Shown here: positions 1 through 56,674 of the stretch, one piece after another
Layout of the letters: each line of letters opens with the position of its first letter
Position numbering within the stretch: the first letter of the stretch is position 1
Position numbers and translations under genes: made by a program
Assembly: GCA_020831525.1 (NCBI GenBank)
Contig: JAFIGH010000023.1
Location: 1-56,674 of the forward strand
Length of the DNA stretch: 56,674 nt
Direction of reading: 5' to 3'
Source of the DNA: Opitutales bacterium
Lineage (GTDB): Bacteria; Verrucomicrobiota; Verrucomicrobiia; Opitutales; Oceanipulchritudinaceae
The notes under the pieces: model-generated
What the model saw: only the letters and a program-made list of their open reading frames with translations
What the model was told of the DNA's origin: nothing
The model's database searches: none

Positions 1-424
1 ACCACATTGTGTAACGCTGACGCAGCGTGCGCATGAACTCCGACACGTTCCCCATACGCGCCCGCAGCCGCTCCCGCAACCGCTCCGCCGTCTCCGGCGG
101 GTCGTGCGCCAGCGCATGCTCCAGCCCCGACGCGTCCAGTCCGCACCACATGGCCTTCGCGCTGCCGTAGAGCGCACGGAAGCGACGCACCAGCTCCGCG
201 TCGTCACAGTTCTTCGCCGCCGGATCGATGCGCACAAGGATGTGGAAGTGGTTCTGCAGACAGCAGTAGGTGATCAACTCCACCCCGCTGAAAGCCGCCG
301 CGCGGTGCAGCGCCCCCACCCATACCTCCCGCTGCACATCCGCCAGCAAACGCCGCCGCTGCACCACACGGGCAATTAAGTGATAAACGCATACCTTATC
401 TGATATAACTCTTCTTTCTCCCAT
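1..424 (-). CDS. REP-associated tyrosine transposase (RAYT, Y1_Tnp/IS200-like), 3' end cut by window
   Basis: The reading frame starts at an ATG at 424-422 and stays open to the left edge, giving 141 residues without a stop, so the C-terminus lies outside the window. The start MGERRVISDK leads into CVYHLIARVVQRR, and residues ~60-75 read YCCLQNHFHILVRID. This contains the HFH (HUH-like) metal-binding motif of the Y1 transposase fold. The visible end, VSEFMRTLRQRYTMW, is the stretch that normally precedes the catalytic tyrosine region in the single-copy RAYT proteins common in Verrucomicrobiota. RAYTs are host-domesticated relatives of IS200/IS605 transposases that act on REP hairpins. The catalytic Tyr is not visible here. 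No hairpin repeat is seen beside the gene, but REP-like hairpins occur near 54.8 kb. Confidence 0.82.
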   Translation of the reverse strand, partial: MGERRVISDKVCVYHLIARVVQRRRLLADVQREVWVGALHRAAAFSGVELITYCCLQNHFHILVRIDPAAKNCDDAELVRRFRALYGSAKAMWCGLDASGLEHALAHDPPETAERLRERLRARMGNVSEFMRTLRQRYTMW

Positions 425-510
425 GACTATATTTTTGATTTCCAAAAAGCTTTTGTGTGTAGCTCAGAGCAATTTTGCAAGGCAAGGATTTTTGAGGAGA
501 AACTTTCTTT

Positions 511-990
511 TCAGACGTCGATGATGTCGTCGTCGCGGCGTTTGCGGGTTTCGCCGCGGGTGCCTTGGGCGCGGGTGACGGAGACGCGCATTCGGCGGGG
601 ACCGAAGAGGAGGTTGGCAAGAAAGGTCACGGCGCTGATAACGACGGCGACCCAAAGGGAGGACCAGAAGGAGGCCACGATGAAGCCTTCGACGAGGAAG
701 GCAGTGAGGTGGACGAGGAGCGCATTGATGACGAGAATGCCCAATCCGAAGGTCAGGATGACAAATGGTAGGGCGAAAAGGATGAGGAGGGGCCGCAGAA
801 GGACATTGAAGAGGCTGATGAGCAGAATGACGATCAATAGCGTACGGTTGTCGGCGTACTCGATGCCTGCGGAAGTAAAGGAGGCGAAGAGGACGCCAAG
901 CGCGATAAGCGCCCACATCTGTATGAGCCGTGCGAGGGTGAGCCCGGAGGCAGAAGCACCGCGACCGGAGCGTTGGTTGAGATGTGTCAT
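511..990 (-). CDS. Small 4-TM membrane protein, phage holin superfamily IV-like (PF04020)
   Basis: This encodes 159 residues. After a polar N-terminus of about 20 residues there are four hydrophobic segments, at roughly 25-45, 52-72, 78-100 and 108-128. The pair of turns with NVLLRPLLILFALP and ILVINALLVHL is typical of the PF04020 family of small membrane proteins, named after mycobacterial holins but chromosomally encoded in many phyla. The C-terminus is short, basic and then acidic, and presumably cytoplasmic. It is the last gene of a leftward run from the TonB-like gene, 33 bp after the exported protein at 1024-1512. No phage genes are nearby, so a lysis role is unlikely. The function is unknown. 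Confidence 0.7.
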   Translation of the reverse strand: MTHLNQRSGRGASASGLTLARLIQMWALIALGVLFASFTSAGIEYADNRTLLIVILLISLFNVLLRPLLILFALPFVILTFGLGILVINALLVHLTAFLVEGFIVASFWSSLWVAVVISAVTFLANLLFGPRRMRVSVTRAQGTRGETRKRRDDDIIDV

Positions 991-1023
991 TAGAAGAAGG
1001 ATTTTATGGACGGCATCTTCTGC

Positions 1024-1512
1024 TTAAAACTGCGTGGGGCCGCCGCCGGGAGCCGCGGGCAGTTCGGCGGGCTCAACATCCCCTAGATCGTCATCCCCGC
1101 TCGCCTGTCGGAAGAGCGTGCGAGCAACGGCGTCGTGCTCCTCATCGTCTTCGGATTTCACGAGGACCGTACGCACCCAGAAATCATGCGGGGGCGGGAT
1201 GATGCGAGGGTTGGTGGCATAGGGGTCGCCGGAGGCGGGCACGAGGACAAGACGGTCCCGGCGGTCCACCCGCCTCATTTCTTCGGTGAAGAGCACGATG
1301 CGGATGTAAGGCGGTTCGACGACGAGGCGCTCCTCATCGACGAAGTAGGCACGGAAACGATTGTCGACGATCCGCAGGTTCATCGTCCCTTCGGGCGTCT
1401 GGAAGTCGTGCCCGAAACCGTCCAACTCGTCGCCGATGTCCACGGCGGGCAAACCGGCGGCGGACAGGAGAACACCGGCGGCGAAAAAGGAAACACGGCG
1501 AAATATGTTCAT
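1024..1512 (-). CDS. Small exported protein of unknown function
   Basis: This encodes 162 residues from an ATG at 1512. The frame stays open further upstream, but the 60 residues there overlap the pseudouridine synthase and lack protein-like composition, so I chose the ATG that gives a clean signal peptide (MNIFRRVSFFAAGVLLSAAG, cut after LPA). The mature part is acidic, with no Cys and no membrane segment. It has a block rich in beta-type hydrophobics (LRIVDNRFRAYFVDEERLVV, then YIRIVLFTEEMRR) and a low-complexity Asp/Glu/Pro tail. I do not recognise a domain. Its position between rluA-like and holin-like genes suggests co-transcription but no clear role. Confidence 0.6.
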   Translation of the reverse strand: MNIFRRVSFFAAGVLLSAAGLPAVDIGDELDGFGHDFQTPEGTMNLRIVDNRFRAYFVDEERLVVEPPYIRIVLFTEEMRRVDRRDRLVLVPASGDPYATNPRIIPPPHDFWVRTVLVKSEDDEEHDAVARTLFRQASGDDDLGDVEPAELPAAPGGGPTQF

Positions 1513-1561
1513 GCAAATAGAGCTAGAGCACAGCGCCTGTCGCGACAAACGCAAAAATCGG

Positions 1562-2281
1562 TCAAAAGGCGGGAAACGCAGACGGGATTGGCGATTGCAC
1601 CTCGAATGCTGGCAAACACATGCGGTCGCCCTCAAGGTGCAAGGCGGCGGCGTGTAGAAACAGCCGCTTTTCCCCTGTTTGCCGGGCATAGTTGCGGTTG
1701 AACCGGAAATCGCCGTATGTCGCGTCGCCCACGATCGGCAGGCGGCGCGCGGCGCACTGAACCCGCAACTGGTGGGTGCGCCCCGTCACCGGCCGGAGCC
1801 GCAGGAGGGAGAGGACAGGCGGGCCGGAGAATGTCACGAGGCACTCTATCCGGGTCTCCGCCAGATCGCCGGCTCCGACGTCGGCGCGCAGGGTGCCGCG
1901 TTCGCGCCGCACGCGCAGCCGGTCGCGCCAAGTCTCTTCGCGGCGCGCGGGCAGGCCCCGGACAAGGGCGTAGTATGTCTTGCGCACAGTATGGCGGGCA
2001 AAAGCATCGCGCACGGCGGTGGCCACGGCGGAATCCGTGGCCATGAGGACGACGCCCGAGGTCGGGGCATCTAGCCGGTGCAAAAGGAAAACCGCCTCAC
2101 CGCTACCGTCGTCCATCCGGTAGGCCTCGCTCTCCGCCTCGTAGGGCAGGTGCAGGAGGGCGCGGTGGTCCGGTTCCGCCGAGTTGGGATGCGAGCGCAC
2201 GCCCGGCGGCTTGTCCAAAGCGACTAACCCCGCGGGATGGCGCGCCAGGACGCAGGCGTTAGGATGCAGAGGCAGTTCCAT
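1562..2281 (-). CDS. RluA-family RNA pseudouridine synthase
   Basis: This encodes 239 residues. The RluA signature is HRLDAPTSGVVLMA, with the catalytic Asp at residue 71. The N-terminal VALDKPPGVRSHPN strand and the later GRTHQLRVQCAARRLPIVGD block are the other two conserved motifs of the family. There is no S4 domain, so it resembles the short RluA/TruC/YqcB-type enzymes rather than RluC or RluD. It isomerises specific uridines in rRNA or tRNA, but the target cannot be deduced. It lies 10 bp after the TonB-like gene and 49 bp before the exported protein, so one transcript is likely. Confidence 0.88.
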   Translation of the reverse strand: MELPLHPNACVLARHPAGLVALDKPPGVRSHPNSAEPDHRALLHLPYEAESEAYRMDDGSGEAVFLLHRLDAPTSGVVLMATDSAVATAVRDAFARHTVRKTYYALVRGLPARREETWRDRLRVRRERGTLRADVGAGDLAETRIECLVTFSGPPVLSLLRLRPVTGRTHQLRVQCAARRLPIVGDATYGDFRFNRNYARQTGEKRLFLHAAALHLEGDRMCLPAFEVQSPIPSAFPAF

Positions 2282-2291
2282 GCGGGACGCT

Positions 2292-3416
2292 TCAGTAGAT
2301 GAAGGTCACCCGGAAGGACGACCGGTCGCCCATGCGCAGGATCATCTCCGGAGTCCAGCGGAAATACGGCGCCTCGCTCGTGATTGCGTCGGTGGATATC
2401 GTCTCGGCGAGGCGTCCGGCGTCGGAGAAGAGGATTTCCACGTTCTCCACCTCGCCCTCACGCGTGATCTCAAATTTGACTGTCACCCGCGCGCCCCGGA
2501 AAGCAACGGAGCGGGAGTTGTATAGGATGTTCCGCCACCGCCGTTCGATAATCTCGGCCACGCGCGTCCAGTATTCCCCGAACTCGGAGTATTGCGCGTC
2601 GAGAGCGAGGCGACCAATACGGATGGCCCCTGTCTGGCTCGACCGCAGCGGCCCATAGGAGGTGGCACGCTCGACGGTCTGCCGGGGACGGGGGACAGGG
2701 CTCTCGCTTGCCTCTTGCGCGGGCGTGTCGAGGCGGTCGCGACCGTCGCCGTCGAGCGGACTGCGCTCCTGCGCGGCGGACTCGGCGACAGAGTCGGGAA
2801 CCTCGAGTTCGGCCTCCCGCGAGGAGTCGCCCCGCTGCTCAACGACCCGCGCACCCTCGGGATCCTCCGGTTCGACGCTCTCGGCCTCGGGAGCCTCAAT
2901 CTCGGCGGCCGAACCTGTCTCGCGCGGAGCAGCCCGCCGCTCCTCCATCGGGCTGTCGGCGGTATCCGAGGCCTCACCCCCGCCAAAGCTTGGCTGCGGG
3001 CTGGGTTGCTCGAAGGGATTGCCCTGTATGATGCGGTTGGAGTCTTCCTCGTCGCCGTCGACCAGCGGGGTGTTGTCCGGGCTCAGCGGCGCGGACTCTT
3101 CCTGCGCGGCCATCTGGTCGCGGTCGGAGATGTTCATCGTTTCTTCCGGACGCTGCTGCTCGCGGTCGGGCGCGGCCATGACGTAGCGCTCGTCGCGCTC
3201 TTCCTCCGGGTCGACGAGGAGAAACTCGAGCGAACGCTGCGGATCGGAGGACGCCGCCTCGGCGTATGCCACCGACTGGGGCACGGCGTAGTACAGCAGC
3301 ATGTGCAGGAGCAGAGTGAAAACGACCGCCGCGATGGTGGCATCGTTATCCCCGGCTCCGCGCGAAGAGGCGAACGGATTCCAAGCGTCCGCAACCGATA
3401 TGGCGTTTCTTCTCAC
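2292..3416 (-). CDS. TonB-like energy-transducing protein
   Basis: This encodes 374 residues. There is a single membrane anchor at ~28-50 (ATIAAVVFTLLLHMLLYYAV). A long Glu/Pro/Asp-rich periplasmic spacer follows, with many EE, PE and SPD stretches over residues 60-260. A compact C-terminal domain (~265-374) ends in RSSFRVTFIY. This N-in single anchor, disordered rod and alpha/beta C-terminal domain is the TonB architecture, and VTVKFEITREGEVENVEILF matches the TonB-C strand pattern. In the cell it would couple an ExbB/ExbD proton motor to outer-membrane receptors. ExbB and ExbD are not in the window. It could serve the two receptors at 32.7 and 37.7 kb. It heads a leftward gene set. Confidence 0.72.
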   Translation of the reverse strand: MRRNAISVADAWNPFASSRGAGDNDATIAAVVFTLLLHMLLYYAVPQSVAYAEAASSDPQRSLEFLLVDPEEERDERYVMAAPDREQQRPEETMNISDRDQMAAQEESAPLSPDNTPLVDGDEEDSNRIIQGNPFEQPSPQPSFGGGEASDTADSPMEERRAAPRETGSAAEIEAPEAESVEPEDPEGARVVEQRGDSSREAELEVPDSVAESAAQERSPLDGDGRDRLDTPAQEASESPVPRPRQTVERATSYGPLRSSQTGAIRIGRLALDAQYSEFGEYWTRVAEIIERRWRNILYNSRSVAFRGARVTVKFEITREGEVENVEILFSDAGRLAETISTDAITSEAPYFRWTPEMILRMGDRSSFRVTFIY

Positions 3417-3546
3417 TGCAAAACCTCTATTGTGCCATCCGGTGAGGAGACCGCAAGCGAAGCCGCGCAGTTCGAAAATTCCGCCCGCGGGATCCCTCGC
3501 CCATACTCCTGCCCATACTCCTCATGCCGCACTCCATCCGCCCCGC

Positions 3547-4971
3547 TCAGCGGACGTTTTTGAACTCCGCCACGAGCGCGGAAACGGTTGCTTTTGCGTC
3601 GCCGTAGAGCATGCGCGTTTTTTCAAGGAAGTAGAGCTGGTTGACCAATCCGCTGAAACCCGCGCCTTGCCCGCGTTTGAGGGCGAAAACAGTGCGTGCC
3701 TCATGGGCATTGACGATGGGCATGCCGTGGATCGGACTGGACGGGTCGGTCACAGCCGCCGGATTGACGACATCGTTCGCGCCAATGACAATGACAACGT
3801 CGACGGAGGGCATGACCGGGTTGACCTCCTCCAGTTCGCAGAGCTGCTCGTAGGGGACATCGGACTCGGCGAGGAGCACATTCATGTGACCCGGCATGCG
3901 GCCGGCGACAGGATGGATGGCGTACTTCACCGTCGCGCCGTTGCGTTCGAGCAGATCACCAAGTTCCTTCACGGCATGCTGCGCCTGGGCCACAGCCATA
4001 CCGTAACCAGGAACAATGACGACGCTGGACGCCGCTTCGAGGACGTAATAGGCATCTTCGACGGAGGCGGCCTTCATCTCGCCCTTGACGTCAGTTCCAC
4101 CGGAGCCGGCAACCGCGCCGAACCCACTGAATAGCACGTTGGGCAAGGAGCGGTTCATGGCCTTGCACATGATGACCGTCAGGATCATGCCGCTGCAGCC
4201 GACGAGCGCGCCCGCGACGATGAGCACATTGTTCAAAATCACAAACCCGGCGGCGGCCGCGGCCATCCCGGAGAAGCTGTTGAGCAAGGAAATGACCACC
4301 GGCATGTCTCCGCCGCCGATGGGGAGGACGGCGATCACCCCGACCACAAAGGCCAAAGCCACAAGCGCGAGAAAGAGGGCGTAGACCTGCGTCGAGTCGA
4401 GGATTCCGTTGCCGAGGACAAAGCCGGCTGCAACGAGGACGAGGGCGGCAAGGATGGCAGTGTTGACAAAGGGCTGCGCGGCGTAGACGAGAGCACGGCT
4501 GCCGAACTTTCCGGAAAGCTTTCCCCATGCGAGGACACTCCCTGCAAACGTGGCGCCGCCAATAGCCGCAGCGAGAACGATAACGACCCATGTGAAGTGC
4601 GGGGCGACGGGGCTCTCGAAGAAATAGACGGGTGCGCCACGATGAAGTATCTTCTCGTATTCGGACCAGCCGACAAGGAGACTGGCGAGACCACCGAAGC
4701 CGTTGAAGAGGGCGACCATTTCGGGCATGGCCGTCATCTTCACCCAGCGCGCGGCAAACGCCCCCACGGCGCTTCCGGTGAGGACACCGGCGAAAATCCA
4801 CGTGTAGCCAAGTCCGGCGTGGGCGAGTGTCGCAACCACCGCGATGAACATGCCGATACTGCTGACGAGGTTACCGCGGCGGGCAGTCTCCGCCCGCCCG
4901 AGCATTTTGATTCCGAGGATGAAGAGGACCGCCGCGATAATGTAGGCGAAGTTGGTAAGAGCCGGACTCAT
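3547..4971 (-). CDS. pntB: Proton-translocating NAD(P)+ transhydrogenase subunit beta
   Basis: This encodes 474 residues. The first ~260 residues hold about nine hydrophobic segments with the PntB-type GIKMLGRAETARRGN start. The C-terminal NADP(H)-binding domain (~290-474) contains the VPGYGMAVAQAQHAV Rossmann-like motif and the AGRMPGHMNVLLAES segment that form the NADP site. With the two upstream subunits it forms the membrane enzyme that reduces NADP+ with NADH, driven by proton entry. The gene overlaps pntAB by 4 bp (ATGA). Its length is normal (E. coli PntB 462). It is the last gene of the operon, 130 bp before the TonB-like gene. Confidence 0.96.
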   Translation of the reverse strand: MSPALTNFAYIIAAVLFILGIKMLGRAETARRGNLVSSIGMFIAVVATLAHAGLGYTWIFAGVLTGSAVGAFAARWVKMTAMPEMVALFNGFGGLASLLVGWSEYEKILHRGAPVYFFESPVAPHFTWVVIVLAAAIGGATFAGSVLAWGKLSGKFGSRALVYAAQPFVNTAILAALVLVAAGFVLGNGILDSTQVYALFLALVALAFVVGVIAVLPIGGGDMPVVISLLNSFSGMAAAAAGFVILNNVLIVAGALVGCSGMILTVIMCKAMNRSLPNVLFSGFGAVAGSGGTDVKGEMKAASVEDAYYVLEAASSVVIVPGYGMAVAQAQHAVKELGDLLERNGATVKYAIHPVAGRMPGHMNVLLAESDVPYEQLCELEEVNPVMPSVDVVIVIGANDVVNPAAVTDPSSPIHGMPIVNAHEARTVFALKRGQGAGFSGLVNQLYFLEKTRMLYGDAKATVSALVAEFKNVR

Positions 4972-5258
4972 TTTCCGGTCCCTCCCTTCTTCTTAAACAT
5001 GGCGAGCATCCGGTCCGTGACAAGGTAGCCGCCCACGACGTTGACTGAGGCAAGGACGACAGCGAGAAACCCAAGGACGGCGGCGAGACCGCCCTGATCC
5101 ACGTTCACCGCGAGGATGGCGCCGACAACGGTGATGCCGCTGATTGCGTTGGATCCCGACATGAGGGGCGTGTGTAACTGCGACGGCACCTTGCTGATCA
5201 GCTCGAAGCCAAGAAACGCGGCCAGCGCGAAAATGAAGAAAAGCTGCACGATATCCAT
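4968..5258 (-). CDS. pntAB: NAD(P)+ transhydrogenase subunit alpha, membrane part
   Basis: This encodes 96 residues with three hydrophobic helices (~3-20, 40-58, 62-83). It includes the conserved TPLMSGSNAISGITVVGAI segment, which is the membrane domain fused to the C-terminus of PntA in E. coli. In this organism, as in Rhodospirillum and many other bacteria, alpha is split into two proteins. The gene lies 2 bp after pntAA and overlaps pntB by 4 bp, so translation of all three is likely coupled. Confidence 0.95.
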   Translation of the reverse strand: MDIVQLFFIFALAAFLGFELISKVPSQLHTPLMSGSNAISGITVVGAILAVNVDQGGLAAVLGFLAVVLASVNVVGGYLVTDRMLAMFKKKGGTGK

Positions 5259-5260
5259 CG

Positions 5261-6391
5261 TCAGGACTCCTTCCTGAATTTGGGGTGAACTACTTCGCCA
5301 CCGTGCGTGAGAAGGCAGCCGCGGAGGATTTCGTCGTCAAGGCGGAGAGCGAACCGCTTTTCTTCCGCACTCCAAAAGTGCTCAAACAGTGCATACAGGT
5401 TGGCCGCGTACATCGCGCTGCTGTCGCGTGCGACCGTCGCTTCCAGCGCGATTGTACCGACGATCCGGACGCCGTTTTCCGTGACGACCGTTTCACCGGG
5501 CTTTACCCCCTCGACATTGCCTCCCGCCCCGGCCGCAAGATCGACGACAATACTACCCGGCTTCATCCGGGCGGTCATGGCAGCCGTCACGAGAACGGGC
5601 GCAGGCCTGCCGAAGAGCTTCGCGGTGGTGATGACAACATCGCTCTGCGCACACACTTTTGCCATTCCTTCGCGCTGCTGCTCGACTTGTGCCGGCGTGA
5701 GTTCGCGGGCATATCCGTCTTCGGTCTCTCCCGTTTCACCGAGGTCGACCTTCACGAACTTCGCCCCGAGGGAGCGTACCTGCTCTTCCACGACGGGACG
5801 TGTGTCAAAAGCTTCGACGCGCGCACCGAGGCGCTTCGCCGTGGCAATGGCCTGGAGCCCCGCCACACCCACACCGATGACAAAGACGCGGGCCGGAGAC
5901 AATGTGCCCGCCGGGGTCATCATCATGGGAAGAATCCCGCGCGACAGAGCCGCCGCCTTGATGACTGCGGCGTAGCCCGCGAGATTCGCCTGCGAGGAAA
6001 GCGCGTCCATCTTTTGCGCGAGGGTCGTACGCGGCATCATCTCCATGGAAACAGCGCTGATACCTGCCTCCGCAAAGGCCCGGAGCATGTCCTTCTCAAG
6101 AAACGGGTCGAAGAAGCTGACATGCACGGCACCCCTTTTCATGCGGTCGACTTCCCCCGGGGGCGGCTTGCGCACCCGCCAGACTATATCGGCCCTAGCG
6201 AGAAGATCCCCGCGATCTCCGCCCACGAGCGCCCCGGCATCCGCGTAAGCGGCGTCCGGATAATCGGCCGCCGCGCCAAGGCCGGCCTCGACCGATGTTT
6301 CCACGCCGAGTCCGACGAGCTTCGCCGCCACGGCAGGCGTTAGCGCCACCCGCGCTTCATTATCCAGCTCTTTCAATACAACCAGACGCAT
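5261..6391 (-). CDS. pntAA: NAD(P)+ transhydrogenase subunit alpha, soluble NAD-binding part
   Basis: This encodes 376 residues, belonging to the alanine dehydrogenase/PNT family. The N-terminal domain has KEMDNEARVALTP-like sequence (KELDNEARVALTP). The central NAD-binding Rossmann fold carries GVGVAGLQAIATAKRLGA followed by VEAFDTRP, and the mobile loop region reads ELTPAQVEQQREGMAK. The protein is cytosolic and hands hydride from NADH to NADP+ bound by PntB. It is the first gene of the operon. The 234-bp gap upstream (6392-6625) presumably holds the promoter, but I could not identify clear -35/-10 boxes there. Confidence 0.95.
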   Translation of the reverse strand: MRLVVLKELDNEARVALTPAVAAKLVGLGVETSVEAGLGAAADYPDAAYADAGALVGGDRGDLLARADIVWRVRKPPPGEVDRMKRGAVHVSFFDPFLEKDMLRAFAEAGISAVSMEMMPRTTLAQKMDALSSQANLAGYAAVIKAAALSRGILPMMMTPAGTLSPARVFVIGVGVAGLQAIATAKRLGARVEAFDTRPVVEEQVRSLGAKFVKVDLGETGETEDGYARELTPAQVEQQREGMAKVCAQSDVVITTAKLFGRPAPVLVTAAMTARMKPGSIVVDLAAGAGGNVEGVKPGETVVTENGVRIVGTIALEATVARDSSAMYAANLYALFEHFWSAEEKRFALRLDDEILRGCLLTHGGEVVHPKFRKES

Positions 6392-6625
6392 CCCGACAAC
6401 TTCTGCTAAAGGTTACCATTACAGCCGCTGAAGGAGAGGTGAATCCATTCCCCAGCATTCCGCTGGCGGTTCTACGCGGTTCCGCAAGCGAAAGCAAGCG
6501 TAGTCGGGATCCGAAGCCGAAGGCCAATGGCGCACGCCAAAAACAGGCATTGCAGGCGCACCAAAGATGTTTCGCGGCCTGTATGAAGCGCGCGCTTCCG
6601 CGAGGCATCTTTTCATGCAGGCGTG

Positions 6626-7996
6626 CTACAGCGACTCCGTGAGGATGTCGCGCAGAATGGCTTCAAGCGCCTCATAGGAATAACGCTCCCGCGCCGCCGC
6701 GAAGTTATGTTCCACGGCTTTCTCCCGCGCCGCGGCATCGTGGAGGAAACGGATGACGCCGTCGGCGGCCGCCGCGAGGCACTCCGGGGGAACGGAGACA
6801 AGCCCGCGTGCATCGCGGGGACCCAGCTTCATACCCAGGGAGACAACGTCAAATCCAGCCGCGCGCAGATCGGAGACGTAAACCGGATACTCGAAGAGAA
6901 CGACGGGCAGCTTGGCGTAAACCGCCTCAATGAGCTGATTGCCCCACCCTTCCCAGTAGCTGGGATAGGTAACAAAATCCGCCGAAACATAGCTGTCCCA
7001 GAGCGAGTAGATTTTCCGGCCGCCTTCCGTCCCACGGCTGTGTTTGACGCGGTCGGCGCACCAGATGATTTCCACGCCGAGATCCTTCGCCTTTTCCTCG
7101 AGATTGGAGGCGTAGGAACCACTCAATCCGATGGTCTCGACGTATCCCGCGCAGACGAGGACAATGCGGTCGTCCGGGCCGAAACGGCGGTCGTCATAGA
7201 GCGGAGCGGCTTCGAGGCGGCGGCGGTTGGCGGGTTTCTGCAACTCGGCGATCAGATCGACGGCAAGTTCGATCCCCTTGCGGTCGAGCACGCGGGTGGC
7301 CTGAAGAAAGAACAGATCATTGGGACCAAGCCCGACCGCCTCACGGAAGTCTGCGTTGTATTCGTCTGCCCTCCACAAAGGCTGCCTGAAATCAAATACG
7401 TTGGGGACCACCCGCGCGTCCACCCCCTTGCGGCGTTTGAGTTCTGCCTGCGCAATGCGGTTGATAACGCAATGGCGGACGTTGGGGAGCACAGGCGGCG
7501 CATACCGTTCATAGAACTCCACCACCTCCGGACACGTCGGGTATACCTCGCCGCTATCCTCCCACCAAAAGTCGTGGTTGTGGCATACCGCCGCCACGCC
7601 GCTCTCGTCGAGGGCCTCATAGAGCGCGAGCATACCGGGGAGGTTGTATCCGACGGACGCAAGGTTATTGGGAAAAACAAGGTCGATCTCCTTCTCCCGC
7701 AGAAAGGAAAGCATCCGCGGCTTGATGCGGCCGGCGTGCTCGCGCGTCTCCCGCAGCAGAGCGGCGCCGTCCGGGTAGTCCTTCAGTTCCCGCGTGGCAT
7801 TCATGAGAACGCGGTTCGTCACCGGATGCATCGGATACAGCTCCGGAATGCAGCAGCCGCCCGGAACGTCATTGTTGCCCGCAAGGTAATGCACCGTGTG
7901 TCCCATCCGTTCGAGGATGGCCCGCCACTTGTCGACTTCGAGAGAGACGCCATCCGTCCGCCCGAGGCGGTGCTGCACAAAAGCGATGTTTGCCAT
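6626..7996 (-). CDS. GT4-type glycosyltransferase
   Basis: This encodes 456 residues of GT-B fold, with no signal or membrane segment. The N-terminal acceptor domain starts ANIAFVQHRLGRTDGVSLEV, with the short G-containing loop after strand 1 seen in GT4 enzymes. The C-terminal donor domain (~225-430) has the FFLQATRVLDRKG strand/loop and the E-x7-E motif in YPSYWEGWGNQLIEAVYAK, followed by LPVVLFEYPVY. It uses a nucleotide-sugar donor. The acceptor cannot be deduced. It stands alone on its strand, divergent from the LamG-like gene at 8105. The nearest family members are soluble glucosyl- or mannosyltransferases making small compatible solutes or glycans, but that is only a guess. Confidence 0.82.
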   Translation of the reverse strand: MANIAFVQHRLGRTDGVSLEVDKWRAILERMGHTVHYLAGNNDVPGGCCIPELYPMHPVTNRVLMNATRELKDYPDGAALLRETREHAGRIKPRMLSFLREKEIDLVFPNNLASVGYNLPGMLALYEALDESGVAAVCHNHDFWWEDSGEVYPTCPEVVEFYERYAPPVLPNVRHCVINRIAQAELKRRKGVDARVVPNVFDFRQPLWRADEYNADFREAVGLGPNDLFFLQATRVLDRKGIELAVDLIAELQKPANRRRLEAAPLYDDRRFGPDDRIVLVCAGYVETIGLSGSYASNLEEKAKDLGVEIIWCADRVKHSRGTEGGRKIYSLWDSYVSADFVTYPSYWEGWGNQLIEAVYAKLPVVLFEYPVYVSDLRAAGFDVVSLGMKLGPRDARGLVSVPPECLAAAADGVIRFLHDAAAREKAVEHNFAAARERYSYEALEAILRDILTESL

Positions 7997-8104
7997 GCGG
8001 GAGAAGAAAGCCGCCGTGCCCCCGTGGCGTCAAGCCACCGCACTCCCCGCTTTTCCGGGATCGACAACTTGCGTCCCGCCGGTAGCTTCAGCCCTCTAAT
8101 CCCC

Positions 8105-8683
8105 ATGAAGACCAAGACCACGTTTTGGCGGTTTGACAATCCGGCCACGCTCCATGCACGGGCCGTGCAGTGGCACGGAGCCCCGTCGCTTGCACACGAT
8201 CCCGCGGAAGGGCCGTGTATCGCCTTCGGCGGCAGCGGCGACGCTTTAGTTCTACCGGGAAATCCGGTTGCGGGACTGCCCGCGTTTTTCATCGAAGCGC
8301 GTGTTCGGCCCATGGCGGATGGTCCGGAGGAGCAACGGTTTCTGCACATTCAGTGCGACAACTCGGCGGACCGCGCCCTGCTTGAACTGCGTTCCACACC
8401 GCGCGGTTGGTACGGGGATGTCTTCCTGTGCACCGGCGGGCGCGAATGCTTTCTCAACGATCCCGAACACCTCCACCCGTTCGGACACTGGGCGACACTG
8501 CGCCTCGAGTACACGGGCAAAGAACTCGCGCAGGTATGCAACGGCACCGAAGAACTCCGCGCGGGTGCCGGGTCGGGCGCACTCGGTCCGGGCCAAACCT
8601 CGGTCGGGCGGCGCCTCAACGGTATTTCGCCGTTCCACGGCCGGATCGCATGGATACGCTTCGGAGTGTTTTCGGCGGCGTAG
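8105..8683 (+). CDS. LamG/concanavalin A-like domain protein
   Basis: This encodes 192 residues from ATG 8105. The frame is open far upstream, but that part lies over the opposite-strand glycosyltransferase. The body is one jelly-roll: FFIEARVRPM, an RALLELRS strand, then GHWATLRLEYTGKELAQVCNG and the closing PFHGRIAWIRFGVF, matching LamG_3-type modules (strand pattern for a carbohydrate-binding or structural beta-sandwich). Unlike most LamG proteins there is no signal peptide, so it would stay in the cytoplasm unless the start is misassigned. It is divergent from the GT4 gene over a 108-bp shared promoter region and ends 14 bp from the convergent serpin gene. Confidence 0.62.
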   Translation: MKTKTTFWRFDNPATLHARAVQWHGAPSLAHDPAEGPCIAFGGSGDALVLPGNPVAGLPAFFIEARVRPMADGPEEQRFLHIQCDNSADRALLELRSTPRGWYGDVFLCTGGRECFLNDPEHLHPFGHWATLRLEYTGKELAQVCNGTEELRAGAGSGALGPGQTSVGRRLNGISPFHGRIAWIRFGVFSAA

Positions 8684-8697
8684 CGCCCGGGGCGTTT

Positions 8698-10287
8698 CTA
8701 TTCAATGGGAATATACGACCCGTTCACAAAGTCCCAAAGTGCCGCGCCACCGGGGGCGTCTCTGTCGAGATAAACCCACGGCTCAGCCCGGCCGTGCACA
8801 TGAAAAACCGGATACGCTCCGTTCAAGTCGGTCCACATCCAGCCGAGTCCACCCGCGTGCCAGAACCACAGGCGTCCTTCGCTGCCGACGAGCTGGCCCC
8901 AGCCGAGAACCTCGTGCGTGACCCATGGATACCGCGTCGGATCTATACGTCCGAACGGCGAATCATGCCACGATCCCGCCCCCACCGGCTTGAGCGGCCC
9001 GCCGAGTGCGCGCTCCGTGCGTTCGCGCCAACCGGGGGCGTCGTCGGGCGGATCCTTGGGGCGCACCACTTGGCCGGCAAAGAGGATCGCTCCGGTCGAA
9101 TCTTCGCGCAGGGCGAAGACAAAGGGACGGTCGAACGTCACGACCGGCGGCATGCTTGTCGGCCCGCCGATGACAGCGGTGGCGGCGGCGGCCTCGATAC
9201 CGCCCTCGACACATTGCAGGAAAGCGCTGTGGTCGACGCGGTGGATGTAGTTGTCGGACACCGGGGCCATGCCGGATAAGTCGGACTGCCCGGGCAAAAA
9301 CGCAGCGCTGACCCCGAGCGACGTGAAGAGGTCCTTCAGTTCTTCGTCCCACTTCACTTGAAAACGCGGCAGGTGCAAGTGGATCCGCGTGCCGCTTGAC
9401 CCGTCGCCGGGCACCGTCTGATCAAGGGGGAAGGCCCCGCTTTCCATGGCCGCAACAACCTCGGCGGGCGACAACCCTTCACGGGGCAATAGTACGACAA
9501 ACGAAAACGATCCTCCCGCGAGCGGGAGCGCCACAGCCTGCACCCACTCGTTCTGCACGTATGGATACACTCCGTCCTGCTGCATCATGCGAACGTCCAC
9601 GGTCTCCTCCGCCGACACGTTGAAGCTCCGCGTATAGGTCATTTCGGGGTCGAAAGGATACTCAAACGGAGCGCGGAAGGCAAGGGCATTGACCAACACC
9701 CATCTCGTTAGATCCGTGAACGCGTCATCGGGAATCAGCTCGGGGATGCGCTCGAAGGTTTCTCCTTCGACCCACTCATTGATCACATTGCGGATACGTT
9801 CGCGGCTTTCGGCGGAAGTAAAATCGTCGCGCTCCACCCCGCTGCCGTAGTGCGCGGCGAGGAGGTCGATGTAATCCTGCTCAAGCGGCCAATGCTCGTC
9901 GGCCCACACACGGTTGGCAATGCCCGCCTCGGCGCGGTCGTCTTCCACAGCGGCGAGGACGGCGGCAGCCAGTGCGGCGAGCCCGGAATGGGTGGTCTCC
10001 TCTCCGGCGTAGCCCAGCACCGCCTCCATCTCCGCAGCAGTCTCCCCACGCGCGCCGGCGTAGGCCATGCCCATCGCCAGATGAATGCTGTAGGGCGAAA
10101 AAACCAGATCCTCGTTCGGGTTTTCGCTTTGCAGAGCGGCGAGCGCCTTCCACGCGAAACGATTGTTCGCACCAGCGGCATCAAAGGAACTCCCGCTGAA
10201 AACCGGCACTGTGGCGGAAAGGGAAAAACTTACCGCCGCGGCAAGAAACCGCGCCTTCCGGGGTTTGGAATATAACAAAGAGAGCAT
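8698..10287 (-). CDS. Exported serpin with C-terminal Trp/Tyr-rich surface module
   Basis: This encodes 529 residues from ATG 10287, which follows a GGAGG ribosome site by about 7 bases. Residues 1-31 form a signal peptide. The serpin core covers ~35-410: FSPYSIHLAMGMAYAGARG is the helix B/shutter region, and DRPFVFALREDSTGAILFAG is the C-terminal serpin signature. The reactive-centre hinge VEGGIEAAAATAV has the small-residue run needed for loop insertion, so an inhibitory serpin is expected. The scissile bond falls near PTS before MPP, which hints at a threonine P1, but alignment is needed. The last ~94 residues (8701-8982) form the Trp-rich module shared with five other exported proteins of the window. 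The substrate protease is unknown; the secreted metzincin at 28.6 kb is not a typical serpin target. Confidence 0.9.
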   Translation of the reverse strand: MLSLLYSKPRKARFLAAAVSFSLSATVPVFSGSSFDAAGANNRFAWKALAALQSENPNEDLVFSPYSIHLAMGMAYAGARGETAAEMEAVLGYAGEETTHSGLAALAAAVLAAVEDDRAEAGIANRVWADEHWPLEQDYIDLLAAHYGSGVERDDFTSAESRERIRNVINEWVEGETFERIPELIPDDAFTDLTRWVLVNALAFRAPFEYPFDPEMTYTRSFNVSAEETVDVRMMQQDGVYPYVQNEWVQAVALPLAGGSFSFVVLLPREGLSPAEVVAAMESGAFPLDQTVPGDGSSGTRIHLHLPRFQVKWDEELKDLFTSLGVSAAFLPGQSDLSGMAPVSDNYIHRVDHSAFLQCVEGGIEAAAATAVIGGPTSMPPVVTFDRPFVFALREDSTGAILFAGQVVRPKDPPDDAPGWRERTERALGGPLKPVGAGSWHDSPFGRIDPTRYPWVTHEVLGWGQLVGSEGRLWFWHAGGLGWMWTDLNGAYPVFHVHGRAEPWVYLDRDAPGGAALWDFVNGSYIPIE

Positions 10288-10456
10288 AGCGGTCCTCCGT
10301 ATGGAATTCGTCCGGGGCTGACGACGCATAAACAATATATACTCCCCCTCGAATACGCAAACGCGAAGGCAGCGGATGCAGAAATCCAGATTTTTTCGGT
10401 CCGCCGCCGTACTTTCCCGTTGGCGCGGCACACAATCCGCTATAACACGGCTGGAA
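10288..10456. promoter_or_regulatory. Divergent promoter region, serpin / GAF histidine kinase
   Basis: This 169-bp stretch separates the divergent serpin and kinase genes. An AT-rich tract at about 10333-10343 (caatatatact) stands out from the GC-rich surroundings. On the minus strand it offers TATATT as a -10 with a poor TTGCGT-like -35 about 15 bases upstream. I see no clear operator. The kinase gene could also start upstream at 10376, which would put part of the coding region here. Confidence 0.35.
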
Positions 10457-12199
10457 ATGGATGCGGGAAATAACGAAGACCGGCTTGTGGTGGACTCACT
10501 CTACCGCATCAGCAGCCTGGTGAGCGACACGGAGGATCCGCGCGAGGCGCTCGAGATCATCATCGACGAGATCATGCGCATCCTGCCCGCGCAGAGTGCC
10601 GCCATCGAGCTACTCAACCCCGACACCAACTTACTGGAGATCGAGGTGTTCCGCGGTTTCCCCGACCACTCGAAGGAGATGCAACTGCGCCTCGGCCAGG
10701 GCGTGACCGGATGGGTGGCGCTGCACGGGCGCTCCCTCGTGGTCCCCGACGTGTCGAAAGACCCGCGCTACATCCCGGTGAAGCCCGAAATCCGCTCAGA
10801 GATGGCCGTGCCCATGATCGGCGGCGCGGGCAACATCGCGGGGGTCGTCAACGTCGACAGCGAAAAGGCCGATGCCTTCTCGGAGAACGACCTCAAAGCC
10901 CTCACGCTTCTCACCAACGAGGCGAGCCGCGTCGTAAACCGCATTTGGCTCATCCAGAAGCTCAAGGAAAAGGCAGACCAACTCGAGTCACTCATCAAGA
11001 CAGCCCAATCCATCGTAAAAAAGCGGGAAGTGGACAAACTGCTCAGCAGCATCACGGAAGAAGCCCGCGCCCTTATGCGCTGCCGTCTCTGCGCTGTCTT
11101 TCTACTCGACGACAACGAGGAACGCATCGTCCTCCGCGCGCTCGCGGGGGCGCCGCTCGACGAAAACCGCGAGCAACTCGAGCTTACCGAGAGCGCCATC
11201 GGCACGGTGATCCAGCGCAACAAGATCATCGAGGTGCACGACCTGCCGCGTACGGAGGAGCACCACTTCGTGCGTCTCACCCAACGCGAAAACCTCGTTT
11301 CCATGCTCTCCTGCCCGGTCGTCTACGAAAATAAAGTCATTGGTGTGCTGAACGCCTACACCGACCGCCACCACCGCTTCAACAACGAGGAACGCCGCAT
11401 TTTCCAGACCATCGCCGGACTCGGGGCCGTTGCCATCCAAAACGCGCGCCTCTACAGTCGCATATTCAAGACAGAGGAAACGCTGCGCCAAAACGAACGC
11501 CTCACTACCCTCGGTCTCCTCTCCGCCGAGATCGCGCATGAAATCCGCAACCCCCTCACCGTTATCCGCCTCCTCTTCGAAAGCCTCGGGCTCGATTTCG
11601 CGGCGGACGACATGCGCGCGAAAGACGTCGCAATCATCGGTGAAAAGCTCGACCAACTGGAAGGCATCGTCTCGCGCGTCCTCAGCTTCGGAAAGTCGCG
11701 CGAGGACATGCGCATGCGCTGCGACCTGCGCTCTCTCGTGGAAGACACCTTTCACCTCGTCCGCCTCAAACTCCAGCAGAGCCGAATCGACCTCACTGTG
11801 GACATTCCGCCGGACCGCGCCTTTACCGTCGAGGTGAGCAAGGGCCAGATCCAGCAGGCGATCCTCAACCTCATTATCAATGCCATGCAGGCTATGCCGG
11901 ACGGCGGGCGCATCGAGGCCGGGCTCGAGGCCACCGGCGGTTCCGCCCCCGCCGCCGTGCTCTCCCTGCGCGACACCGGCCCGGGCATTCCCGAGGAGAT
12001 GCGCGGCAAAATCTTCGACTCGTTCCTCACGGGCCGCGGCAAAGGCACGGGGCTCGGGCTCGCCATCGTCAAACGCATCCTCAAGAGTCACGGCGGCGAC
12101 ATCGAAGTGGGTGAGAGCGGTCCGGGCGGCACTCTTATGCTTGTGCGCGTGCCCCTTGCCGCCGACGGGCACGGCTTTCCGGCCCCCAATGGCAGTTGA
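10457..12199 (+). CDS. Soluble sensor histidine kinase with two GAF domains
   Basis: This encodes 580 residues from ATG 10457; an in-frame start at 10376 would add 27 residues of unlikely composition. GAF 1 spans ~25-165, with LGQGVTGWVALHGRSLVVPD. GAF 2 spans ~190-335, with SMLSCPVVYENKVIGVLNAY. HisKA holds the phosphoacceptor His361 in AEIAHEIRNPLTVI. The HATPase domain has N-box NLIINAMQAM, G1 DTGPGIP and G2 GRGKGTGLGLAIV. There are no membrane segments, so the signal is intracellular. No response regulator is adjacent. It stands 31 bp before hemH, and co-transcription with the haem genes is possible. The first GAF lacks an obvious haem- or tetrapyrrole-binding Cys, so I cannot name the ligand. 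Confidence 0.9.
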   Translation: MDAGNNEDRLVVDSLYRISSLVSDTEDPREALEIIIDEIMRILPAQSAAIELLNPDTNLLEIEVFRGFPDHSKEMQLRLGQGVTGWVALHGRSLVVPDVSKDPRYIPVKPEIRSEMAVPMIGGAGNIAGVVNVDSEKADAFSENDLKALTLLTNEASRVVNRIWLIQKLKEKADQLESLIKTAQSIVKKREVDKLLSSITEEARALMRCRLCAVFLLDDNEERIVLRALAGAPLDENREQLELTESAIGTVIQRNKIIEVHDLPRTEEHHFVRLTQRENLVSMLSCPVVYENKVIGVLNAYTDRHHRFNNEERRIFQTIAGLGAVAIQNARLYSRIFKTEETLRQNERLTTLGLLSAEIAHEIRNPLTVIRLLFESLGLDFAADDMRAKDVAIIGEKLDQLEGIVSRVLSFGKSREDMRMRCDLRSLVEDTFHLVRLKLQQSRIDLTVDIPPDRAFTVEVSKGQIQQAILNLIINAMQAMPDGGRIEAGLEATGGSAPAAVLSLRDTGPGIPEEMRGKIFDSFLTGRGKGTGLGLAIVKRILKSHGGDIEVGESGPGGTLMLVRVPLAADGHGFPAPNGS

Positions 12200-12230
12200 C
12201 GCGGCGGTAAAGCGGAGAAAGCTTACGCCC

Positions 12231-13277
12231 ATGTCAAAAGAAGCCGCTCTGCTCATCAACCTCGGCTCGCCCGATTCCACCGAAGTGCGCGACGTGCGAC
12301 GCTACCTCGCGGAATTTCTCGGCGACGAGCGGGTGATCGATGTCGCCTGGGTGCGCAAAGTCATCGTTCCCGGCATCATCCTCAACACCCGCCCGAAAAA
12401 GTCAGCCGAGGCCTACGCGAGCATCTGGACGGACAAAGGTTCGCCCCTCATGGTCACGAGCTACCGGCAGCGCGACCTCCTGCGCGAGCGGACGGAGATT
12501 CCCGTCGAACTGGCCATGCGCTACGGCTCGCCCTCCATCCCGGATGTCTTGAAATCGCTCCTTGACTCCGGTGTGCAGCGACTCTTCGTCCTTCCGCTCT
12601 ACCCGCACTACGCCATGTCGAGCTATGAGACCGTTGTCGTGAAGGTGATGGAGGTCGTCAACGACCTCCGCCCCGAACTCGATATCGAGTTCCTCCAGCC
12701 TTTCTACAAGGACAGCGACTACGTCGACGCACTCTGGGAAAGCGCGCGCGCGCACCTCGAAGACGCGGACTACGACCGCCTACTCTTCAGCTTCCACGGC
12801 ATCCCGGAACGCCACCTCCGCCTCAGTGATCCCTCACACGCGCATTGCCTGTGCACACACGACTGCTGCCGCAGTCCGAATCCGGCGCACGCCACCTGCT
12901 ACCGCCACCAGTGCCTTGTCACCGTCGACGCCTTCCTCGCAAAGAGCGGTATTCCGCCGGAAAAAGCGTTCGTCTCCTTCCAGAGCCGCCTCGGGCGCGA
13001 TCCGTGGCTGCGGCCCTACACCGACGAAACCCTCAAGCAATGGGGCGAAGCCGGGGTCGGTTCGGTCAAGGTGATCTGCCCAGCCTTCGTCAGCGACTGT
13101 CTCGAAACACTCGAGGAAATCGCCGAAGAGGGCAAAGAGATCTTCGAGGAGGCGGGCGGCGGGCACTTCGAACTCATTCCCTGCATGAACGAGCGCCCGC
13201 GCTGGATCAACATGCTTGCCGGGCGTATCGAGACTTGGCGGAAGCATCCGGCGCGCAAACCCGTCCTCACCGTGTGA
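12231..13277 (+). CDS. hemH: Ferrochelatase with internal six-Cys segment
   Basis: This encodes 348 residues from ATG 12231. It inserts Fe2+ into protoporphyrin IX (or coproporphyrin III). Family features are LLINLGSPDSTEVRDVRRYL at the N-terminus, the LYPHYAMSSYET segment and the catalytic SFHGIPERHL motif (His189). Next to this motif is an unusual Cys-rich insertion: residues 206-228 contain CLC, CC, C and C (positions 206, 208, 212, 213, 223, 228) instead of the usual Y-x-C stretch. Ferrochelatases with internal cysteines binding a [2Fe-2S] cluster are known in some bacteria, so this one may carry a cluster. It overlaps the next gene by one base (TGATG) and belongs to a hemH-ccsA/hemX-hemA set. 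Confidence 0.95.
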   Translation: MSKEAALLINLGSPDSTEVRDVRRYLAEFLGDERVIDVAWVRKVIVPGIILNTRPKKSAEAYASIWTDKGSPLMVTSYRQRDLLRERTEIPVELAMRYGSPSIPDVLKSLLDSGVQRLFVLPLYPHYAMSSYETVVVKVMEVVNDLRPELDIEFLQPFYKDSDYVDALWESARAHLEDADYDRLLFSFHGIPERHLRLSDPSHAHCLCTHDCCRSPNPAHATCYRHQCLVTVDAFLAKSGIPPEKAFVSFQSRLGRDPWLRPYTDETLKQWGEAGVGSVKVICPAFVSDCLETLEEIAEEGKEIFEEAGGGHFELIPCMNERPRWINMLAGRIETWRKHPARKPVLTV

Positions 13278-14143
13278 TGGAACCGGACCGCCTCCTCATG
13301 GTCATCGGGGCGCTCGTCTATACCTGCGCCGCCGCCCTCACCCTCGCCTCGCTCGCACGGCGGCAGCCTCCGCCGCACCAAGTGGTCTTCGGGCTCGTCC
13401 TTATAGGCTTCGGCATCCAGTCGACAGGGCTGCACCTGCGCGGCGTTTCTGTCGGGGGCTGCCCCATCGGCAACACCTTCGAGGTGCTGCAATTCATTAG
13501 TTGGTCCGTCATTCTCGTCTACGTCTTCACCGGCGCCGTCTACCGCGTCACGATCCTTGGAGCCGTCTCCGCCACCCTCGCCGCGGTCCTCGCGCTTACG
13601 TCGGCCGCCGTTCCCGCGTGGGACGCGACCCGCCGCACAAATCTTTTCGGGGGCAACGTATGGGTGGAAATCCATGCCGCCCTTGCGTTTCTCAGCTACG
13701 GCATCTTCGGACTCCTCGCCGCCACCTCGGTTCTCTTTCTTCTGCAAAATTACAGCCTGAAGAAGAAGCTCTGGCCCTCCCGCCTGCGGTTCCTTCCCTC
13801 CGTCGTCCAGCTCGAGGCGATCAACCTGCGGCTTCTCGCTGTGGGCTTCGCCGTTTTCACGACCGCACTGTGCATCGCGTTCATCCATGTCTTCGCGCAT
13901 CCGGCGGCCGTCTTTCCCACAAAACTTCTTTCCACCGTTCTCCTCTGGATCGCCTACGGCATCGTCCTCGTCCTGCGTATGCGCCAGTCGCTTTTCGGCA
14001 GACGCCTTGCATGGGTGAACGCCGTTCTCTTCCTCTTTGCCCTCGTCACGCTCTGGTCGGTCGAGGCCAGCCGCAAAGACAATTCGCCGGAGCCGCCGCC
14101 CGCCGCGCAAGCCGCGCCGGTCCGCTCTCCCGGCGACTCCTGA
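13277..14143 (+). CDS. Cytochrome c assembly / HemX-like membrane protein (PF01578)
   Basis: This encodes 288 residues with about eight hydrophobic segments. Landmarks are the FEVLQFISWSVILVYVF segment, NVWVEIHAALAFLSYGIFGL and the His in CIAFIHVFAH. These resemble the haem-ligand histidines of CcsA/CcsB-type proteins, but the WWD tryptophan motif of true cytochrome c haem lyases is not evident. HemX proteins of this family sit beside hemA and regulate glutamyl-tRNA reductase levels. Between hemH and hemA, that role is at least as likely as cytochrome c maturation. The start codon overlaps the hemH stop codon. Confidence 0.82.
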   Translation: MEPDRLLMVIGALVYTCAAALTLASLARRQPPPHQVVFGLVLIGFGIQSTGLHLRGVSVGGCPIGNTFEVLQFISWSVILVYVFTGAVYRVTILGAVSATLAAVLALTSAAVPAWDATRRTNLFGGNVWVEIHAALAFLSYGIFGLLAATSVLFLLQNYSLKKKLWPSRLRFLPSVVQLEAINLRLLAVGFAVFTTALCIAFIHVFAHPAAVFPTKLLSTVLLWIAYGIVLVLRMRQSLFGRRLAWVNAVLFLFALVTLWSVEASRKDNSPEPPPAAQAAPVRSPGDS

Positions 14144-14158
14144 ATCCACCACGCTCTT

Positions 14159-15259
14159 ATGCCGGAACCCCCTCCCGCCATAGTGCTCGTCGGCGTCAAC
14201 CACGCCAGTGCCAGTCTCGCCGTACGCGAAGCGCTCTCGCTCTCGGCAGGGCAACTCGAAGACCTCTACGACCGCCTCGCGCGGACCGAAGGAGTCGTCG
14301 GAGCGGTCGTCCTCGGCACCTGCAACCGCGTCGAAATCTACGCCACCGTCACCACGTCCGCTGATACGGCGATGACGCAACTCGAGTCTCTTCTCTCCGT
14401 CGTAACCACATATCCCGTCGAACCACTGCGGGAGGTCAGCTACGGGGCCACCGGCCTCGACGCGCTGCGCCACCTTTACCGCGTCGCCGCCGGGCTCGAT
14501 TCCCAGATGGTCGGCGAAACCGAAATCCTTGGCCAAGTGAAGGCGTCCTACCGTCAGGCGGAAGAGCGCAAGCTCCTCAACAAGCCGTTGCACCGCGTCT
14601 TCCAAAAAACCTTTCAGGCCGCCAAATGGGCGCGCACGCACACCGGTATCTGCGAAGGCCAGGTGAGTATCGGCAATGTGGCCGTCGAACTGGCGCAGCG
14701 AATCTTCGGCGACCTCGCCCCCTCGAAAACACTCGTTATCGGCTCAGGAGAAGTCGGCCGCGACGTCGCCAAGGCGTTTGCCAGCCGCGGTGTCCGTGCC
14801 ATGGCCATCGCCGGGCGCACAGAGGATCGCGCACGGGCCCTCGCCGAAGAAACCGGCGGCCGCATTGTCCCCTTCGCGGAGTGGCCGCAGACGCTGCCGG
14901 ACTGGGACATCGTCATCTGCGCGACCTCCGCACAGCACGTCCTCATCGGCAAAGACGCCGTCGCCGCGGCAATACGGCGGCGTCCGGCGCGCCCCCTCTT
15001 CCTCATCGACCTCGCGGTGCCGCGCGACATTGAGGCGGGGTCGGGCGACCTGCAGAACGTCTACCTCTACAACTTCGCCGACCTTGCCGCGATCGCCAAC
15101 GAGAACCTCCGCCACCGCCAAGCCGCCGTCGAAGCCTGTCACCATGCCCTCGACGAACGCGCCCGCTCGCTCTGGCATACCATCGGACCCGCGCGGGAAG
15201 CACCGCGGCCCGCCGCCGCCGCACGCCCGCTGCCTGGATCGATCGGCAGCTACAATTGA
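14159..15259 (+). CDS. hemA: Glutamyl-tRNA reductase
   Basis: This encodes 366 residues. It catalyses the first committed step of C5-pathway tetrapyrrole synthesis, NADPH reduction of Glu-tRNA to glutamate-1-semialdehyde. The catalytic Cys55 lies in LGTCNRVEIYA. The active-site region GVNHASASLAVREALS is at the N-terminus, LRHLYRVAAGLDSQMVGETE follows, and the NADPH domain has VIGSGEVGRDVAKAF. The C-terminal dimerisation helix (residues ~310-345) is shorter than in E. coli but present. The gene lies 15 bp after the HemX-like gene and 36 bp before the MFS gene, which supports one haem operon. Confidence 0.96.
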   Translation: MPEPPPAIVLVGVNHASASLAVREALSLSAGQLEDLYDRLARTEGVVGAVVLGTCNRVEIYATVTTSADTAMTQLESLLSVVTTYPVEPLREVSYGATGLDALRHLYRVAAGLDSQMVGETEILGQVKASYRQAEERKLLNKPLHRVFQKTFQAAKWARTHTGICEGQVSIGNVAVELAQRIFGDLAPSKTLVIGSGEVGRDVAKAFASRGVRAMAIAGRTEDRARALAEETGGRIVPFAEWPQTLPDWDIVICATSAQHVLIGKDAVAAAIRRRPARPLFLIDLAVPRDIEAGSGDLQNVYLYNFADLAAIANENLRHRQAAVEACHHALDERARSLWHTIGPAREAPRPAAAARPLPGSIGSYN

Positions 15260-15295
15260 CACCGACACCGGCGCGAATACCCCGCTCCACGCAAA

Positions 15296-16633
15296 ATGCC
15301 GAAGTCCGCCTCCAAACCGCCCCGCACGCCACTCGAAAACATCTACGCATGGATCGCCAACGAGGAGGATGCGCGCGTCTGCCGGGATATCTCCGACAAA
15401 GCCTGCCGCGAAGTTCCGGGCAACTTCTTCGCCTACCTCGCCGCCAACGCCTGCACCAAAGTGGGCGATGCCATCGCCAACGCCAAGACCACCCTGCCTT
15501 GGGCACTCGGGGCCATGGGAGCGCCGGTCGCCCTTGTCGGTATGCTCGTGCCGGTGCGTGAATCCGGCTCGCTTCTGCCGCAGCTCGGCATTGCCGTTTG
15601 GGTACGGCGCCAATCCATACGCAAGACCTTCTGGATCCTCGGCAGCCTCGGCCAGGCCGCGTCGCTCGCCCTCATGGCGCTCGCCGTCCTCACTCTCGAA
15701 GGCCGGCCCGGCGGCATCGCCCTTCTCGCCGCCCTCGCCGCCTTCAGCCTCTGCAGGGGGCTCGCCTCCGTCGCCTCCAAGGACGTCCTCGGCAAAACCA
15801 TCCCGAAAAGACGCCGCGGCCACCTCAGCGGCTGGACCGAAGCCGTCGCCGGCGTCCTTGTCGTCGGCGTGAGCCTCCTCCTCTACTTTCTCTCCGGCGA
15901 AGGTTCGGCCCGTCTCTACGCCGGCCTACTCGGCATCGCCGCCGTGCTGTGGGTCGCGGGAGCAGGCCTCTTTACCGCCATCCGCGAGTTTCCCGGAGAA
16001 ACCGACGGCGGCAAAAGCGGACTGCGCGAGGCCTTCGGGCAGATCACCCTACTCCGCGACGACAAGCCTTTCCGCCGCTTCGTCATCGTCCGCTCGCTGC
16101 TCCTCTGTTCCGCGCTTACCGCGCCCTTCTTCATCGTCCTAAGCCGCGAAACCCACGGCGACTCCATGCGGATGCTCGCGCTCTTCATTCTCGCCAATGG
16201 CATCGCCTCCAGCCTCAGCGCACCCCTCTGGGGCAGCTTCGCCGACCGTTCGAGCCGCCGCGTCATGCAGGCCGCCGCCGTCCTCACCGCCACCGTCGCG
16301 GCGACCGCCGCTCTCAGTTATCACTATCTCGAAACGCTTGCCGCGGCTACCGCATGGTACCCCTTCCTCTTCGGCGTTCTCGGCATCGCCCACGCCGGCG
16401 TTCGCCTCGGCCGCAAGACCTACCTCGTCGACCTCGGAAGCGGCAATAAACGAACCGCCTACGTCGCCGTAAGCAACACGCTCATCGGCGTCATCCTCCT
16501 CTTCACCGGTCTTCTCACCTCACTCCTCGCCGCATGGAGCCCCGTCGGCGCTATCCTCACCCTTAGCGCCCTCGGCCTCGGCGGCGCCTTCCTCGCCGCC
16601 TCCTTGCCCGAGGTGCAGAAAAGCGGCGCCTGA
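15296..16633 (+). CDS. MFS transporter
   Basis: This encodes 445 residues with an N-terminal cytoplasmic extension of about 50 residues (IYAWIANEEDARVCRDISDK) and then 12 predicted hydrophobic segments. The inter-domain region contains FPGETDGGKSGLREAFGQIT. The loop motif LWGSFADRSSRRVMQ matches the MFS motif A pattern (G-x3-D-R-x2-R/K). The substrate is unknown. The related group in this phylum is annotated only as MFS. As the last gene of the haem set it might move a tetrapyrrole precursor or haem, but nothing in the sequence proves that. Confidence 0.85.
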   Translation: MPKSASKPPRTPLENIYAWIANEEDARVCRDISDKACREVPGNFFAYLAANACTKVGDAIANAKTTLPWALGAMGAPVALVGMLVPVRESGSLLPQLGIAVWVRRQSIRKTFWILGSLGQAASLALMALAVLTLEGRPGGIALLAALAAFSLCRGLASVASKDVLGKTIPKRRRGHLSGWTEAVAGVLVVGVSLLLYFLSGEGSARLYAGLLGIAAVLWVAGAGLFTAIREFPGETDGGKSGLREAFGQITLLRDDKPFRRFVIVRSLLLCSALTAPFFIVLSRETHGDSMRMLALFILANGIASSLSAPLWGSFADRSSRRVMQAAAVLTATVAATAALSYHYLETLAAATAWYPFLFGVLGIAHAGVRLGRKTYLVDLGSGNKRTAYVAVSNTLIGVILLFTGLLTSLLAAWSPVGAILTLSALGLGGAFLAASLPEVQKSGA

Positions 16634-16910
16634 ACCACAACAGATGCCAGTCCGGGCGGTAGAACAACTACACCCGGAGCCCAAATCCCAACGCTGGCAG
16701 AGACCCTCACCGTATGCCCCGTTCCCGCGGTTGTCTCGCCGTCCGCCCCCCATGAACCCGCCCCCTATCCATCTCATACCGAAATACTTAATCCACAGCT
16801 AAAATATATACATTTTAAAATCAGAAATATATTTGTTGCGGGATTCCTATATTTAAAGCTGAGTAAAGAAATTCCCCATTTTTAAATCTGAATTAAATTA
16901 GTTGCGCTGG
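16634..16910. other. Convergent intergenic region with AT-rich block
   Basis: This lies between the MFS stop and the tsf terminator. The left part (16634-16780) is ordinary GC-rich sequence without a plausible gene. From about 16785 to 16905 the composition changes sharply to AT-rich, and this block contains the imperfect direct repeat listed separately. I see no ORF longer than a few codons with protein-like composition and no tRNA-like fold. Confidence 0.5.
16813..16908. repeat. Imperfect ~30-bp direct repeat in AT-rich block
   Basis: Copies at 16813-16842 and 16879-16908 share the plan TTTAAA-TC-GAA, an AT tract ending ATT, then GTTGCG. Most bases match, with one small indel. The spacing is 66 bp start to start. 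Both lie in the convergent gap between the MFS gene and tsf. The repeat is too short and imperfect for an IS end; the purpose is unknown. Confidence 0.4.
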
Positions 16911-16940
16911 AAAAAACGGTCCAGCGGGAGCCGGACCGTT
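16911..16940 (-). terminator. Rho-independent terminator of rpsB-tsf
   Basis: Read leftward this is an 8-bp perfect stem AACGGTCC/GGACCGTT around a 10-base GC-rich loop, followed by a run of T residues (aaaaaa on the + strand at 16911-16916). It begins about 20 bases after the tsf stop codon. Confidence 0.88.
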
Positions 16941-16961
16941 GTGGTGGGGAGGGAAAGGAAC

Positions 16962-17552
16962 TCAGGCGCCGATCTGGAAGCGGGAGAATCGCCGGACGAC
17001 GATATTCTCGCCGAGAGCGGCGATTTTCTCCTTAATAAGGTCGCCGACGGTCTGGTCGGCGTTCTTCACGAACGACTGCTCGAGGAGGACCATTTCCTGA
17101 TAGACCTTTTCGAGCTTGCCGTCGACGATCTTCTGCACGATCTGCGGCGGCTTGTCGCCGGCTTGGGAAGCGGCGATCTCGCGCTCTTTGTCGAGGATTT
17201 CGGCGGGGACGTCCTCGCGCGAGACACAGACCGGGCTGGAAGCCGCGATGTGCATGGCGATATCGCGGGCGAGACTTTTGAAATCATCGGTCTTGGCGAC
17301 GAAATCGGTTTCGCAGTTGATTTCGATGAGGACGCCCACCTTGCCTCCCATGTGGATGTAGGACTCGACGAGGCCGTCGCCGGCCGCGCGGTCGGCCTTT
17401 TTGGCGGCACTGGCGATCCCCTTCTTTCGGAGGGCGGTGATGGCTTCCTCTTCGCTGCCGTTGGCGTCGACGAGGGCCCGTTTGCAGTCCATAAGCCCGG
17501 CGCCGGTCTTGGCACGGAGGGCTTGCACCATTTGTGCGGTGATTTGGCTCAT
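16962..17552 (-). CDS. tsf: Translation elongation factor Ts
   Basis: This encodes 196 residues. It is the guanine nucleotide exchange factor for EF-Tu. The N-terminal UBA-like domain reads VQALRAKTGAGLMDCKRAL. The core motif NCETDFVAKTDDF is the EF-Tu-contacting TDFV motif. The C-terminal module has ILDKEREIAASQ and VGDLIKEKIAALGENIVVRR. The length is that of the short form with a single core subdomain, as in Thermus (196 residues), rather than the ~280-residue E. coli form. It follows rpsB by 42 bp and is followed by a strong terminator. Confidence 0.97.
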   Translation of the reverse strand: MSQITAQMVQALRAKTGAGLMDCKRALVDANGSEEEAITALRKKGIASAAKKADRAAGDGLVESYIHMGGKVGVLIEINCETDFVAKTDDFKSLARDIAMHIAASSPVCVSREDVPAEILDKEREIAASQAGDKPPQIVQKIVDGKLEKVYQEMVLLEQSFVKNADQTVGDLIKEKIAALGENIVVRRFSRFQIGA

Positions 17553-17594
17553 AGTAAGAAAGTTTTTAACCGGAAAAGTTCGTGCGGAGTACGC

Positions 17595-18416
17595 TTAGTC
17601 GTCGCTGCTGAAGGTTTCGGGCACGGAGTTGTCCTCGTCTTTGCGGGACGGATAAGTGACGGGAACCTGCTCTTCCGTGACAGGAGCGCTGACGACGGGG
17701 GTGAGGGTGCGGGTCGGCGCGGAGTCCGGCGCGGACCGCCGCGCAAGGCCGGCCTGCACGGCATCGAGGACGGCCTCGACGATGATGCGGATGGATTTGA
17801 TGGAGTCGTCATTGCCCGGTATCGGGTAATCGACGAGAGAAGGGTCGCTGTTGGTGTCGACGAGGGCGACGATGGGGATGCGGAGGCGGCGGCCTTCTTC
17901 GACGGCGATTTCCTCGTTGCGCGTATCGATGACGAAGATCGCACCGGGCATCTCCTCGACATCGACGATGCCTTCGAAATTGCGGCGCATGCGGCTCATC
18001 TCACGGCGGATGGCGGCAACCTCCTTGTTGTGCATCTTCTCGAATTCCCCTTCCGACTCCATGCGGAGGTAACGCTTGAACTTATCTTTGGAGCGCTTGA
18101 CCGTGACCCAATTGGTGAGGGTGCCGCCGAGCCAGCGCTCAGCCGCGAAAGGCATATTGCAGCTCGTGGCCGCCTCGCGGAGGACCTCTTTGGCCTGCTT
18201 TTTCGTGCCGACAAAGAGCACGTCTTTGCCGGAGGCGACGGTCTCCTCGATAAACTGCGTGGCCGCCTCGAGGCGCGCGAAGGTCTTCTCGAGGTCGATG
18301 ACACTGATGCCATTGCGGTTGTCGAAGACGAATTTCTTCGACTTCGGGTTGAAGCGGCGGACCTGGTGGCCGAAATGCACACCGGCGTCGAGGAGGTCTT
18401 TAATGGTGATATTCAT
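17595..18416 (-). CDS. rpsB: 30S ribosomal protein S2
   Basis: This encodes 273 residues from ATG 18416 (MNITIKDLLDAGVHFGHQ). An in-frame codon 18 bases upstream was rejected because S2 normally begins with this segment. The S2 hallmarks AGVHFGHQVRRFNPK, DVLFVGTKKQAKEVLREAA and RWLGGTLTNW are all present. The C-terminus (~235-273) is an unusually long acidic/Pro-rich tail (VTYPSRKDEDNSVPET), as often seen in Verrucomicrobiota and Planctomycetota. It is first in the rpsB-tsf pair. Confidence 0.97.
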   Translation of the reverse strand: MNITIKDLLDAGVHFGHQVRRFNPKSKKFVFDNRNGISVIDLEKTFARLEAATQFIEETVASGKDVLFVGTKKQAKEVLREAATSCNMPFAAERWLGGTLTNWVTVKRSKDKFKRYLRMESEGEFEKMHNKEVAAIRREMSRMRRNFEGIVDVEEMPGAIFVIDTRNEEIAVEEGRRLRIPIVALVDTNSDPSLVDYPIPGNDDSIKSIRIIVEAVLDAVQAGLARRSAPDSAPTRTLTPVVSAPVTEEQVPVTYPSRKDEDNSVPETFSSDD

Positions 18417-18745
18417 TGGATTGCGCGGCGCCAATCTCCCCTTCCGGGAGGAGACAAACCGACTGCGGCGCCCGTCGGCTTTTCTTCATTCTATTTGATG
18501 GTTCAGTGGTTTTGGAAACAGCGTAGACGCCCCGCGCAGTGCGGTTTTGCGTTCGCGAAAAACGGATAGCCCTACACATGCGCCGACCCGACGCAAGAAA
18601 TTCCGCGAGGATTTTGCAGCGGAAGCCCGCCGGGGCTGCGGCGAGGAAAGATTGTTACGGTTTTGTAAAACAGTGTTGCATTTTGCGGCCATCTTTTCCA
18701 CATTTCCGGAATCAAGCCGCGAGCGGCCCCCTAAAGCACAACCCC
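18417..18745. promoter_or_regulatory. Divergent leader/promoter region, rpsB / birA
   Basis: This is a 329-bp non-coding gap. On the rpsB side two stem-loops would lie in the 5' leader: CTCCC/GGGAG at 18436-18450 and CCGAC/GTCGG at 18459-18478. S2 operons are often autoregulated through leader RNA, so these are candidates, but no known S2-leader family was matched. An AAATAGAAT element read leftward around 18490-18500 could be the -10. A further hairpin with TTCG loop (GTTTTGCG/CGAAAAAC) lies at 18542-18564. The birA side shows no obvious binding site. Confidence 0.4.
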
Positions 18746-19747
18746 ATGCTCTTACCAGACGTCACCATCCTGAAAACCCTTCTGCAAGCCGGAGACTCCT
18801 TTGTCTCAGGCAGCGATCTCGCCAAAGATCTCGGCATGTCGCGGGTGGGGGTATGGTCCCGCCTTGAGAAAATGCGGGAGACAGGCTTCACCTTTGAAGC
18901 CGTGCGTCACCGCGGGTACCGTCTGACGGAGGAGCCCGCCTGTCTGTGCGAGTCGCTTGTGCTCGCCTACCTCGACATCGCCGGAGCGAACGGAACAGGC
19001 GTCTTCGTGCTGCCGGAGATTGACAGCACCAACAGCGAGGCCGAGCGGCTCCTCGCCGATGCGACGGAGACGCCCTTCGTGGTCATCGCGGGGGCGCAAA
19101 CGCGCGGCCGCGGCCGCCTCGGGCGGAAGTGGCACAGCCCGCCGCAGGGCAACCTCTACATGAGCTTCGCATTCCGGCCGCGCCGCAGTCCGGGGCGGAT
19201 GCAGTCGATCACGCTGCGTCTCGGTCTCGCCGTGTGCCGCTTCCTAAACCAAGCCTACGCCATTCCGGTGAAAGTAAAGTGGCCCAATGACCTTATCATC
19301 GAAGGAAAAAAGGTCGCGGGCATGCTCACGGAAGCGCGCGTGGACGCCGACCGGATGCGCGACCTCGTCTTCGGGATCGGGATCAACGTTCTCGGCAGCA
19401 CGGACGGCTGGCCTGCCGAAGTAGCGGCGCACGCCGCCCGTCTTGGACAATACGCGCCCTCCTCCATCCGCCTGAACCGCCTTGCCGCCGAACTCATTCC
19501 AGTCGTCGCGGGCGAATACGCCGCCTATCTTGAAAACCCGCGCAAGCCGGGTTTCGCCGAAGAATGGCTTGCCTACGACGCACTCAACGGGCGCGAAGTG
19601 ACGGCCAACCGCGGCAGCGAACCGATCCGCGGCACGGCGCACGGCATCGACACGGACGGCAATCTCATCCTCGAGACGCCGGACGGCCGGCGTACGGCGG
19701 TCAATTCGGGCGAAGTGAGCCTCGGGACGGGCAGCGTTCTCTTTTGA
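18746..19747 (+). CDS. birA: Bifunctional biotin-protein ligase / biotin operon repressor
   Basis: This encodes 333 residues from ATG 18746, chosen because the family begins just before the winged helix. N-terminal HTH (~1-62): VSGSDLAKDLGMSRVGVWS. Catalytic domain: TRGRGRLGRKWHSP is the biotinyl-AMP loop, VKWPNDLIIEGKKVAGML the active-site strand, and the SH3-like C-terminal domain (~285-333) ends the protein. It biotinylates acetyl-CoA carboxylase BCCP and, having an HTH, probably also represses biotin genes. No bio genes are in the window. The downstream ABC gene begins 39 bp later, so they may share a transcript. Confidence 0.95.
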   Translation: MLLPDVTILKTLLQAGDSFVSGSDLAKDLGMSRVGVWSRLEKMRETGFTFEAVRHRGYRLTEEPACLCESLVLAYLDIAGANGTGVFVLPEIDSTNSEAERLLADATETPFVVIAGAQTRGRGRLGRKWHSPPQGNLYMSFAFRPRRSPGRMQSITLRLGLAVCRFLNQAYAIPVKVKWPNDLIIEGKKVAGMLTEARVDADRMRDLVFGIGINVLGSTDGWPAEVAAHAARLGQYAPSSIRLNRLAAELIPVVAGEYAAYLENPRKPGFAEEWLAYDALNGREVTANRGSEPIRGTAHGIDTDGNLILETPDGRRTAVNSGEVSLGTGSVLF

Positions 19748-19786
19748 CACGGCTGGCTACGGCGATTGCATCGGTATATTCAAAGT

Positions 19787-20818
19787 ATGCACGTGGCCAG
19801 CACGACCTCCAGTATTGAAGCACGGTCTCTCTCGAAAAACTACGGGAGCCAGACTGCGATCAAAGACCTGAGCTTTTCCGTTTCAAAGGGAGAGGTCGTG
19901 GGGTTTCTCGGTCCGAACGGCGCGGGAAAGACAACGACCATGCGGATCCTCGCCGGTCTGCTGCCCGCGACATCAGGTGAAGCCTACGTGGCGGGCCACG
20001 CCGTCGCGCGCGACCCAGCGGCGGCGAAGCGCAACATCGGCTACATGCCGGAGCATAATCCGCTCCCCGAGGATATGCGCGTGGCGGAATACCTGCGGTT
20101 CCGCGCGCGGCTGAAAGAGGTGCCGCGCCGGGAGATCCGCCGCCGCGTGGGCGAAGCCATGGAACTCTGCGACTTGCACCGAAAAGCCGCGCGCAAGATC
20201 ATCGGCGCCCTTTCGAAGGGCTTCCGGCAACGCGTGGGCATCGCCGACGCGATCCTCGGGCACCCCGACGTAACGATTCTCGACGAGCCGACAATCGGCC
20301 TCGACCCGCACCAGATCATCCTCATGCGCAAGCTCATCGACCGTCTGCGCGAGCGCACGACGATGATCCTCTCCAGTCACATACTCGCCGAGGTGGAGAT
20401 GTCGTGCGACCGCGTGCTCATCCTCAGCCACGGGCGGCTTGTGGCGGAAGGCACCCATGCCGCCCTGCGCGACGAATTCATCCGCAACACCCGCTACCGG
20501 GCCGAAATTCTCGGCAGCGAAAGCGACGTGCGCACGGAGATCGAAGCCGTTTCGCCGGATGTGCAGATCGTCTCCCGGCGCACCGATCCGGCGGACGGAT
20601 TCGTTACCTTCGAGTTGGAAACGCCCGCGCGCGCGAACCTTTCCGAGCCCCTTCTCGCCCGTCTGCACACCGCCCCGAGCCTGCGCGTTCGCGCCTTCGA
20701 GCGGGTAAACCCGCGCCTCGAAGACATCTTCCTCGCCGCCACGCAACGCAGTTGGGAAATCGAGACCGCCGACGAAGCCAACGGCCGCCCCCACGCCGCT
20801 CCCGCCAAAACCCGATGA
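19787..20818 (+). CDS. ABC transporter ATPase, GldA-like
   Basis: This encodes 343 residues from ATG 19787; a TTG 21 bases upstream is possible but less likely. Walker A is GPNGAGKTTT, the signature region is ALSKGFRQRVGIADAIL, and Walker B is VTILDEPTIGLDP. The ~100-residue C-terminal extension after the ATPase core is typical of ABC-2 export ATPases with a regulatory tail. With the permease (4-bp overlap) and the GldG-like protein it forms a Gld-type ABC-2 system. In Bacteroidota GldAFG is associated with gliding or surface adhesins. In non-gliding bacteria the same trio is widespread and its substrate is unknown. Confidence 0.93.
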   Translation: MHVASTTSSIEARSLSKNYGSQTAIKDLSFSVSKGEVVGFLGPNGAGKTTTMRILAGLLPATSGEAYVAGHAVARDPAAAKRNIGYMPEHNPLPEDMRVAEYLRFRARLKEVPRREIRRRVGEAMELCDLHRKAARKIIGALSKGFRQRVGIADAILGHPDVTILDEPTIGLDPHQIILMRKLIDRLRERTTMILSSHILAEVEMSCDRVLILSHGRLVAEGTHAALRDEFIRNTRYRAEILGSESDVRTEIEAVSPDVQIVSRRTDPADGFVTFELETPARANLSEPLLARLHTAPSLRVRAFERVNPRLEDIFLAATQRSWEIETADEANGRPHAAPAKTR

Positions 20819-21579
20819 AGCACCTGCCTACCCTCTTCCGCCACGAGCTGCGGGTTCTGCTTGTCGCGCCGTCGACCTACGTCGCCGGCGTACTCGCGCT
20901 CTTCATCATGGGCTTTTTCTATTTCTACGTCGTCATCGAGACGGCGGTGCGCGAGCAGGAGACCCCGCCCTCCGAGTTGTTCTTCTCCACGTTCTGGATC
21001 CCCGTGCTGCTCATCGTACCCATGCTCACGATGCGGAGCATCGCGGAAGAAAGGCGCCTCGGCACCCTGCAAACGCTCATGACCACGCCCGTCACGGCGG
21101 CGGAAGTCGTGACGAGCAAGTTTCTCGCGGCATACACCTTTTACATTGTGCTGTGGGCATGCGCGGGGGCCTATCCGCTCATCGCTGTCACCATCCTCGG
21201 GCAGGAGACCGCCGGGCACGTCCTGCTCGAACCCGGCCCGCTCTTCGGCGGCTACGCCTTCGTGTGCCTCACCGGGACGCTTTTCGTCGCGGTGGGCATT
21301 TTCAGCAGCAGTCTGACGCGCAGCCAGTTGGTCGCCGGAATGCTCAGTTTCAGCGTCATCTTCCTGCTCATCGTGGGCGTGCTTGCGGTCAAGGCCGTGG
21401 GCTCCAACGTGGAGGCACTTCCGCTCCTGAGCGACGAAGGCCTCGGCTACATCCAGATCTTCGAGCACTTTGAAGACTTCACCCGTGGCGTCATCGACAC
21501 GCGTCCCGTCGTTTACTACCTGAGCGGCACTGTCCTCGTCCTCGCGCTCTCCACCCTTGTCGTGGAAAGCCGCGCCTGA
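20815..21579 (+). CDS. ABC-2 permease, GldF-like
   Basis: This encodes 254 residues with six hydrophobic segments. The N-terminus LPTLFRHELRVLLVAPSTYV is the ABC-2 amphipathic coupling helix preceding TM1. SIAEERRLGTLQTLMTTPV is the conserved cytoplasmic motif between TM2 and TM3 that contacts the ATPase. It overlaps the ATPase gene by four bases (ATGA) and precedes the GldG-like gene by 6 bp. Confidence 0.9.
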   Translation: MKHLPTLFRHELRVLLVAPSTYVAGVLALFIMGFFYFYVVIETAVREQETPPSELFFSTFWIPVLLIVPMLTMRSIAEERRLGTLQTLMTTPVTAAEVVTSKFLAAYTFYIVLWACAGAYPLIAVTILGQETAGHVLLEPGPLFGGYAFVCLTGTLFVAVGIFSSSLTRSQLVAGMLSFSVIFLLIVGVLAVKAVGSNVEALPLLSDEGLGYIQIFEHFEDFTRGVIDTRPVVYYLSGTVLVLALSTLVVESRA

Positions 21580-21585
21580 ACCACC

Positions 21586-23073
21586 ATGTTGGAGAAGTTC
21601 CAGTACGCCAATTTCATCAAACGCGCCAACCGCGCCGCGCAAATCGTGCTCGCGCTGTCGCTGGCTGCCGCCGTCAACTACGTGGCCGTCCATGTCTACG
21701 ACCGCACGGACCTCACGGGCCGGCGCGCCCAATCCCTCTCGGCGGAGACGCTCGCCTATATCGGCGAGTTGAACGAGAGCGTGCGCATTATCCATACCAC
21801 CATGGAAAACTCGCCGAGCGAGGACGAGCGCATCCTCCACCGCTACGTCTCCCGCCTCGTCAAGGAGTATGGTTTCGCGGCGCGGAGCAACGCGCCGGGC
21901 GCGCGCATCGTGACGGAACACGTGGACATCTACAAAGACCTCGCCCGCGCGCGCACTCTCGCGCGGCGCTATGATTTCGACCAACCGCACTCCATTCTTG
22001 TCCTCGCGGGCGACCCCGAGACGACGGAACGGCGCCGGATCGTCCCCCCCGACGCGATCCTCGAGTTCCGCGACGGCCAGCCGACCGCCTTCCGCGGGGA
22101 ACAGGCCCTAACCTCCGCCATCCTTGAAGTGACGACCGACCGGCGCCCGCGCATCTACTTCACCACCGGGCACGGCGAACTGCGCCTCGACGACGTCAGC
22201 GCCGCGCGGGGTCTCTCGCTCCTCGCGGAAGAACTGCGCACACGCAACTACGACGTCGAAACGCTCGACCTCGCGCGCGCCCGGGAAGTGCCGGACGACG
22301 CCGAGTTGGTCGTCGTGGCCGCGCCGCAGGGCCGTTTCATGGCGAGAGACGCGGAAAAACTCCGCAACTACCTCTACGAACGCTCCGGACGCATGATCGC
22401 CATGCTCGGGCCGGGGCTGCACCACGGGCTCGACGATCTGCTCTACGACTGGGGCATCCTCCTCGACGACAAACTCGTCCTCGAGCGGGGTTCCGACTAC
22501 CTCGAAGGGACCGGCAGCTACCTGCTGCGGCAGTTCGCCGAGCATCCCGTCACGCAGGTGCTCATCGACAACGAGACTCCGGTCGTGGCCGGACTGACCC
22601 GCCCGGCGCGGCGCGATCCCGGCGCGCCCCTCGATGAGCGCCTCCACGTGACCGAGCTGATGGCCAGTTCCGGGCAGAGCTGGGCGGAGACCGCCTACGA
22701 CAGCGCGGCGACACCCTCCTTTGATCCGGCCACCGACCTGCGCGGGCCGGTTAGCGTGGCCGCCGCGGCGGAGCGCCGCGCGTCGGCCCAGCTCGGCATT
22801 GAAATCCCAGGCGGCAAGCTCGTGGTCTTCGGCGGCGGCGACTTCTTCACCAATCGCCGCATCACCGGCATCGGCAATTTCCGGCTCTTTTTCAGCGCCG
22901 TCAACTGGACCCTCGACCGCGACCGGCTCCTCGCCATCCCCCCGCGCCCGATCGAACGCTACAGCCTCACCGCCAGTCAATCAGAACTGAGACAGATTGG
23001 CTGGACCTTCCTCGCCGTTCCCGGCACCCTCGCCCTTTTCGGCATCGCCGTTTACTGGCTGCGGAGGTTTTAG
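21586..23073 (+). CDS. GldG-like ABC-type auxiliary protein
   Basis: This encodes 495 residues with a TM near the N-terminus (~20-38), a long extracytoplasmic region and a second TM at the very C-terminus (LAVPGTLALFGIAVYWLRRF). The intervening region contains an ABC_transp_aux domain: RIIHTTMENSPSEDERILHR, then IYFTTGHGELRLDD and a class-I-amidotransferase-like fold ending AMLGPGLHHGLDDLLYDWG. The domain is the periplasmic partner of GldF-type permeases. It lies 11 bp before the DUF4340 gene. Confidence 0.88.
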   Translation: MLEKFQYANFIKRANRAAQIVLALSLAAAVNYVAVHVYDRTDLTGRRAQSLSAETLAYIGELNESVRIIHTTMENSPSEDERILHRYVSRLVKEYGFAARSNAPGARIVTEHVDIYKDLARARTLARRYDFDQPHSILVLAGDPETTERRRIVPPDAILEFRDGQPTAFRGEQALTSAILEVTTDRRPRIYFTTGHGELRLDDVSAARGLSLLAEELRTRNYDVETLDLARAREVPDDAELVVVAAPQGRFMARDAEKLRNYLYERSGRMIAMLGPGLHHGLDDLLYDWGILLDDKLVLERGSDYLEGTGSYLLRQFAEHPVTQVLIDNETPVVAGLTRPARRDPGAPLDERLHVTELMASSGQSWAETAYDSAATPSFDPATDLRGPVSVAAAAERRASAQLGIEIPGGKLVVFGGGDFFTNRRITGIGNFRLFFSAVNWTLDRDRLLAIPPRPIERYSLTASQSELRQIGWTFLAVPGTLALFGIAVYWLRRF

Positions 23074-23084
23074 ACACCAAAAGC

Positions 23085-25136
23085 ATGCGTTTCCGCCTCA
23101 CCTTCGTCCTCCTTGTCCTCAACCTTGTCGCGTTGGGATTCATCTTCTTTATCCGCATGGATCCGGGCCGAGCGACATTCGAGGAAGCCGCGCGGCTCGT
23201 TCTCCCGGCGGGCCTCGTCGGCAGCGCGGACCGCATCGAGGTTGCGGGACCGGCCCTCGACCGCGACTGGATCTTCACGCGCGGTAGCGGCGACTGGTCC
23301 GTTGAATCCCCTCTTGCTTGGAGAGCCAATGCCTTTGCCATGGAACGGCTGTTGCAGCAGCTCGCGCACCTGCGCTGGGAAACCCGCTTCCCCGTTAGCC
23401 AGATCGGCGGCCCGGAGGAAGACGCGCTCCGGCAGTACGGACTCGACCCCGCCAAAGCGGTCATCCGCGTCGTGCGGGGCGCGGAAACATGGGAGATTCC
23501 GGTAGGCGAAGCGACGCAGGTGGGCAACCGCCTCTACCTGCTCGCCCCCGACGGGCGCGACGTGCTCGTCGTCAGCCGCGATATTTTCGATATTCTCGCC
23601 TCCGACCTCACGGCATTCTTCGAGCCGCTTGTCATCCGCATTCCGGAGTTCGAGGCACGCGCCCTGACCGTCCAGGAAGAGGGCACCGGCGCCCCGCGGG
23701 TTCGCATCAGCCGCGACGGAACAGGTCCGGGCAACCCGTGGCGCTTTGAGTCACCCCTGCAAGTCCCAGCCGAGAGCGAAACCGTCCGCCGCTTCCTTGA
23801 GCGGCTCAACCACGTCGAAGTCCACCGGTTCGTGCACGACCCGCCCGAAGACGCCTTCGGCAGCGGAGACATCCGTTTCACCCTCGAGGGGAACAACCGC
23901 CGTCAGACAGTCATCATCGGGCAACCGGTGCCGGGAGATCCCGTGCCGTCGCGCCGCTTCCTGCGCATCTCCGGGCTCCCCACCGTAGTCGAGGTCGAGG
24001 AAGAACCGTTCGCACCGCTCTTCACCGCGCAGGAGTCCCTGCGCCAGCGCCGCTTCCTCGATATCGGCGATGCCTTTCCCACCGCCATCGAAATCATCCT
24101 CGACGAGCGCACCACCAGCCTGCAACGGCTCGAGGGCGGCGAATGGCAGGTTGCCGACACGCGGCGCGGCCCGGAAAACGCAGGCCGCCGCACGCGCCGG
24201 GCCGAGCGCGAAGTGGTCGAGCGCATCGTCCGTCGCCTCGCCGAACTGGAGGCCCACCGGTTTGTCACCGAGGCCCCGTCGTCCTCCGACCTCGCGGAAC
24301 GCTACGGCCTCGCTCCGCCGCAACGCGCCATCCGCCTCCACCTGCCAGGCCGCAACGAACCACTCGAACTCCGCCTCGGCCACCTCGACCCGGAAGACAA
24401 CCTCGTCTATGCCCGCCGCAGCGGCATGCCGACCGTCTTCAAAGTGCGCCCTGGCATTCTCGGCCTCGTCCCCGCCACACCCCTGCACTACCGCGAGCGC
24501 TCTCTCACCACGCTCCCCCAGGCCGCCCGTCTCAGCGCCTTCCGCCTTGTCGACAACACAAACGGCAAGACCGTCTTTGCGCGCGAACTCACGGAGCGTC
24601 TCGACAGCTGGGAGGCTCTCGAAGTCGCCGAAGGCCTTGAGGAGACCGGCCTGCGCGACAGCATCGAGACCATCCGCCGCAGCCTGCGCCGTTTTACCGT
24701 CCGCGACTACGTGGCCGAGGAACTCACCGATCCGCTGCGGCTCGACGCCGACACGGAAATCCCGTGGCACTACCGCCTCGAAGCGGAAGTCCGGTTGCCC
24801 GGCGCGCCCGGTGACGAACCGCGTATCGACACCTACCACCTCACCGAACGCCTCGGCGGCCGCACACAGTTCGGGGGCTCCGCCTCCGCCAACGTGGTCT
24901 TCACCCTCACACAACCGCTCATCGACGCGCTCGACCAGCTCGTTGCCGCGGGGTCCGGGCATGAACCGCCCGACGGTACGCCCCCGGCGGATCTTCCGCC
25001 CGTCGATCCGGAAGCCGCCGGTCCCGCCGCGGACGAGGAAGACGAGACTGAAACCGCCGACGACACCGACCCCGAATCCGACGGCAACGACGAGGGCTCG
25101 GGCGGAACAGAGGGGTCCACTCCGCCTGCCCAATGA
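23085..25136 (+). CDS. DUF4340-containing membrane-anchored protein
   Basis: This encodes 683 residues. One N-terminal TM (MRFRLTFVLLVLNLVALGFIFF type) is followed by a long periplasmic part with at least two repeats of the DUF4340 pattern (DLAERYGLAPPQRAIRLHL; LRQYGLDPAKAVIRVVRG). The C-terminal ~60 residues are an acidic, disordered Glu/Asp/Pro/Thr tail. DUF4340 proteins are almost always encoded after gldG-like genes, and their function is unknown; they may bind the transported substrate or the cell wall. The stop codon overlaps the next start by four bases. Confidence 0.85.
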   Translation: MRFRLTFVLLVLNLVALGFIFFIRMDPGRATFEEAARLVLPAGLVGSADRIEVAGPALDRDWIFTRGSGDWSVESPLAWRANAFAMERLLQQLAHLRWETRFPVSQIGGPEEDALRQYGLDPAKAVIRVVRGAETWEIPVGEATQVGNRLYLLAPDGRDVLVVSRDIFDILASDLTAFFEPLVIRIPEFEARALTVQEEGTGAPRVRISRDGTGPGNPWRFESPLQVPAESETVRRFLERLNHVEVHRFVHDPPEDAFGSGDIRFTLEGNNRRQTVIIGQPVPGDPVPSRRFLRISGLPTVVEVEEEPFAPLFTAQESLRQRRFLDIGDAFPTAIEIILDERTTSLQRLEGGEWQVADTRRGPENAGRRTRRAEREVVERIVRRLAELEAHRFVTEAPSSSDLAERYGLAPPQRAIRLHLPGRNEPLELRLGHLDPEDNLVYARRSGMPTVFKVRPGILGLVPATPLHYRERSLTTLPQAARLSAFRLVDNTNGKTVFARELTERLDSWEALEVAEGLEETGLRDSIETIRRSLRRFTVRDYVAEELTDPLRLDADTEIPWHYRLEAEVRLPGAPGDEPRIDTYHLTERLGGRTQFGGSASANVVFTLTQPLIDALDQLVAAGSGHEPPDGTPPADLPPVDPEAAGPAADEEDETETADDTDPESDGNDEGSGGTEGSTPPAQ

Positions 25137-27919
25137 AGAAAAAACGAGGGTTTCTGCGTGCGTGCGGACGCGGTTGCCGACGGACCGCGAAATACCTCTG
25201 CAACGGTCTCCTTTTCGCCACACTCCTTCTCTTCGGCGTCATCCTCTACGCCGAATGGCGCGACCGCCCCATCCGCCTTCCCGAGCCTGCCCTGCGCTGG
25301 ATTGTCGACCTCACCTCGCCGGAAGACATCGAGATCGCCTGGGACCGCGTCGTCCCGGACGCCAACGGCTCCTTCCGCTTTCACGCCTTCGAAATCCGCC
25401 AGCACGCAAACGGAGAACCAATTCTCACCATCCGCAATCTCCGCGCCCGCCCCAACTGGCTGGGTCTGCTGACGGGACTCGGCGCGCCTCTGGAATCACT
25501 CGAAGGCGGCGGCGGCCGCCTCTACCTACCCGGCATGTGGTCCGGCTCGGGCGTTCCCGAAGTCCTCCTCGACGAAATCGCCGGCTCCGTCCACTTCCGC
25601 TACCGTTTCATTGAAATCCGCGACCTCCGCGCCCGCTCCGGTCCGGTGCGGGTGCGCCTGCACGGGCGCCTCGACACAAGCGCGGTCTTACCCGGCATCG
25701 AAGACCCCGCCGCTCCCGAAGAGCGCCTGCGCGGAATCGCACGGGATGTCCTGCCGTGGATCGAAAAAGTCCGCGAATGGAGTCCTGTGTGGATCGACGG
25801 AGAGATTCAACCGGAAGGCAACGGTGCCCACGGCCTCCGCCTCTCCGCCGTCGCGGAAGAAATTTCCGTGGAAGACCTCGGCACCCTCGAAGCCCTTTAC
25901 GCCGACGGTCGTATCCGCATTTCAGATACATTTCAACCAAACGGAGACATAAGGCTCTCCCTGCGCGCGCTTGAGGCATCCGGCGCGCGCACCGAGGGTG
26001 TCCGCGCCGCAGTTCACATCACGGAGACGAGCGCCGCCCTCCGCTCGCAGCTCCGCATCCGCCGTCTGACCTACGACCAGTATCATGCCGAGGCCCTCGA
26101 CGCCGCCCTCGCCCTCGACCCGGACACACGGATCCTCGCGCTGGACCATGCCAACATCGTCTTCGCGGGCATGGACATCCAACTCCTCGGCGAGGCAGAT
26201 CCCGACTCCCCGGCCGCGTCTACGGCGACTGTCTACGCCCGTATCGACCCTGCCACGACGCTCGACACCCTCTTCCCCGAAAACGAAGATCTCGAACGCT
26301 TTCCCGTCACCGCTGACACCCGTTCGTGGATCCGCGCGCGCATCCACTGGCCGGAAGACGATTGGGCGCGGCCGGTCGCCCGCCTCGACGGCGAGTTCGT
26401 GGACTTCTCCGTCGCACACGAATCCTACGCGCACACACTCTTCGAAGGCGCGGCGACCCTCTCCGCCGTCGCCTTCGAGCCTGTCGAAGTCACCGACCGG
26501 GACGGACAGCACGCCTCCGGCGCGTTCCTTATGGACTTCAACAACACAACCTTCCGCATCCTTGCCGAAGGTGCCCTGCATCCCCGCCGCCTTGACAACT
26601 ACTTCCAGGGCGACTGGTGGGCCGACCTGCGCGAACGTATCGACTCCGGGGAGAAACCCTTCGAGGCGGATGTCGACGTTGTCGCCAACTGGGTGGAGCA
26701 GGAGCAGACGCACTCCGTCGTTTGGGTGCGCGGCGAGGAGTTCACCTACCTCGGCCATCCCGTCGCCTCCGGGGAGGCGATTATCCGGCAAGGGCCGGCG
26801 CGGGTGGACCTCGTTGATCTCAAGGCCCGCACCGGCGACGGCGGCTTCTTCGGCGGAACGCTCGGCTGGCGGCTTCACGGCGGCACTCCGCCGGACTACG
26901 AAAACCAGACACTCCACGTCGACATCGATAGCACGCTCGACCTGCCCGCGCTCGCCGTCGCCTTTGACCAACCCTGGATCACCGATGACTTCGCCGCCGA
27001 CACCCCGCCGCGTGTCCGGGTGACCGGAGAGCAATTGTCGAAACGCGGCGGCGAAGTGACAGGTGCCTCGCTGGATATCGGGATTGAAGCGGACACTTTT
27101 TCCTACCGGGAAGTCGCGGGGGAAAAGCTGCTCATGGACGCCCGCCTGCGCGACGCCCGTCTCGACCTCGACATCCGCGAGCTTTCCGCCTTCGGGGGCC
27201 GGGTGGAGGGGACCGTCTCCATCGCCGACCGCACGGCGGAGGAGCCGGCCTTTCAAATTGACCTCGACGGCTCGCGTCTGTCCTACCCGGAGCTTCTCCG
27301 GCTCCTGCGGCAGTTCACCATGACCGAAGAGGAGCGCGCGGAGGCTCCGCCCCTCCCGGAGCGAGGCATCGTGCGCTTCGAACTGAACGGCGAAGGCGTG
27401 TTTCCCCACGTCGAACGTTTCTCCGGGGAGGGAAGCGTCGCCCTCGAGAAAGCCGATCTGGGCACGATTCGCCTCGTCGGTATCCTCTCCCGCATCCTCG
27501 AGCAAGTGGGGCTGCCCCTCGCCTCGTTCACCCTCAACTCCATGGAAACCCGGTTCCGGGTAGCGGACCGCGTCCTCCACCTCCCCGACCTCACCTTCCA
27601 AGGGCCTACGATGCGCGTGCGCGCAGAGGGCGACATCGCCTTGCCGGACCAGCGCCTCGCTCTCGACCTGCGGGTCTTTCCGCTCACGCCGGAGGAGAAT
27701 CCCCTCGTCTCCGCGCTTGGCATTGTATTCCGGCCCCTCACCTACGCTCTCCGTATCGAGCTTTCGGGGACACCCGAAAACCCCTCATGGCGGTTCCGTC
27801 ACAGCCCGCTCAATGTCTTCCGCTCCACGCCCGAACCCATAGAACCGGTCGAGGGCGAACGCCTCCTGCCGCCACCTGTAGAGCCCGCCGGGGAGGACGA
27901 GGAAGAGGAAGGCGAATAG
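25133..27919 (+). CDS. Large AsmA/TamB-like membrane-anchored protein
   Basis: This encodes 928 residues. A basic N-terminus is followed by one TM (~22-40) and a long repetitive periplasmic region rich in beta strands. The C-terminal ~200 residues match the AsmA_2 pattern: GEGVFPHVERFSGEGSVALE, a helix LVGILSRILEQVGLPLASF, then MRVRAEGDIALPDQRLALDL and VFPLTPEENPLVSALGIVF. Such proteins form beta-groove bridges for lipid movement between inner and outer membranes. Position after the Gld-type system suggests coupling of the two in envelope biogenesis; this is inference. The tail is acidic (EEEEGE). Confidence 0.8.
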   Translation: MKKKRGFLRACGRGCRRTAKYLCNGLLFATLLLFGVILYAEWRDRPIRLPEPALRWIVDLTSPEDIEIAWDRVVPDANGSFRFHAFEIRQHANGEPILTIRNLRARPNWLGLLTGLGAPLESLEGGGGRLYLPGMWSGSGVPEVLLDEIAGSVHFRYRFIEIRDLRARSGPVRVRLHGRLDTSAVLPGIEDPAAPEERLRGIARDVLPWIEKVREWSPVWIDGEIQPEGNGAHGLRLSAVAEEISVEDLGTLEALYADGRIRISDTFQPNGDIRLSLRALEASGARTEGVRAAVHITETSAALRSQLRIRRLTYDQYHAEALDAALALDPDTRILALDHANIVFAGMDIQLLGEADPDSPAASTATVYARIDPATTLDTLFPENEDLERFPVTADTRSWIRARIHWPEDDWARPVARLDGEFVDFSVAHESYAHTLFEGAATLSAVAFEPVEVTDRDGQHASGAFLMDFNNTTFRILAEGALHPRRLDNYFQGDWWADLRERIDSGEKPFEADVDVVANWVEQEQTHSVVWVRGEEFTYLGHPVASGEAIIRQGPARVDLVDLKARTGDGGFFGGTLGWRLHGGTPPDYENQTLHVDIDSTLDLPALAVAFDQPWITDDFAADTPPRVRVTGEQLSKRGGEVTGASLDIGIEADTFSYREVAGEKLLMDARLRDARLDLDIRELSAFGGRVEGTVSIADRTAEEPAFQIDLDGSRLSYPELLRLLRQFTMTEEERAEAPPLPERGIVRFELNGEGVFPHVERFSGEGSVALEKADLGTIRLVGILSRILEQVGLPLASFTLNSMETRFRVADRVLHLPDLTFQGPTMRVRAEGDIALPDQRLALDLRVFPLTPEENPLVSALGIVFRPLTYALRIELSGTPENPSWRFRHSPLNVFRSTPEPIEPVEGERLLPPPVEPAGEDEEEEGE

Positions 27920-27947
27920 CGGGAAGGAGCGGCTTTTCCTTGACACC

Positions 27948-28616
27948 GTGCCATCGCCGAACGACCCTTGCGACGGTTTGGTTAGGAACGTATTCGCAGT
28001 CGCCTTGGTTTGTTTTTGTTTCGTCCTCTTCCTGACACGGGGTCTTTGGATAGCGGACCCGGTGACTTCGGACGTCACGCCGCCGCGCGAATCACGCGAG
28101 ATCGCAGACCCGGAAACCTCCGCCGCGCAGGTTCCGCAAGCCGACCGCGCCGTCTACCGCAAAGCGCAAGTGATTGAGCGCGATGTTGCCGCGAAGCCAG
28201 CCGATCCGCACGACCATGTCCTGCGCGCGTGGGAGGCGCAGATCGAACCGTCCCTCGCGGACCTCGCCGCCGCCTACGAGGAGGGCGCGCTCGGGAACGG
28301 CTTCACCTTTCCCCTTTTCGACGGCGAAAGCGCGCACATCCGGATTCGCCGTTACGAACCGGCCGGGGACAGAGCGGGCGTCTTCCGCGGCGCGGTCGCC
28401 GACGAACCCGCAAGCCTTGCCGTCCTCGCCTTTGTCGACGGCGCGGAGAGCGGCACGATCCAACTGCCGTCACGCGGCGAAGTGTACCGCGTCCGTGCCG
28501 GAGCGGACGGTACTGTGCGCCTCGAACAGGTCGACGTCCATGCCATGGGCGAATGCGGCGTCTGCGCGGGACATGCACAGGCCCAATCCACAGAACCGCC
28601 TTCACTCGACTATTGA
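27948..28616 (+). CDS. Membrane-anchored metalloprotease prodomain-like protein with Cys motif
   Basis: This encodes 222 residues from a GTG at 27948; the start is the least certain part. There is a hydrophobic anchor at ~14-35, then a Pro/Glu linker. Residues ~115-200 (GNGFTFPLFDGESAHIRIRR, SGTIQLPSRGEVYRVRAG) resemble the prodomain that precedes reprolysin-like metzincins in the same polypeptide in other bacteria. At 203-206 is CGVC, preceded by ME: this resembles the cysteine-switch motif (C-G-V) of adamalysin prodomains. The gene ends 2 bp before the start of the metzincin gene, which has its own signal peptide, so the two are separate proteins. Likely role: chaperone or inhibitor of the protease, tethered to the membrane. 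Confidence 0.6.
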   Translation: MPSPNDPCDGLVRNVFAVALVCFCFVLFLTRGLWIADPVTSDVTPPRESREIADPETSAAQVPQADRAVYRKAQVIERDVAAKPADPHDHVLRAWEAQIEPSLADLAAAYEEGALGNGFTFPLFDGESAHIRIRRYEPAGDRAGVFRGAVADEPASLAVLAFVDGAESGTIQLPSRGEVYRVRAGADGTVRLEQVDVHAMGECGVCAGHAQAQSTEPPSLDY

Positions 28617-28618
28617 AT

Positions 28619-31159
28619 ATGCACTATCGTACAATCATCCTCCTTGTCGCCTGCCTCCTTCCAGACGCGGTCCGCGCGGACACCGCAGAAATCGATGTAA
28701 TGATCGTCTACACGCCCGCCGCACGCGACCACGCCGGCGGTGAGGCCGCCATGCGGGCAGACATCCTCGCCACCGTGGCCGGTGCCAACGAGGTCTTCGC
28801 CAACAGCGGTATCGACGTCGTCCTCCGCCTCGTTCATACAGCAGAGGTGGACTACACGGAGAGCGGTTCTTTCCCGACCGACCTTGAGCGCATCACTGAA
28901 CCGGACAGCGGGTACATGGACGAAGTGCATGAGTGGCGCGACGCATGGGGCGCGGACATCGTGAGCCTCTTCCGCCGCAGCCGAGCGGCCAACATCGCCG
29001 GATTCGCCAACCTTCTCGAAGACGAACACGGACGCCCGGACAGAGCTTTTTGCGTTATTTCCGATGAGTCCGCCCTCGCCAACCACTCCTTTGCACACGA
29101 GATCGGGCACCTCCTCGGCTCTGCCCACGCGCGCGGTGACGACGGCTCAACCGGGGTCTTCGAGCACGCGCACGGCTACCGCTTCGGGCTGGACACCGGT
29201 CCGGCCAACGCGACCGTCATGGCGACTTTCCGCCAGCAGGACGTGCGCATACCTCACTTCTCCAATCCCGTCGTTTCCTTCGAGGGCCTGCCCACAGGCA
29301 TCCCGGCGGGCGAACCGGAATCCGCGGACAACGCGGCGGTCTTCGCGCAAATCGCGCCCATCGTGGCCGCCTACCGCCTGCCGCAACCGGAGACCCCGGT
29401 CATCGACAATATCGCCTCTGAGATCAAAGTGGCCACCGGCCAGCCCGCGCTTCTCGGTGTCGCCGCACGCGGCGCGCCTCCCCTCCAGTTCCAATGGTAT
29501 GAAGGCGAGGCCGGCGACACGGCAGCGCCCCTTCCGGACGGCGACCGCCCCACCGTTGACCCGGGGAATATCGACGGAACCCGCACCTTTTGGGTACGCG
29601 TGTGGAACGACGGCGGGGATGCGGCGTCCTCGACGGTGCACGTGAGCGCCGAACCGCCGCCGGACGGCACGCCCGAGATCGACCAAGAGCAAAGTGAGTT
29701 CGAGTTCGTCCAGAATCTTGCCGCGGGCGAATGGCAGGCATTCGTACCCGAAACCGGATTCCTCGCCTCTGTGGAGTTGTTTCTGCAGCGCGACGGAGAT
29801 CCCGGCGATCTCGTGTTGGAAATCACCGATGCGTTCGGTGCTCCGCTCGCGCGGCGCATTGTTCCGGAAGCGGAAGTCATTGCCGGCGTACCCCAGGCCA
29901 ACAACGCAGGCTGGTTTTCGATTCCCGTCGAACTCTTCGTCGAACCGGGCTTACTTCTCCGCATCTCTGTTTCGAATGAAGGTGCACCCGGACAGAACCT
30001 GCGCTGGGCCATGACAGAGTCGGTCGACTATCCGCACGAAAGCAGCCTCCGCGGCGCAAGTGCATTCGCCTTCCGCACCTACGGGCTTCCCGTCGACGAC
30101 ACGTCCGATCCTGTGGACCCGCCCGTTTTCACGAGCGGCCTGCCGTCCGACTTCGCCCTCGCCCCGGGCATGGAGGCATACCTCGCTGTCGTCACCGAAG
30201 GTCCCGCACCCGTCACGTATCAATGGTACCGGGGCGCTGCCGGAGACACATCCGACCCCTTGTCGGGTGAAACGGCGGCGCGCCTGACAACACCGCCCGC
30301 AGCCGAAGATACAGCCTACTGGGTCCGCGCTGAAAACGAAGGCGGCCACGTGGAAAGCCGGTCCTTGAGTATCGACGTCGCCGATCCGCCCGCGCTCACC
30401 GGAACCGATCAAAGCCAGGACACCGTCGAAGAAGGCTTTATCGTGGCGTTTGACTTCTGGCAACGCTTCGTTCCCGCAGAGTTATTTCTTGATACCGTCG
30501 AAGTCGAGGTCCTGCGGCGGGGCAATCCCGGCGACCTCGTTATCGTTTTGACGGACGACAATCTACGCCCCATGGCGCAGCGCGCCGTCGCGGAAGCGGA
30601 CATCGCAACATCACGCTCCGCCGTGGCTGTCTCCTTCGGGGTCTTCCTCAGCACGGGGAAAACCTACACGCTCGCCCTGCGCGAGCCGTCCGACGGCGAC
30701 ACCGAGGACAATTACTACGTCTGGTTCGGCGCCGCTGGCAACCCCTATCCCGCCGGGGAATCGATTCTCGAATCAAACGAGCCCGGCTTCGACTTTGCCT
30801 TCCGCACCACCGGAGGTTCCGGCCCGCCCGCGCCCGCCATTCTCGGGGAGTTGGACCGCATCGCCGACGGCTGGGTCCGGTCCGGCTGGTTCGGCACGGT
30901 ATTCCCCGGCGGCCTCGAAGCGGACACCCACGGCTGGTTATACCACGAGCACCACCAGTGGCTGTGGCTCGACCAACGCCATGACAACGGAGAGGCCGTG
31001 CGCATCTACGATACAGAAGCGGGCTGGATGTGGACGCACCCGGCGGATTATCCCTACCTGCATTCCACGGAGGCGGGATGGCTCTATTACGACGAAGGTT
31101 CGACCGGCCCCCGCCGCTTTTACGCCGTCGCCGACGGCGGATGGATGGAGCATCCCTGA
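28619..31159 (+). CDS. Secreted M12-type zinc metalloprotease with Ig-like and sandwich domains and C-terminal surface module
   Basis: This encodes 846 residues. A signal peptide at 1-20 (cut after VRA) is followed immediately by the catalytic domain (~22-255). The metzincin zinc motif HEIGHLLGSAH lies at 160-170 (His160, Glu161, His164, His170), and Met201 in NATVMAT fits the Met-turn. Two repeats of an Ig-like domain plus a ~130-residue beta-sandwich follow (~255-480 and ~505-735); both sandwiches contain the motif GDLVLEITD/GDLVIVLTD. Residues 750-846 (30866-31156) form the Trp-rich module (HGWLYHEHHQWLWLD, then EAGWLYYDEG). There is no prodomain in this protein; it is supplied by the preceding gene. 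Confidence 0.88.
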   Translation: MHYRTIILLVACLLPDAVRADTAEIDVMIVYTPAARDHAGGEAAMRADILATVAGANEVFANSGIDVVLRLVHTAEVDYTESGSFPTDLERITEPDSGYMDEVHEWRDAWGADIVSLFRRSRAANIAGFANLLEDEHGRPDRAFCVISDESALANHSFAHEIGHLLGSAHARGDDGSTGVFEHAHGYRFGLDTGPANATVMATFRQQDVRIPHFSNPVVSFEGLPTGIPAGEPESADNAAVFAQIAPIVAAYRLPQPETPVIDNIASEIKVATGQPALLGVAARGAPPLQFQWYEGEAGDTAAPLPDGDRPTVDPGNIDGTRTFWVRVWNDGGDAASSTVHVSAEPPPDGTPEIDQEQSEFEFVQNLAAGEWQAFVPETGFLASVELFLQRDGDPGDLVLEITDAFGAPLARRIVPEAEVIAGVPQANNAGWFSIPVELFVEPGLLLRISVSNEGAPGQNLRWAMTESVDYPHESSLRGASAFAFRTYGLPVDDTSDPVDPPVFTSGLPSDFALAPGMEAYLAVVTEGPAPVTYQWYRGAAGDTSDPLSGETAARLTTPPAAEDTAYWVRAENEGGHVESRSLSIDVADPPALTGTDQSQDTVEEGFIVAFDFWQRFVPAELFLDTVEVEVLRRGNPGDLVIVLTDDNLRPMAQRAVAEADIATSRSAVAVSFGVFLSTGKTYTLALREPSDGDTEDNYYVWFGAAGNPYPAGESILESNEPGFDFAFRTTGGSGPPAPAILGELDRIADGWVRSGWFGTVFPGGLEADTHGWLYHEHHQWLWLDQRHDNGEAVRIYDTEAGWMWTHPADYPYLHSTEAGWLYYDEGSTGPRRFYAVADGGWMEHP

Positions 31160-31178
31160 TCCATTCCGCAGCGACGGA

Positions 31179-31210
31179 ATCCGCGGTCCCGAACGGACCC
31201 TGCGGATTTC
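31179..31210 (+). terminator. Probable terminator hairpin after metalloprotease
   Basis: ATCCGC-GGTCC, loop CGAAC, GGACC-(CT)-GCGGAT gives an 11-bp stem with a 2-base bulge, 20 bases after the stop codon. The U-tract is weak (TTTC), so it may be a less efficient or rho-assisted terminator. Confidence 0.5.
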
Positions 31211-31358
31211 GGAAATTCGGTGTTGCAGCCCCCGGCAGCGGTGGAAGGATCACGGTGTTCCCAATCAACCCCCCTTCGTCCCTCCCGAACGCATGCCGTT
31301 TCCGTCCGCCCACAAACGGGCCGTCATGCCGCAAGAGCGGGCAAAGCGAGAAATACCC

Positions 31359-32306
31359 ATGCAATACGACAAAATCACCCGCGATATCCTCACGCGATAC
31401 GAGGGAAACCCCGTCCTCACTGCGGCGGACTTTCCCGTCAAGATGCGGTCGGTCTACAACTCGTCCGCCGTCAAAACACCGGAAGGCCGCTACGTCATGC
31501 TCTGCCGGTGCAACCTGCTTAACCACCGCACGCTTCTGTGGGGTGCCGACAGCGACGACGGCCTCTCGTGGAAGCTGCGCCCGGAACCGTTTGAGGTACC
31601 GGACACAGAGGAATGGCACCGCTACGCCTCCACCGTCTACTACGATCCGCGCATCACGCGCATCGACGGTGAATACCTCGTCCTTCTCGCCTGCCAGAAC
31701 ACGGAATACACCCGCGTCGCCCTCTTCCGCTCCAAGGATCTGGAGACGCTGGAGTTTGTGAACTACATCAACGCGCCGGACAACCGCAACATGGTCATCT
31801 TTCCGGAGAAGAGTGCAGACGGACGCTACATGCGGCTCGAACGCCCGAACCTCGCCTCGGCGGGCGGCAAGGGCAACATCTGGCTGAGCCATTCGCCGGA
31901 TCTCATCCACTGGGGAGATTCCCGCGAATCGCTGCGCACAACCGATGTCTGGAACTACGGAATCAGTGGACTAGGCCCGTCGACCGTCCCCCACCGGATC
32001 GACGAAGGGTGGCTCATCATCTTCCACGCCATCATGAACAACTGCACCACGCGGGAATACTCCGCGGGCGCGGCCATCCTCGACGCCGACCGCCCATGGA
32101 TCGTCAGACACGTCACCCGCAGTCCCGTCCTCTACCCCGAGGCGGACTACGAACTGCGCGGCCTTGTCGACCACGTCTGCTTCCCCTGCGCCAAAATCAT
32201 CGAGCCCGACGGCACCCTGAAACTCTACTACGGCGGCGCCGACACCGTGCAGTGCGTCGCCACCGGAAAACTCGCCGACCTCATCGAGGCCTGCAAGGCG
32301 CATTGA
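31359..32306 (+). CDS. GH130 family glycoside phosphorylase/hydrolase-like protein
   Basis: This encodes 315 residues from ATG 31359; an in-frame ATG at 31326 would add 11 residues. It folds as a five-bladed propeller. Landmarks are RYEGNPVLTAADFP, VYNSSAVKTPEGRYVMLCR, ARITRIDGEYLVLLACQ-type strand (DPRITRIDGEYLVLLACQNT), PSTVPHRIDEGWLIIFHA and HVCFPCAKIIEPDG with the closing LKLYYGGADTVQCVATG. The GGADT motif is characteristic of GH130. Family members phosphorolyse or hydrolyse beta-mannosides. No signal peptide, so it works on imported oligosaccharides. It opens the locus that contains both TonB-dependent receptors, so it may process what they import. Confidence 0.88.
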   Translation: MQYDKITRDILTRYEGNPVLTAADFPVKMRSVYNSSAVKTPEGRYVMLCRCNLLNHRTLLWGADSDDGLSWKLRPEPFEVPDTEEWHRYASTVYYDPRITRIDGEYLVLLACQNTEYTRVALFRSKDLETLEFVNYINAPDNRNMVIFPEKSADGRYMRLERPNLASAGGKGNIWLSHSPDLIHWGDSRESLRTTDVWNYGISGLGPSTVPHRIDEGWLIIFHAIMNNCTTREYSAGAAILDADRPWIVRHVTRSPVLYPEADYELRGLVDHVCFPCAKIIEPDGTLKLYYGGADTVQCVATGKLADLIEACKAH

Positions 32307-32702
32307 TAAGCGTAGCCATACACTGATTCGAGGGTGTGGCCTTGCGGGAGGGCCCGCGGTGTCGTATTTGTTCGGCTCCGGCGATCTCCGTCGGCTCGCC
32401 GGAGGAAACGAACGCGCCGGAAGAAGCGCCTGTACAGGGCCAAAGACGCAAGAGCCGCCGCATGTTCGCAATTTGTCATACCATTGGCGCAAACGAGTCT
32501 ATCGGTCAGGACGAATCGCGTCTATTCTTATAATGGCAATACCCGTGATACACCCCGACTCGATTCATTCGCCCAGCAATCCCGAACACGCACATGATCC
32601 TGAAAATTTGATCGCTCAGGGCAGGTGCGTATGTTCAGGGGACCGAAATCCAATGTATCCAGCCGGGATAAGGTAAATCATTCAATCCCGCGGCCACTAC
32701 CC
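32307..32702 (+). promoter_or_regulatory. Leader region upstream of TonB-dependent receptor A
   Basis: This is a 396-bp non-coding gap. It holds a strong stem-loop at 32370-32413: GTTCG-g-CTCCGGCGA, 11-base loop, TCGCCGGAG-gaaa-CGAAC. A perfect TATAAT at 32529-32534 could be the -10 of the receptor gene, giving a leader of about 165 bases, but the -35 (TCAGGA) is poor. The stem-loop would then lie upstream of the promoter and could belong to the 3' end of the GH130 transcript. No riboswitch family was recognised with confidence. Confidence 0.4.
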
Positions 32703-35702
32703 ATGACTTTTCCCCTCAGCAAAACCCGAAATCTAGCCGACCCCGCACGTCGCTCCTTCTCCGCCGGTTCGCTGCCGCACGGATGCGTTGTACTCGCCGC
32801 GGCCCTCGCATTCCAAGGCGTTCATGCACAGCCGGTGCCGGAAGAGGACATTTTCCAACTGCCGGAGTTTGTCGTCGATGCGAGCCATGAGCGCGGCTAC
32901 CGGGCGACAAACACGTTGACGGGAACCTTCCTCGACACACCGCTGAAGGACAGCCCCTTCGCCATCGACGTCTTCATGCCCGACCTCATCGACGACACCG
33001 GGTCGACCAACATGCGCGAAATCCTCGCCTACGACTCGGGCCTGCAACTGGAGAACACCATTGGTTCGCAGGGTCCCGGAGGCGAGGGCGGCTACACCAT
33101 GGGCACGGAGTTCGACGCGCGCGGCATCGACAACGCCGAGACGGACATTGTCACGCGGGGGTTCCGCGCGCCGACGCTGAAGAATGGCTTCTTCACGCAG
33201 ACGCGCGTGGATACGATCAACATCGCCCGCGTGGAGCGGGCGGGCGGACCGCAGTCGCTCCTCTACGGCATCGGCGCGATCTCCGGCATCACCAATGTCA
33301 TCACAAAACGCCCCCTGCCCGAGCCGCGCTACCGGTTGCAAAGCTTCGTCGGCAACCACGATTTCTACCGCGGCACGGCAGAAGCCACCGGACCGTTGTG
33401 GAGCAACGAAAACATGATGTTGAATTACAACGCCCTCCTTGCCCTGCAAAAGGAGGGCTCCATCCGGCCCCACAGGAAAGAGGAGTCCATCTTTTTCGCA
33501 CCCGCCCTGCAGTTCCGGGGCTGGGACGCGACCACGGTCTTTCTCGCCTCCGAAATCGGGTGGCGCAAACAGCACGGCACGGGGCCGGGGGACATCGCCC
33601 ATCCGCGGGCGGGTTTGATCGATCCTCGCTCGGGCAATCCCTCGGGACTGAGTCAGACCGGCGATCCTGCACTGTTTCTGGAGGATTACCTCGGCCTCGG
33701 CCCCTACGGCAACATCGGCGGACCCGACACGTTCACAGAGGACGATGTAACCAGCTGGCATCTTGAGATCACCCAGCGAGTCGGTCGCAATTTCCGTCTT
33801 CTCGCGTCCTTCAACCGGGATGAACAGGACCGCGACCAGAGAAATTTCCTGCTCTCGCCCCGCATCCTGGAGCGCCGGGCGGACGACGGAACCTTCATCG
33901 ACGATGTCATCGAATACGCCTTCGGCGCGGAAGGCGAAACCCGCCGCACGCATCAGGCGCGCGTGGCCGCGCTGGCGTCCTTCGAGTTCCTCGGCGGGCA
34001 GCACAGCTTCGTGGCGGGGAGGCAGGACTTCAGTCAGCGGCGCAACTTCGACCAGCTGATCGAATCCTCCGTGATCGAAGTCAATGAATTGTTCCACATC
34101 TGGCCAGCGGACGGTTCCTCCATCCGCTACGAAGGCGAGGAGTTGCCGTTGCCGCGGGCACGCGACTTCATGAACACATGGTATCAGGGGCATTACCTCA
34201 TTTACCAAGGCAGCCTCTGGAACAACCGTATCCACCCCGTCCTTGGCTACCGCTGGGACCGCACCCACACACGGGCCCTGCGATCCAACTTCAGCGAAGA
34301 CGGAAGCCTCGGCGAACCCTTTGACCATATCGACCGCAACACCCTCGACGGCTATGCCAACGCAGGCGAACCCTTCAATATCGAAACGCCCACACTCGGG
34401 CTCTCCGTCAGCATCACCGACAACCTGTCCGTCTACGGTGTCTATGCCGAGGGCATCGCCCTTTCCAATGTAGCGCAGCGGGACGGCAACGACGAAGGGT
34501 TTCCGCCCGAATTCACCCGCAACCGCGAGGTGGGCATAAAGTTCAGCGCATGGAACGAGCGCATCTCCGGGCGCGTGACCTATTTCAACCTCCAGAAACG
34601 CGGGGGCGTGCGCTTCAGCTTTTACGCGCCCCGTCCGGCGGGAACCAGCTTCAATCCAGACGAGCCCATCACCGCCGCGCTGGAGGGCCGCACGGCGACC
34701 AACCCGCACGACATGCGCTACTTCATGAGTTTTCTCGAACTCTACGACATGGAGACGCCCGGCCTCTCCGAGCTGGAGCGGTTTACCGTCCTTCCCGTAG
34801 ATATGCCGGGCGTGGAGGTTTTTCAACAGGGAGACCGGCCGTTCTATATTTTTCCCTACGGCGAACTGGGGAATCCGGGCCGTTATGATCCGGCAACCAA
34901 CACCGCGCCCGACGGCTACGGGCAGGATCTGCTCGGTTTTATCCAGCATGCCCGCGAACTCGCCGCCGCCGGCACGCCCCTGCCCTCGACCTCGCCGCAG
35001 TTCATGTGGGCCGGACAAGGTAATCATCCGGGTGAGGACCGCGGGGCCTACCACACTTTTGACGAAGAATCGACCGGCTACGAGGCCCGCATACAAATCA
35101 CGCCCATCGACAATTGGCAGATGATCCTCAGCTACACCTACAACACGGTGGAGATCACCCAAGGCCTCACCGGACTGGCCGACCCCGAAACACACACGGG
35201 CCTTGAACCGTGGTGGTGGTACCTTGACCCCAACGACTTCGGCGACCCGACCCGGCCCAGCACCTACCAAGGCGACCTTTCCGCAGGTGTGCGCAACACC
35301 GACGTGCCCAAGCATTCCTTCACGCTTTGGACGAAATACGAATTCACCGAAGGGCTGCTCGAGGGCTTCGACCTCCGCTTCGGGGCGCGCCACGTCTCCT
35401 CCCGCGCGGCAGAATCGCCGTGGGCTCGCACGGACGGCGGATTCGTCAACGCCATCCACAACGCCCTTGGCGAAAACACGAAAGCACCCGTGCCCGGACA
35501 CACTATTTACGACGCCGGCATGGGCTACCGGTGGACGTGGAACGACCTTGACTGGATGATCAACCTGAACGTCCGCAACGTCTTCAACAAGCGCGAACTG
35601 ACCGCCCTCGCGGAGACACGCCAAGTGATGGGCGAGCCAATTCTCACGCGCTTTTTCCTCACTCCGCGGGACGTCCGGGTCTCCCTCCGTGTCGACTTTT
35701 AA
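32703..35702 (+). CDS. TonB-dependent outer-membrane receptor A
   Basis: This encodes 999 residues from ATG 32703. The signal peptide runs to ~44 (cut after VHA). The mature N-terminus DIFQLPEFVVDAS is the Opitutae-type region just before the plug and may serve as the TonB box. Plug domain ~60-200: DIVTRGFRAP, RVERAGGPQSLLYG and GAISGITNVITKRPLP are plug signatures. The rest is a 22-strand barrel ending in the terminal aromatic RVSLRVDF, needed for BAM assembly. It is paralogous to receptor B. There is no SusD partner, which is normal for this phylum. The substrate is not identifiable from sequence. Confidence 0.95.
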   Translation: MTFPLSKTRNLADPARRSFSAGSLPHGCVVLAAALAFQGVHAQPVPEEDIFQLPEFVVDASHERGYRATNTLTGTFLDTPLKDSPFAIDVFMPDLIDDTGSTNMREILAYDSGLQLENTIGSQGPGGEGGYTMGTEFDARGIDNAETDIVTRGFRAPTLKNGFFTQTRVDTINIARVERAGGPQSLLYGIGAISGITNVITKRPLPEPRYRLQSFVGNHDFYRGTAEATGPLWSNENMMLNYNALLALQKEGSIRPHRKEESIFFAPALQFRGWDATTVFLASEIGWRKQHGTGPGDIAHPRAGLIDPRSGNPSGLSQTGDPALFLEDYLGLGPYGNIGGPDTFTEDDVTSWHLEITQRVGRNFRLLASFNRDEQDRDQRNFLLSPRILERRADDGTFIDDVIEYAFGAEGETRRTHQARVAALASFEFLGGQHSFVAGRQDFSQRRNFDQLIESSVIEVNELFHIWPADGSSIRYEGEELPLPRARDFMNTWYQGHYLIYQGSLWNNRIHPVLGYRWDRTHTRALRSNFSEDGSLGEPFDHIDRNTLDGYANAGEPFNIETPTLGLSVSITDNLSVYGVYAEGIALSNVAQRDGNDEGFPPEFTRNREVGIKFSAWNERISGRVTYFNLQKRGGVRFSFYAPRPAGTSFNPDEPITAALEGRTATNPHDMRYFMSFLELYDMETPGLSELERFTVLPVDMPGVEVFQQGDRPFYIFPYGELGNPGRYDPATNTAPDGYGQDLLGFIQHARELAAAGTPLPSTSPQFMWAGQGNHPGEDRGAYHTFDEESTGYEARIQITPIDNWQMILSYTYNTVEITQGLTGLADPETHTGLEPWWWYLDPNDFGDPTRPSTYQGDLSAGVRNTDVPKHSFTLWTKYEFTEGLLEGFDLRFGARHVSSRAAESPWARTDGGFVNAIHNALGENTKAPVPGHTIYDAGMGYRWTWNDLDWMINLNVRNVFNKRELTALAETRQVMGEPILTRFFLTPRDVRVSLRVDF

Positions 35703-35772
35703 CAGGAACCTACCAATCGACTTTATCTGCTCTTCACCCTACACCGTAAACTCAACCATTGATTCCAAATTC

Positions 35773-37524
35773 ATGAAAACAACAATCCCAACCTCTGTAA
35801 GACTACTTGCCGCGGCCTTCGCAGGACTTGCCACTGTCGCCGCTCAAGCTGAGGACGCGCCTCAGATCATCTTCATCTCAGAAAACCAGTCGGCGGAGTC
35901 GGCAGCGCAGAACAGAGTTGAAGCTGAATACAACGCAACCCAACGCGAGGCCCTTCGCGAAACTAACTTCGCGGCGTGGGAAGCCTACGAAAACGTCGAA
36001 TGGCGGGATATCCCCGTGGAGTTCCGCAACGCGCGCCTCGCCGAAATCCTCGCCGACCTCGGCCTCGCCCCCGACGACCCGGCGGACAGGGGCTTCACCG
36101 ACTTCCTTGAAGCGCAAGGGTTCGACGTCTACCGCTCATGGACCGAACGGGAAGCCGATCCCATCACCGGCGCGATCACAGTGGACCACGAATTCTGGGG
36201 CGACATCGGCACGCCCTTCTCCGCGTCCGACGATTACCGTCTCTCGCAGGAGCAAATCGACCGCCTTGAAGCGGCGGACCTCGTTATCATGAGCCCGAAC
36301 ACCGATGCCGCGCGTTACGCGTGGGGCGGACGCGAGGGCGGCAACGCCTCCACTGTTCTCAACGAGCAGTGGAATGGACTGCGGGTCCCCATCATCTCCA
36401 TGAACGCCCCTCTCATCCAGACGAACGAATTCGGCAGCTGGGGTTGGGGCTGGGGCTACGGATTCGCCACAACCTACGGCACCCTATCGCCCTTCAACCG
36501 CGGCGATCAAACCCCCGCCGAACTGGAGCGTTTTGTCTTCCTCGACTGGATACCGCGGGTCCGTCGCGGCGAGTCACCGCTTCTCGCCGGTTTGGAGCCG
36601 ACCGACGGCGACCGGCTGGCCATCTACAAGGATTATGAAACACTCCCCGGCCTCCCGCGCACCCCGAGGAAGTTCAGCAACAACAGCAACTACTCTTACC
36701 CCGCCAACGTTCGGGTGGTTCTCGAACTTGATGTGCCCAACTTTTTCACGGCCGGTCTCGAAATATCCACGCGCGACCCCATTCTGCTGGACGTCGCCGC
36801 GGGCATCCGCTTCTTCCAGCCTACGGGATTGCCGAGCGAGCGCGTCGGCACCCCTGCCGAGCGCCGCATTTACCTTGCCGCCGGATTGGGCAACACCGGC
36901 CTCTACAACTTCAGCTCTACTGGCGAGCAGCTCTTCATGAACGTCGTCACGCAGTTCACGCAACCGGCCGGAGTCACCACCTACACCGTCACCTTCGACC
37001 TCGGCGACCTCGGCACGCGCGTGGGCGGAGGCGAGCTGGTCCAGACCGTCGCCCAGGGCGCCGCCGCCTTTGCGCCGGAAGTTGAGGCCGATGCGGGCTG
37101 GGCCTTCACGGGCTGGGACGCCGCCTTTGACAACATCACCGCCGACACCACCGTCACGGCGCAATACGAGGAAGCCGATAACGGCACCTGGGCCGGGTTG
37201 CCCCTTGAAGAGGACGGCACCGTCGTGACCGAGGCTTTCGGCACGCTTTTCCCCTTGGAGGACTACGCCTACGTCTACCGCCTCGAAGCGTGGGTCTACC
37301 TGCCGGAAACCTTTGTCACGGCCAACGGTGCATGGATATTCGGCCCGGGCTTGGAAGACCTCCCGGTCGATGGTGACGGTTGGTTCGAAGGCACCCCGCT
37401 GGGTCTCATCCACATGGACAGCGACGCGGGCTATCTCTACATCCACGGTGCCGAACACTGGGCCTTCCCCACGGATCGCGTGGAGAACGGCGGCCGCTGG
37501 GTCTTTCTCTTCGGTGGTCCCTGA
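35773..37524 (+). CDS. Secreted protein of unknown fold with InlB-type repeat and C-terminal surface module
   Basis: This encodes 583 residues from ATG 35773. Signal peptide 1-26 (cut after AQA). Residues ~30-430 show an alpha/beta pattern: RLEAADLVIMSPNTDAARYA, then GLRVPIISMNAPLI and GIRFFQPTGLPSER. It vaguely recalls a class-I amidotransferase-like (ThuA/GldG) fold but I could not place it. Residues ~432-493 are a beta-grasp InlB B-type repeat (TYTVTFDLGDLGTRVGGGEL ... WAFTGWDAAFDNITADTTV). Residues ~473-583 end in the Trp/Tyr-rich module (FGTLFPLEDYAYVYRLEAWV, GYLYIHGAEHWAF). It sits 70 bp after receptor A without a terminator between, so it may be the receptor's surface partner. Confidence 0.7.
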   Translation: MKTTIPTSVRLLAAAFAGLATVAAQAEDAPQIIFISENQSAESAAQNRVEAEYNATQREALRETNFAAWEAYENVEWRDIPVEFRNARLAEILADLGLAPDDPADRGFTDFLEAQGFDVYRSWTEREADPITGAITVDHEFWGDIGTPFSASDDYRLSQEQIDRLEAADLVIMSPNTDAARYAWGGREGGNASTVLNEQWNGLRVPIISMNAPLIQTNEFGSWGWGWGYGFATTYGTLSPFNRGDQTPAELERFVFLDWIPRVRRGESPLLAGLEPTDGDRLAIYKDYETLPGLPRTPRKFSNNSNYSYPANVRVVLELDVPNFFTAGLEISTRDPILLDVAAGIRFFQPTGLPSERVGTPAERRIYLAAGLGNTGLYNFSSTGEQLFMNVVTQFTQPAGVTTYTVTFDLGDLGTRVGGGELVQTVAQGAAAFAPEVEADAGWAFTGWDAAFDNITADTTVTAQYEEADNGTWAGLPLEEDGTVVTEAFGTLFPLEDYAYVYRLEAWVYLPETFVTANGAWIFGPGLEDLPVDGDGWFEGTPLGLIHMDSDAGYLYIHGAEHWAFPTDRVENGGRWVFLFGGP

Positions 37525-37547
37525 TCCGCTTGATGAACAGGTTTGAT

Positions 37548-37583
37548 AAAGCCTCCCGCGCCGCTGAGGGCGCGGGAGGCTTT
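37548..37583 (+). terminator. Rho-independent terminator after the 35.8-kb secreted protein
   Basis: AAAGCCTCCCGCGC, an 8-base loop, then GCGCGGGAGGCTTT: a 14-bp perfect stem ending in T residues, 24 bases after the stop codon. It would separate receptor A and its follower from receptor B. Confidence 0.9.
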
Positions 37584-37691
37584 CCGCCCAAGGTGTTATG
37601 TTCTCTGATACGCTGACGACCGTGAAATCCGCGCGCCGGCATCCGCCGACCGGTCAACCGCATTGATACCCATCCCCGAATCCCCGAGACA

Positions 37692-40658
37692 ATGGTTCCC
37701 ATGCTCATTCATTCCCATCCTCACCGTGGCCGCACCCTTACGTTTCTAGGCTGCCTGGCCGTGAGTTTCGCCCCCCTATCCTCTCCGGCCCAGCCTGCGG
37801 AGGATGAGGACATTTTCCAGCTCCCCGAATTCGTCGTCGACGCCAGCCAGGACCGCGGCTACCGGGCGACCAACACGCTCACGGGGACCTTCCTCGACAC
37901 GCCGCTGAAAAACAGTCCGTTCGCGATCGATGTCTTCATGCCCGACCTCATCGCCGACACCGGCTCGACGAACATGCGCGAGATCCTCGCCTACGACTCG
38001 GGTCTGCAACTGGAGAATACCATCTCCTCGCAGGGCCCGGGGGGCGAAGGGGGCTACACCTTGGGTGTGGAGTTCGACGCGCGCGGTATCGACAATGCGG
38101 AGACGGACATTGTCACGCGCGGATTCCGCGCACCCACGCTCAAGAACGGCTTCTTCACGCAAACGCGGGTAGATACGATCAATATCGCCCGCGTGGAACG
38201 AGCGGGCGGACCGCAGTCGCTTCTCTACGGAATCGGGGCTATCTCCGGGATCACCAACGTCATCACAAAGCGGCCCATGCCGGAGCCGCGCTACCACTTC
38301 GAGGTTTTCGGCGGCAACCACGATTTCTACAGAGCAACGGGTGAAGCCACCGGGCCGGTTTGGAGCAACGACGAACTCCAACTGAACTACAACGCGCTCT
38401 TCGCCGCGCAGCGCGAGGGTACCCTACGGCCGCACGAGAAGGACGAATCCTTCTTCTTGAGCCCAGGTCTCCAATTTCGCGGATGGGACGCAACGACGAT
38501 CTACTTGAACTATGAGCACGGCTGGCGCAAACAACACGGCACCGGCCCTAAGGATATCTCCCACCCGCGCGCAGGGGTCATCAACCCGGCCACGGGCCAA
38601 CCCTCCGGACGCAGGGAAACCGACGAATCCGCCCGCTTTCTCGAAGATTTTCTCGGCATAGGGCACTACGGAAATCTCGGCGGTCCGGATCACTTCACAG
38701 AGGATGATGTGGGCACCGCGCACTTGGAGATCACACAACGTATCGGAGACAATTTCCGCTTACTTGCCTCTTTCAACAGAGACACCCAGGACCGCGACCG
38801 CAGGTTCTTCGCAATGTCGCCGACGATCCGTGAAGATTTCCTCGAAGACGGATCCGTCGTCGACGACATCATCTACGCCTTTGCCGAAACGGACGACCGA
38901 CGCCGCACGCATCAGGCGCGTTTGGCCGGTCTGGCCTCCTTCGAGGCGTTCGGCGGGCGCCATAGCTTTGTCGCAGGCCGTCAGGAATACAGCGAGCGCC
39001 GCCAAAACAACCGCTTTCCAGAGAGCAGTGCTATCGAATCGCAGGAGAGGTTTTCCACATGGGCGGCCGACGGGTCCTCGATCCGCTACACCGGCGAAAC
39101 GCTCATCGACCCGATAGACCGTGATTTCTTCTGGGAGTGGTACCAAGGGCATTACCTCATTTATCAAGGCAACCTTTGGAATGACCGGATTCACCCCGTC
39201 CTCGGCTACCGCTGGGACCGCACCCATACACGATACCTGCGTTCCCGTTACCGCAGCGACGGTTCATTGGATGAACCCTTCGATCCCATCGCAGGCCGTA
39301 ACACCCTCGACGGCTACGCCAATGCAGGCGAGCCCTTCACCATCGACACACCCACCGCCGGTCTGTCAGTGAGCATTACGGACAACCTTTCGATCTACGG
39401 TGTCTATGCCGAAGGTATTGCCCTCTCCAATGTCGCGCAACGCGACGGCAACGACGAGGGCTTTCCGCCCGAGTTCACCCGCAACCGGGAGGTCGGCGTC
39501 AAGTTCAGCCTATGGAACGAACGTATCTCCGGGCGCGTGACCTATTTTAATCTCCAGAAGCGCGGCGGCGTCCGCTACAGCTTCTACGCCCCCAACCCCT
39601 CGCGCGAAAATTTCAACCCCGACGAGCCAGTGACCGTCTCTTTACCGGCGGGCTCGGCGAACAACCCCAACGACCTCCGCCGTTTCATGAGCTTCCTCGG
39701 CCTCTACGATATGGAAACTCCCGATCTTTCCGAAATCGACCGGTTCAGCGTTCTCCCCGACGACTTGCCCGGCGTCGAACGCGTGGACCAGGCCGGCAGC
39801 ATTTACTATGTCCTGCCCTTCGGCGATCCGGTAAGCCCCGGCAGCTACGACCCCGCCACCAACACCGCGCCGGCGGGATACGGCGCGGATCTACTCGGCT
39901 TCGTTGAACACGCGCGCGAACTCGACGCTGAGGGAGTCGGATTCGGCGCTCCAAACTTCATGTGGGCCGCGCAAGGAAACCACCCCGGCGAAGACCGCGG
40001 GGCCTACCACAACTTCGACGAGGAATCCGAGGGTTACGAAGTCCGCCTGCAGATCACCCCGACGGACAACTGGCAGATGATCCTCAGCTATACCTACAAT
40101 GTCGTCGAGGTCTCGCAGGGATTGGCGCGCATTGTCGATCCCGTCATCGTTACCGGCATCGAACCATGGTTCTGGTACCTCCCCAGAGAAGACTTCGCCG
40201 ACTGGCGGCGGCCCAGCACCTACCAAGGCGACCTCTCCGCCGGTGTGCGGAACACCGATGTGCCGATTCACTCCTTCTCCCTCTGGACGAAGTACGAGTT
40301 CACCGAGGGTTTTCTCGAGGGCTTCGACATCCGCTTCGGCGCACGCCACACTTCGTCGCGCGCCTCGGAATCGCCGTGGGCCAGTTCCTCCGGGACCTTC
40401 GTCGACGCCATTGACCGTGGGCTCGGAGAGAACACGAAAGCGCCCGTTCCCGGGTATACCCTCTATGACGCAGGTCTCGGGTACCGCTGGTCCTGGCGCG
40501 ATCTTGACCTGCGCCTCAACCTGAACGTGCGCAATGTATTCAACAAGCGCCAACTCACCGCCACTGCCACCAACCGGACGGTATTCGGCGAGCCCGCGGT
40601 GACACGGTTTTTCCTCGAACCGAGGGATGTCCGGATCTCCCTCCGTGTCAGCTTTTGA
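37692..40658 (+). CDS. TonB-dependent outer-membrane receptor B
   Basis: This encodes 988 residues from ATG 37692 (a second ATG at 37701 is possible). Signal peptide to ~34. It has the same plug and barrel plan as receptor A: DIFQLPEFVVDASQDRGY, RVERAGGPQSLLYG, ending RISLRVSF. Long identical stretches to receptor A, e.g. NVAQRDGNDEGFPPEFTRNR, show a fairly recent duplication. Differences cluster in surface-loop segments of the barrel, e.g. residues ~230-260 and ~605-700, so the two receptors may accept related but different ligands. Confidence 0.95.
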   Translation: MVPMLIHSHPHRGRTLTFLGCLAVSFAPLSSPAQPAEDEDIFQLPEFVVDASQDRGYRATNTLTGTFLDTPLKNSPFAIDVFMPDLIADTGSTNMREILAYDSGLQLENTISSQGPGGEGGYTLGVEFDARGIDNAETDIVTRGFRAPTLKNGFFTQTRVDTINIARVERAGGPQSLLYGIGAISGITNVITKRPMPEPRYHFEVFGGNHDFYRATGEATGPVWSNDELQLNYNALFAAQREGTLRPHEKDESFFLSPGLQFRGWDATTIYLNYEHGWRKQHGTGPKDISHPRAGVINPATGQPSGRRETDESARFLEDFLGIGHYGNLGGPDHFTEDDVGTAHLEITQRIGDNFRLLASFNRDTQDRDRRFFAMSPTIREDFLEDGSVVDDIIYAFAETDDRRRTHQARLAGLASFEAFGGRHSFVAGRQEYSERRQNNRFPESSAIESQERFSTWAADGSSIRYTGETLIDPIDRDFFWEWYQGHYLIYQGNLWNDRIHPVLGYRWDRTHTRYLRSRYRSDGSLDEPFDPIAGRNTLDGYANAGEPFTIDTPTAGLSVSITDNLSIYGVYAEGIALSNVAQRDGNDEGFPPEFTRNREVGVKFSLWNERISGRVTYFNLQKRGGVRYSFYAPNPSRENFNPDEPVTVSLPAGSANNPNDLRRFMSFLGLYDMETPDLSEIDRFSVLPDDLPGVERVDQAGSIYYVLPFGDPVSPGSYDPATNTAPAGYGADLLGFVEHARELDAEGVGFGAPNFMWAAQGNHPGEDRGAYHNFDEESEGYEVRLQITPTDNWQMILSYTYNVVEVSQGLARIVDPVIVTGIEPWFWYLPREDFADWRRPSTYQGDLSAGVRNTDVPIHSFSLWTKYEFTEGFLEGFDIRFGARHTSSRASESPWASSSGTFVDAIDRGLGENTKAPVPGYTLYDAGLGYRWSWRDLDLRLNLNVRNVFNKRQLTATATNRTVFGEPAVTRFFLEPRDVRISLRVSF

Positions 40659-40836
40659 TGTCCGGGTACGCCTCAAATACAGTGTTTAATCGAGCAGGCG
40701 CAAAATGTCGCAATCTTTCCGCAATATCGTATGGTTTTGTCGCCGGACCGGGTCTATACTTACTAAGTCCCTCGTCCCTGATATCCGCGGTGTATAAATC
40801 CGCAGCAAACTACCCATCTACTCCGTTGTAAGTTAC
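40659..40836 (+). promoter_or_regulatory. Probable promoter region of the toroid protein pair
   Basis: This 178-bp gap has an AT-rich middle. TATACT at 40755-40760 is a good -10; the -35 region (ATGGTT/TTTTGT) is poor. No terminator hairpin of receptor B was seen. No ribosome site better than 3 bases precedes ATG 40837. Confidence 0.35.
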
Positions 40837-43008
40837 ATGCCTTTCTGCCTTACGAAACTTGATTTTCTCCAGTTCACCCGTTTTGCCTCGCTCGCGGGCT
40901 TCACCGTTGTTTTCCACGCCGCTTCGACAGTGGCCTCCGCGTCAGTGGAGGAAGGTTCCTTCGCCGAGCGCGCGGAATGGATGATCGCCAACCTCCGGGC
41001 ACAAACCCTCCAGCCGCAACCGACGGTCGGCAGGGCGCACCTTGCCGCGGCCGGAGCACGCCTTCACGCCGATCCGGCGGACACCGAGGCCGTCCAATAT
41101 GTCGCGGACACGCGGCCGGCCGGACAACCGGCCTTTAACATGCCGATGCTCGCAAATGTCTACCTGCGCTTCGCCGACAGCTTCAGCGGCTCGCAGCGGA
41201 ACGCCATCCGCGATTCGGCAACCTCGGTATTGAACTGGAACGAGGACTACACGGAAAACCACCGCATCCTCCTCTGGTCGAGCCTGTATCTGTTTGCGCA
41301 AACCTTCTCCGGTGGAACGTGGAATTGGGAAGAGAACGGCGAGACACTATCCCTCAACAGCGTCCAAGCCATGGAGCGCGCCCGTGGCAAGCTGCTCTCG
41401 TATGGGCGGAGCCTCTACGAGATGGGCCACAACGAGTTTCTGTCCCCGAGCTACGAAGGCTTCAAAATCGCTTCCTGGCTGAATCTCCACGATTTCGCGC
41501 AAGACGCCGCCGTGCGGGAGGCCGCGGCGGCCGCCCTCATCTACCACACCACCCTCCTTGCCCACGCCTCCTTCGAGGAGATCCTCATGCCCCCATACAG
41601 CCGCGGCAGCGGCTCCCCCCTCGGCCGCAACCTAAACGCCGACATCCAGTGGACAACATGGATGCTCTGGGGCACCGGGGATCCGGGTTCGGGAAACGCG
41701 CGCACTGACCTCACACACTTTTTCCTCGGCTTCACTGATTGGAGACCGGAACCGTTCCTCGAGTCCATAGCGAGGGGCCATGTCGACAGCCCCTACATCT
41801 TCCACGCACAGCAGCCGTTCTTCTTTTCACAGAAACCGGGCTACATGATGCGCACGACCTACCGCGACCCGCGCTTCGCCGTAAGTTCCGGCGTTTACCG
41901 CTTCGATCCGGAAGACCTCAACATCCCCGGAGCACGGCAACTCATCGACGACGCCCAGTTCATGATCGTATGGGACAGCACACAAGCGCACCGGCAGATT
42001 ATGGCCGGCGATCCCTTCTGGCGATCCGCTTCGGGCACGGGATGGGGCGACGCCAGCTCGCCCTTCATGCAGACGGGCCAGTTCGAAAACACGGCCATTG
42101 TCCTTTTCGACATCCCGGACGAAGATCCGTGGCCGGAGCTCACCCAATGGTCCGGCGCACGCCGCGAAACACCCATCGCAACCGCACAAGTCCGCTTTCC
42201 TGCCGCCGCGGACTACCAACCGGGCGAGGACGACTGGTATTTCCTTTCCGACGACGGCATTTACATCGCCGTCAAGACCCTGCGTCCGGCCGTCTACGAT
42301 ATCCGCGGGATGATGGATATCCGCTTTGAGACGCTCTCCACCCGCGGTACGAACGGCGAGCGCTGGCAGACCGGCTTTGTCTTTGAAATCGCGACCGACA
42401 GCGAGTTCGCCTCGCTCGAAGATTTTAAAGAGGCGGTCTACGCAAACACGTTGGAGGTCGACTGGGAGGCATGGACGGTAAGCTACACGGGCACCCGCGG
42501 CCACACCCTCGCGATGACCTACAACACCTCCATGGACCCGCCCGATCTTGCGGTTCCCGGTGTGACCGTGAATTCCACCGCAATCGACTTCCTCGACTGG
42601 CCCGTGATGGCGAGCCCCTTTGTTGCCCTCGAAGAGCGCGTCCTGCGCCTGCACCGCGGGAACGACTCCCTTGTCGTCGACTGGAGCGGCGATCTGCCGC
42701 AAACCCGCACCGACGGACCGCGCTCCCCGCGCGAGGGTTTCCTCCGCTCCGCTCACAAGGTCGACGAAACATGGCACTCGCTCGACGGACTCGGCGAATT
42801 TGTCGCCGATGAATTCAACACATGGACCGGACGCGGATGGATCTATCTGCTCGACAAAGGCTGGCTCTATGCCGCCGAAACAGCCTCGGGCGACTACATT
42901 TACTCAAAGGATCTCGGTTGGCTCTACGCTTCCGCGGAATCGCTGCCGTACGTCTACGAAATGGACGACGGCGGCTGGATTCACCTGCACGATACGACAA
43001 CACCATGA
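40837..43008 (+). CDS. Secreted (alpha/alpha)-toroid + beta-sandwich protein 1, candidate polysaccharide lyase
   Basis: This encodes 723 residues; signal peptide 1-~35 (cut near ASA). Residues ~40-330 are helix-rich with TENHR at 139-143 followed by WSS-YL-AQ, and EFLSPSYEGFKIASW and LNLHDFAQDAAVREAA. These are the kind of helices that build an (alpha/alpha) toroid. Residues ~340-640 are beta-sandwich-like, with DDWYFLSDDGIYIAVKTL resembling the C-terminal sandwich of heparinase-type lyases. The last 83 residues (42757-43005) carry the Trp-rich module (GRGWIYLLDKGWLYAAET). It is paralogous to the next gene, which it overlaps by four bases. The lyase assignment is inference; a catalytic Tyr/His pair cannot be named. 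Confidence 0.62.
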   Translation: MPFCLTKLDFLQFTRFASLAGFTVVFHAASTVASASVEEGSFAERAEWMIANLRAQTLQPQPTVGRAHLAAAGARLHADPADTEAVQYVADTRPAGQPAFNMPMLANVYLRFADSFSGSQRNAIRDSATSVLNWNEDYTENHRILLWSSLYLFAQTFSGGTWNWEENGETLSLNSVQAMERARGKLLSYGRSLYEMGHNEFLSPSYEGFKIASWLNLHDFAQDAAVREAAAAALIYHTTLLAHASFEEILMPPYSRGSGSPLGRNLNADIQWTTWMLWGTGDPGSGNARTDLTHFFLGFTDWRPEPFLESIARGHVDSPYIFHAQQPFFFSQKPGYMMRTTYRDPRFAVSSGVYRFDPEDLNIPGARQLIDDAQFMIVWDSTQAHRQIMAGDPFWRSASGTGWGDASSPFMQTGQFENTAIVLFDIPDEDPWPELTQWSGARRETPIATAQVRFPAAADYQPGEDDWYFLSDDGIYIAVKTLRPAVYDIRGMMDIRFETLSTRGTNGERWQTGFVFEIATDSEFASLEDFKEAVYANTLEVDWEAWTVSYTGTRGHTLAMTYNTSMDPPDLAVPGVTVNSTAIDFLDWPVMASPFVALEERVLRLHRGNDSLVVDWSGDLPQTRTDGPRSPREGFLRSAHKVDETWHSLDGLGEFVADEFNTWTGRGWIYLLDKGWLYAAETASGDYIYSKDLGWLYASAESLPYVYEMDDGGWIHLHDTTTP

Positions 43009-45224
43009 CATACCCGACACCTACACGACCAACCCGTATATTCCCCCGTAAGCTCCGGCTCCTTGCCGGGCTGCTCCCGTTTTCCCTTCTCGCCGCACTC
43101 CCGCACGCGGCGGCGGAGACCTTTGAGGAGCGCCGCCAAGCGCTACTTGAAGCTGCGGCGGCACAGGACCTTCCCTCCCCCGGCGGGGTCGGGCGCCAGC
43201 CGTACGGCCTCGTCGTCGCGCGCCTGGCTCTTGATCCGAGCGACTCCGAAGCGATCAACTACCTCGCGACATCCCCTTACGGCGGAGGCGATTGGTTTTT
43301 CAATGCCCTCGGTAATGTGCGCGCCCTCTACATGGCGTGGGAGCACATGACGCCCGCCCAGCGCAACGCCGTCGCCAACCGGGCCTCGGACCACAACCAA
43401 TGGTTCAACACCGGCACGGAAAACCACCGCCTCATGTCGTGGTCCTCCGCATATCTCTACGCGCAGAAATTCCCGGACCGGCAGTGGAACTGGGGCGATG
43501 GCCAGATTTCCAGCGAAGCGATGATGGAGCGGGCCAAAGAGGTCATCGCCATCGTCGGCCGTAACCGCTACCTCAGCGGATACTCCGAATTCCTCTCCCC
43601 AATATACGAAATCTATCACATCACCCCGATGGTCAACCTCTATGATTACGCAGAAGATCCGGAGGTGCGCGCCATTGCCGAAGCGTTCCTGCACTATCAC
43701 TTCACCAACCTCGCCATGGCCAGCCTGCGCGAGTACACGTTGCCACCCTTCAGTCGGCGCACAGAACAGAGCGCATCCTTGAGCGCCCGTATCCAGTCAA
43801 TACTTTGGCTCTACTTCGGACACGGCAATCCGTCCCTTCCCTTCAACCCCGGTTGGACAACTCCGCAACTCGCCGTCTCCGGATGGCGCCCGCATCCCAT
43901 CACCGACACACTCGGGAGGGAGCAGGAAGCCTTCAGCTACACCGCGCGCTGGCAGCAGGCGCACTTCCTCGCTGACGCTCTTGCCTACCGCGATCCCGAG
44001 ACCGACGCCAATACTTTCCGTTACGTTGTGCGCACCACCCACCACAACCATGGAATCGCAATGAGCAGCGGCGTCATCCGCCACATCCCGGCGGCCTTCC
44101 AACTTGATGACAGCATGTTCAGCGTCTCATGGGCGGGAACCGTGAATAACCGTCTCATCAAGGCGTTCCACCCATACTGGCGCAGCGCCTCAAGAGGCGA
44201 GAACGCATGGAGTGGCGCAACTTCACCCTTCATGCAGATCGGCCAGCACAAAAACGCCGCCATCCTCCTTTTCGACATCCCCGCCGAAGATCCGTGGGAG
44301 GGCATCGGCCAGTGGGCGGCGGAACGTGACGGCCCCATGCGGCCGCTCGGGCAGATCCGCTACTCCAATCTGCTGATTCTCGGCGAAGATTTCGGACTCC
44401 GTGAAGACAACTGGTATTTCCTCCGCTCCGGCAGCTACTACATCGGTATCAAAGCGCTTCGCGACGGCGTGCAGCGCGACCTCCGAAGTTTGCAAGATGA
44501 CGGGTTCGAGGTTCTCAAGAGCCGCGGTACCGTCGGCGAACCATGGTCCACCGGATTCATTGTCGAAATCGGTAATGCAATGCAGTTCGGAGACTTCGAG
44601 ACCTTTCAAGAGGTCACCGCCGCCAATCCCGTCGAGGTCGACTGGGACAACGTCTCCGTGCAATACACGAGTAATGACGGCGCGGACATGGAAATGGAAT
44701 TCAACCGTTCTCTGGATACCCCGGACGGCACGATTCCGACCGTCCGCATAAACGGCGATGCCATCGATTACACCAACTGGCCGGTTATTGAATCCCCGTG
44801 GGTCCTGCTCGATGAGCGCGTCTTCGACCTCGGCGGACCCCTCCACGGTCTCCGTATCGACTGGAGCGGCGAAACCCCGGAATTCATCGCCCGCGTCAAC
44901 CCGGACCCCTACTTCGGCGGCGCGGAAGAGGATGCCGGTCGCTGGCTCGACGATCTCCGCTACGGCGAATTCTATGACCACGGAGAGTATCCGTGGATCT
45001 ATCACGCCGACCATGGATGGCAGTATGTCCTCGGCAATGAACTCGACTGGACCGTGTTCGATCAAGGCATGGAGCGCTGGCAATGGGTCGACCCGACACT
45101 CTATCCGGTTCTCTGGTTCCACGGCGACGAGCCGGGCTGGTTCGAATACCTCGAGGGAGGCCCGGGAGAAAGAATGTTTCACGACATCCTTAACCAGACC
45201 GTTCTCACCGAAGATGAGCTTTAA
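43005..45224 (+). CDS. Secreted (alpha/alpha)-toroid + beta-sandwich protein 2, candidate polysaccharide lyase
   Basis: This encodes 739 residues from ATG 43005, overlapping the previous stop codon (ATGA). Signal peptide 1-37. Colinear with its paralogue: TENHR at 138-142, EFLSPIYEIYHITPM, DNWYFLRSGSYYIGIKAL and the shared PYWRSASRG/SGATSPFMQIGQ and FDIPAEDPWEGI segments. The last ~98 residues (44928-45221) are the Trp-rich module (YPWIYHADHGWQYVL). Translational coupling and sequence similarity suggest the two products act together or on related substrates. A hyphenated hairpin terminator follows. Confidence 0.62.
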   Translation: MTYPTPTRPTRIFPRKLRLLAGLLPFSLLAALPHAAAETFEERRQALLEAAAAQDLPSPGGVGRQPYGLVVARLALDPSDSEAINYLATSPYGGGDWFFNALGNVRALYMAWEHMTPAQRNAVANRASDHNQWFNTGTENHRLMSWSSAYLYAQKFPDRQWNWGDGQISSEAMMERAKEVIAIVGRNRYLSGYSEFLSPIYEIYHITPMVNLYDYAEDPEVRAIAEAFLHYHFTNLAMASLREYTLPPFSRRTEQSASLSARIQSILWLYFGHGNPSLPFNPGWTTPQLAVSGWRPHPITDTLGREQEAFSYTARWQQAHFLADALAYRDPETDANTFRYVVRTTHHNHGIAMSSGVIRHIPAAFQLDDSMFSVSWAGTVNNRLIKAFHPYWRSASRGENAWSGATSPFMQIGQHKNAAILLFDIPAEDPWEGIGQWAAERDGPMRPLGQIRYSNLLILGEDFGLREDNWYFLRSGSYYIGIKALRDGVQRDLRSLQDDGFEVLKSRGTVGEPWSTGFIVEIGNAMQFGDFETFQEVTAANPVEVDWDNVSVQYTSNDGADMEMEFNRSLDTPDGTIPTVRINGDAIDYTNWPVIESPWVLLDERVFDLGGPLHGLRIDWSGETPEFIARVNPDPYFGGAEEDAGRWLDDLRYGEFYDHGEYPWIYHADHGWQYVLGNELDWTVFDQGMERWQWVDPTLYPVLWFHGDEPGWFEYLEGGPGERMFHDILNQTVLTEDEL

Positions 45225-45238
45225 GATTCAGCAACTTT

Positions 45239-45266
45239 CCCGGTTCAACAGAAACCGGTTTTTTTT
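45239..45266 (+). terminator. Rho-independent terminator after toroid protein 2
   Basis: CCGGTT, a 7-base loop, AACCGG, then eight T residues; 15 bases after the stop codon. Confidence 0.82.
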
Positions 45267-45286
45267 CAACCACAGTCACTTACTGC

Positions 45287-45315
45287 TGACTAACCGCAGT
45301 CAACCGAAATAGAAT
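45287..45315 (+). promoter_or_regulatory. Promoter with overlapping inverted repeat, giant repeat protein
   Basis: CTGACT (45286-45291) and TAGAAT (45310-45315) with an 18-bp spacer fit a sigma-70 promoter. The -35 overlaps a perfect inverted repeat TGACT-N6-AGTCA at 45287-45302, a plausible operator. The transcription start would be within a few bases of ATG 45324, implying a very short or absent leader. Inference only. Confidence 0.35.
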
Positions 45316-45323
45316 AGAACAAC

Positions 45324-48300
45324 ATGAAGAAAACACCCATACCCAAATCCCGAACCCTGTGGAAAGGCGTGTGTCTCGCTCTTTTCGCCGGAATCGGATC
45401 GACGTTGGCGGCAGAGCCAACTGTCTTCGACAATGAGGGCATCTCGTTCTCACCGGGACATTTCCCGGTGTGGGACGGTTGGACCATCGATAATGCCGAC
45501 CGTGCCAAGGTCGTCGTGGAAGACTTCGGTCTCACCTACGACGTTGCCGACGGCCGACGCATCGAAGGTGGTATCCGCTCGATCTCGCTTATCGGCAGTC
45601 CGGACCCGAAGATGGACAACTGGCTTACGCTGCCCGTCGAGGCCCCGGAGGCAGACGGCAGCATGTTCTTCTCCATCGTTTTCCACCCGCACTCGGTCGG
45701 GACGGAGGCGGATCCCGATCAGTTTTTCCTGCGGCTCGGCGGATGGAGCGCATTCACCGCGGTCAAGCTGCGTGAAAACGAGTTGGAAGTCACCGGCAAC
45801 AACGTGCCCATTGCTCCCGGCTCCGAACTGGAAGACCGCGAGGCGCTAACGGGCATGAACCACCTCCTTGTCGGCGAGTTGGTCGTCGACGGCGATGGAA
45901 CGGTCACGACAATGAATGTTTGGCTCAATCCGTCCGCGGACGATTCCGGGTCGCCGACGCACAGCGTTTCGCTGAACGTCGATGCGGAATCCGTGACCTT
46001 CGTCGACATGCGCAGCCAAAACACCCGTACGACGATCGACAACCTAACCCTTGGTTCGAGCTTCAGCGATGTCGTACCCCCGCTGCCTGAAGATCCGGGC
46101 GACATCACACTCACCCTGCCGAGCGACGCCAACGAAGCCGAGCCCGGCATCCAAGTCTCCGGCGGCACGCTCTTTGTCGAAGTCGACGGCGAGCCGTATG
46201 TCGCCGACACGGTTCTTCCCGTGGGCACGGTCGTGACCTACCGCGCCGTCCCCAACCAGGATTGGGAACTCACGGGCTGGAACGGCACGACCCTCACCGG
46301 TGAGGAAATCGAAGTTCCGGTCTATTCGGCCACGAACATCTCGCCCGTCTTCGAATTCGGCGACGTCCGCGTGACCCTCAAGTGGGGCCACGGCGCACGT
46401 CCCCGCCTGCAGTTGCAGAACCAGGACGGCGGATGGGGCAACACCAACCGCACGATCTTCGACAACGGCGAAGTCATTCGCGTCGTCGGCGACGGGCTGC
46501 CGTTCTTCGTCTTCAACCACTGGCGCGGTGATCTCGAGCCGCTCAACAATAACCTCGACCCGGACAATCCGGACCGCATCACCTCCGGACTCACTGTCGG
46601 CGGCGGCCTTCTCTCCGATGACATTGTTGTCGAAGCGACCGCTTACTTCAGCGTGCGTGAATTCGTCCGTCACGGCACCGCCGGGACAATCGGGCTCGAC
46701 GGGATCGACTACGACTTCACTGAAGCCGGCGTCCCGGGCACCATTCCCGCGGCGGAGATGAGCCAAATTCTCGCCGAAAAGTATGCGGCCGGTGTCGGTG
46801 GAGCCGTCAACTGGTCCCTGCCGCTCGAATACAGCGGCCTCGTCGTTGATCCGACGGTGGACTTCAGCACACCGCAGCCTCCCGGATTCATTCGCTACGA
46901 CTTCACCGGTGCCGTGGTCGACAGCAATCTGCCGCACTTCCGCGATATTCACGTAGATGTCGGCGGGCGCACCGTTCTTGTGCGCCAAGGTCCGCGGAAC
47001 CGGGTGGAAGCCGGAGGCGCGGGCAACAGATCCACGGCAGACGGTCCTGGGACGATTAGCATCAACGAGTCGATCTCCCTCATGGGCGATGTATTCCGTC
47101 CCCTCGAAATCGCCCTCAACGCGGGCGGGCGCCAAGCGACTTCGGGTCCGGGTTCTCTCGGTGGCGCCACAAGCTGGGATCTTGAGTTCGACGCCGATGA
47201 CAAGGTCGTCATGGCCGGTCTCGTCTACCTGAACCGCACGGACTGGCAGTTCTTCAATGCCGACGGTGCCGTGCGGCTCTGGGCCGATGCCGTTTATGAC
47301 GATGGTTCGACATCGACGCAGCTGTCTTCGCCGAACATGCACAATGTCCTCGGCGAGCACAACCACTTCCTCGGCTTCAGCGCGCCGGAGGGCCGCTACA
47401 TCACGAACATCCGCGTGTTGCACCAAGGCGGTAACAACCGCTCCTTCACCAACTTGGACGATCTCGTCATCATCCTCGAAGGTGATCCCGACGCGACCTA
47501 TGCCCTCGACGTCAGCGCCGAAGGCGGCAGTGTCGAGGTGTCACCGGAAGGTCCCTACAACGAGGGCGACACCGTCACCCTCACAGCCACCGGGGCCGAT
47601 CCAGGCCAACTGTTTGTCGGTTGGGCGCATGCCTCCAGTCCGGACAACCTGATCAGCACGGCAACCTCCGTCGATCTCACTGTCCGCTCCAACATGGAAA
47701 TCGTGGCCCTCTTCGAAGACGCGCCCGAGGCCGATCCGGTGCTCGTGCTCGACAGCGAGGCCATATCGTTCTCGCCTGGCCACTTCCCCGTCTGGGACGG
47801 CTGGATGATCGATGACACCGACCGCGCTAAGGTCGTTGTGCAGGACTTTGGTCTGCACTACGACGTGGTGGGCGGCCGCCGTATCGACGGCGGTATCCGC
47901 TCCATCCTTCTCGACGGCGGCGTGAACGTCGGCGACGAAATCAACTCCATGGACAACTGGCTCACCCTGCCGGTTTCCATGGACGGCTCCGAAGACTCGA
48001 TCTTCTTCTCCGTTGTTTTCAACGCGGAAACGGTCGGGACAGAAGCGGATCCAGCCGAGCTGTTCATCCGCCTCGCCGGGTGGAACGTTTACTTCGCCGT
48101 AAAGGTCTACGACGGCATCCTCGAACTGCCGGGCGGCAATACGCTCGACTTCGCGGACACGGGCACAGAAGCGCTCGCGGGAGTGAACCACCTCCTCGTC
48201 GGTGAAGTGCAGTCCGCGCCGGACGGCAGCATCACCGGCCTCAACGCGTGGCTCAATCCGACGGCGACCGACCGCACCCCGATGCTCTCCGCGAGCCTTG

Positions 48301-50423
48301 GCGGCGGCACCAATGTCTCAGATATCGAGTACGTTGAAGTGCGTAGCCAGAAGGTCCCGATGGTGATGGACAACCTCGTCTTCGGTTTCGGTTGGCAGGA
48401 CGTTGTTCCGCTCCTTCCGCAGGATCCGGGCGACATCACGCTCACCTTGCCGGACGACGGCAATGAGGCCGAACCGGGCATCCAAGTCTCCGGCGGCACG
48501 CTCTTCGTCGAAGTTGACGGCGATCCGTATGTCGCCGACACGGTCCTGCCCATCGGAACAGTCGTCACCTATCGTGCGGTCCCCGATTCGGGCACGGAGT
48601 TCATCCGCTGGAACGGAACCAACCTCACGGGCATGGAGATCGAAGTGCCGGTCTACTCGAATACGAATATCTCACCGGTATTCGAGTTCGGTGACATCCG
48701 CGTCGAAGTCCGCCATGGTCACGGCGCGCGTCCCCGCCTGCAATTGCAGAATCAGGAGGGCGGATGGAGCAACACGAACCGCACCCTCTTCGACAACGGG
48801 GAAGTCATCCGTGTTGTCGGCGATGGTCTGCCGTTCTTCTCCTTCAACCACTGGCGCGGCGATCTTGAAGACCTCAACGACCCCGTCGATCTGGACAATA
48901 CTGACCACATCTCGCCAGGACTCACAGTCGGAGGCGGTTTGCTATCCTCGGATATCGTCGTGGAAGCCACCGCATATCTCAATGTGCGGGAGTTTGCGCG
49001 CTTCGCGGTGGAAGGAGAGATGGACCTCGATTACACACAGTTCGACTTCACCGAAGCGGGCATGCCCGGGACTGCCTCCGCGGCGACAATGGCTGAAGCG
49101 GTCTCCAGCCGTTTCGACCGTGGTCTAGGCGGAGTCGTGACCTTCAACAATCCGTTGGAGTTCTCCGGTCTCTTCATCGATCCGACAGTCGACTTCAGCA
49201 CGCCCGCACCCGAAGGTTTCATCGAGTATGACGCCGAAGGCGAGGTCACGGATAGCCGCATTCCGAACTTCCGGAACATGCATATCGACATCGGCGACCG
49301 CACCGTCCTCGTCCGCCAAGGCGCCCGCAACTACGCGGAAGCCGGTGGCGCGGGCAACCGTGCGACCGCCGACGGACCGGGCGTGGAGAGCATCAACGAG
49401 TCCCTCTCGTTCATGGGCGAAACCTTCCGCCCATTGACCCTCCTTGTGAATCCCGGAGGTCGTCAACCCGCCTCCCCGCCCGCCGTTCTCAACGCACCGT
49501 CAAGCTGGGATCTCGAGTTTGACGCTGACGACAAAGTCGTCATGGCGGGTATCACCTTCCTGCCGACGAACAACTGGCAGTTCTACAATGCCGACGGAGC
49601 AGTGCGCATCTGGGCGGACGCTGTCTACGACGACGGTTCCACCTCGACGCAGCTCTCGTCGCCGAACCTCCGCGACAGCGGCGGAGAGCACAACCACTTC
49701 GCGGGTTTCCAAGCCCCCGAAGGCCGCTACATCACCAACATCCGCCTCTGGGTCCAAGGTGGTAACAACCGCGCCTTCGGCAGTGCCGACAACCTCGTCG
49801 TCATCCTTGAGGACGACGAAGCGGAAGCGGTCTACGAAGTGGAGGTCACCGTGGAAGGTTCGGGAAGCGTGTCCGCCTCGCCGGAAGGTCCGTATGCCGA
49901 CGGCGACACCGTCATGCTAACGGCCGTCCCCGACGCGGGCAACCGCCTCGCCATGTGGACTGATACGACGACTGGTGCCGTCCTCGGAATGAGTTCGACG
50001 CTCGACCTCGTCGTTCGTGCCAACCTCGGGATCACCGCGACGTTCACGGACGACGGCTTCCGCGCCGCGCTCGAAAGCGCGCTCGGCGGCACCGTGACCG
50101 TTTTGTCCGAGGAGGACGGGCTCTACAGCTCCAACTGGCTCGGAACCTTCGAGGCCATGGCGGACGATCTGCCATGGGTCTACACGGAGGACCATGGATG
50201 GCTCTACGTCTACGCCGCTGAAGACGGCGCGGCGGCGAGCGCCATGGGTTGGCACTACGATATCGAGGTGGGCTTCATCTATGCGATCGAAGCGAACTAC
50301 CCCGACATCTGGACCGCCGGCGACGAAACGTGGTTCCACTTCTTCATGGAATACAACGACCCGCGCCTCTTCTACGCCTACGAGGACGAAGACTTTATCT
50401 TCGTCCCGCGCAGCGGAGACTGA
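45324..50423 (+). CDS. Giant exported protein of two ~774-residue tandem units plus C-terminal surface module
   Basis: This encodes 1699 residues with a signal peptide at 1-30 (cut after LAA). Unit 1 (~33-805) and unit 2 (~807-1575) are colinear: both start SFSPGHFPVWDGW, and D36 aligns with D810. Each unit has a lectin-like sandwich (~200 residues), an InlB/beta-grasp-type segment (DITLTLPSDANEAEPGIQVS), a HGARPRLQLQNQ stretch, a VLVRQGPRN/VLVRQGARN stretch, a sandwich containing DDGSTSTQLSSPN, and a second InlB-like repeat (GGSVEVSPEGPYNEGDTVTL). The last ~101 residues (50118-50420) are the Trp/Tyr-rich module. It is likely a cell-surface glycan-binding or adhesive protein; no enzymatic motif was recognised. 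Confidence 0.8.
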   Translation: MKKTPIPKSRTLWKGVCLALFAGIGSTLAAEPTVFDNEGISFSPGHFPVWDGWTIDNADRAKVVVEDFGLTYDVADGRRIEGGIRSISLIGSPDPKMDNWLTLPVEAPEADGSMFFSIVFHPHSVGTEADPDQFFLRLGGWSAFTAVKLRENELEVTGNNVPIAPGSELEDREALTGMNHLLVGELVVDGDGTVTTMNVWLNPSADDSGSPTHSVSLNVDAESVTFVDMRSQNTRTTIDNLTLGSSFSDVVPPLPEDPGDITLTLPSDANEAEPGIQVSGGTLFVEVDGEPYVADTVLPVGTVVTYRAVPNQDWELTGWNGTTLTGEEIEVPVYSATNISPVFEFGDVRVTLKWGHGARPRLQLQNQDGGWGNTNRTIFDNGEVIRVVGDGLPFFVFNHWRGDLEPLNNNLDPDNPDRITSGLTVGGGLLSDDIVVEATAYFSVREFVRHGTAGTIGLDGIDYDFTEAGVPGTIPAAEMSQILAEKYAAGVGGAVNWSLPLEYSGLVVDPTVDFSTPQPPGFIRYDFTGAVVDSNLPHFRDIHVDVGGRTVLVRQGPRNRVEAGGAGNRSTADGPGTISINESISLMGDVFRPLEIALNAGGRQATSGPGSLGGATSWDLEFDADDKVVMAGLVYLNRTDWQFFNADGAVRLWADAVYDDGSTSTQLSSPNMHNVLGEHNHFLGFSAPEGRYITNIRVLHQGGNNRSFTNLDDLVIILEGDPDATYALDVSAEGGSVEVSPEGPYNEGDTVTLTATGADPGQLFVGWAHASSPDNLISTATSVDLTVRSNMEIVALFEDAPEADPVLVLDSEAISFSPGHFPVWDGWMIDDTDRAKVVVQDFGLHYDVVGGRRIDGGIRSILLDGGVNVGDEINSMDNWLTLPVSMDGSEDSIFFSVVFNAETVGTEADPAELFIRLAGWNVYFAVKVYDGILELPGGNTLDFADTGTEALAGVNHLLVGEVQSAPDGSITGLNAWLNPTATDRTPMLSASLGGGTNVSDIEYVEVRSQKVPMVMDNLVFGFGWQDVVPLLPQDPGDITLTLPDDGNEAEPGIQVSGGTLFVEVDGDPYVADTVLPIGTVVTYRAVPDSGTEFIRWNGTNLTGMEIEVPVYSNTNISPVFEFGDIRVEVRHGHGARPRLQLQNQEGGWSNTNRTLFDNGEVIRVVGDGLPFFSFNHWRGDLEDLNDPVDLDNTDHISPGLTVGGGLLSSDIVVEATAYLNVREFARFAVEGEMDLDYTQFDFTEAGMPGTASAATMAEAVSSRFDRGLGGVVTFNNPLEFSGLFIDPTVDFSTPAPEGFIEYDAEGEVTDSRIPNFRNMHIDIGDRTVLVRQGARNYAEAGGAGNRATADGPGVESINESLSFMGETFRPLTLLVNPGGRQPASPPAVLNAPSSWDLEFDADDKVVMAGITFLPTNNWQFYNADGAVRIWADAVYDDGSTSTQLSSPNLRDSGGEHNHFAGFQAPEGRYITNIRLWVQGGNNRAFGSADNLVVILEDDEAEAVYEVEVTVEGSGSVSASPEGPYADGDTVMLTAVPDAGNRLAMWTDTTTGAVLGMSSTLDLVVRANLGITATFTDDGFRAALESALGGTVTVLSEEDGLYSSNWLGTFEAMADDLPWVYTEDHGWLYVYAAEDGAAASAMGWHYDIEVGFIYAIEANYPDIWTAGDETWFHFFMEYNDPRLFYAYEDEDFIFVPRSGD
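45420..50060 (+). repeat. Intragenic tandem duplication, period 2322 bp
   Basis: Two copies, about 45420-47735 and 47742-50060. Equivalent Asp codons are at 45429 and 47751, so the shift is 2322 bp (774 codons). Copies have diverged at third positions and by a few small indels but keep long matching peptide blocks such as TVGGGLLS and FFNHWRGDLE-like segments. Confidence 0.88.
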
Positions 50424-50460
50424 GCGCGGTTCCCGGCCAGCCCGGCAACCGACTTAAAGC

Positions 50461-50494
50461 AAGAGACGGCGGTCATCCGCCGTCTCTTTTTTTG
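50461..50494 (+). terminator. Strong rho-independent terminator of the giant repeat protein gene
   Basis: AGAGACGGCGG, loop TCAT, CCGCCGTCTCT, followed by seven T residues; 38 bases after the stop codon. It marks the right end of the glycan-locus. Confidence 0.95.
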
Positions 50495-50773
50495 TACCTT
50501 CATACGCTGCTCCAACGCCGCAGACGCAACATGCGGCAGCAGTACACTGCGGCACTTCCGACTTGCTGCACCAAACGCATTTGACCGCAGGGATGCCACG
50601 CGGCAGCCTCTCCCCTTTATGAACGACCACCGGGCCGCGAACCATCGAAAAGAAACCCTGCCCGCGCAGGAGCGGCGGTTCCTCCGTGTACCCGAGACAA
50701 CACCACCGCGGGCACAAATGGACCGCCGCCGCGCCAACGAGCCGTTCCACGCCGAGTCCGCCGCGCGCCTGCC
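50495..50773. other. Intergenic region before the AEC transporter
   Basis: This GC-rich, 279-bp gap shows no clear promoter. A 52-codon frame (50619-50777) overlaps the transporter GTG by its stop codon, but its Arg/Pro-rich, hydrophilic product does not look like a real protein. Confidence 0.4.
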
Positions 50774-51730
50774 GTGATCTCTCCGACGCTCATTCTTGAA
50801 GCCATCGCGCCCGTCTTCGTCGTCATCGGCATCGGCTTCGCCTTGCGCAAGGGCCGTGTCCTCAGCGACGCCGCCGACGCCAACCTCATGCGGCTCATCG
50901 TCACTGTGCTGTACCCGGCGCTCATGCTGCGCTACGTCCTCGGCAACCCCGCCCTGACCACCCCCGGCAATGTCCTCATCCCCCCGCTCGTCGGCTGCGG
51001 CACGGTGGTGCTCGGCTATATCGTGGCATGGTACCTTGCGCCGCTCTTCGGCATGCGCGTGGGCACGGGTCGCCGCACGTTCAGTTTCACCAACGGGATT
51101 TACAACTACGGCTACATTCCGATTCCCATTGTCCTCGCGCTCTTTCCGGGGCCGGAGACAGTCGGTGTCCTCCTCGTACACAACCTCGGCGTCGAGCTGG
51201 CCTTCTGGACCATCGGCATCCTCATCGTCACAGGCAGCTTTTCGCGCGAATCGTGGCGGCGCATTCTCAACCCGCCCGTCATCGCCCTCGTCGTCGCACT
51301 GACGGTCAACGGTCTGGGCTACGGCGGCGACGTGCCCGCCTTTGCCACGCGCACCATCGAATTTCTCGCCGCCTGCGCCATTCCGCTGGGTCTCCTCCTC
51401 GCCGGGGCCACCCTTGCCGACCTCGCGAACGACCGGGGGCTCTTCACGCGGCCTCGCGTTCCGCTCGCCGCCTGTTTCACCCGGCTCATGCTCCTGCCTG
51501 TCATTTTCCTCCTCCTCGCCCGCCTCGTGCCCGAGAGCATGGAAGAGCTGCGCCGCGTCATGGCCGTGCAGGCCGCCATGCCCGCCGGGCTCTTTCCGCT
51601 CGTCGTCGCACGGCACTTCGGCGGCGATACGCGAGTCGCCGTGCAGGTCATCCTCTTCACCACGTTGTGCTCTGTCCTCACCATTCCCCTGTGGATTCGC
51701 GTCGGCCTGTGGTGGCTGGGGATCGCGTAG
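50774..51730 (+). CDS. AEC-family (auxin efflux carrier-like) transporter
   Basis: This encodes 318 residues from a GTG at 50774. About ten hydrophobic segments in two inverted five-TM repeats. The first repeat has IGIGFALRKGRVLSDAADANL followed by LYPALMLRYVL; FTNGIYNYGYIPIPIV is the crossover segment after TM4 with the conserved Asn and Pro. Members export or import organic acids such as malate or malonate; the substrate is unknown. It stands alone on the + strand, 32 bp before the end of a minus-strand PIN remnant. Confidence 0.88.
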   Translation: MISPTLILEAIAPVFVVIGIGFALRKGRVLSDAADANLMRLIVTVLYPALMLRYVLGNPALTTPGNVLIPPLVGCGTVVLGYIVAWYLAPLFGMRVGTGRRTFSFTNGIYNYGYIPIPIVLALFPGPETVGVLLVHNLGVELAFWTIGILIVTGSFSRESWRRILNPPVIALVVALTVNGLGYGGDVPAFATRTIEFLAACAIPLGLLLAGATLADLANDRGLFTRPRVPLAACFTRLMLLPVIFLLLARLVPESMEELRRVMAVQAAMPAGLFPLVVARHFGGDTRVAVQVILFTTLCSVLTIPLWIRVGLWWLGIA

Positions 51731-51761
51731 CCGGCTACTCGGACGCACCGCATGCGCGCGG

Positions 51762-52185
51762 TCACGGATTAGTGACCGCGGCGGGAAACTCCGCCGGGGT
51801 GACGGCGGGTACCGGGGAAAGGCGGAAGTCCCTTTTGCTCCGCGTGACGATGTAACGGACCCGCGCTTTCAAAGCTGCGGCAACTTGCAGGGCATCTTCA
51901 AAATCGGAGAGCGGCAGCACGCGCGCTGTCCGGGCAGCCGAAGAATCCACCGGGCACACTTCAAAGACCTCGAGGATTTCGTCTACAAAAAGTTCTGCCT
52001 CCTCCTTCCCGGCAGTTTTCAAACCAATACAGTGAAGGTTGGCCAGCGTGTGCCAAGCAATCCATGCCCTTCCAAGGTGCCGTTCGCACCAGTCGAGCAC
52101 CGCCTGGCTCTCGTCAACATGCTCCGCCCGCTTAAGCAGCACAATCCAAGCCCGGCCCCGTTGACAATGGCGCAGGGCCGCGCAT
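51762..52185 (-). pseudogene. Decayed PIN-domain (VapC-like) gene, frameshifted near its 5' end
   Basis: An intact frame of 126 residues (GTG 52142 to 51762) covers most of a PIN domain: LLKRAEHVDESQAVLDWCER, then DFEDALQVAAALKARVRYIV (the conserved C-terminal acidic pair) and TPAEFPAAV. The first strand with the first catalytic Asp is missing. It can be found upstream in another frame: MRGPAPLSTGPGLD (ATG 52185) would give LSTGPGLD joined to VLLKR if one T is removed near 52143, matching the usual LDTNVVLDVLLKR; the first Asp is then replaced by Ser. So the gene has both a frameshift and a lost active-site residue. There is no antitoxin gene beside it. Confidence 0.55.
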
Positions 52186-52195
52186 CCTCCCGATT

Positions 52196-54064
52196 GTGGA
52201 CACGGAACTTAGCTTCGATCTGCTATTCCGGATGGCGAACGACGCCGTCTTCGTCGCGGATGCGGTAGACGGCACCCTCCTCGCCGCGAACGAACGCGCC
52301 GAGGAGTGGACGGGCCGCAGCGCGGCGGACCTGCGCGACATTCCATTCACCGACATGGTCGCCGTGCAGGACCGGGCATGGGTCGAGTCCGCCCTGAACG
52401 CCAATAGCGACGACGGGACATTCGGTTTTATCGATGTCTCTCTCCAGCGCGCAGGCACCGCGCCCCTGCCCTGCGAACTGACTGCCCGCGCCGCATCCGC
52501 CGAAGGTCGGCGCGTGCACGTGATCGTCCTTCGCGACATCTCCGAGCGCATGCGTGCGATGGAGGACATCAACCTCCGCAACGAAGCCATTGCCAGCGTA
52601 GCCTCGGGCGTGACTATCGCTGACGCCCGCCACCCCGACCTTCCCCTCATTTACGTCAACCGCGGATTCGAACGCATCACTGGCTATTCCGCCAAGGAAG
52701 CGGTCGGACGCAGTTGCCGGTTCCTCCAGGCACACGACCGCGACCAGGACCAGCTCGACGTCCTGCGAAAAGCCCTGCGCGAAGGTGAGCCGTGCAATGT
52801 GCGCCTGCGCAACTACCGCAAGGACGGCTCCCTCTTTTGGAACGAACTGCACATCTCGCCGGTGCGAACGGCCGAGGGCGAACTGACCCACTTTATCGGC
52901 ATCCAAATCGATGTGACCGACCGCGTCCTTGACCGCTCGCGCCTCGAGGCCTCGGAGCGCCGCTACCGTCTCCTCGCCGACAGTATCGACGACGTCATCC
53001 TCCGCTTCCTCCCGGACGGCATGATCGACTACGCCTCGCCCTCGTGCGAACGCCTCCTCGGCATCGCCCCCGCTGACATCACAGGCCGTTCGGTTGCCGC
53101 TCTCATCCGTGGCGGCGACGAAGTGGCGCTCAGCGCGCGGTGGCGTGGGATCATCGAATCCGGAGAGAGTGTCACAACAACCTTCGAAATGTACGGGCGG
53201 GACGTTCCATCGCTGTGGGTCGAAGCGACGGAATCCCCCCTGCCGCTCGAAAGTGAGGACGCTCCGGCCCAAATCATCGCCGTCGTCCGCGATGTCACTC
53301 CCCGCGTGCAGGCCGCCGAAGAAATGCGGCGCGCCCTCGACAAGGAAAAGCAACTCAACGAAATCAAGACCCGCTTCATCCGTATGGTGAGCCATGAATT
53401 CCGCACTCCGATGACCGGCATCCGGGCCTCCGCCAGCTTCCTCCGCGACTACGGCGCTTCCGTCACGCCCGAGAAGCGCGAGCGCCACTTCGTCAATATC
53501 GAGAATGCCCTCAAACGCATGAACGACATGCTCGACGACGTGCTGTTTGTCAGCCGGGGCGAAGCCGGCAAAGTGCCCTTCGACCCAAAGCCTGTCGACC
53601 TCGCCGCGTTTTGCGAAAGCCTTCTCGAAGAGCTGCGCACGATCCATGGTACCCACAGAATCCGGTTCTCCACAGACCTTCCGCCGGGCGGCACCTACCG
53701 GCTCGATACCGCCCTCCTCAACCACATCCTCCACAATCTCCTCTCCAATGCGATCAAGTACTCCCCGTCCAGCGAGCCCGCCCGCTTCCATGTCGAGAAG
53801 GAAGGTACCGCCTTGCGCCTAACCGTCGAAGACCGGGGCATCGGCATTCCGGAGGAGGATCACGCCGATCTCTTCGAACCCTTCCACCGCGCGGGCAACG
53901 TGGGCACGGTCAAGGGCACCGGGCTCGGACTCTACATCGCGAAACGCTCCGCGGAATTGCACTCCGGCACAATCCGCTTTAGCTCCACCTTGGGCGAAGG
54001 ATCGCGCTTTGAGGTGACGCTTCCCGCCGAGACACAAACCGATTCCCGATCCACCACGCCATGA
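52196..54064 (+). CDS. LOV-domain sensor histidine kinase (PAS-LOV-PAS-HisKA-HATPase)
   Basis: This encodes 622 residues from a GTG at 52196, no membrane segments. PAS 1 covers ~5-118. Residues ~130-245 are a LOV domain: GRSCRFLQ with the photoactive Cys174, Arg175 and Gln178; NYRKDGSLFWN with the flavin-contacting Asn206 and Asn216; and FIGIQIDVTDR with the signalling Gln237. All residues needed for flavin photochemistry are present. PAS 3 covers ~252-370. HisKA has His400 in MVSHEFRTPMTGIR. HATPase: N-box LLSNAIKYS, G1 EDRGIGIP, G2 GTVKGTGLGLYI. So a soluble blue-light-responsive kinase. It overlaps its response regulator gene by four bases. Confidence 0.92.
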   Translation: MDTELSFDLLFRMANDAVFVADAVDGTLLAANERAEEWTGRSAADLRDIPFTDMVAVQDRAWVESALNANSDDGTFGFIDVSLQRAGTAPLPCELTARAASAEGRRVHVIVLRDISERMRAMEDINLRNEAIASVASGVTIADARHPDLPLIYVNRGFERITGYSAKEAVGRSCRFLQAHDRDQDQLDVLRKALREGEPCNVRLRNYRKDGSLFWNELHISPVRTAEGELTHFIGIQIDVTDRVLDRSRLEASERRYRLLADSIDDVILRFLPDGMIDYASPSCERLLGIAPADITGRSVAALIRGGDEVALSARWRGIIESGESVTTTFEMYGRDVPSLWVEATESPLPLESEDAPAQIIAVVRDVTPRVQAAEEMRRALDKEKQLNEIKTRFIRMVSHEFRTPMTGIRASASFLRDYGASVTPEKRERHFVNIENALKRMNDMLDDVLFVSRGEAGKVPFDPKPVDLAAFCESLLEELRTIHGTHRIRFSTDLPPGGTYRLDTALLNHILHNLLSNAIKYSPSSEPARFHVEKEGTALRLTVEDRGIGIPEEDHADLFEPFHRAGNVGTVKGTGLGLYIAKRSAELHSGTIRFSSTLGEGSRFEVTLPAETQTDSRSTTP

Positions 54065-54798
54065 CGAACATCCTTGTTATCGAAGACGACGAACAGGTCC
54101 GCCTTCCCCTCGTCGACCTCCTCGAAGCCAACGGTTTTTCCGTGGAAACGGCCGAAAACGGGCGCGCCGGCATCGAAGCCGCCCGCAAGAGCACGCCGGA
54201 CCTCATCGTCTGCGACATCATGATGCCCGAGGTCGACGGCTACGGCGTTTTCGAAGCCCTCCAGGCCGATCCCTCCACCGCCGTCGTGCCCTTCCTTTTC
54301 CTCTCCGCAAAGACGGACCCGGCGGATATCCGCGAGGGACTCGGCCTCGGTGCCGACGACTACCTCACCAAGCCGTTCCAGCCCCGCGACCTGCTCGACG
54401 CCATCCGCACACGACTGGAGAGATATGAGCGTATTTCCAATGCCGCCACGACGATCAACGAGGAAAACGAATACGACCAGATCTTCATCAAGGACGGCGA
54501 CAGTTGCTGGTTCGTGGAATACGAGAAACTCCGCCTCCTCGAGAGCGAGGACAATTACGTGCGCTTCTTCTTCGACAACGAAAAACCTCTTATCAGCCGT
54601 ACGCTCAACTACATGGAACAGCGCCTGCCCGCCCGCCTCTTCTTCCGCGCCAACCGCAAACAAATGATCAACCTCAAGTGGATCAAAAACATCCAGCCGT
54701 GGTTCAACGGCGGTTTGCTCGTCACCCTCAAAGACGGCGAAAAAGTGCAGATGTCCCGCCGCGCCGCCCAGACCTTCAAGTCGAAGATGGGGATCTGA
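54061..54798 (+). CDS. LytTR-type response regulator (REC + LytTR)
   Basis: This encodes 245 residues. REC domain 1-~120: acidic pair Asp9/Asp10, phosphoacceptor Asp52 in LIVCDIMMPEVDG, Lys104 in YLTKPF. The C-terminal LytTR domain (~145-245) has LRLLESEDNYVRFFF, LPARLFFRANRKQMINL and the LKDGEKVQMSRR strand. LytTR proteins bind tandem 9-12-bp sites to activate transcription. The 4-bp overlap with the LOV kinase marks it as the cognate partner. The regulated genes are not evident; the next gene on the strand is the GbsR-like regulator 225 bp later. Confidence 0.94.
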   Translation: MTNILVIEDDEQVRLPLVDLLEANGFSVETAENGRAGIEAARKSTPDLIVCDIMMPEVDGYGVFEALQADPSTAVVPFLFLSAKTDPADIREGLGLGADDYLTKPFQPRDLLDAIRTRLERYERISNAATTINEENEYDQIFIKDGDSCWFVEYEKLRLLESEDNYVRFFFDNEKPLISRTLNYMEQRLPARLFFRANRKQMINLKWIKNIQPWFNGGLLVTLKDGEKVQMSRRAAQTFKSKMGI

Positions 54799-54936
54799 AG
54801 GGGCGCCCCGTGGCTCCGGAGCTTGCTCCGGCCCGCCGGTGCCAACGGATCCATCCGCGGCTCTTTTCCGCCGCAGGCGCGGGCAAACCCGCACGCCCAC
54901 GATTCGCCCCCGTGGCGTCGGAGCTTGCTCCGGCCC
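54799..54936. repeat. Two REP-like GGAGC-TT-GCTCC hairpin repeats
   Basis: 27-bp copies at 54808-54834 and 54910-54936 (CCGTGG then CGGAGCTTGCTCCGGCCC) are in the same orientation, 102 bp apart, with 2 mismatches. Each contains the 12-bp palindrome GGAGCTTGCTCC, extended by CC/GG, that forms a short hairpin. The arrangement resembles REP doublets of the kind acted on by RAYT proteins such as the one at the left edge, but that pairing is inference. Confidence 0.6.
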
Positions 54937-54985
54937 CCGGCACACGCAAAAGAGACCCCATCGTGGAAATCCACCAATTTTTCCC

Positions 54986-55020
54986 TTGACCTGCATCTAT
55001 AACTTCTGAAGATACAGAAA
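54986..55020 (+). promoter_or_regulatory. Promoter and inverted-repeat operator of the GbsR-like gene
   Basis: TTGACC at 54986-54991 is a fair -35. An inverted repeat TTCTG-AAGATA-CAGAA (18 bases with flanks, CTTCTGAAGATACAGAAA, 55003-55020) covers the -10 region and ends two bases before ATG 55023, so binding would block transcription. A related element follows the gene. Confidence 0.55.
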
Positions 55021-55022
55021 TA

Positions 55023-55547
55023 ATGAATCTTCATCCCACAGCGCAAAAGTTCATTGTCCACTGGGGCGAGATGGGCACGCGCTGGGGCATCAATCGATCC
55101 GTGGCGCAGATCCACGCGCTGTTGTACCTCTCGCCGGAACCGCTCGCCGCCGACGAGATCGTGGAAACCCTTGCCATTGCGCGGTCGAACGTGAGCACCG
55201 GTCTTCGCGAGTTGCAGACATGGGGTCTTGTGCGCGCGACCCAGGTGCTCGGCGACCGGCGCGACCGGTTTTCCACCGCCACCGACGTCTGGGAACTCTT
55301 TCGGGTGATTCTGCGCGAGCGCAAGCGGCGCGAACTCGATCCCACGCTGGCCGTCCTGCGCGAATGCGTGGCCGAGGCCAAAGCCGCCCCCGCCCCTGCG
55401 CTTCCCCATCTCGACAAGCGTCTCGGCGCGATGCTCGAATACATGGAACTGGCCGACTCATGGGGCGAGCGCGCGGCCCGCCTCGAGCCCGCCAAGCTCC
55501 GCCGCCTCGCCAAACTCGGCGACTCCATCTTCAAGCTCGCAGAGTAA
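55023..55547 (+). CDS. GbsR/MarR-family transcriptional regulator
   Basis: This encodes 174 residues. It is a winged-helix protein of the GbsR type: start HPTAQKFIVHWGEMGTRWGI, HTH at ~28-80 (SPEPLAADEIVETLAIARSN, VSTGLRELQTWGLVR), wing DRRDRFSTATDVWELFR, then two C-terminal dimerisation helices. GbsR-like proteins in this phylum often precede small ORFs and epimerase genes and their ligand is unknown. An inverted repeat directly upstream and a similar one downstream suggest autoregulation and control of the following genes. Confidence 0.87.
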   Translation: MNLHPTAQKFIVHWGEMGTRWGINRSVAQIHALLYLSPEPLAADEIVETLAIARSNVSTGLRELQTWGLVRATQVLGDRRDRFSTATDVWELFRVILRERKRRELDPTLAVLRECVAEAKAAPAPALPHLDKRLGAMLEYMELADSWGERAARLEPAKLRRLAKLGDSIFKLAE

Positions 55548-55571
55548 GCTGCCGTTATTTTTCCTTCTTTA

Positions 55572-55589
55572 TTTCTGTTAATCCTGAAA
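55572..55589 (+). promoter_or_regulatory. Second operator-like inverted repeat
   Basis: TTTCTGTTAATCCTGAAA shares the plan of the element at 55003-55020 (TTTCTG-N6-CAGAAA-like), with one half-site mismatch. It is 25 bases after the GbsR-like gene and 11 bases before ATG 55601 of the small ORF. It lies inside the longer palindrome TTATTTC...GAAATAA. Confidence 0.5.
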
Positions 55590-55600
55590 TAACAAAAAAT

Positions 55601-55732
55601 ATGAATATGCACTTCTTCAACATGTTCAACTTCGAAAAGATGCGCCGGAAGGGCCAGGCACGCCGCCCGAAGGCCGGGAATGAGGCGGAGCCGGCGGTTG
55701 TGCCCGCGCGGGCCGACGCTGTCGAAACCTGA
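55601..55732 (+). CDS. Small 43-residue protein of unknown function
   Basis: ATG 55601 to the stop at 55730-55732. Product: amphipathic Phe/Met-rich start (MNMHFFNMFNFEKM), then a basic stretch RRKGQARRPKAG and an Ala/Val-rich end. The N-terminal aromatic helix could touch a membrane. It sits between an operator-like repeat and an epimerase gene 22 bp downstream. Coding status is uncertain, but position and start context favour it. Confidence 0.45.
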   Translation: MNMHFFNMFNFEKMRRKGQARRPKAGNEAEPAVVPARADAVET

Positions 55733-55754
55733 TCAAGAAGAGAGGAAGACCGTC

Positions 55755-56674
55755 ATGAAAATCATCTTATCCGGAGGCAGCGGCCAAGTGGGCCGCCTTC
55801 TCAGCCGTGCGTTTGTCCGTGAGGGACATGAGTGCGTGATCCTTACCCGCGGGACAGGCCGCAGCTTAGAAACGGAACCGTACCCGGGGGAAACCGGTCG
55901 CGTGCGGTTTGTCGCATGGGACGGACACACCCGCGGACCGTGGTGCGCCGAAGTGGACGGCGCGGACGTGGTCATCAACCTCGCCGGTCGAAGCGTCGAC
56001 TGCCGCTACACGGAAGCAAACCTACGGGACATGCTGCGTTCGCGCACCGAGTCGACACGTGTCATCGGAGAGGCTATCGCGAACGCGAACAAGCCACCCC
56101 AACTGTGGCTCCAGGCGTCGACGGCAACGATCTACGCCCACCGGTTTGATGCGGCCAATGATGAAATCACGGGAATCATCGGCGGCAGTGAACCGGGAGT
56201 GCCCAAGCATTGGAAACGGAGCGTCGAAATCGGCCAAGCGTGGGAGGCGGCTCTCTTCGAAGCCCCCACCCCCGCAACCCGCCGCGTGGCCATGCGTTCG
56301 GCCATGGTGATGAGCCCGGATGCGGGTGGAATATTCGACGCGTTCGCGACGCTCTGCCGCTTTGGCATGGGTCATCTCGGAGATGGAAAGGCCTACGTCT
56401 CGTGGATCCACGAACATGATTTCGTCGCCGCCGTGCGCTTTCTTATGGACGAGAGTGCAGTGGACGGCGTCGTCAACCTCGCCTCGCCGAATCCGCTCCC
56501 GAACAAAGCATTCATCGGCGCGGTCCATGCGGCGCTCGGGCGACGGTGGTCGGTCCAGGCACCGGCATGGCTTCTTGAAATCGGTGCTTTCTTCCGGCGC
56601 ACCGAGACGGAACTTCTCTTAACCCAACTTCCCGCGCTTTTTTGGCGTGAACCGCAGTTTTCTGCGGTTTTGCC
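55755..56674 (+). CDS. TIGR01777-type NAD-dependent epimerase (SDR39U1-like), 3' end cut by window
   Basis: The frame is open from ATG 55755 to the right edge (306 residues). A GAGAGGAAG ribosome site precedes the start. The N-terminal Rossmann motif is ILSGGSGQVGRLL (GxSGxxG). VINLAGRSVDCRYTEANLRD and the LRSRTESTRVIGEAI segment are the hallmarks of this SDR family; WLQASTATIYAH provides the Ser/Tyr region. Function in bacteria is not established. The C-terminal DUF1731 segment is partly visible (NPLPNKAFIGAVHAALG) and would end just outside the window. Confidence 0.9.
   Translation, partial: MKIILSGGSGQVGRLLSRAFVREGHECVILTRGTGRSLETEPYPGETGRVRFVAWDGHTRGPWCAEVDGADVVINLAGRSVDCRYTEANLRDMLRSRTESTRVIGEAIANANKPPQLWLQASTATIYAHRFDAANDEITGIIGGSEPGVPKHWKRSVEIGQAWEAALFEAPTPATRRVAMRSAMVMSPDAGGIFDAFATLCRFGMGHLGDGKAYVSWIHEHDFVAAVRFLMDESAVDGVVNLASPNPLPNKAFIGAVHAALGRRWSVQAPAWLLEIGAFFRRTETELLLTQLPALFWREPQFSAVL

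Follow-up and report, generated by a model that had tools for sequence, protein, structure and literature searches.

A predicted blue-light two-component system coupling a LOV histidine kinase to a mosaic LytTR response regulator in Opitutales

The window analysed here, a stretch of 56,674 nucleotides from a genome of the order Opitutales, contains two overlapping genes, whose products very probably make up a dedicated blue-light two-component system, in which the LytTR output of a mosaic response regulator would be governed by a histidine kinase with LOV and HisKA domains. The parts are of known kinds, but they are put together in a new way, as a LOV-HisKA kinase with a mosaic REC-LytTR regulator. 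An earlier note on this DNA had described a PAS-LOV-PAS kinase gene overlapping that of a REC-LytTR regulator by the letters ATGA, and this arrangement was borne out by the open reading frames and by Pfam, which marks three PAS stretches, HisKA (residues 391–458) and HATPase_c (504–612) in the kinase, and Response_reg PF00072 (4–116) followed by LytTR PF04397 (150–243) in the regulator. The same note had proposed that a LOV blue-light histidine kinase is paired here with a LytTR regulator, and sequence, fold and conservation all support this pairing. Not covered by that note are the mosaic make-up of the regulator, the conservation of the pair across the family, the heptad spacing of the linkers and the residues from which fast cycling is predicted. 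Positions of all features are collected in Table 1.

Table 1. Features of the kinase–regulator locus (positions in the window)
Feature	Position	Strand	Details
Putative promoter	52161..52189	+	TTGACA 52161-52166, 17 nt, weak -10 ATCCTC 52184-52189
PAS-LOV-PAS HisKA sensor histidine kinase, soluble	52196..54064	+	622 aa, GTG start
N-terminal PAS	52223..52540	+	about residues 10-115
LOV domain	52583..52930	+	residues 130-245; PDB matches, AlphaFold model
Cys174 codon, predicted flavin-adduct residue	52715..52717	+	Ser173 just before
Third PAS	52958..53305	+	about residues 255-370
HisKA dimerisation/phosphoacceptor domain	53366..53569	+	His400 codon 53393-53395, motif SHEFRTP
HATPase_c catalytic domain	53705..54031	+	motifs NHILHNLLSNAIKYS, DRGIGIP, GTGLGLYIAK
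ATGA overlap, kinase stop / regulator start	54061..54064	+	4 nt
REC-LytTR response regulator	54061..54798	+	245 aa
Receiver domain, HisKA-cognate type	54070..54408	+	phosphoacceptor Asp52 codon 54214-54216
LytTR DNA-binding domain	54508..54789	+	most similar, within the compared set, to LytTR domains whose regulators neighbour LytS-type kinases

The LOV domain retains all residues that the earlier note had named. Cys174, Asn206, Asn216 and Gln237 are intact and turned out to be invariant in the 11 kinases aligned from the family of the window genome; Asn206 and Asn216 we take to be flavin-contacting, and Gln237 presumably participates in signalling. Alignment with known LOV domains, a check set beforehand, put Cys174 at the adduct position with no gap, as was registered within the adduct motif CRFLQ in the PDB alignments with 9vf7 (E 9e-37), 7r5n (5e-36) and 6hmj (7.3e-36). 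The AlphaFold model of the domain has a pLDDT of 82.8, and all 50 matches listed by Foldseek for this model are LOV proteins or LOV-derived constructs, the top ones being 47–51% identical and the first ten reaching TM-scores of 0.87–0.89 over the query. In NCBIfam the kinase scored 126.8 bits against a cut-off of 450 for the blue-light-activated histidine kinase model NF052306, of which the LOV part alone was matched, and 161 bits for the YtvA family model NF052652, which is under its cut-off of 250. From residues and fold we infer that the LOV domain would bind FMN, undergo a photocycle and sense light.

Distribution of the two genes among related bacteria was estimated separately for the regulator and for the LOV domain. 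Among 372 sampled genomes of the order, 12 have the regulator (E 1e-60 or better), namely 11 of the 17 genomes of the window family and G427, which belongs to another family. The LOV domain (E 1e-35 or better) was present in the same 11 family genomes, and in G427 a LOV kinase (LOV 75% identical) lies directly beside the regulator (72% identical), while six family genomes lack the pair. A conservation search over a phylum-wide sample of 387 genomes gave scores above 500 bits solely in the three family members that it included; the next best match had 184. An overlap of the kinase stop with the regulator start is shared by 9 of the 12 carriers, if G001 is counted via its kinase tail; gaps of 14 and 15 nt are found in G004 and G011, respectively, and both genes are interrupted in G005, a draft that is 74% complete. 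In G001 the contig with the LOV-bearing part of the kinase ends inside the gene. The regulator is found on a second contig, preceded by a kinase tail that shares just 79% identity with the corresponding stretch of the first, which may mean that these contigs stem from different strains. Identity to the window copy is higher for the regulator (73–97%) than for the kinase (46–85%, some rows being incomplete). Flanking genes differ between carriers, which agrees with action of the system in trans. The pair is real and conserved, and it is probably functional as a blue-light two-component system.

The same distribution bears on the possibility that the adjoining regulator is merely one of several partners and that the kinase acts mainly on some other regulator or on a stress network. 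There is a precedent for such wiring in Caulobacter, where the general stress pathway receives input from LovK-LovR (PMC4844311, available excerpt). Strict co-occurrence of the LOV domain and the regulator, their adjacency and the frequent overlap of their genes argue against it, as does the receiver, which is of HisKA-cognate type (see below); we consider this alternative very improbable.

The kinase itself possesses both the phosphoacceptor His of HisKA and the N and G boxes of HATPase_c. His400, Glu401 and Thr404 are in place and invariant across the 11 family kinases aligned, and no transmembrane-like stretch was found (highest 19-residue Kyte-Doolittle mean 1.08). Accessory domains are less stable: five carriers (G004, G007, G011, G012 and G427) have no third PAS, and two of these, G004 and G011, have no N-terminal PAS either, whereas the LOV domain and the Cys of its CRFLQ motif are kept in 12 of 12 carriers. 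One may suppose that the LOV domain is mainly a redox or oxygen sensor, or a light-independent structural input, and that the PAS domains perceive another signal. PAS domains do flank the LOV domain in the window kinase, and light-independent effects are reported for some bacterial LOV kinases, including Caulobacter LovK-LovR and a Xanthomonas one, in the available part of PMC4844311. It is the domains assumed to sense this other signal, however, that come and go among carriers, and the constancy of the LOV domain with its adduct Cys makes such a supposition improbable. Redox sensing by flavin, moreover, would not require the adduct Cys.

The two halves of the regulator resemble different classes of proteins. 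Its LytTR half is 55–59% identical to the top matches, with a median of 57% over the 24 nearest LytTR regulators taken (picked by similarity, 22 of them from the same order and two from the same class). Of these 24 loci, 23 include a kinase bearing the NPHF motif, and that of L166 was confirmed as PF06580; the median identity of the receivers of the same 24 regulators to the present one, however, is only 34%. Thus, LytS/LytR-type pairs of the same class, composed of a PF06580 kinase and a LytTR regulator, have a similar output but differ in the receiver and in the kinase, which here belongs to the HisKA type and bears a LOV domain. The receiver half was compared with 80 loci from named genomes, the best by similarity of at least 588 that a receiver peptide pattern and a LytTR peptide pattern, one of each, had picked out; it showed 60% identity at best and 53% in the median; a HisKA motif was observed in 71 of these 80 loci, NPHF in one (L122) and neither in eight. 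In a tree of 59 receivers, with 25 non-LytS rows chosen by hand, the incomplete G005 receiver left out and not every HisKA label checked, the LytS and HisKA classes are split with 100/100 support, and the clade under study is on the HisKA side, although the dividing branches are very long, the bootstrap is not fully settled and the root is a midpoint one. By this position the receiver is not of the LytS-partnered class.

Closest to it among the best 80 of at least 588 loci are the receivers of HisKA plus REC-cNMP-Crp pairs, chiefly from Bacteroidota, which differ in output. Pfam analysis of five regulators of the receiver set detected a cyclic-nucleotide-like domain in four of them (L077, L083 and L119, all with a Crp HTH, and L090) and LytTR in one (L073); the L090 regulator is cut off at a contig end. 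A LOV motif was present in 2 of the 80 loci, namely L083 and L119 (Flavobacteriaceae), in which the regulator beside the LOV kinase is of the Crp type, so that LOV kinases with this receiver class neighbour at least two kinds of output. Fusion of a HisKA-type receiver to LytTR is not unique either, since it is also seen in L073, L074 and L076 (25–37% identical to the LytTR domain here). These three loci come from two Bacteroidota and one unplaced bacterium. One more Bacteroidota locus, L122, reaches 51% identity in its LytTR half, but its receiver groups with the LytS class. The AlphaFold model of the whole regulator was set aside because of its low confidence (pLDDT 70, pTM 0.47). As judged from these similarities, the regulator is a mosaic, with a LytTR half like those of LytS systems and a receiver half of the HisKA type. 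Apparently, a receiver swap under the LytTR domain put a LytTR output under blue light, an order of events that we infer.

Within the favoured dedicated system, signal transfer may be envisaged as follows. Blue light would cause FMN in the LOV domain to form an adduct with Cys174, and the resulting change would be relayed by the signal helix, either straight to HisKA or by way of the third PAS, and would shift the balance of kinase and phosphatase activities at His400. Asp52 of the regulator, whose gene overlaps that of the kinase, would then receive the phosphoryl group, and the LytTR domain of this regulator would bind target promoters in trans. Both phosphotransfer to this regulator and its DNA targeting are predictions, and the effect of light on phosphorylation may be either an increase or a decrease.

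Lengths of the linkers are in line with a helical path of this kind. In kinases with LOV joined directly to HisKA, 34 (G004 and G011), 41 (G007 and G012) or 27 (G427) residues separate the conserved Asp/Asn at the LOV end from the phosphoacceptor His, i.e. the linkers are whole heptads apart and all equal 6 modulo 7. In kinases with the third PAS the distance from its end to His is 34 residues in seven of seven cases, and the whole span from the LOV end to His is 161 residues in six of them and 160 in G005. Two independent phase matches would occur by chance approximately once in 49 cases, according to a rough estimate. A similar construction, with LOV joined to a HisKA kinase via a helical linker, is known from YF1 (4gcz), which differs in being an engineered chimera with FixJ as its regulator. 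In the excerpts available, YF1 variants with linkers of 7n residues are described as light-repressed and those with 7n+1 as light-activated kinases (PMC6798134), the +1 register is assessed likewise in PMC11164954, and the heptad rule is extended to several natural photoreceptor families (PMC6798134). Since a hand count on the alignment gave 36 residues for YF1 and places the linkers found here at +5 in register, outside the classes considered in the excerpts of these two papers, the attempt to deduce light polarity from linker length was dropped.

Two residues of the LOV domain allow a prediction about the rate of the photocycle. Cys174 is preceded immediately by Ser173 and, 34 residues before, by Thr140, which match by numbering AsLOV2 positions N449 (preceding C450) and V416 (34 before it). 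Excerpts of the corresponding papers give an adduct lifetime of 0.99 s for AsLOV2 N449S (PMC10751770) and of 2.6 s versus 55 s for V416T (PMC3867380). Because Ser173 and Thr140 coincide with changes speeding AsLOV2 recovery, fast reversion of the photoadduct is predicted, but this prediction is context-dependent, as 6hmj also has Thr at position -34; for the same reason Thr at -34 alone was ruled out as a mark of fast cycling. By eye, Thr or Ser occupies position -34 in 11 of 11 family kinases and Ser position -1 in 8 of 11; the LOV domain of G427 combines Thr at -34 with Asn at -1. For the outside comparison 19 LOV-like loci were taken, two of which (L013 and L198, with off-type motifs) and another nine without the motif were set aside. 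In all eight remaining loci the C[RK]FLQ motif is intact; position -1 is invariably Asn, and position -34 is taken by Val, Ile or Leu. A LytTR motif was seen in none of the 19.

Upstream of the kinase gene a TTGACA box was registered in 5 of the 12 carriers compared, at 29 nt from the GTG codon in G000, 30 in G002, 31 in G001, 34 in G006 and 30 in G427, the last having TATTCT as its -10 element (all -10 boxes were picked by eye). In the other seven carriers this hexamer is absent within 300 nt upstream of the adopted kinase start, which is uncertain for some of them. The GTG start is supported by the presence of the box in these five genomes together with the G427 sequence, where GTG immediately follows an in-frame stop. 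With a -10 element about 17 nt past TTGACA transcription should begin at or beside the start codon, and therefore the kinase mRNA of the TTGACA-bearing subset, as far as can be judged by eye, is likely leaderless. Apart from this box, no shared repeat that might serve autoregulation was seen upstream of the kinase.

As to the targets, the earlier note had supposed that surface or glycan genes come under light control and had suggested a genome-wide search for LytTR sites. The search, performed with one repeat consensus and a single spacing (12-nt spacer), yielded 9 matches in 13 genomes versus 36 for the reversed control. Deduction of targets from the gene neighbourhood was dropped, because neighbours differ between carriers. 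A link to carotenoids was abandoned as well: phytoene/squalene synthase was found in 2 of 17 family genomes, both of them carriers, and the window genome is not among them. The idea of surface or glycan genes thus found no support, the operator pattern not rising above control, and the one weak lead that emerged points to a photolyase-like gene.

According to this lead, the system would act on photorepair genes, above all on a short photolyase-like gene with FAD_binding_7 only. Such genes, called from weak PF03441 matches (54–93 bits), with the window genome's copy alone checked further and found to have only FAD_binding_7, are present in 9 of 11 family carriers and in none of the six non-carriers (Fisher p 0.002, or 0.003 with G427 and G039 added, uncorrected for kinship). 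Upstream of the gene a block of about 50 bp is conserved in the three members of the genus, once per genome, with its G000 copy on contig 25 (3349–3372); it comprises ACCGTTCAC and, 20 bp on, ACCGCC, an arrangement faintly resembling a LytTR repeat. A half-site this good, however, is expected by chance about 0.7 times per such block (hand calculation), and the block was found in 0 of 14 other genomes searched with up to 3 mismatches. Besides, the pair exists without the short gene in G004, G011 and G427. In the G427 genome, which is 97% complete, PF03441 found no match whatever; G039 from the same genus, by contrast, has two photolyases, yet no LytTR and no close LOV. For photolyases of any kind the association is not significant (p 0.11, or 0.52 with the two extra genomes). 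Photorepair is therefore a rather unlikely designation of the targets, and the link to photolyase is only a weak lead with evidence against it.

Other blue-light LOV histidine kinases are exemplified by Caulobacter LovK-LovR and Brucella LOV-HK, the LOV domain of the latter being 38% identical to the present one in Foldseek. These are HWE/HisKA2 kinases working with single-domain or stress regulators, and thus differ from the pair described here both in the kinase family and in the regulator. A LytR-like regulator next to a kinase that is of type IC and not LytS-like is mentioned for Pseudomonas syringae in the excerpt of PMC2222644, and in the 2014 survey (PMC4844311) Verrucomicrobia are among the phyla that its histogram shows for LOV or BLUF proteins. 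The accessible parts of these two papers and of PMC8396549 describe no pair of a LOV kinase and a LytTR regulator, nor was one found in the openly licensed literature as far as its excerpts go, which is consistent with the opinion of the earlier note that such a pairing is little described.

A well-understood light sensor is thus tied here to a class of DNA-binding domains with which, in the excerpted openly licensed literature, we did not find it combined. The pair could serve as an optogenetic part addressing an uncommon class of promoters, and its linkers, with lengths of 27, 34 and 41 residues, supplement the heptad rule of YF1 with a series occurring in nature. The mosaic regulator offers a natural example of a two-component output rewired by receiver exchange. 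The LytTR protein of the pair is the only one found in 8 of the 11 family carriers, including the window genome, whereas G004, G008 and G011 have two; among the six pair-less family genomes four have other LytTR proteins, and G003 and G014 have none. It may tentatively be suggested, with less assurance than the system itself deserves, that a LytTR output ancestrally controlled by LytS-type kinases was naturally transferred to a LOV-HisKA kinase, and that in these eight carriers the sole LytTR protein would represent a whole light regulon operated by a fast-reverting photoreceptor. In the window genome, with its single LytTR protein, any light-dependent LytTR target would trace to this pair.

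Divergently oriented, a PIN-domain ORF is placed between the transporter gene and the gene of the LOV-HisKA kinase. Comparison of upstream regions revealed that in G002, one of the genomes compared, the kinase is immediately preceded by transporter-like sequence, and the PIN gene was, therefore, either gained by insertion in the window or lost in G002. Downstream of the pair formed by the kinase gene and the overlapping REC-LytTR regulator gene, a MarR-like regulator gene is followed by a gene of the NAD-dependent epimerase family; this arrangement was not recognised in the ORF lists of the other genomes carrying the pair, some of which end shortly past the regulator. Two copies of a palindromic stretch registered 3' of the regulator gene resemble an intergenic repeat element.

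Features of the window and of one further contig of the same genome
Feature	Position	Strand	Remark
Kinase with GAF domains, HisKA and HATPase_c	window 10376-12199	+	second kinase of the window besides the LOV kinase
PIN-domain ORF (PF13470)	window 51762-52142	-	Pfam match
Palindromic stretch GGAGCTTGCTCCGG, two copies	window 54818 and 54920		3' of the regulator gene
MarR-like regulator gene	window 55023-55547	+	weak CudC-like match
NAD-dependent epimerase-family gene	window 55755-56674	+	truncated by contig end
~50-bp block	L228, about 1169-1249 (G000 contig 25)		5' of short photolyase-like gene

The ~50-bp block is kept in three genus members, with a single occurrence per genome.

At L066 (G005, a draft 74% complete) both the kinase gene and the regulator gene are interrupted, by either assembly error or decay. 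Overlapping kinase parts on two contigs of G001 (L063 and L064) are only 79% identical, the result of either mixed strains or two copies.

In G004 and G011 a pair of an NPHF-motif kinase and a LytTR regulator (L033 and L038) is retained in addition to the LOV pair, and thus the two kinds coexist within one genome. REC-LytTR regulators with the HisKA-type receiver were also observed in two Bacteroidota and one unplaced bacterium (loci L073, L074 and L076), that of L073 being adjoined by a HisKA kinase of 1175 aa. At two loci of Flavobacteriaceae (L083 and L119), LOV-HisKA kinase genes are followed by genes of REC-cNMP-Crp regulators, which represent a further uncommon blue-light output.
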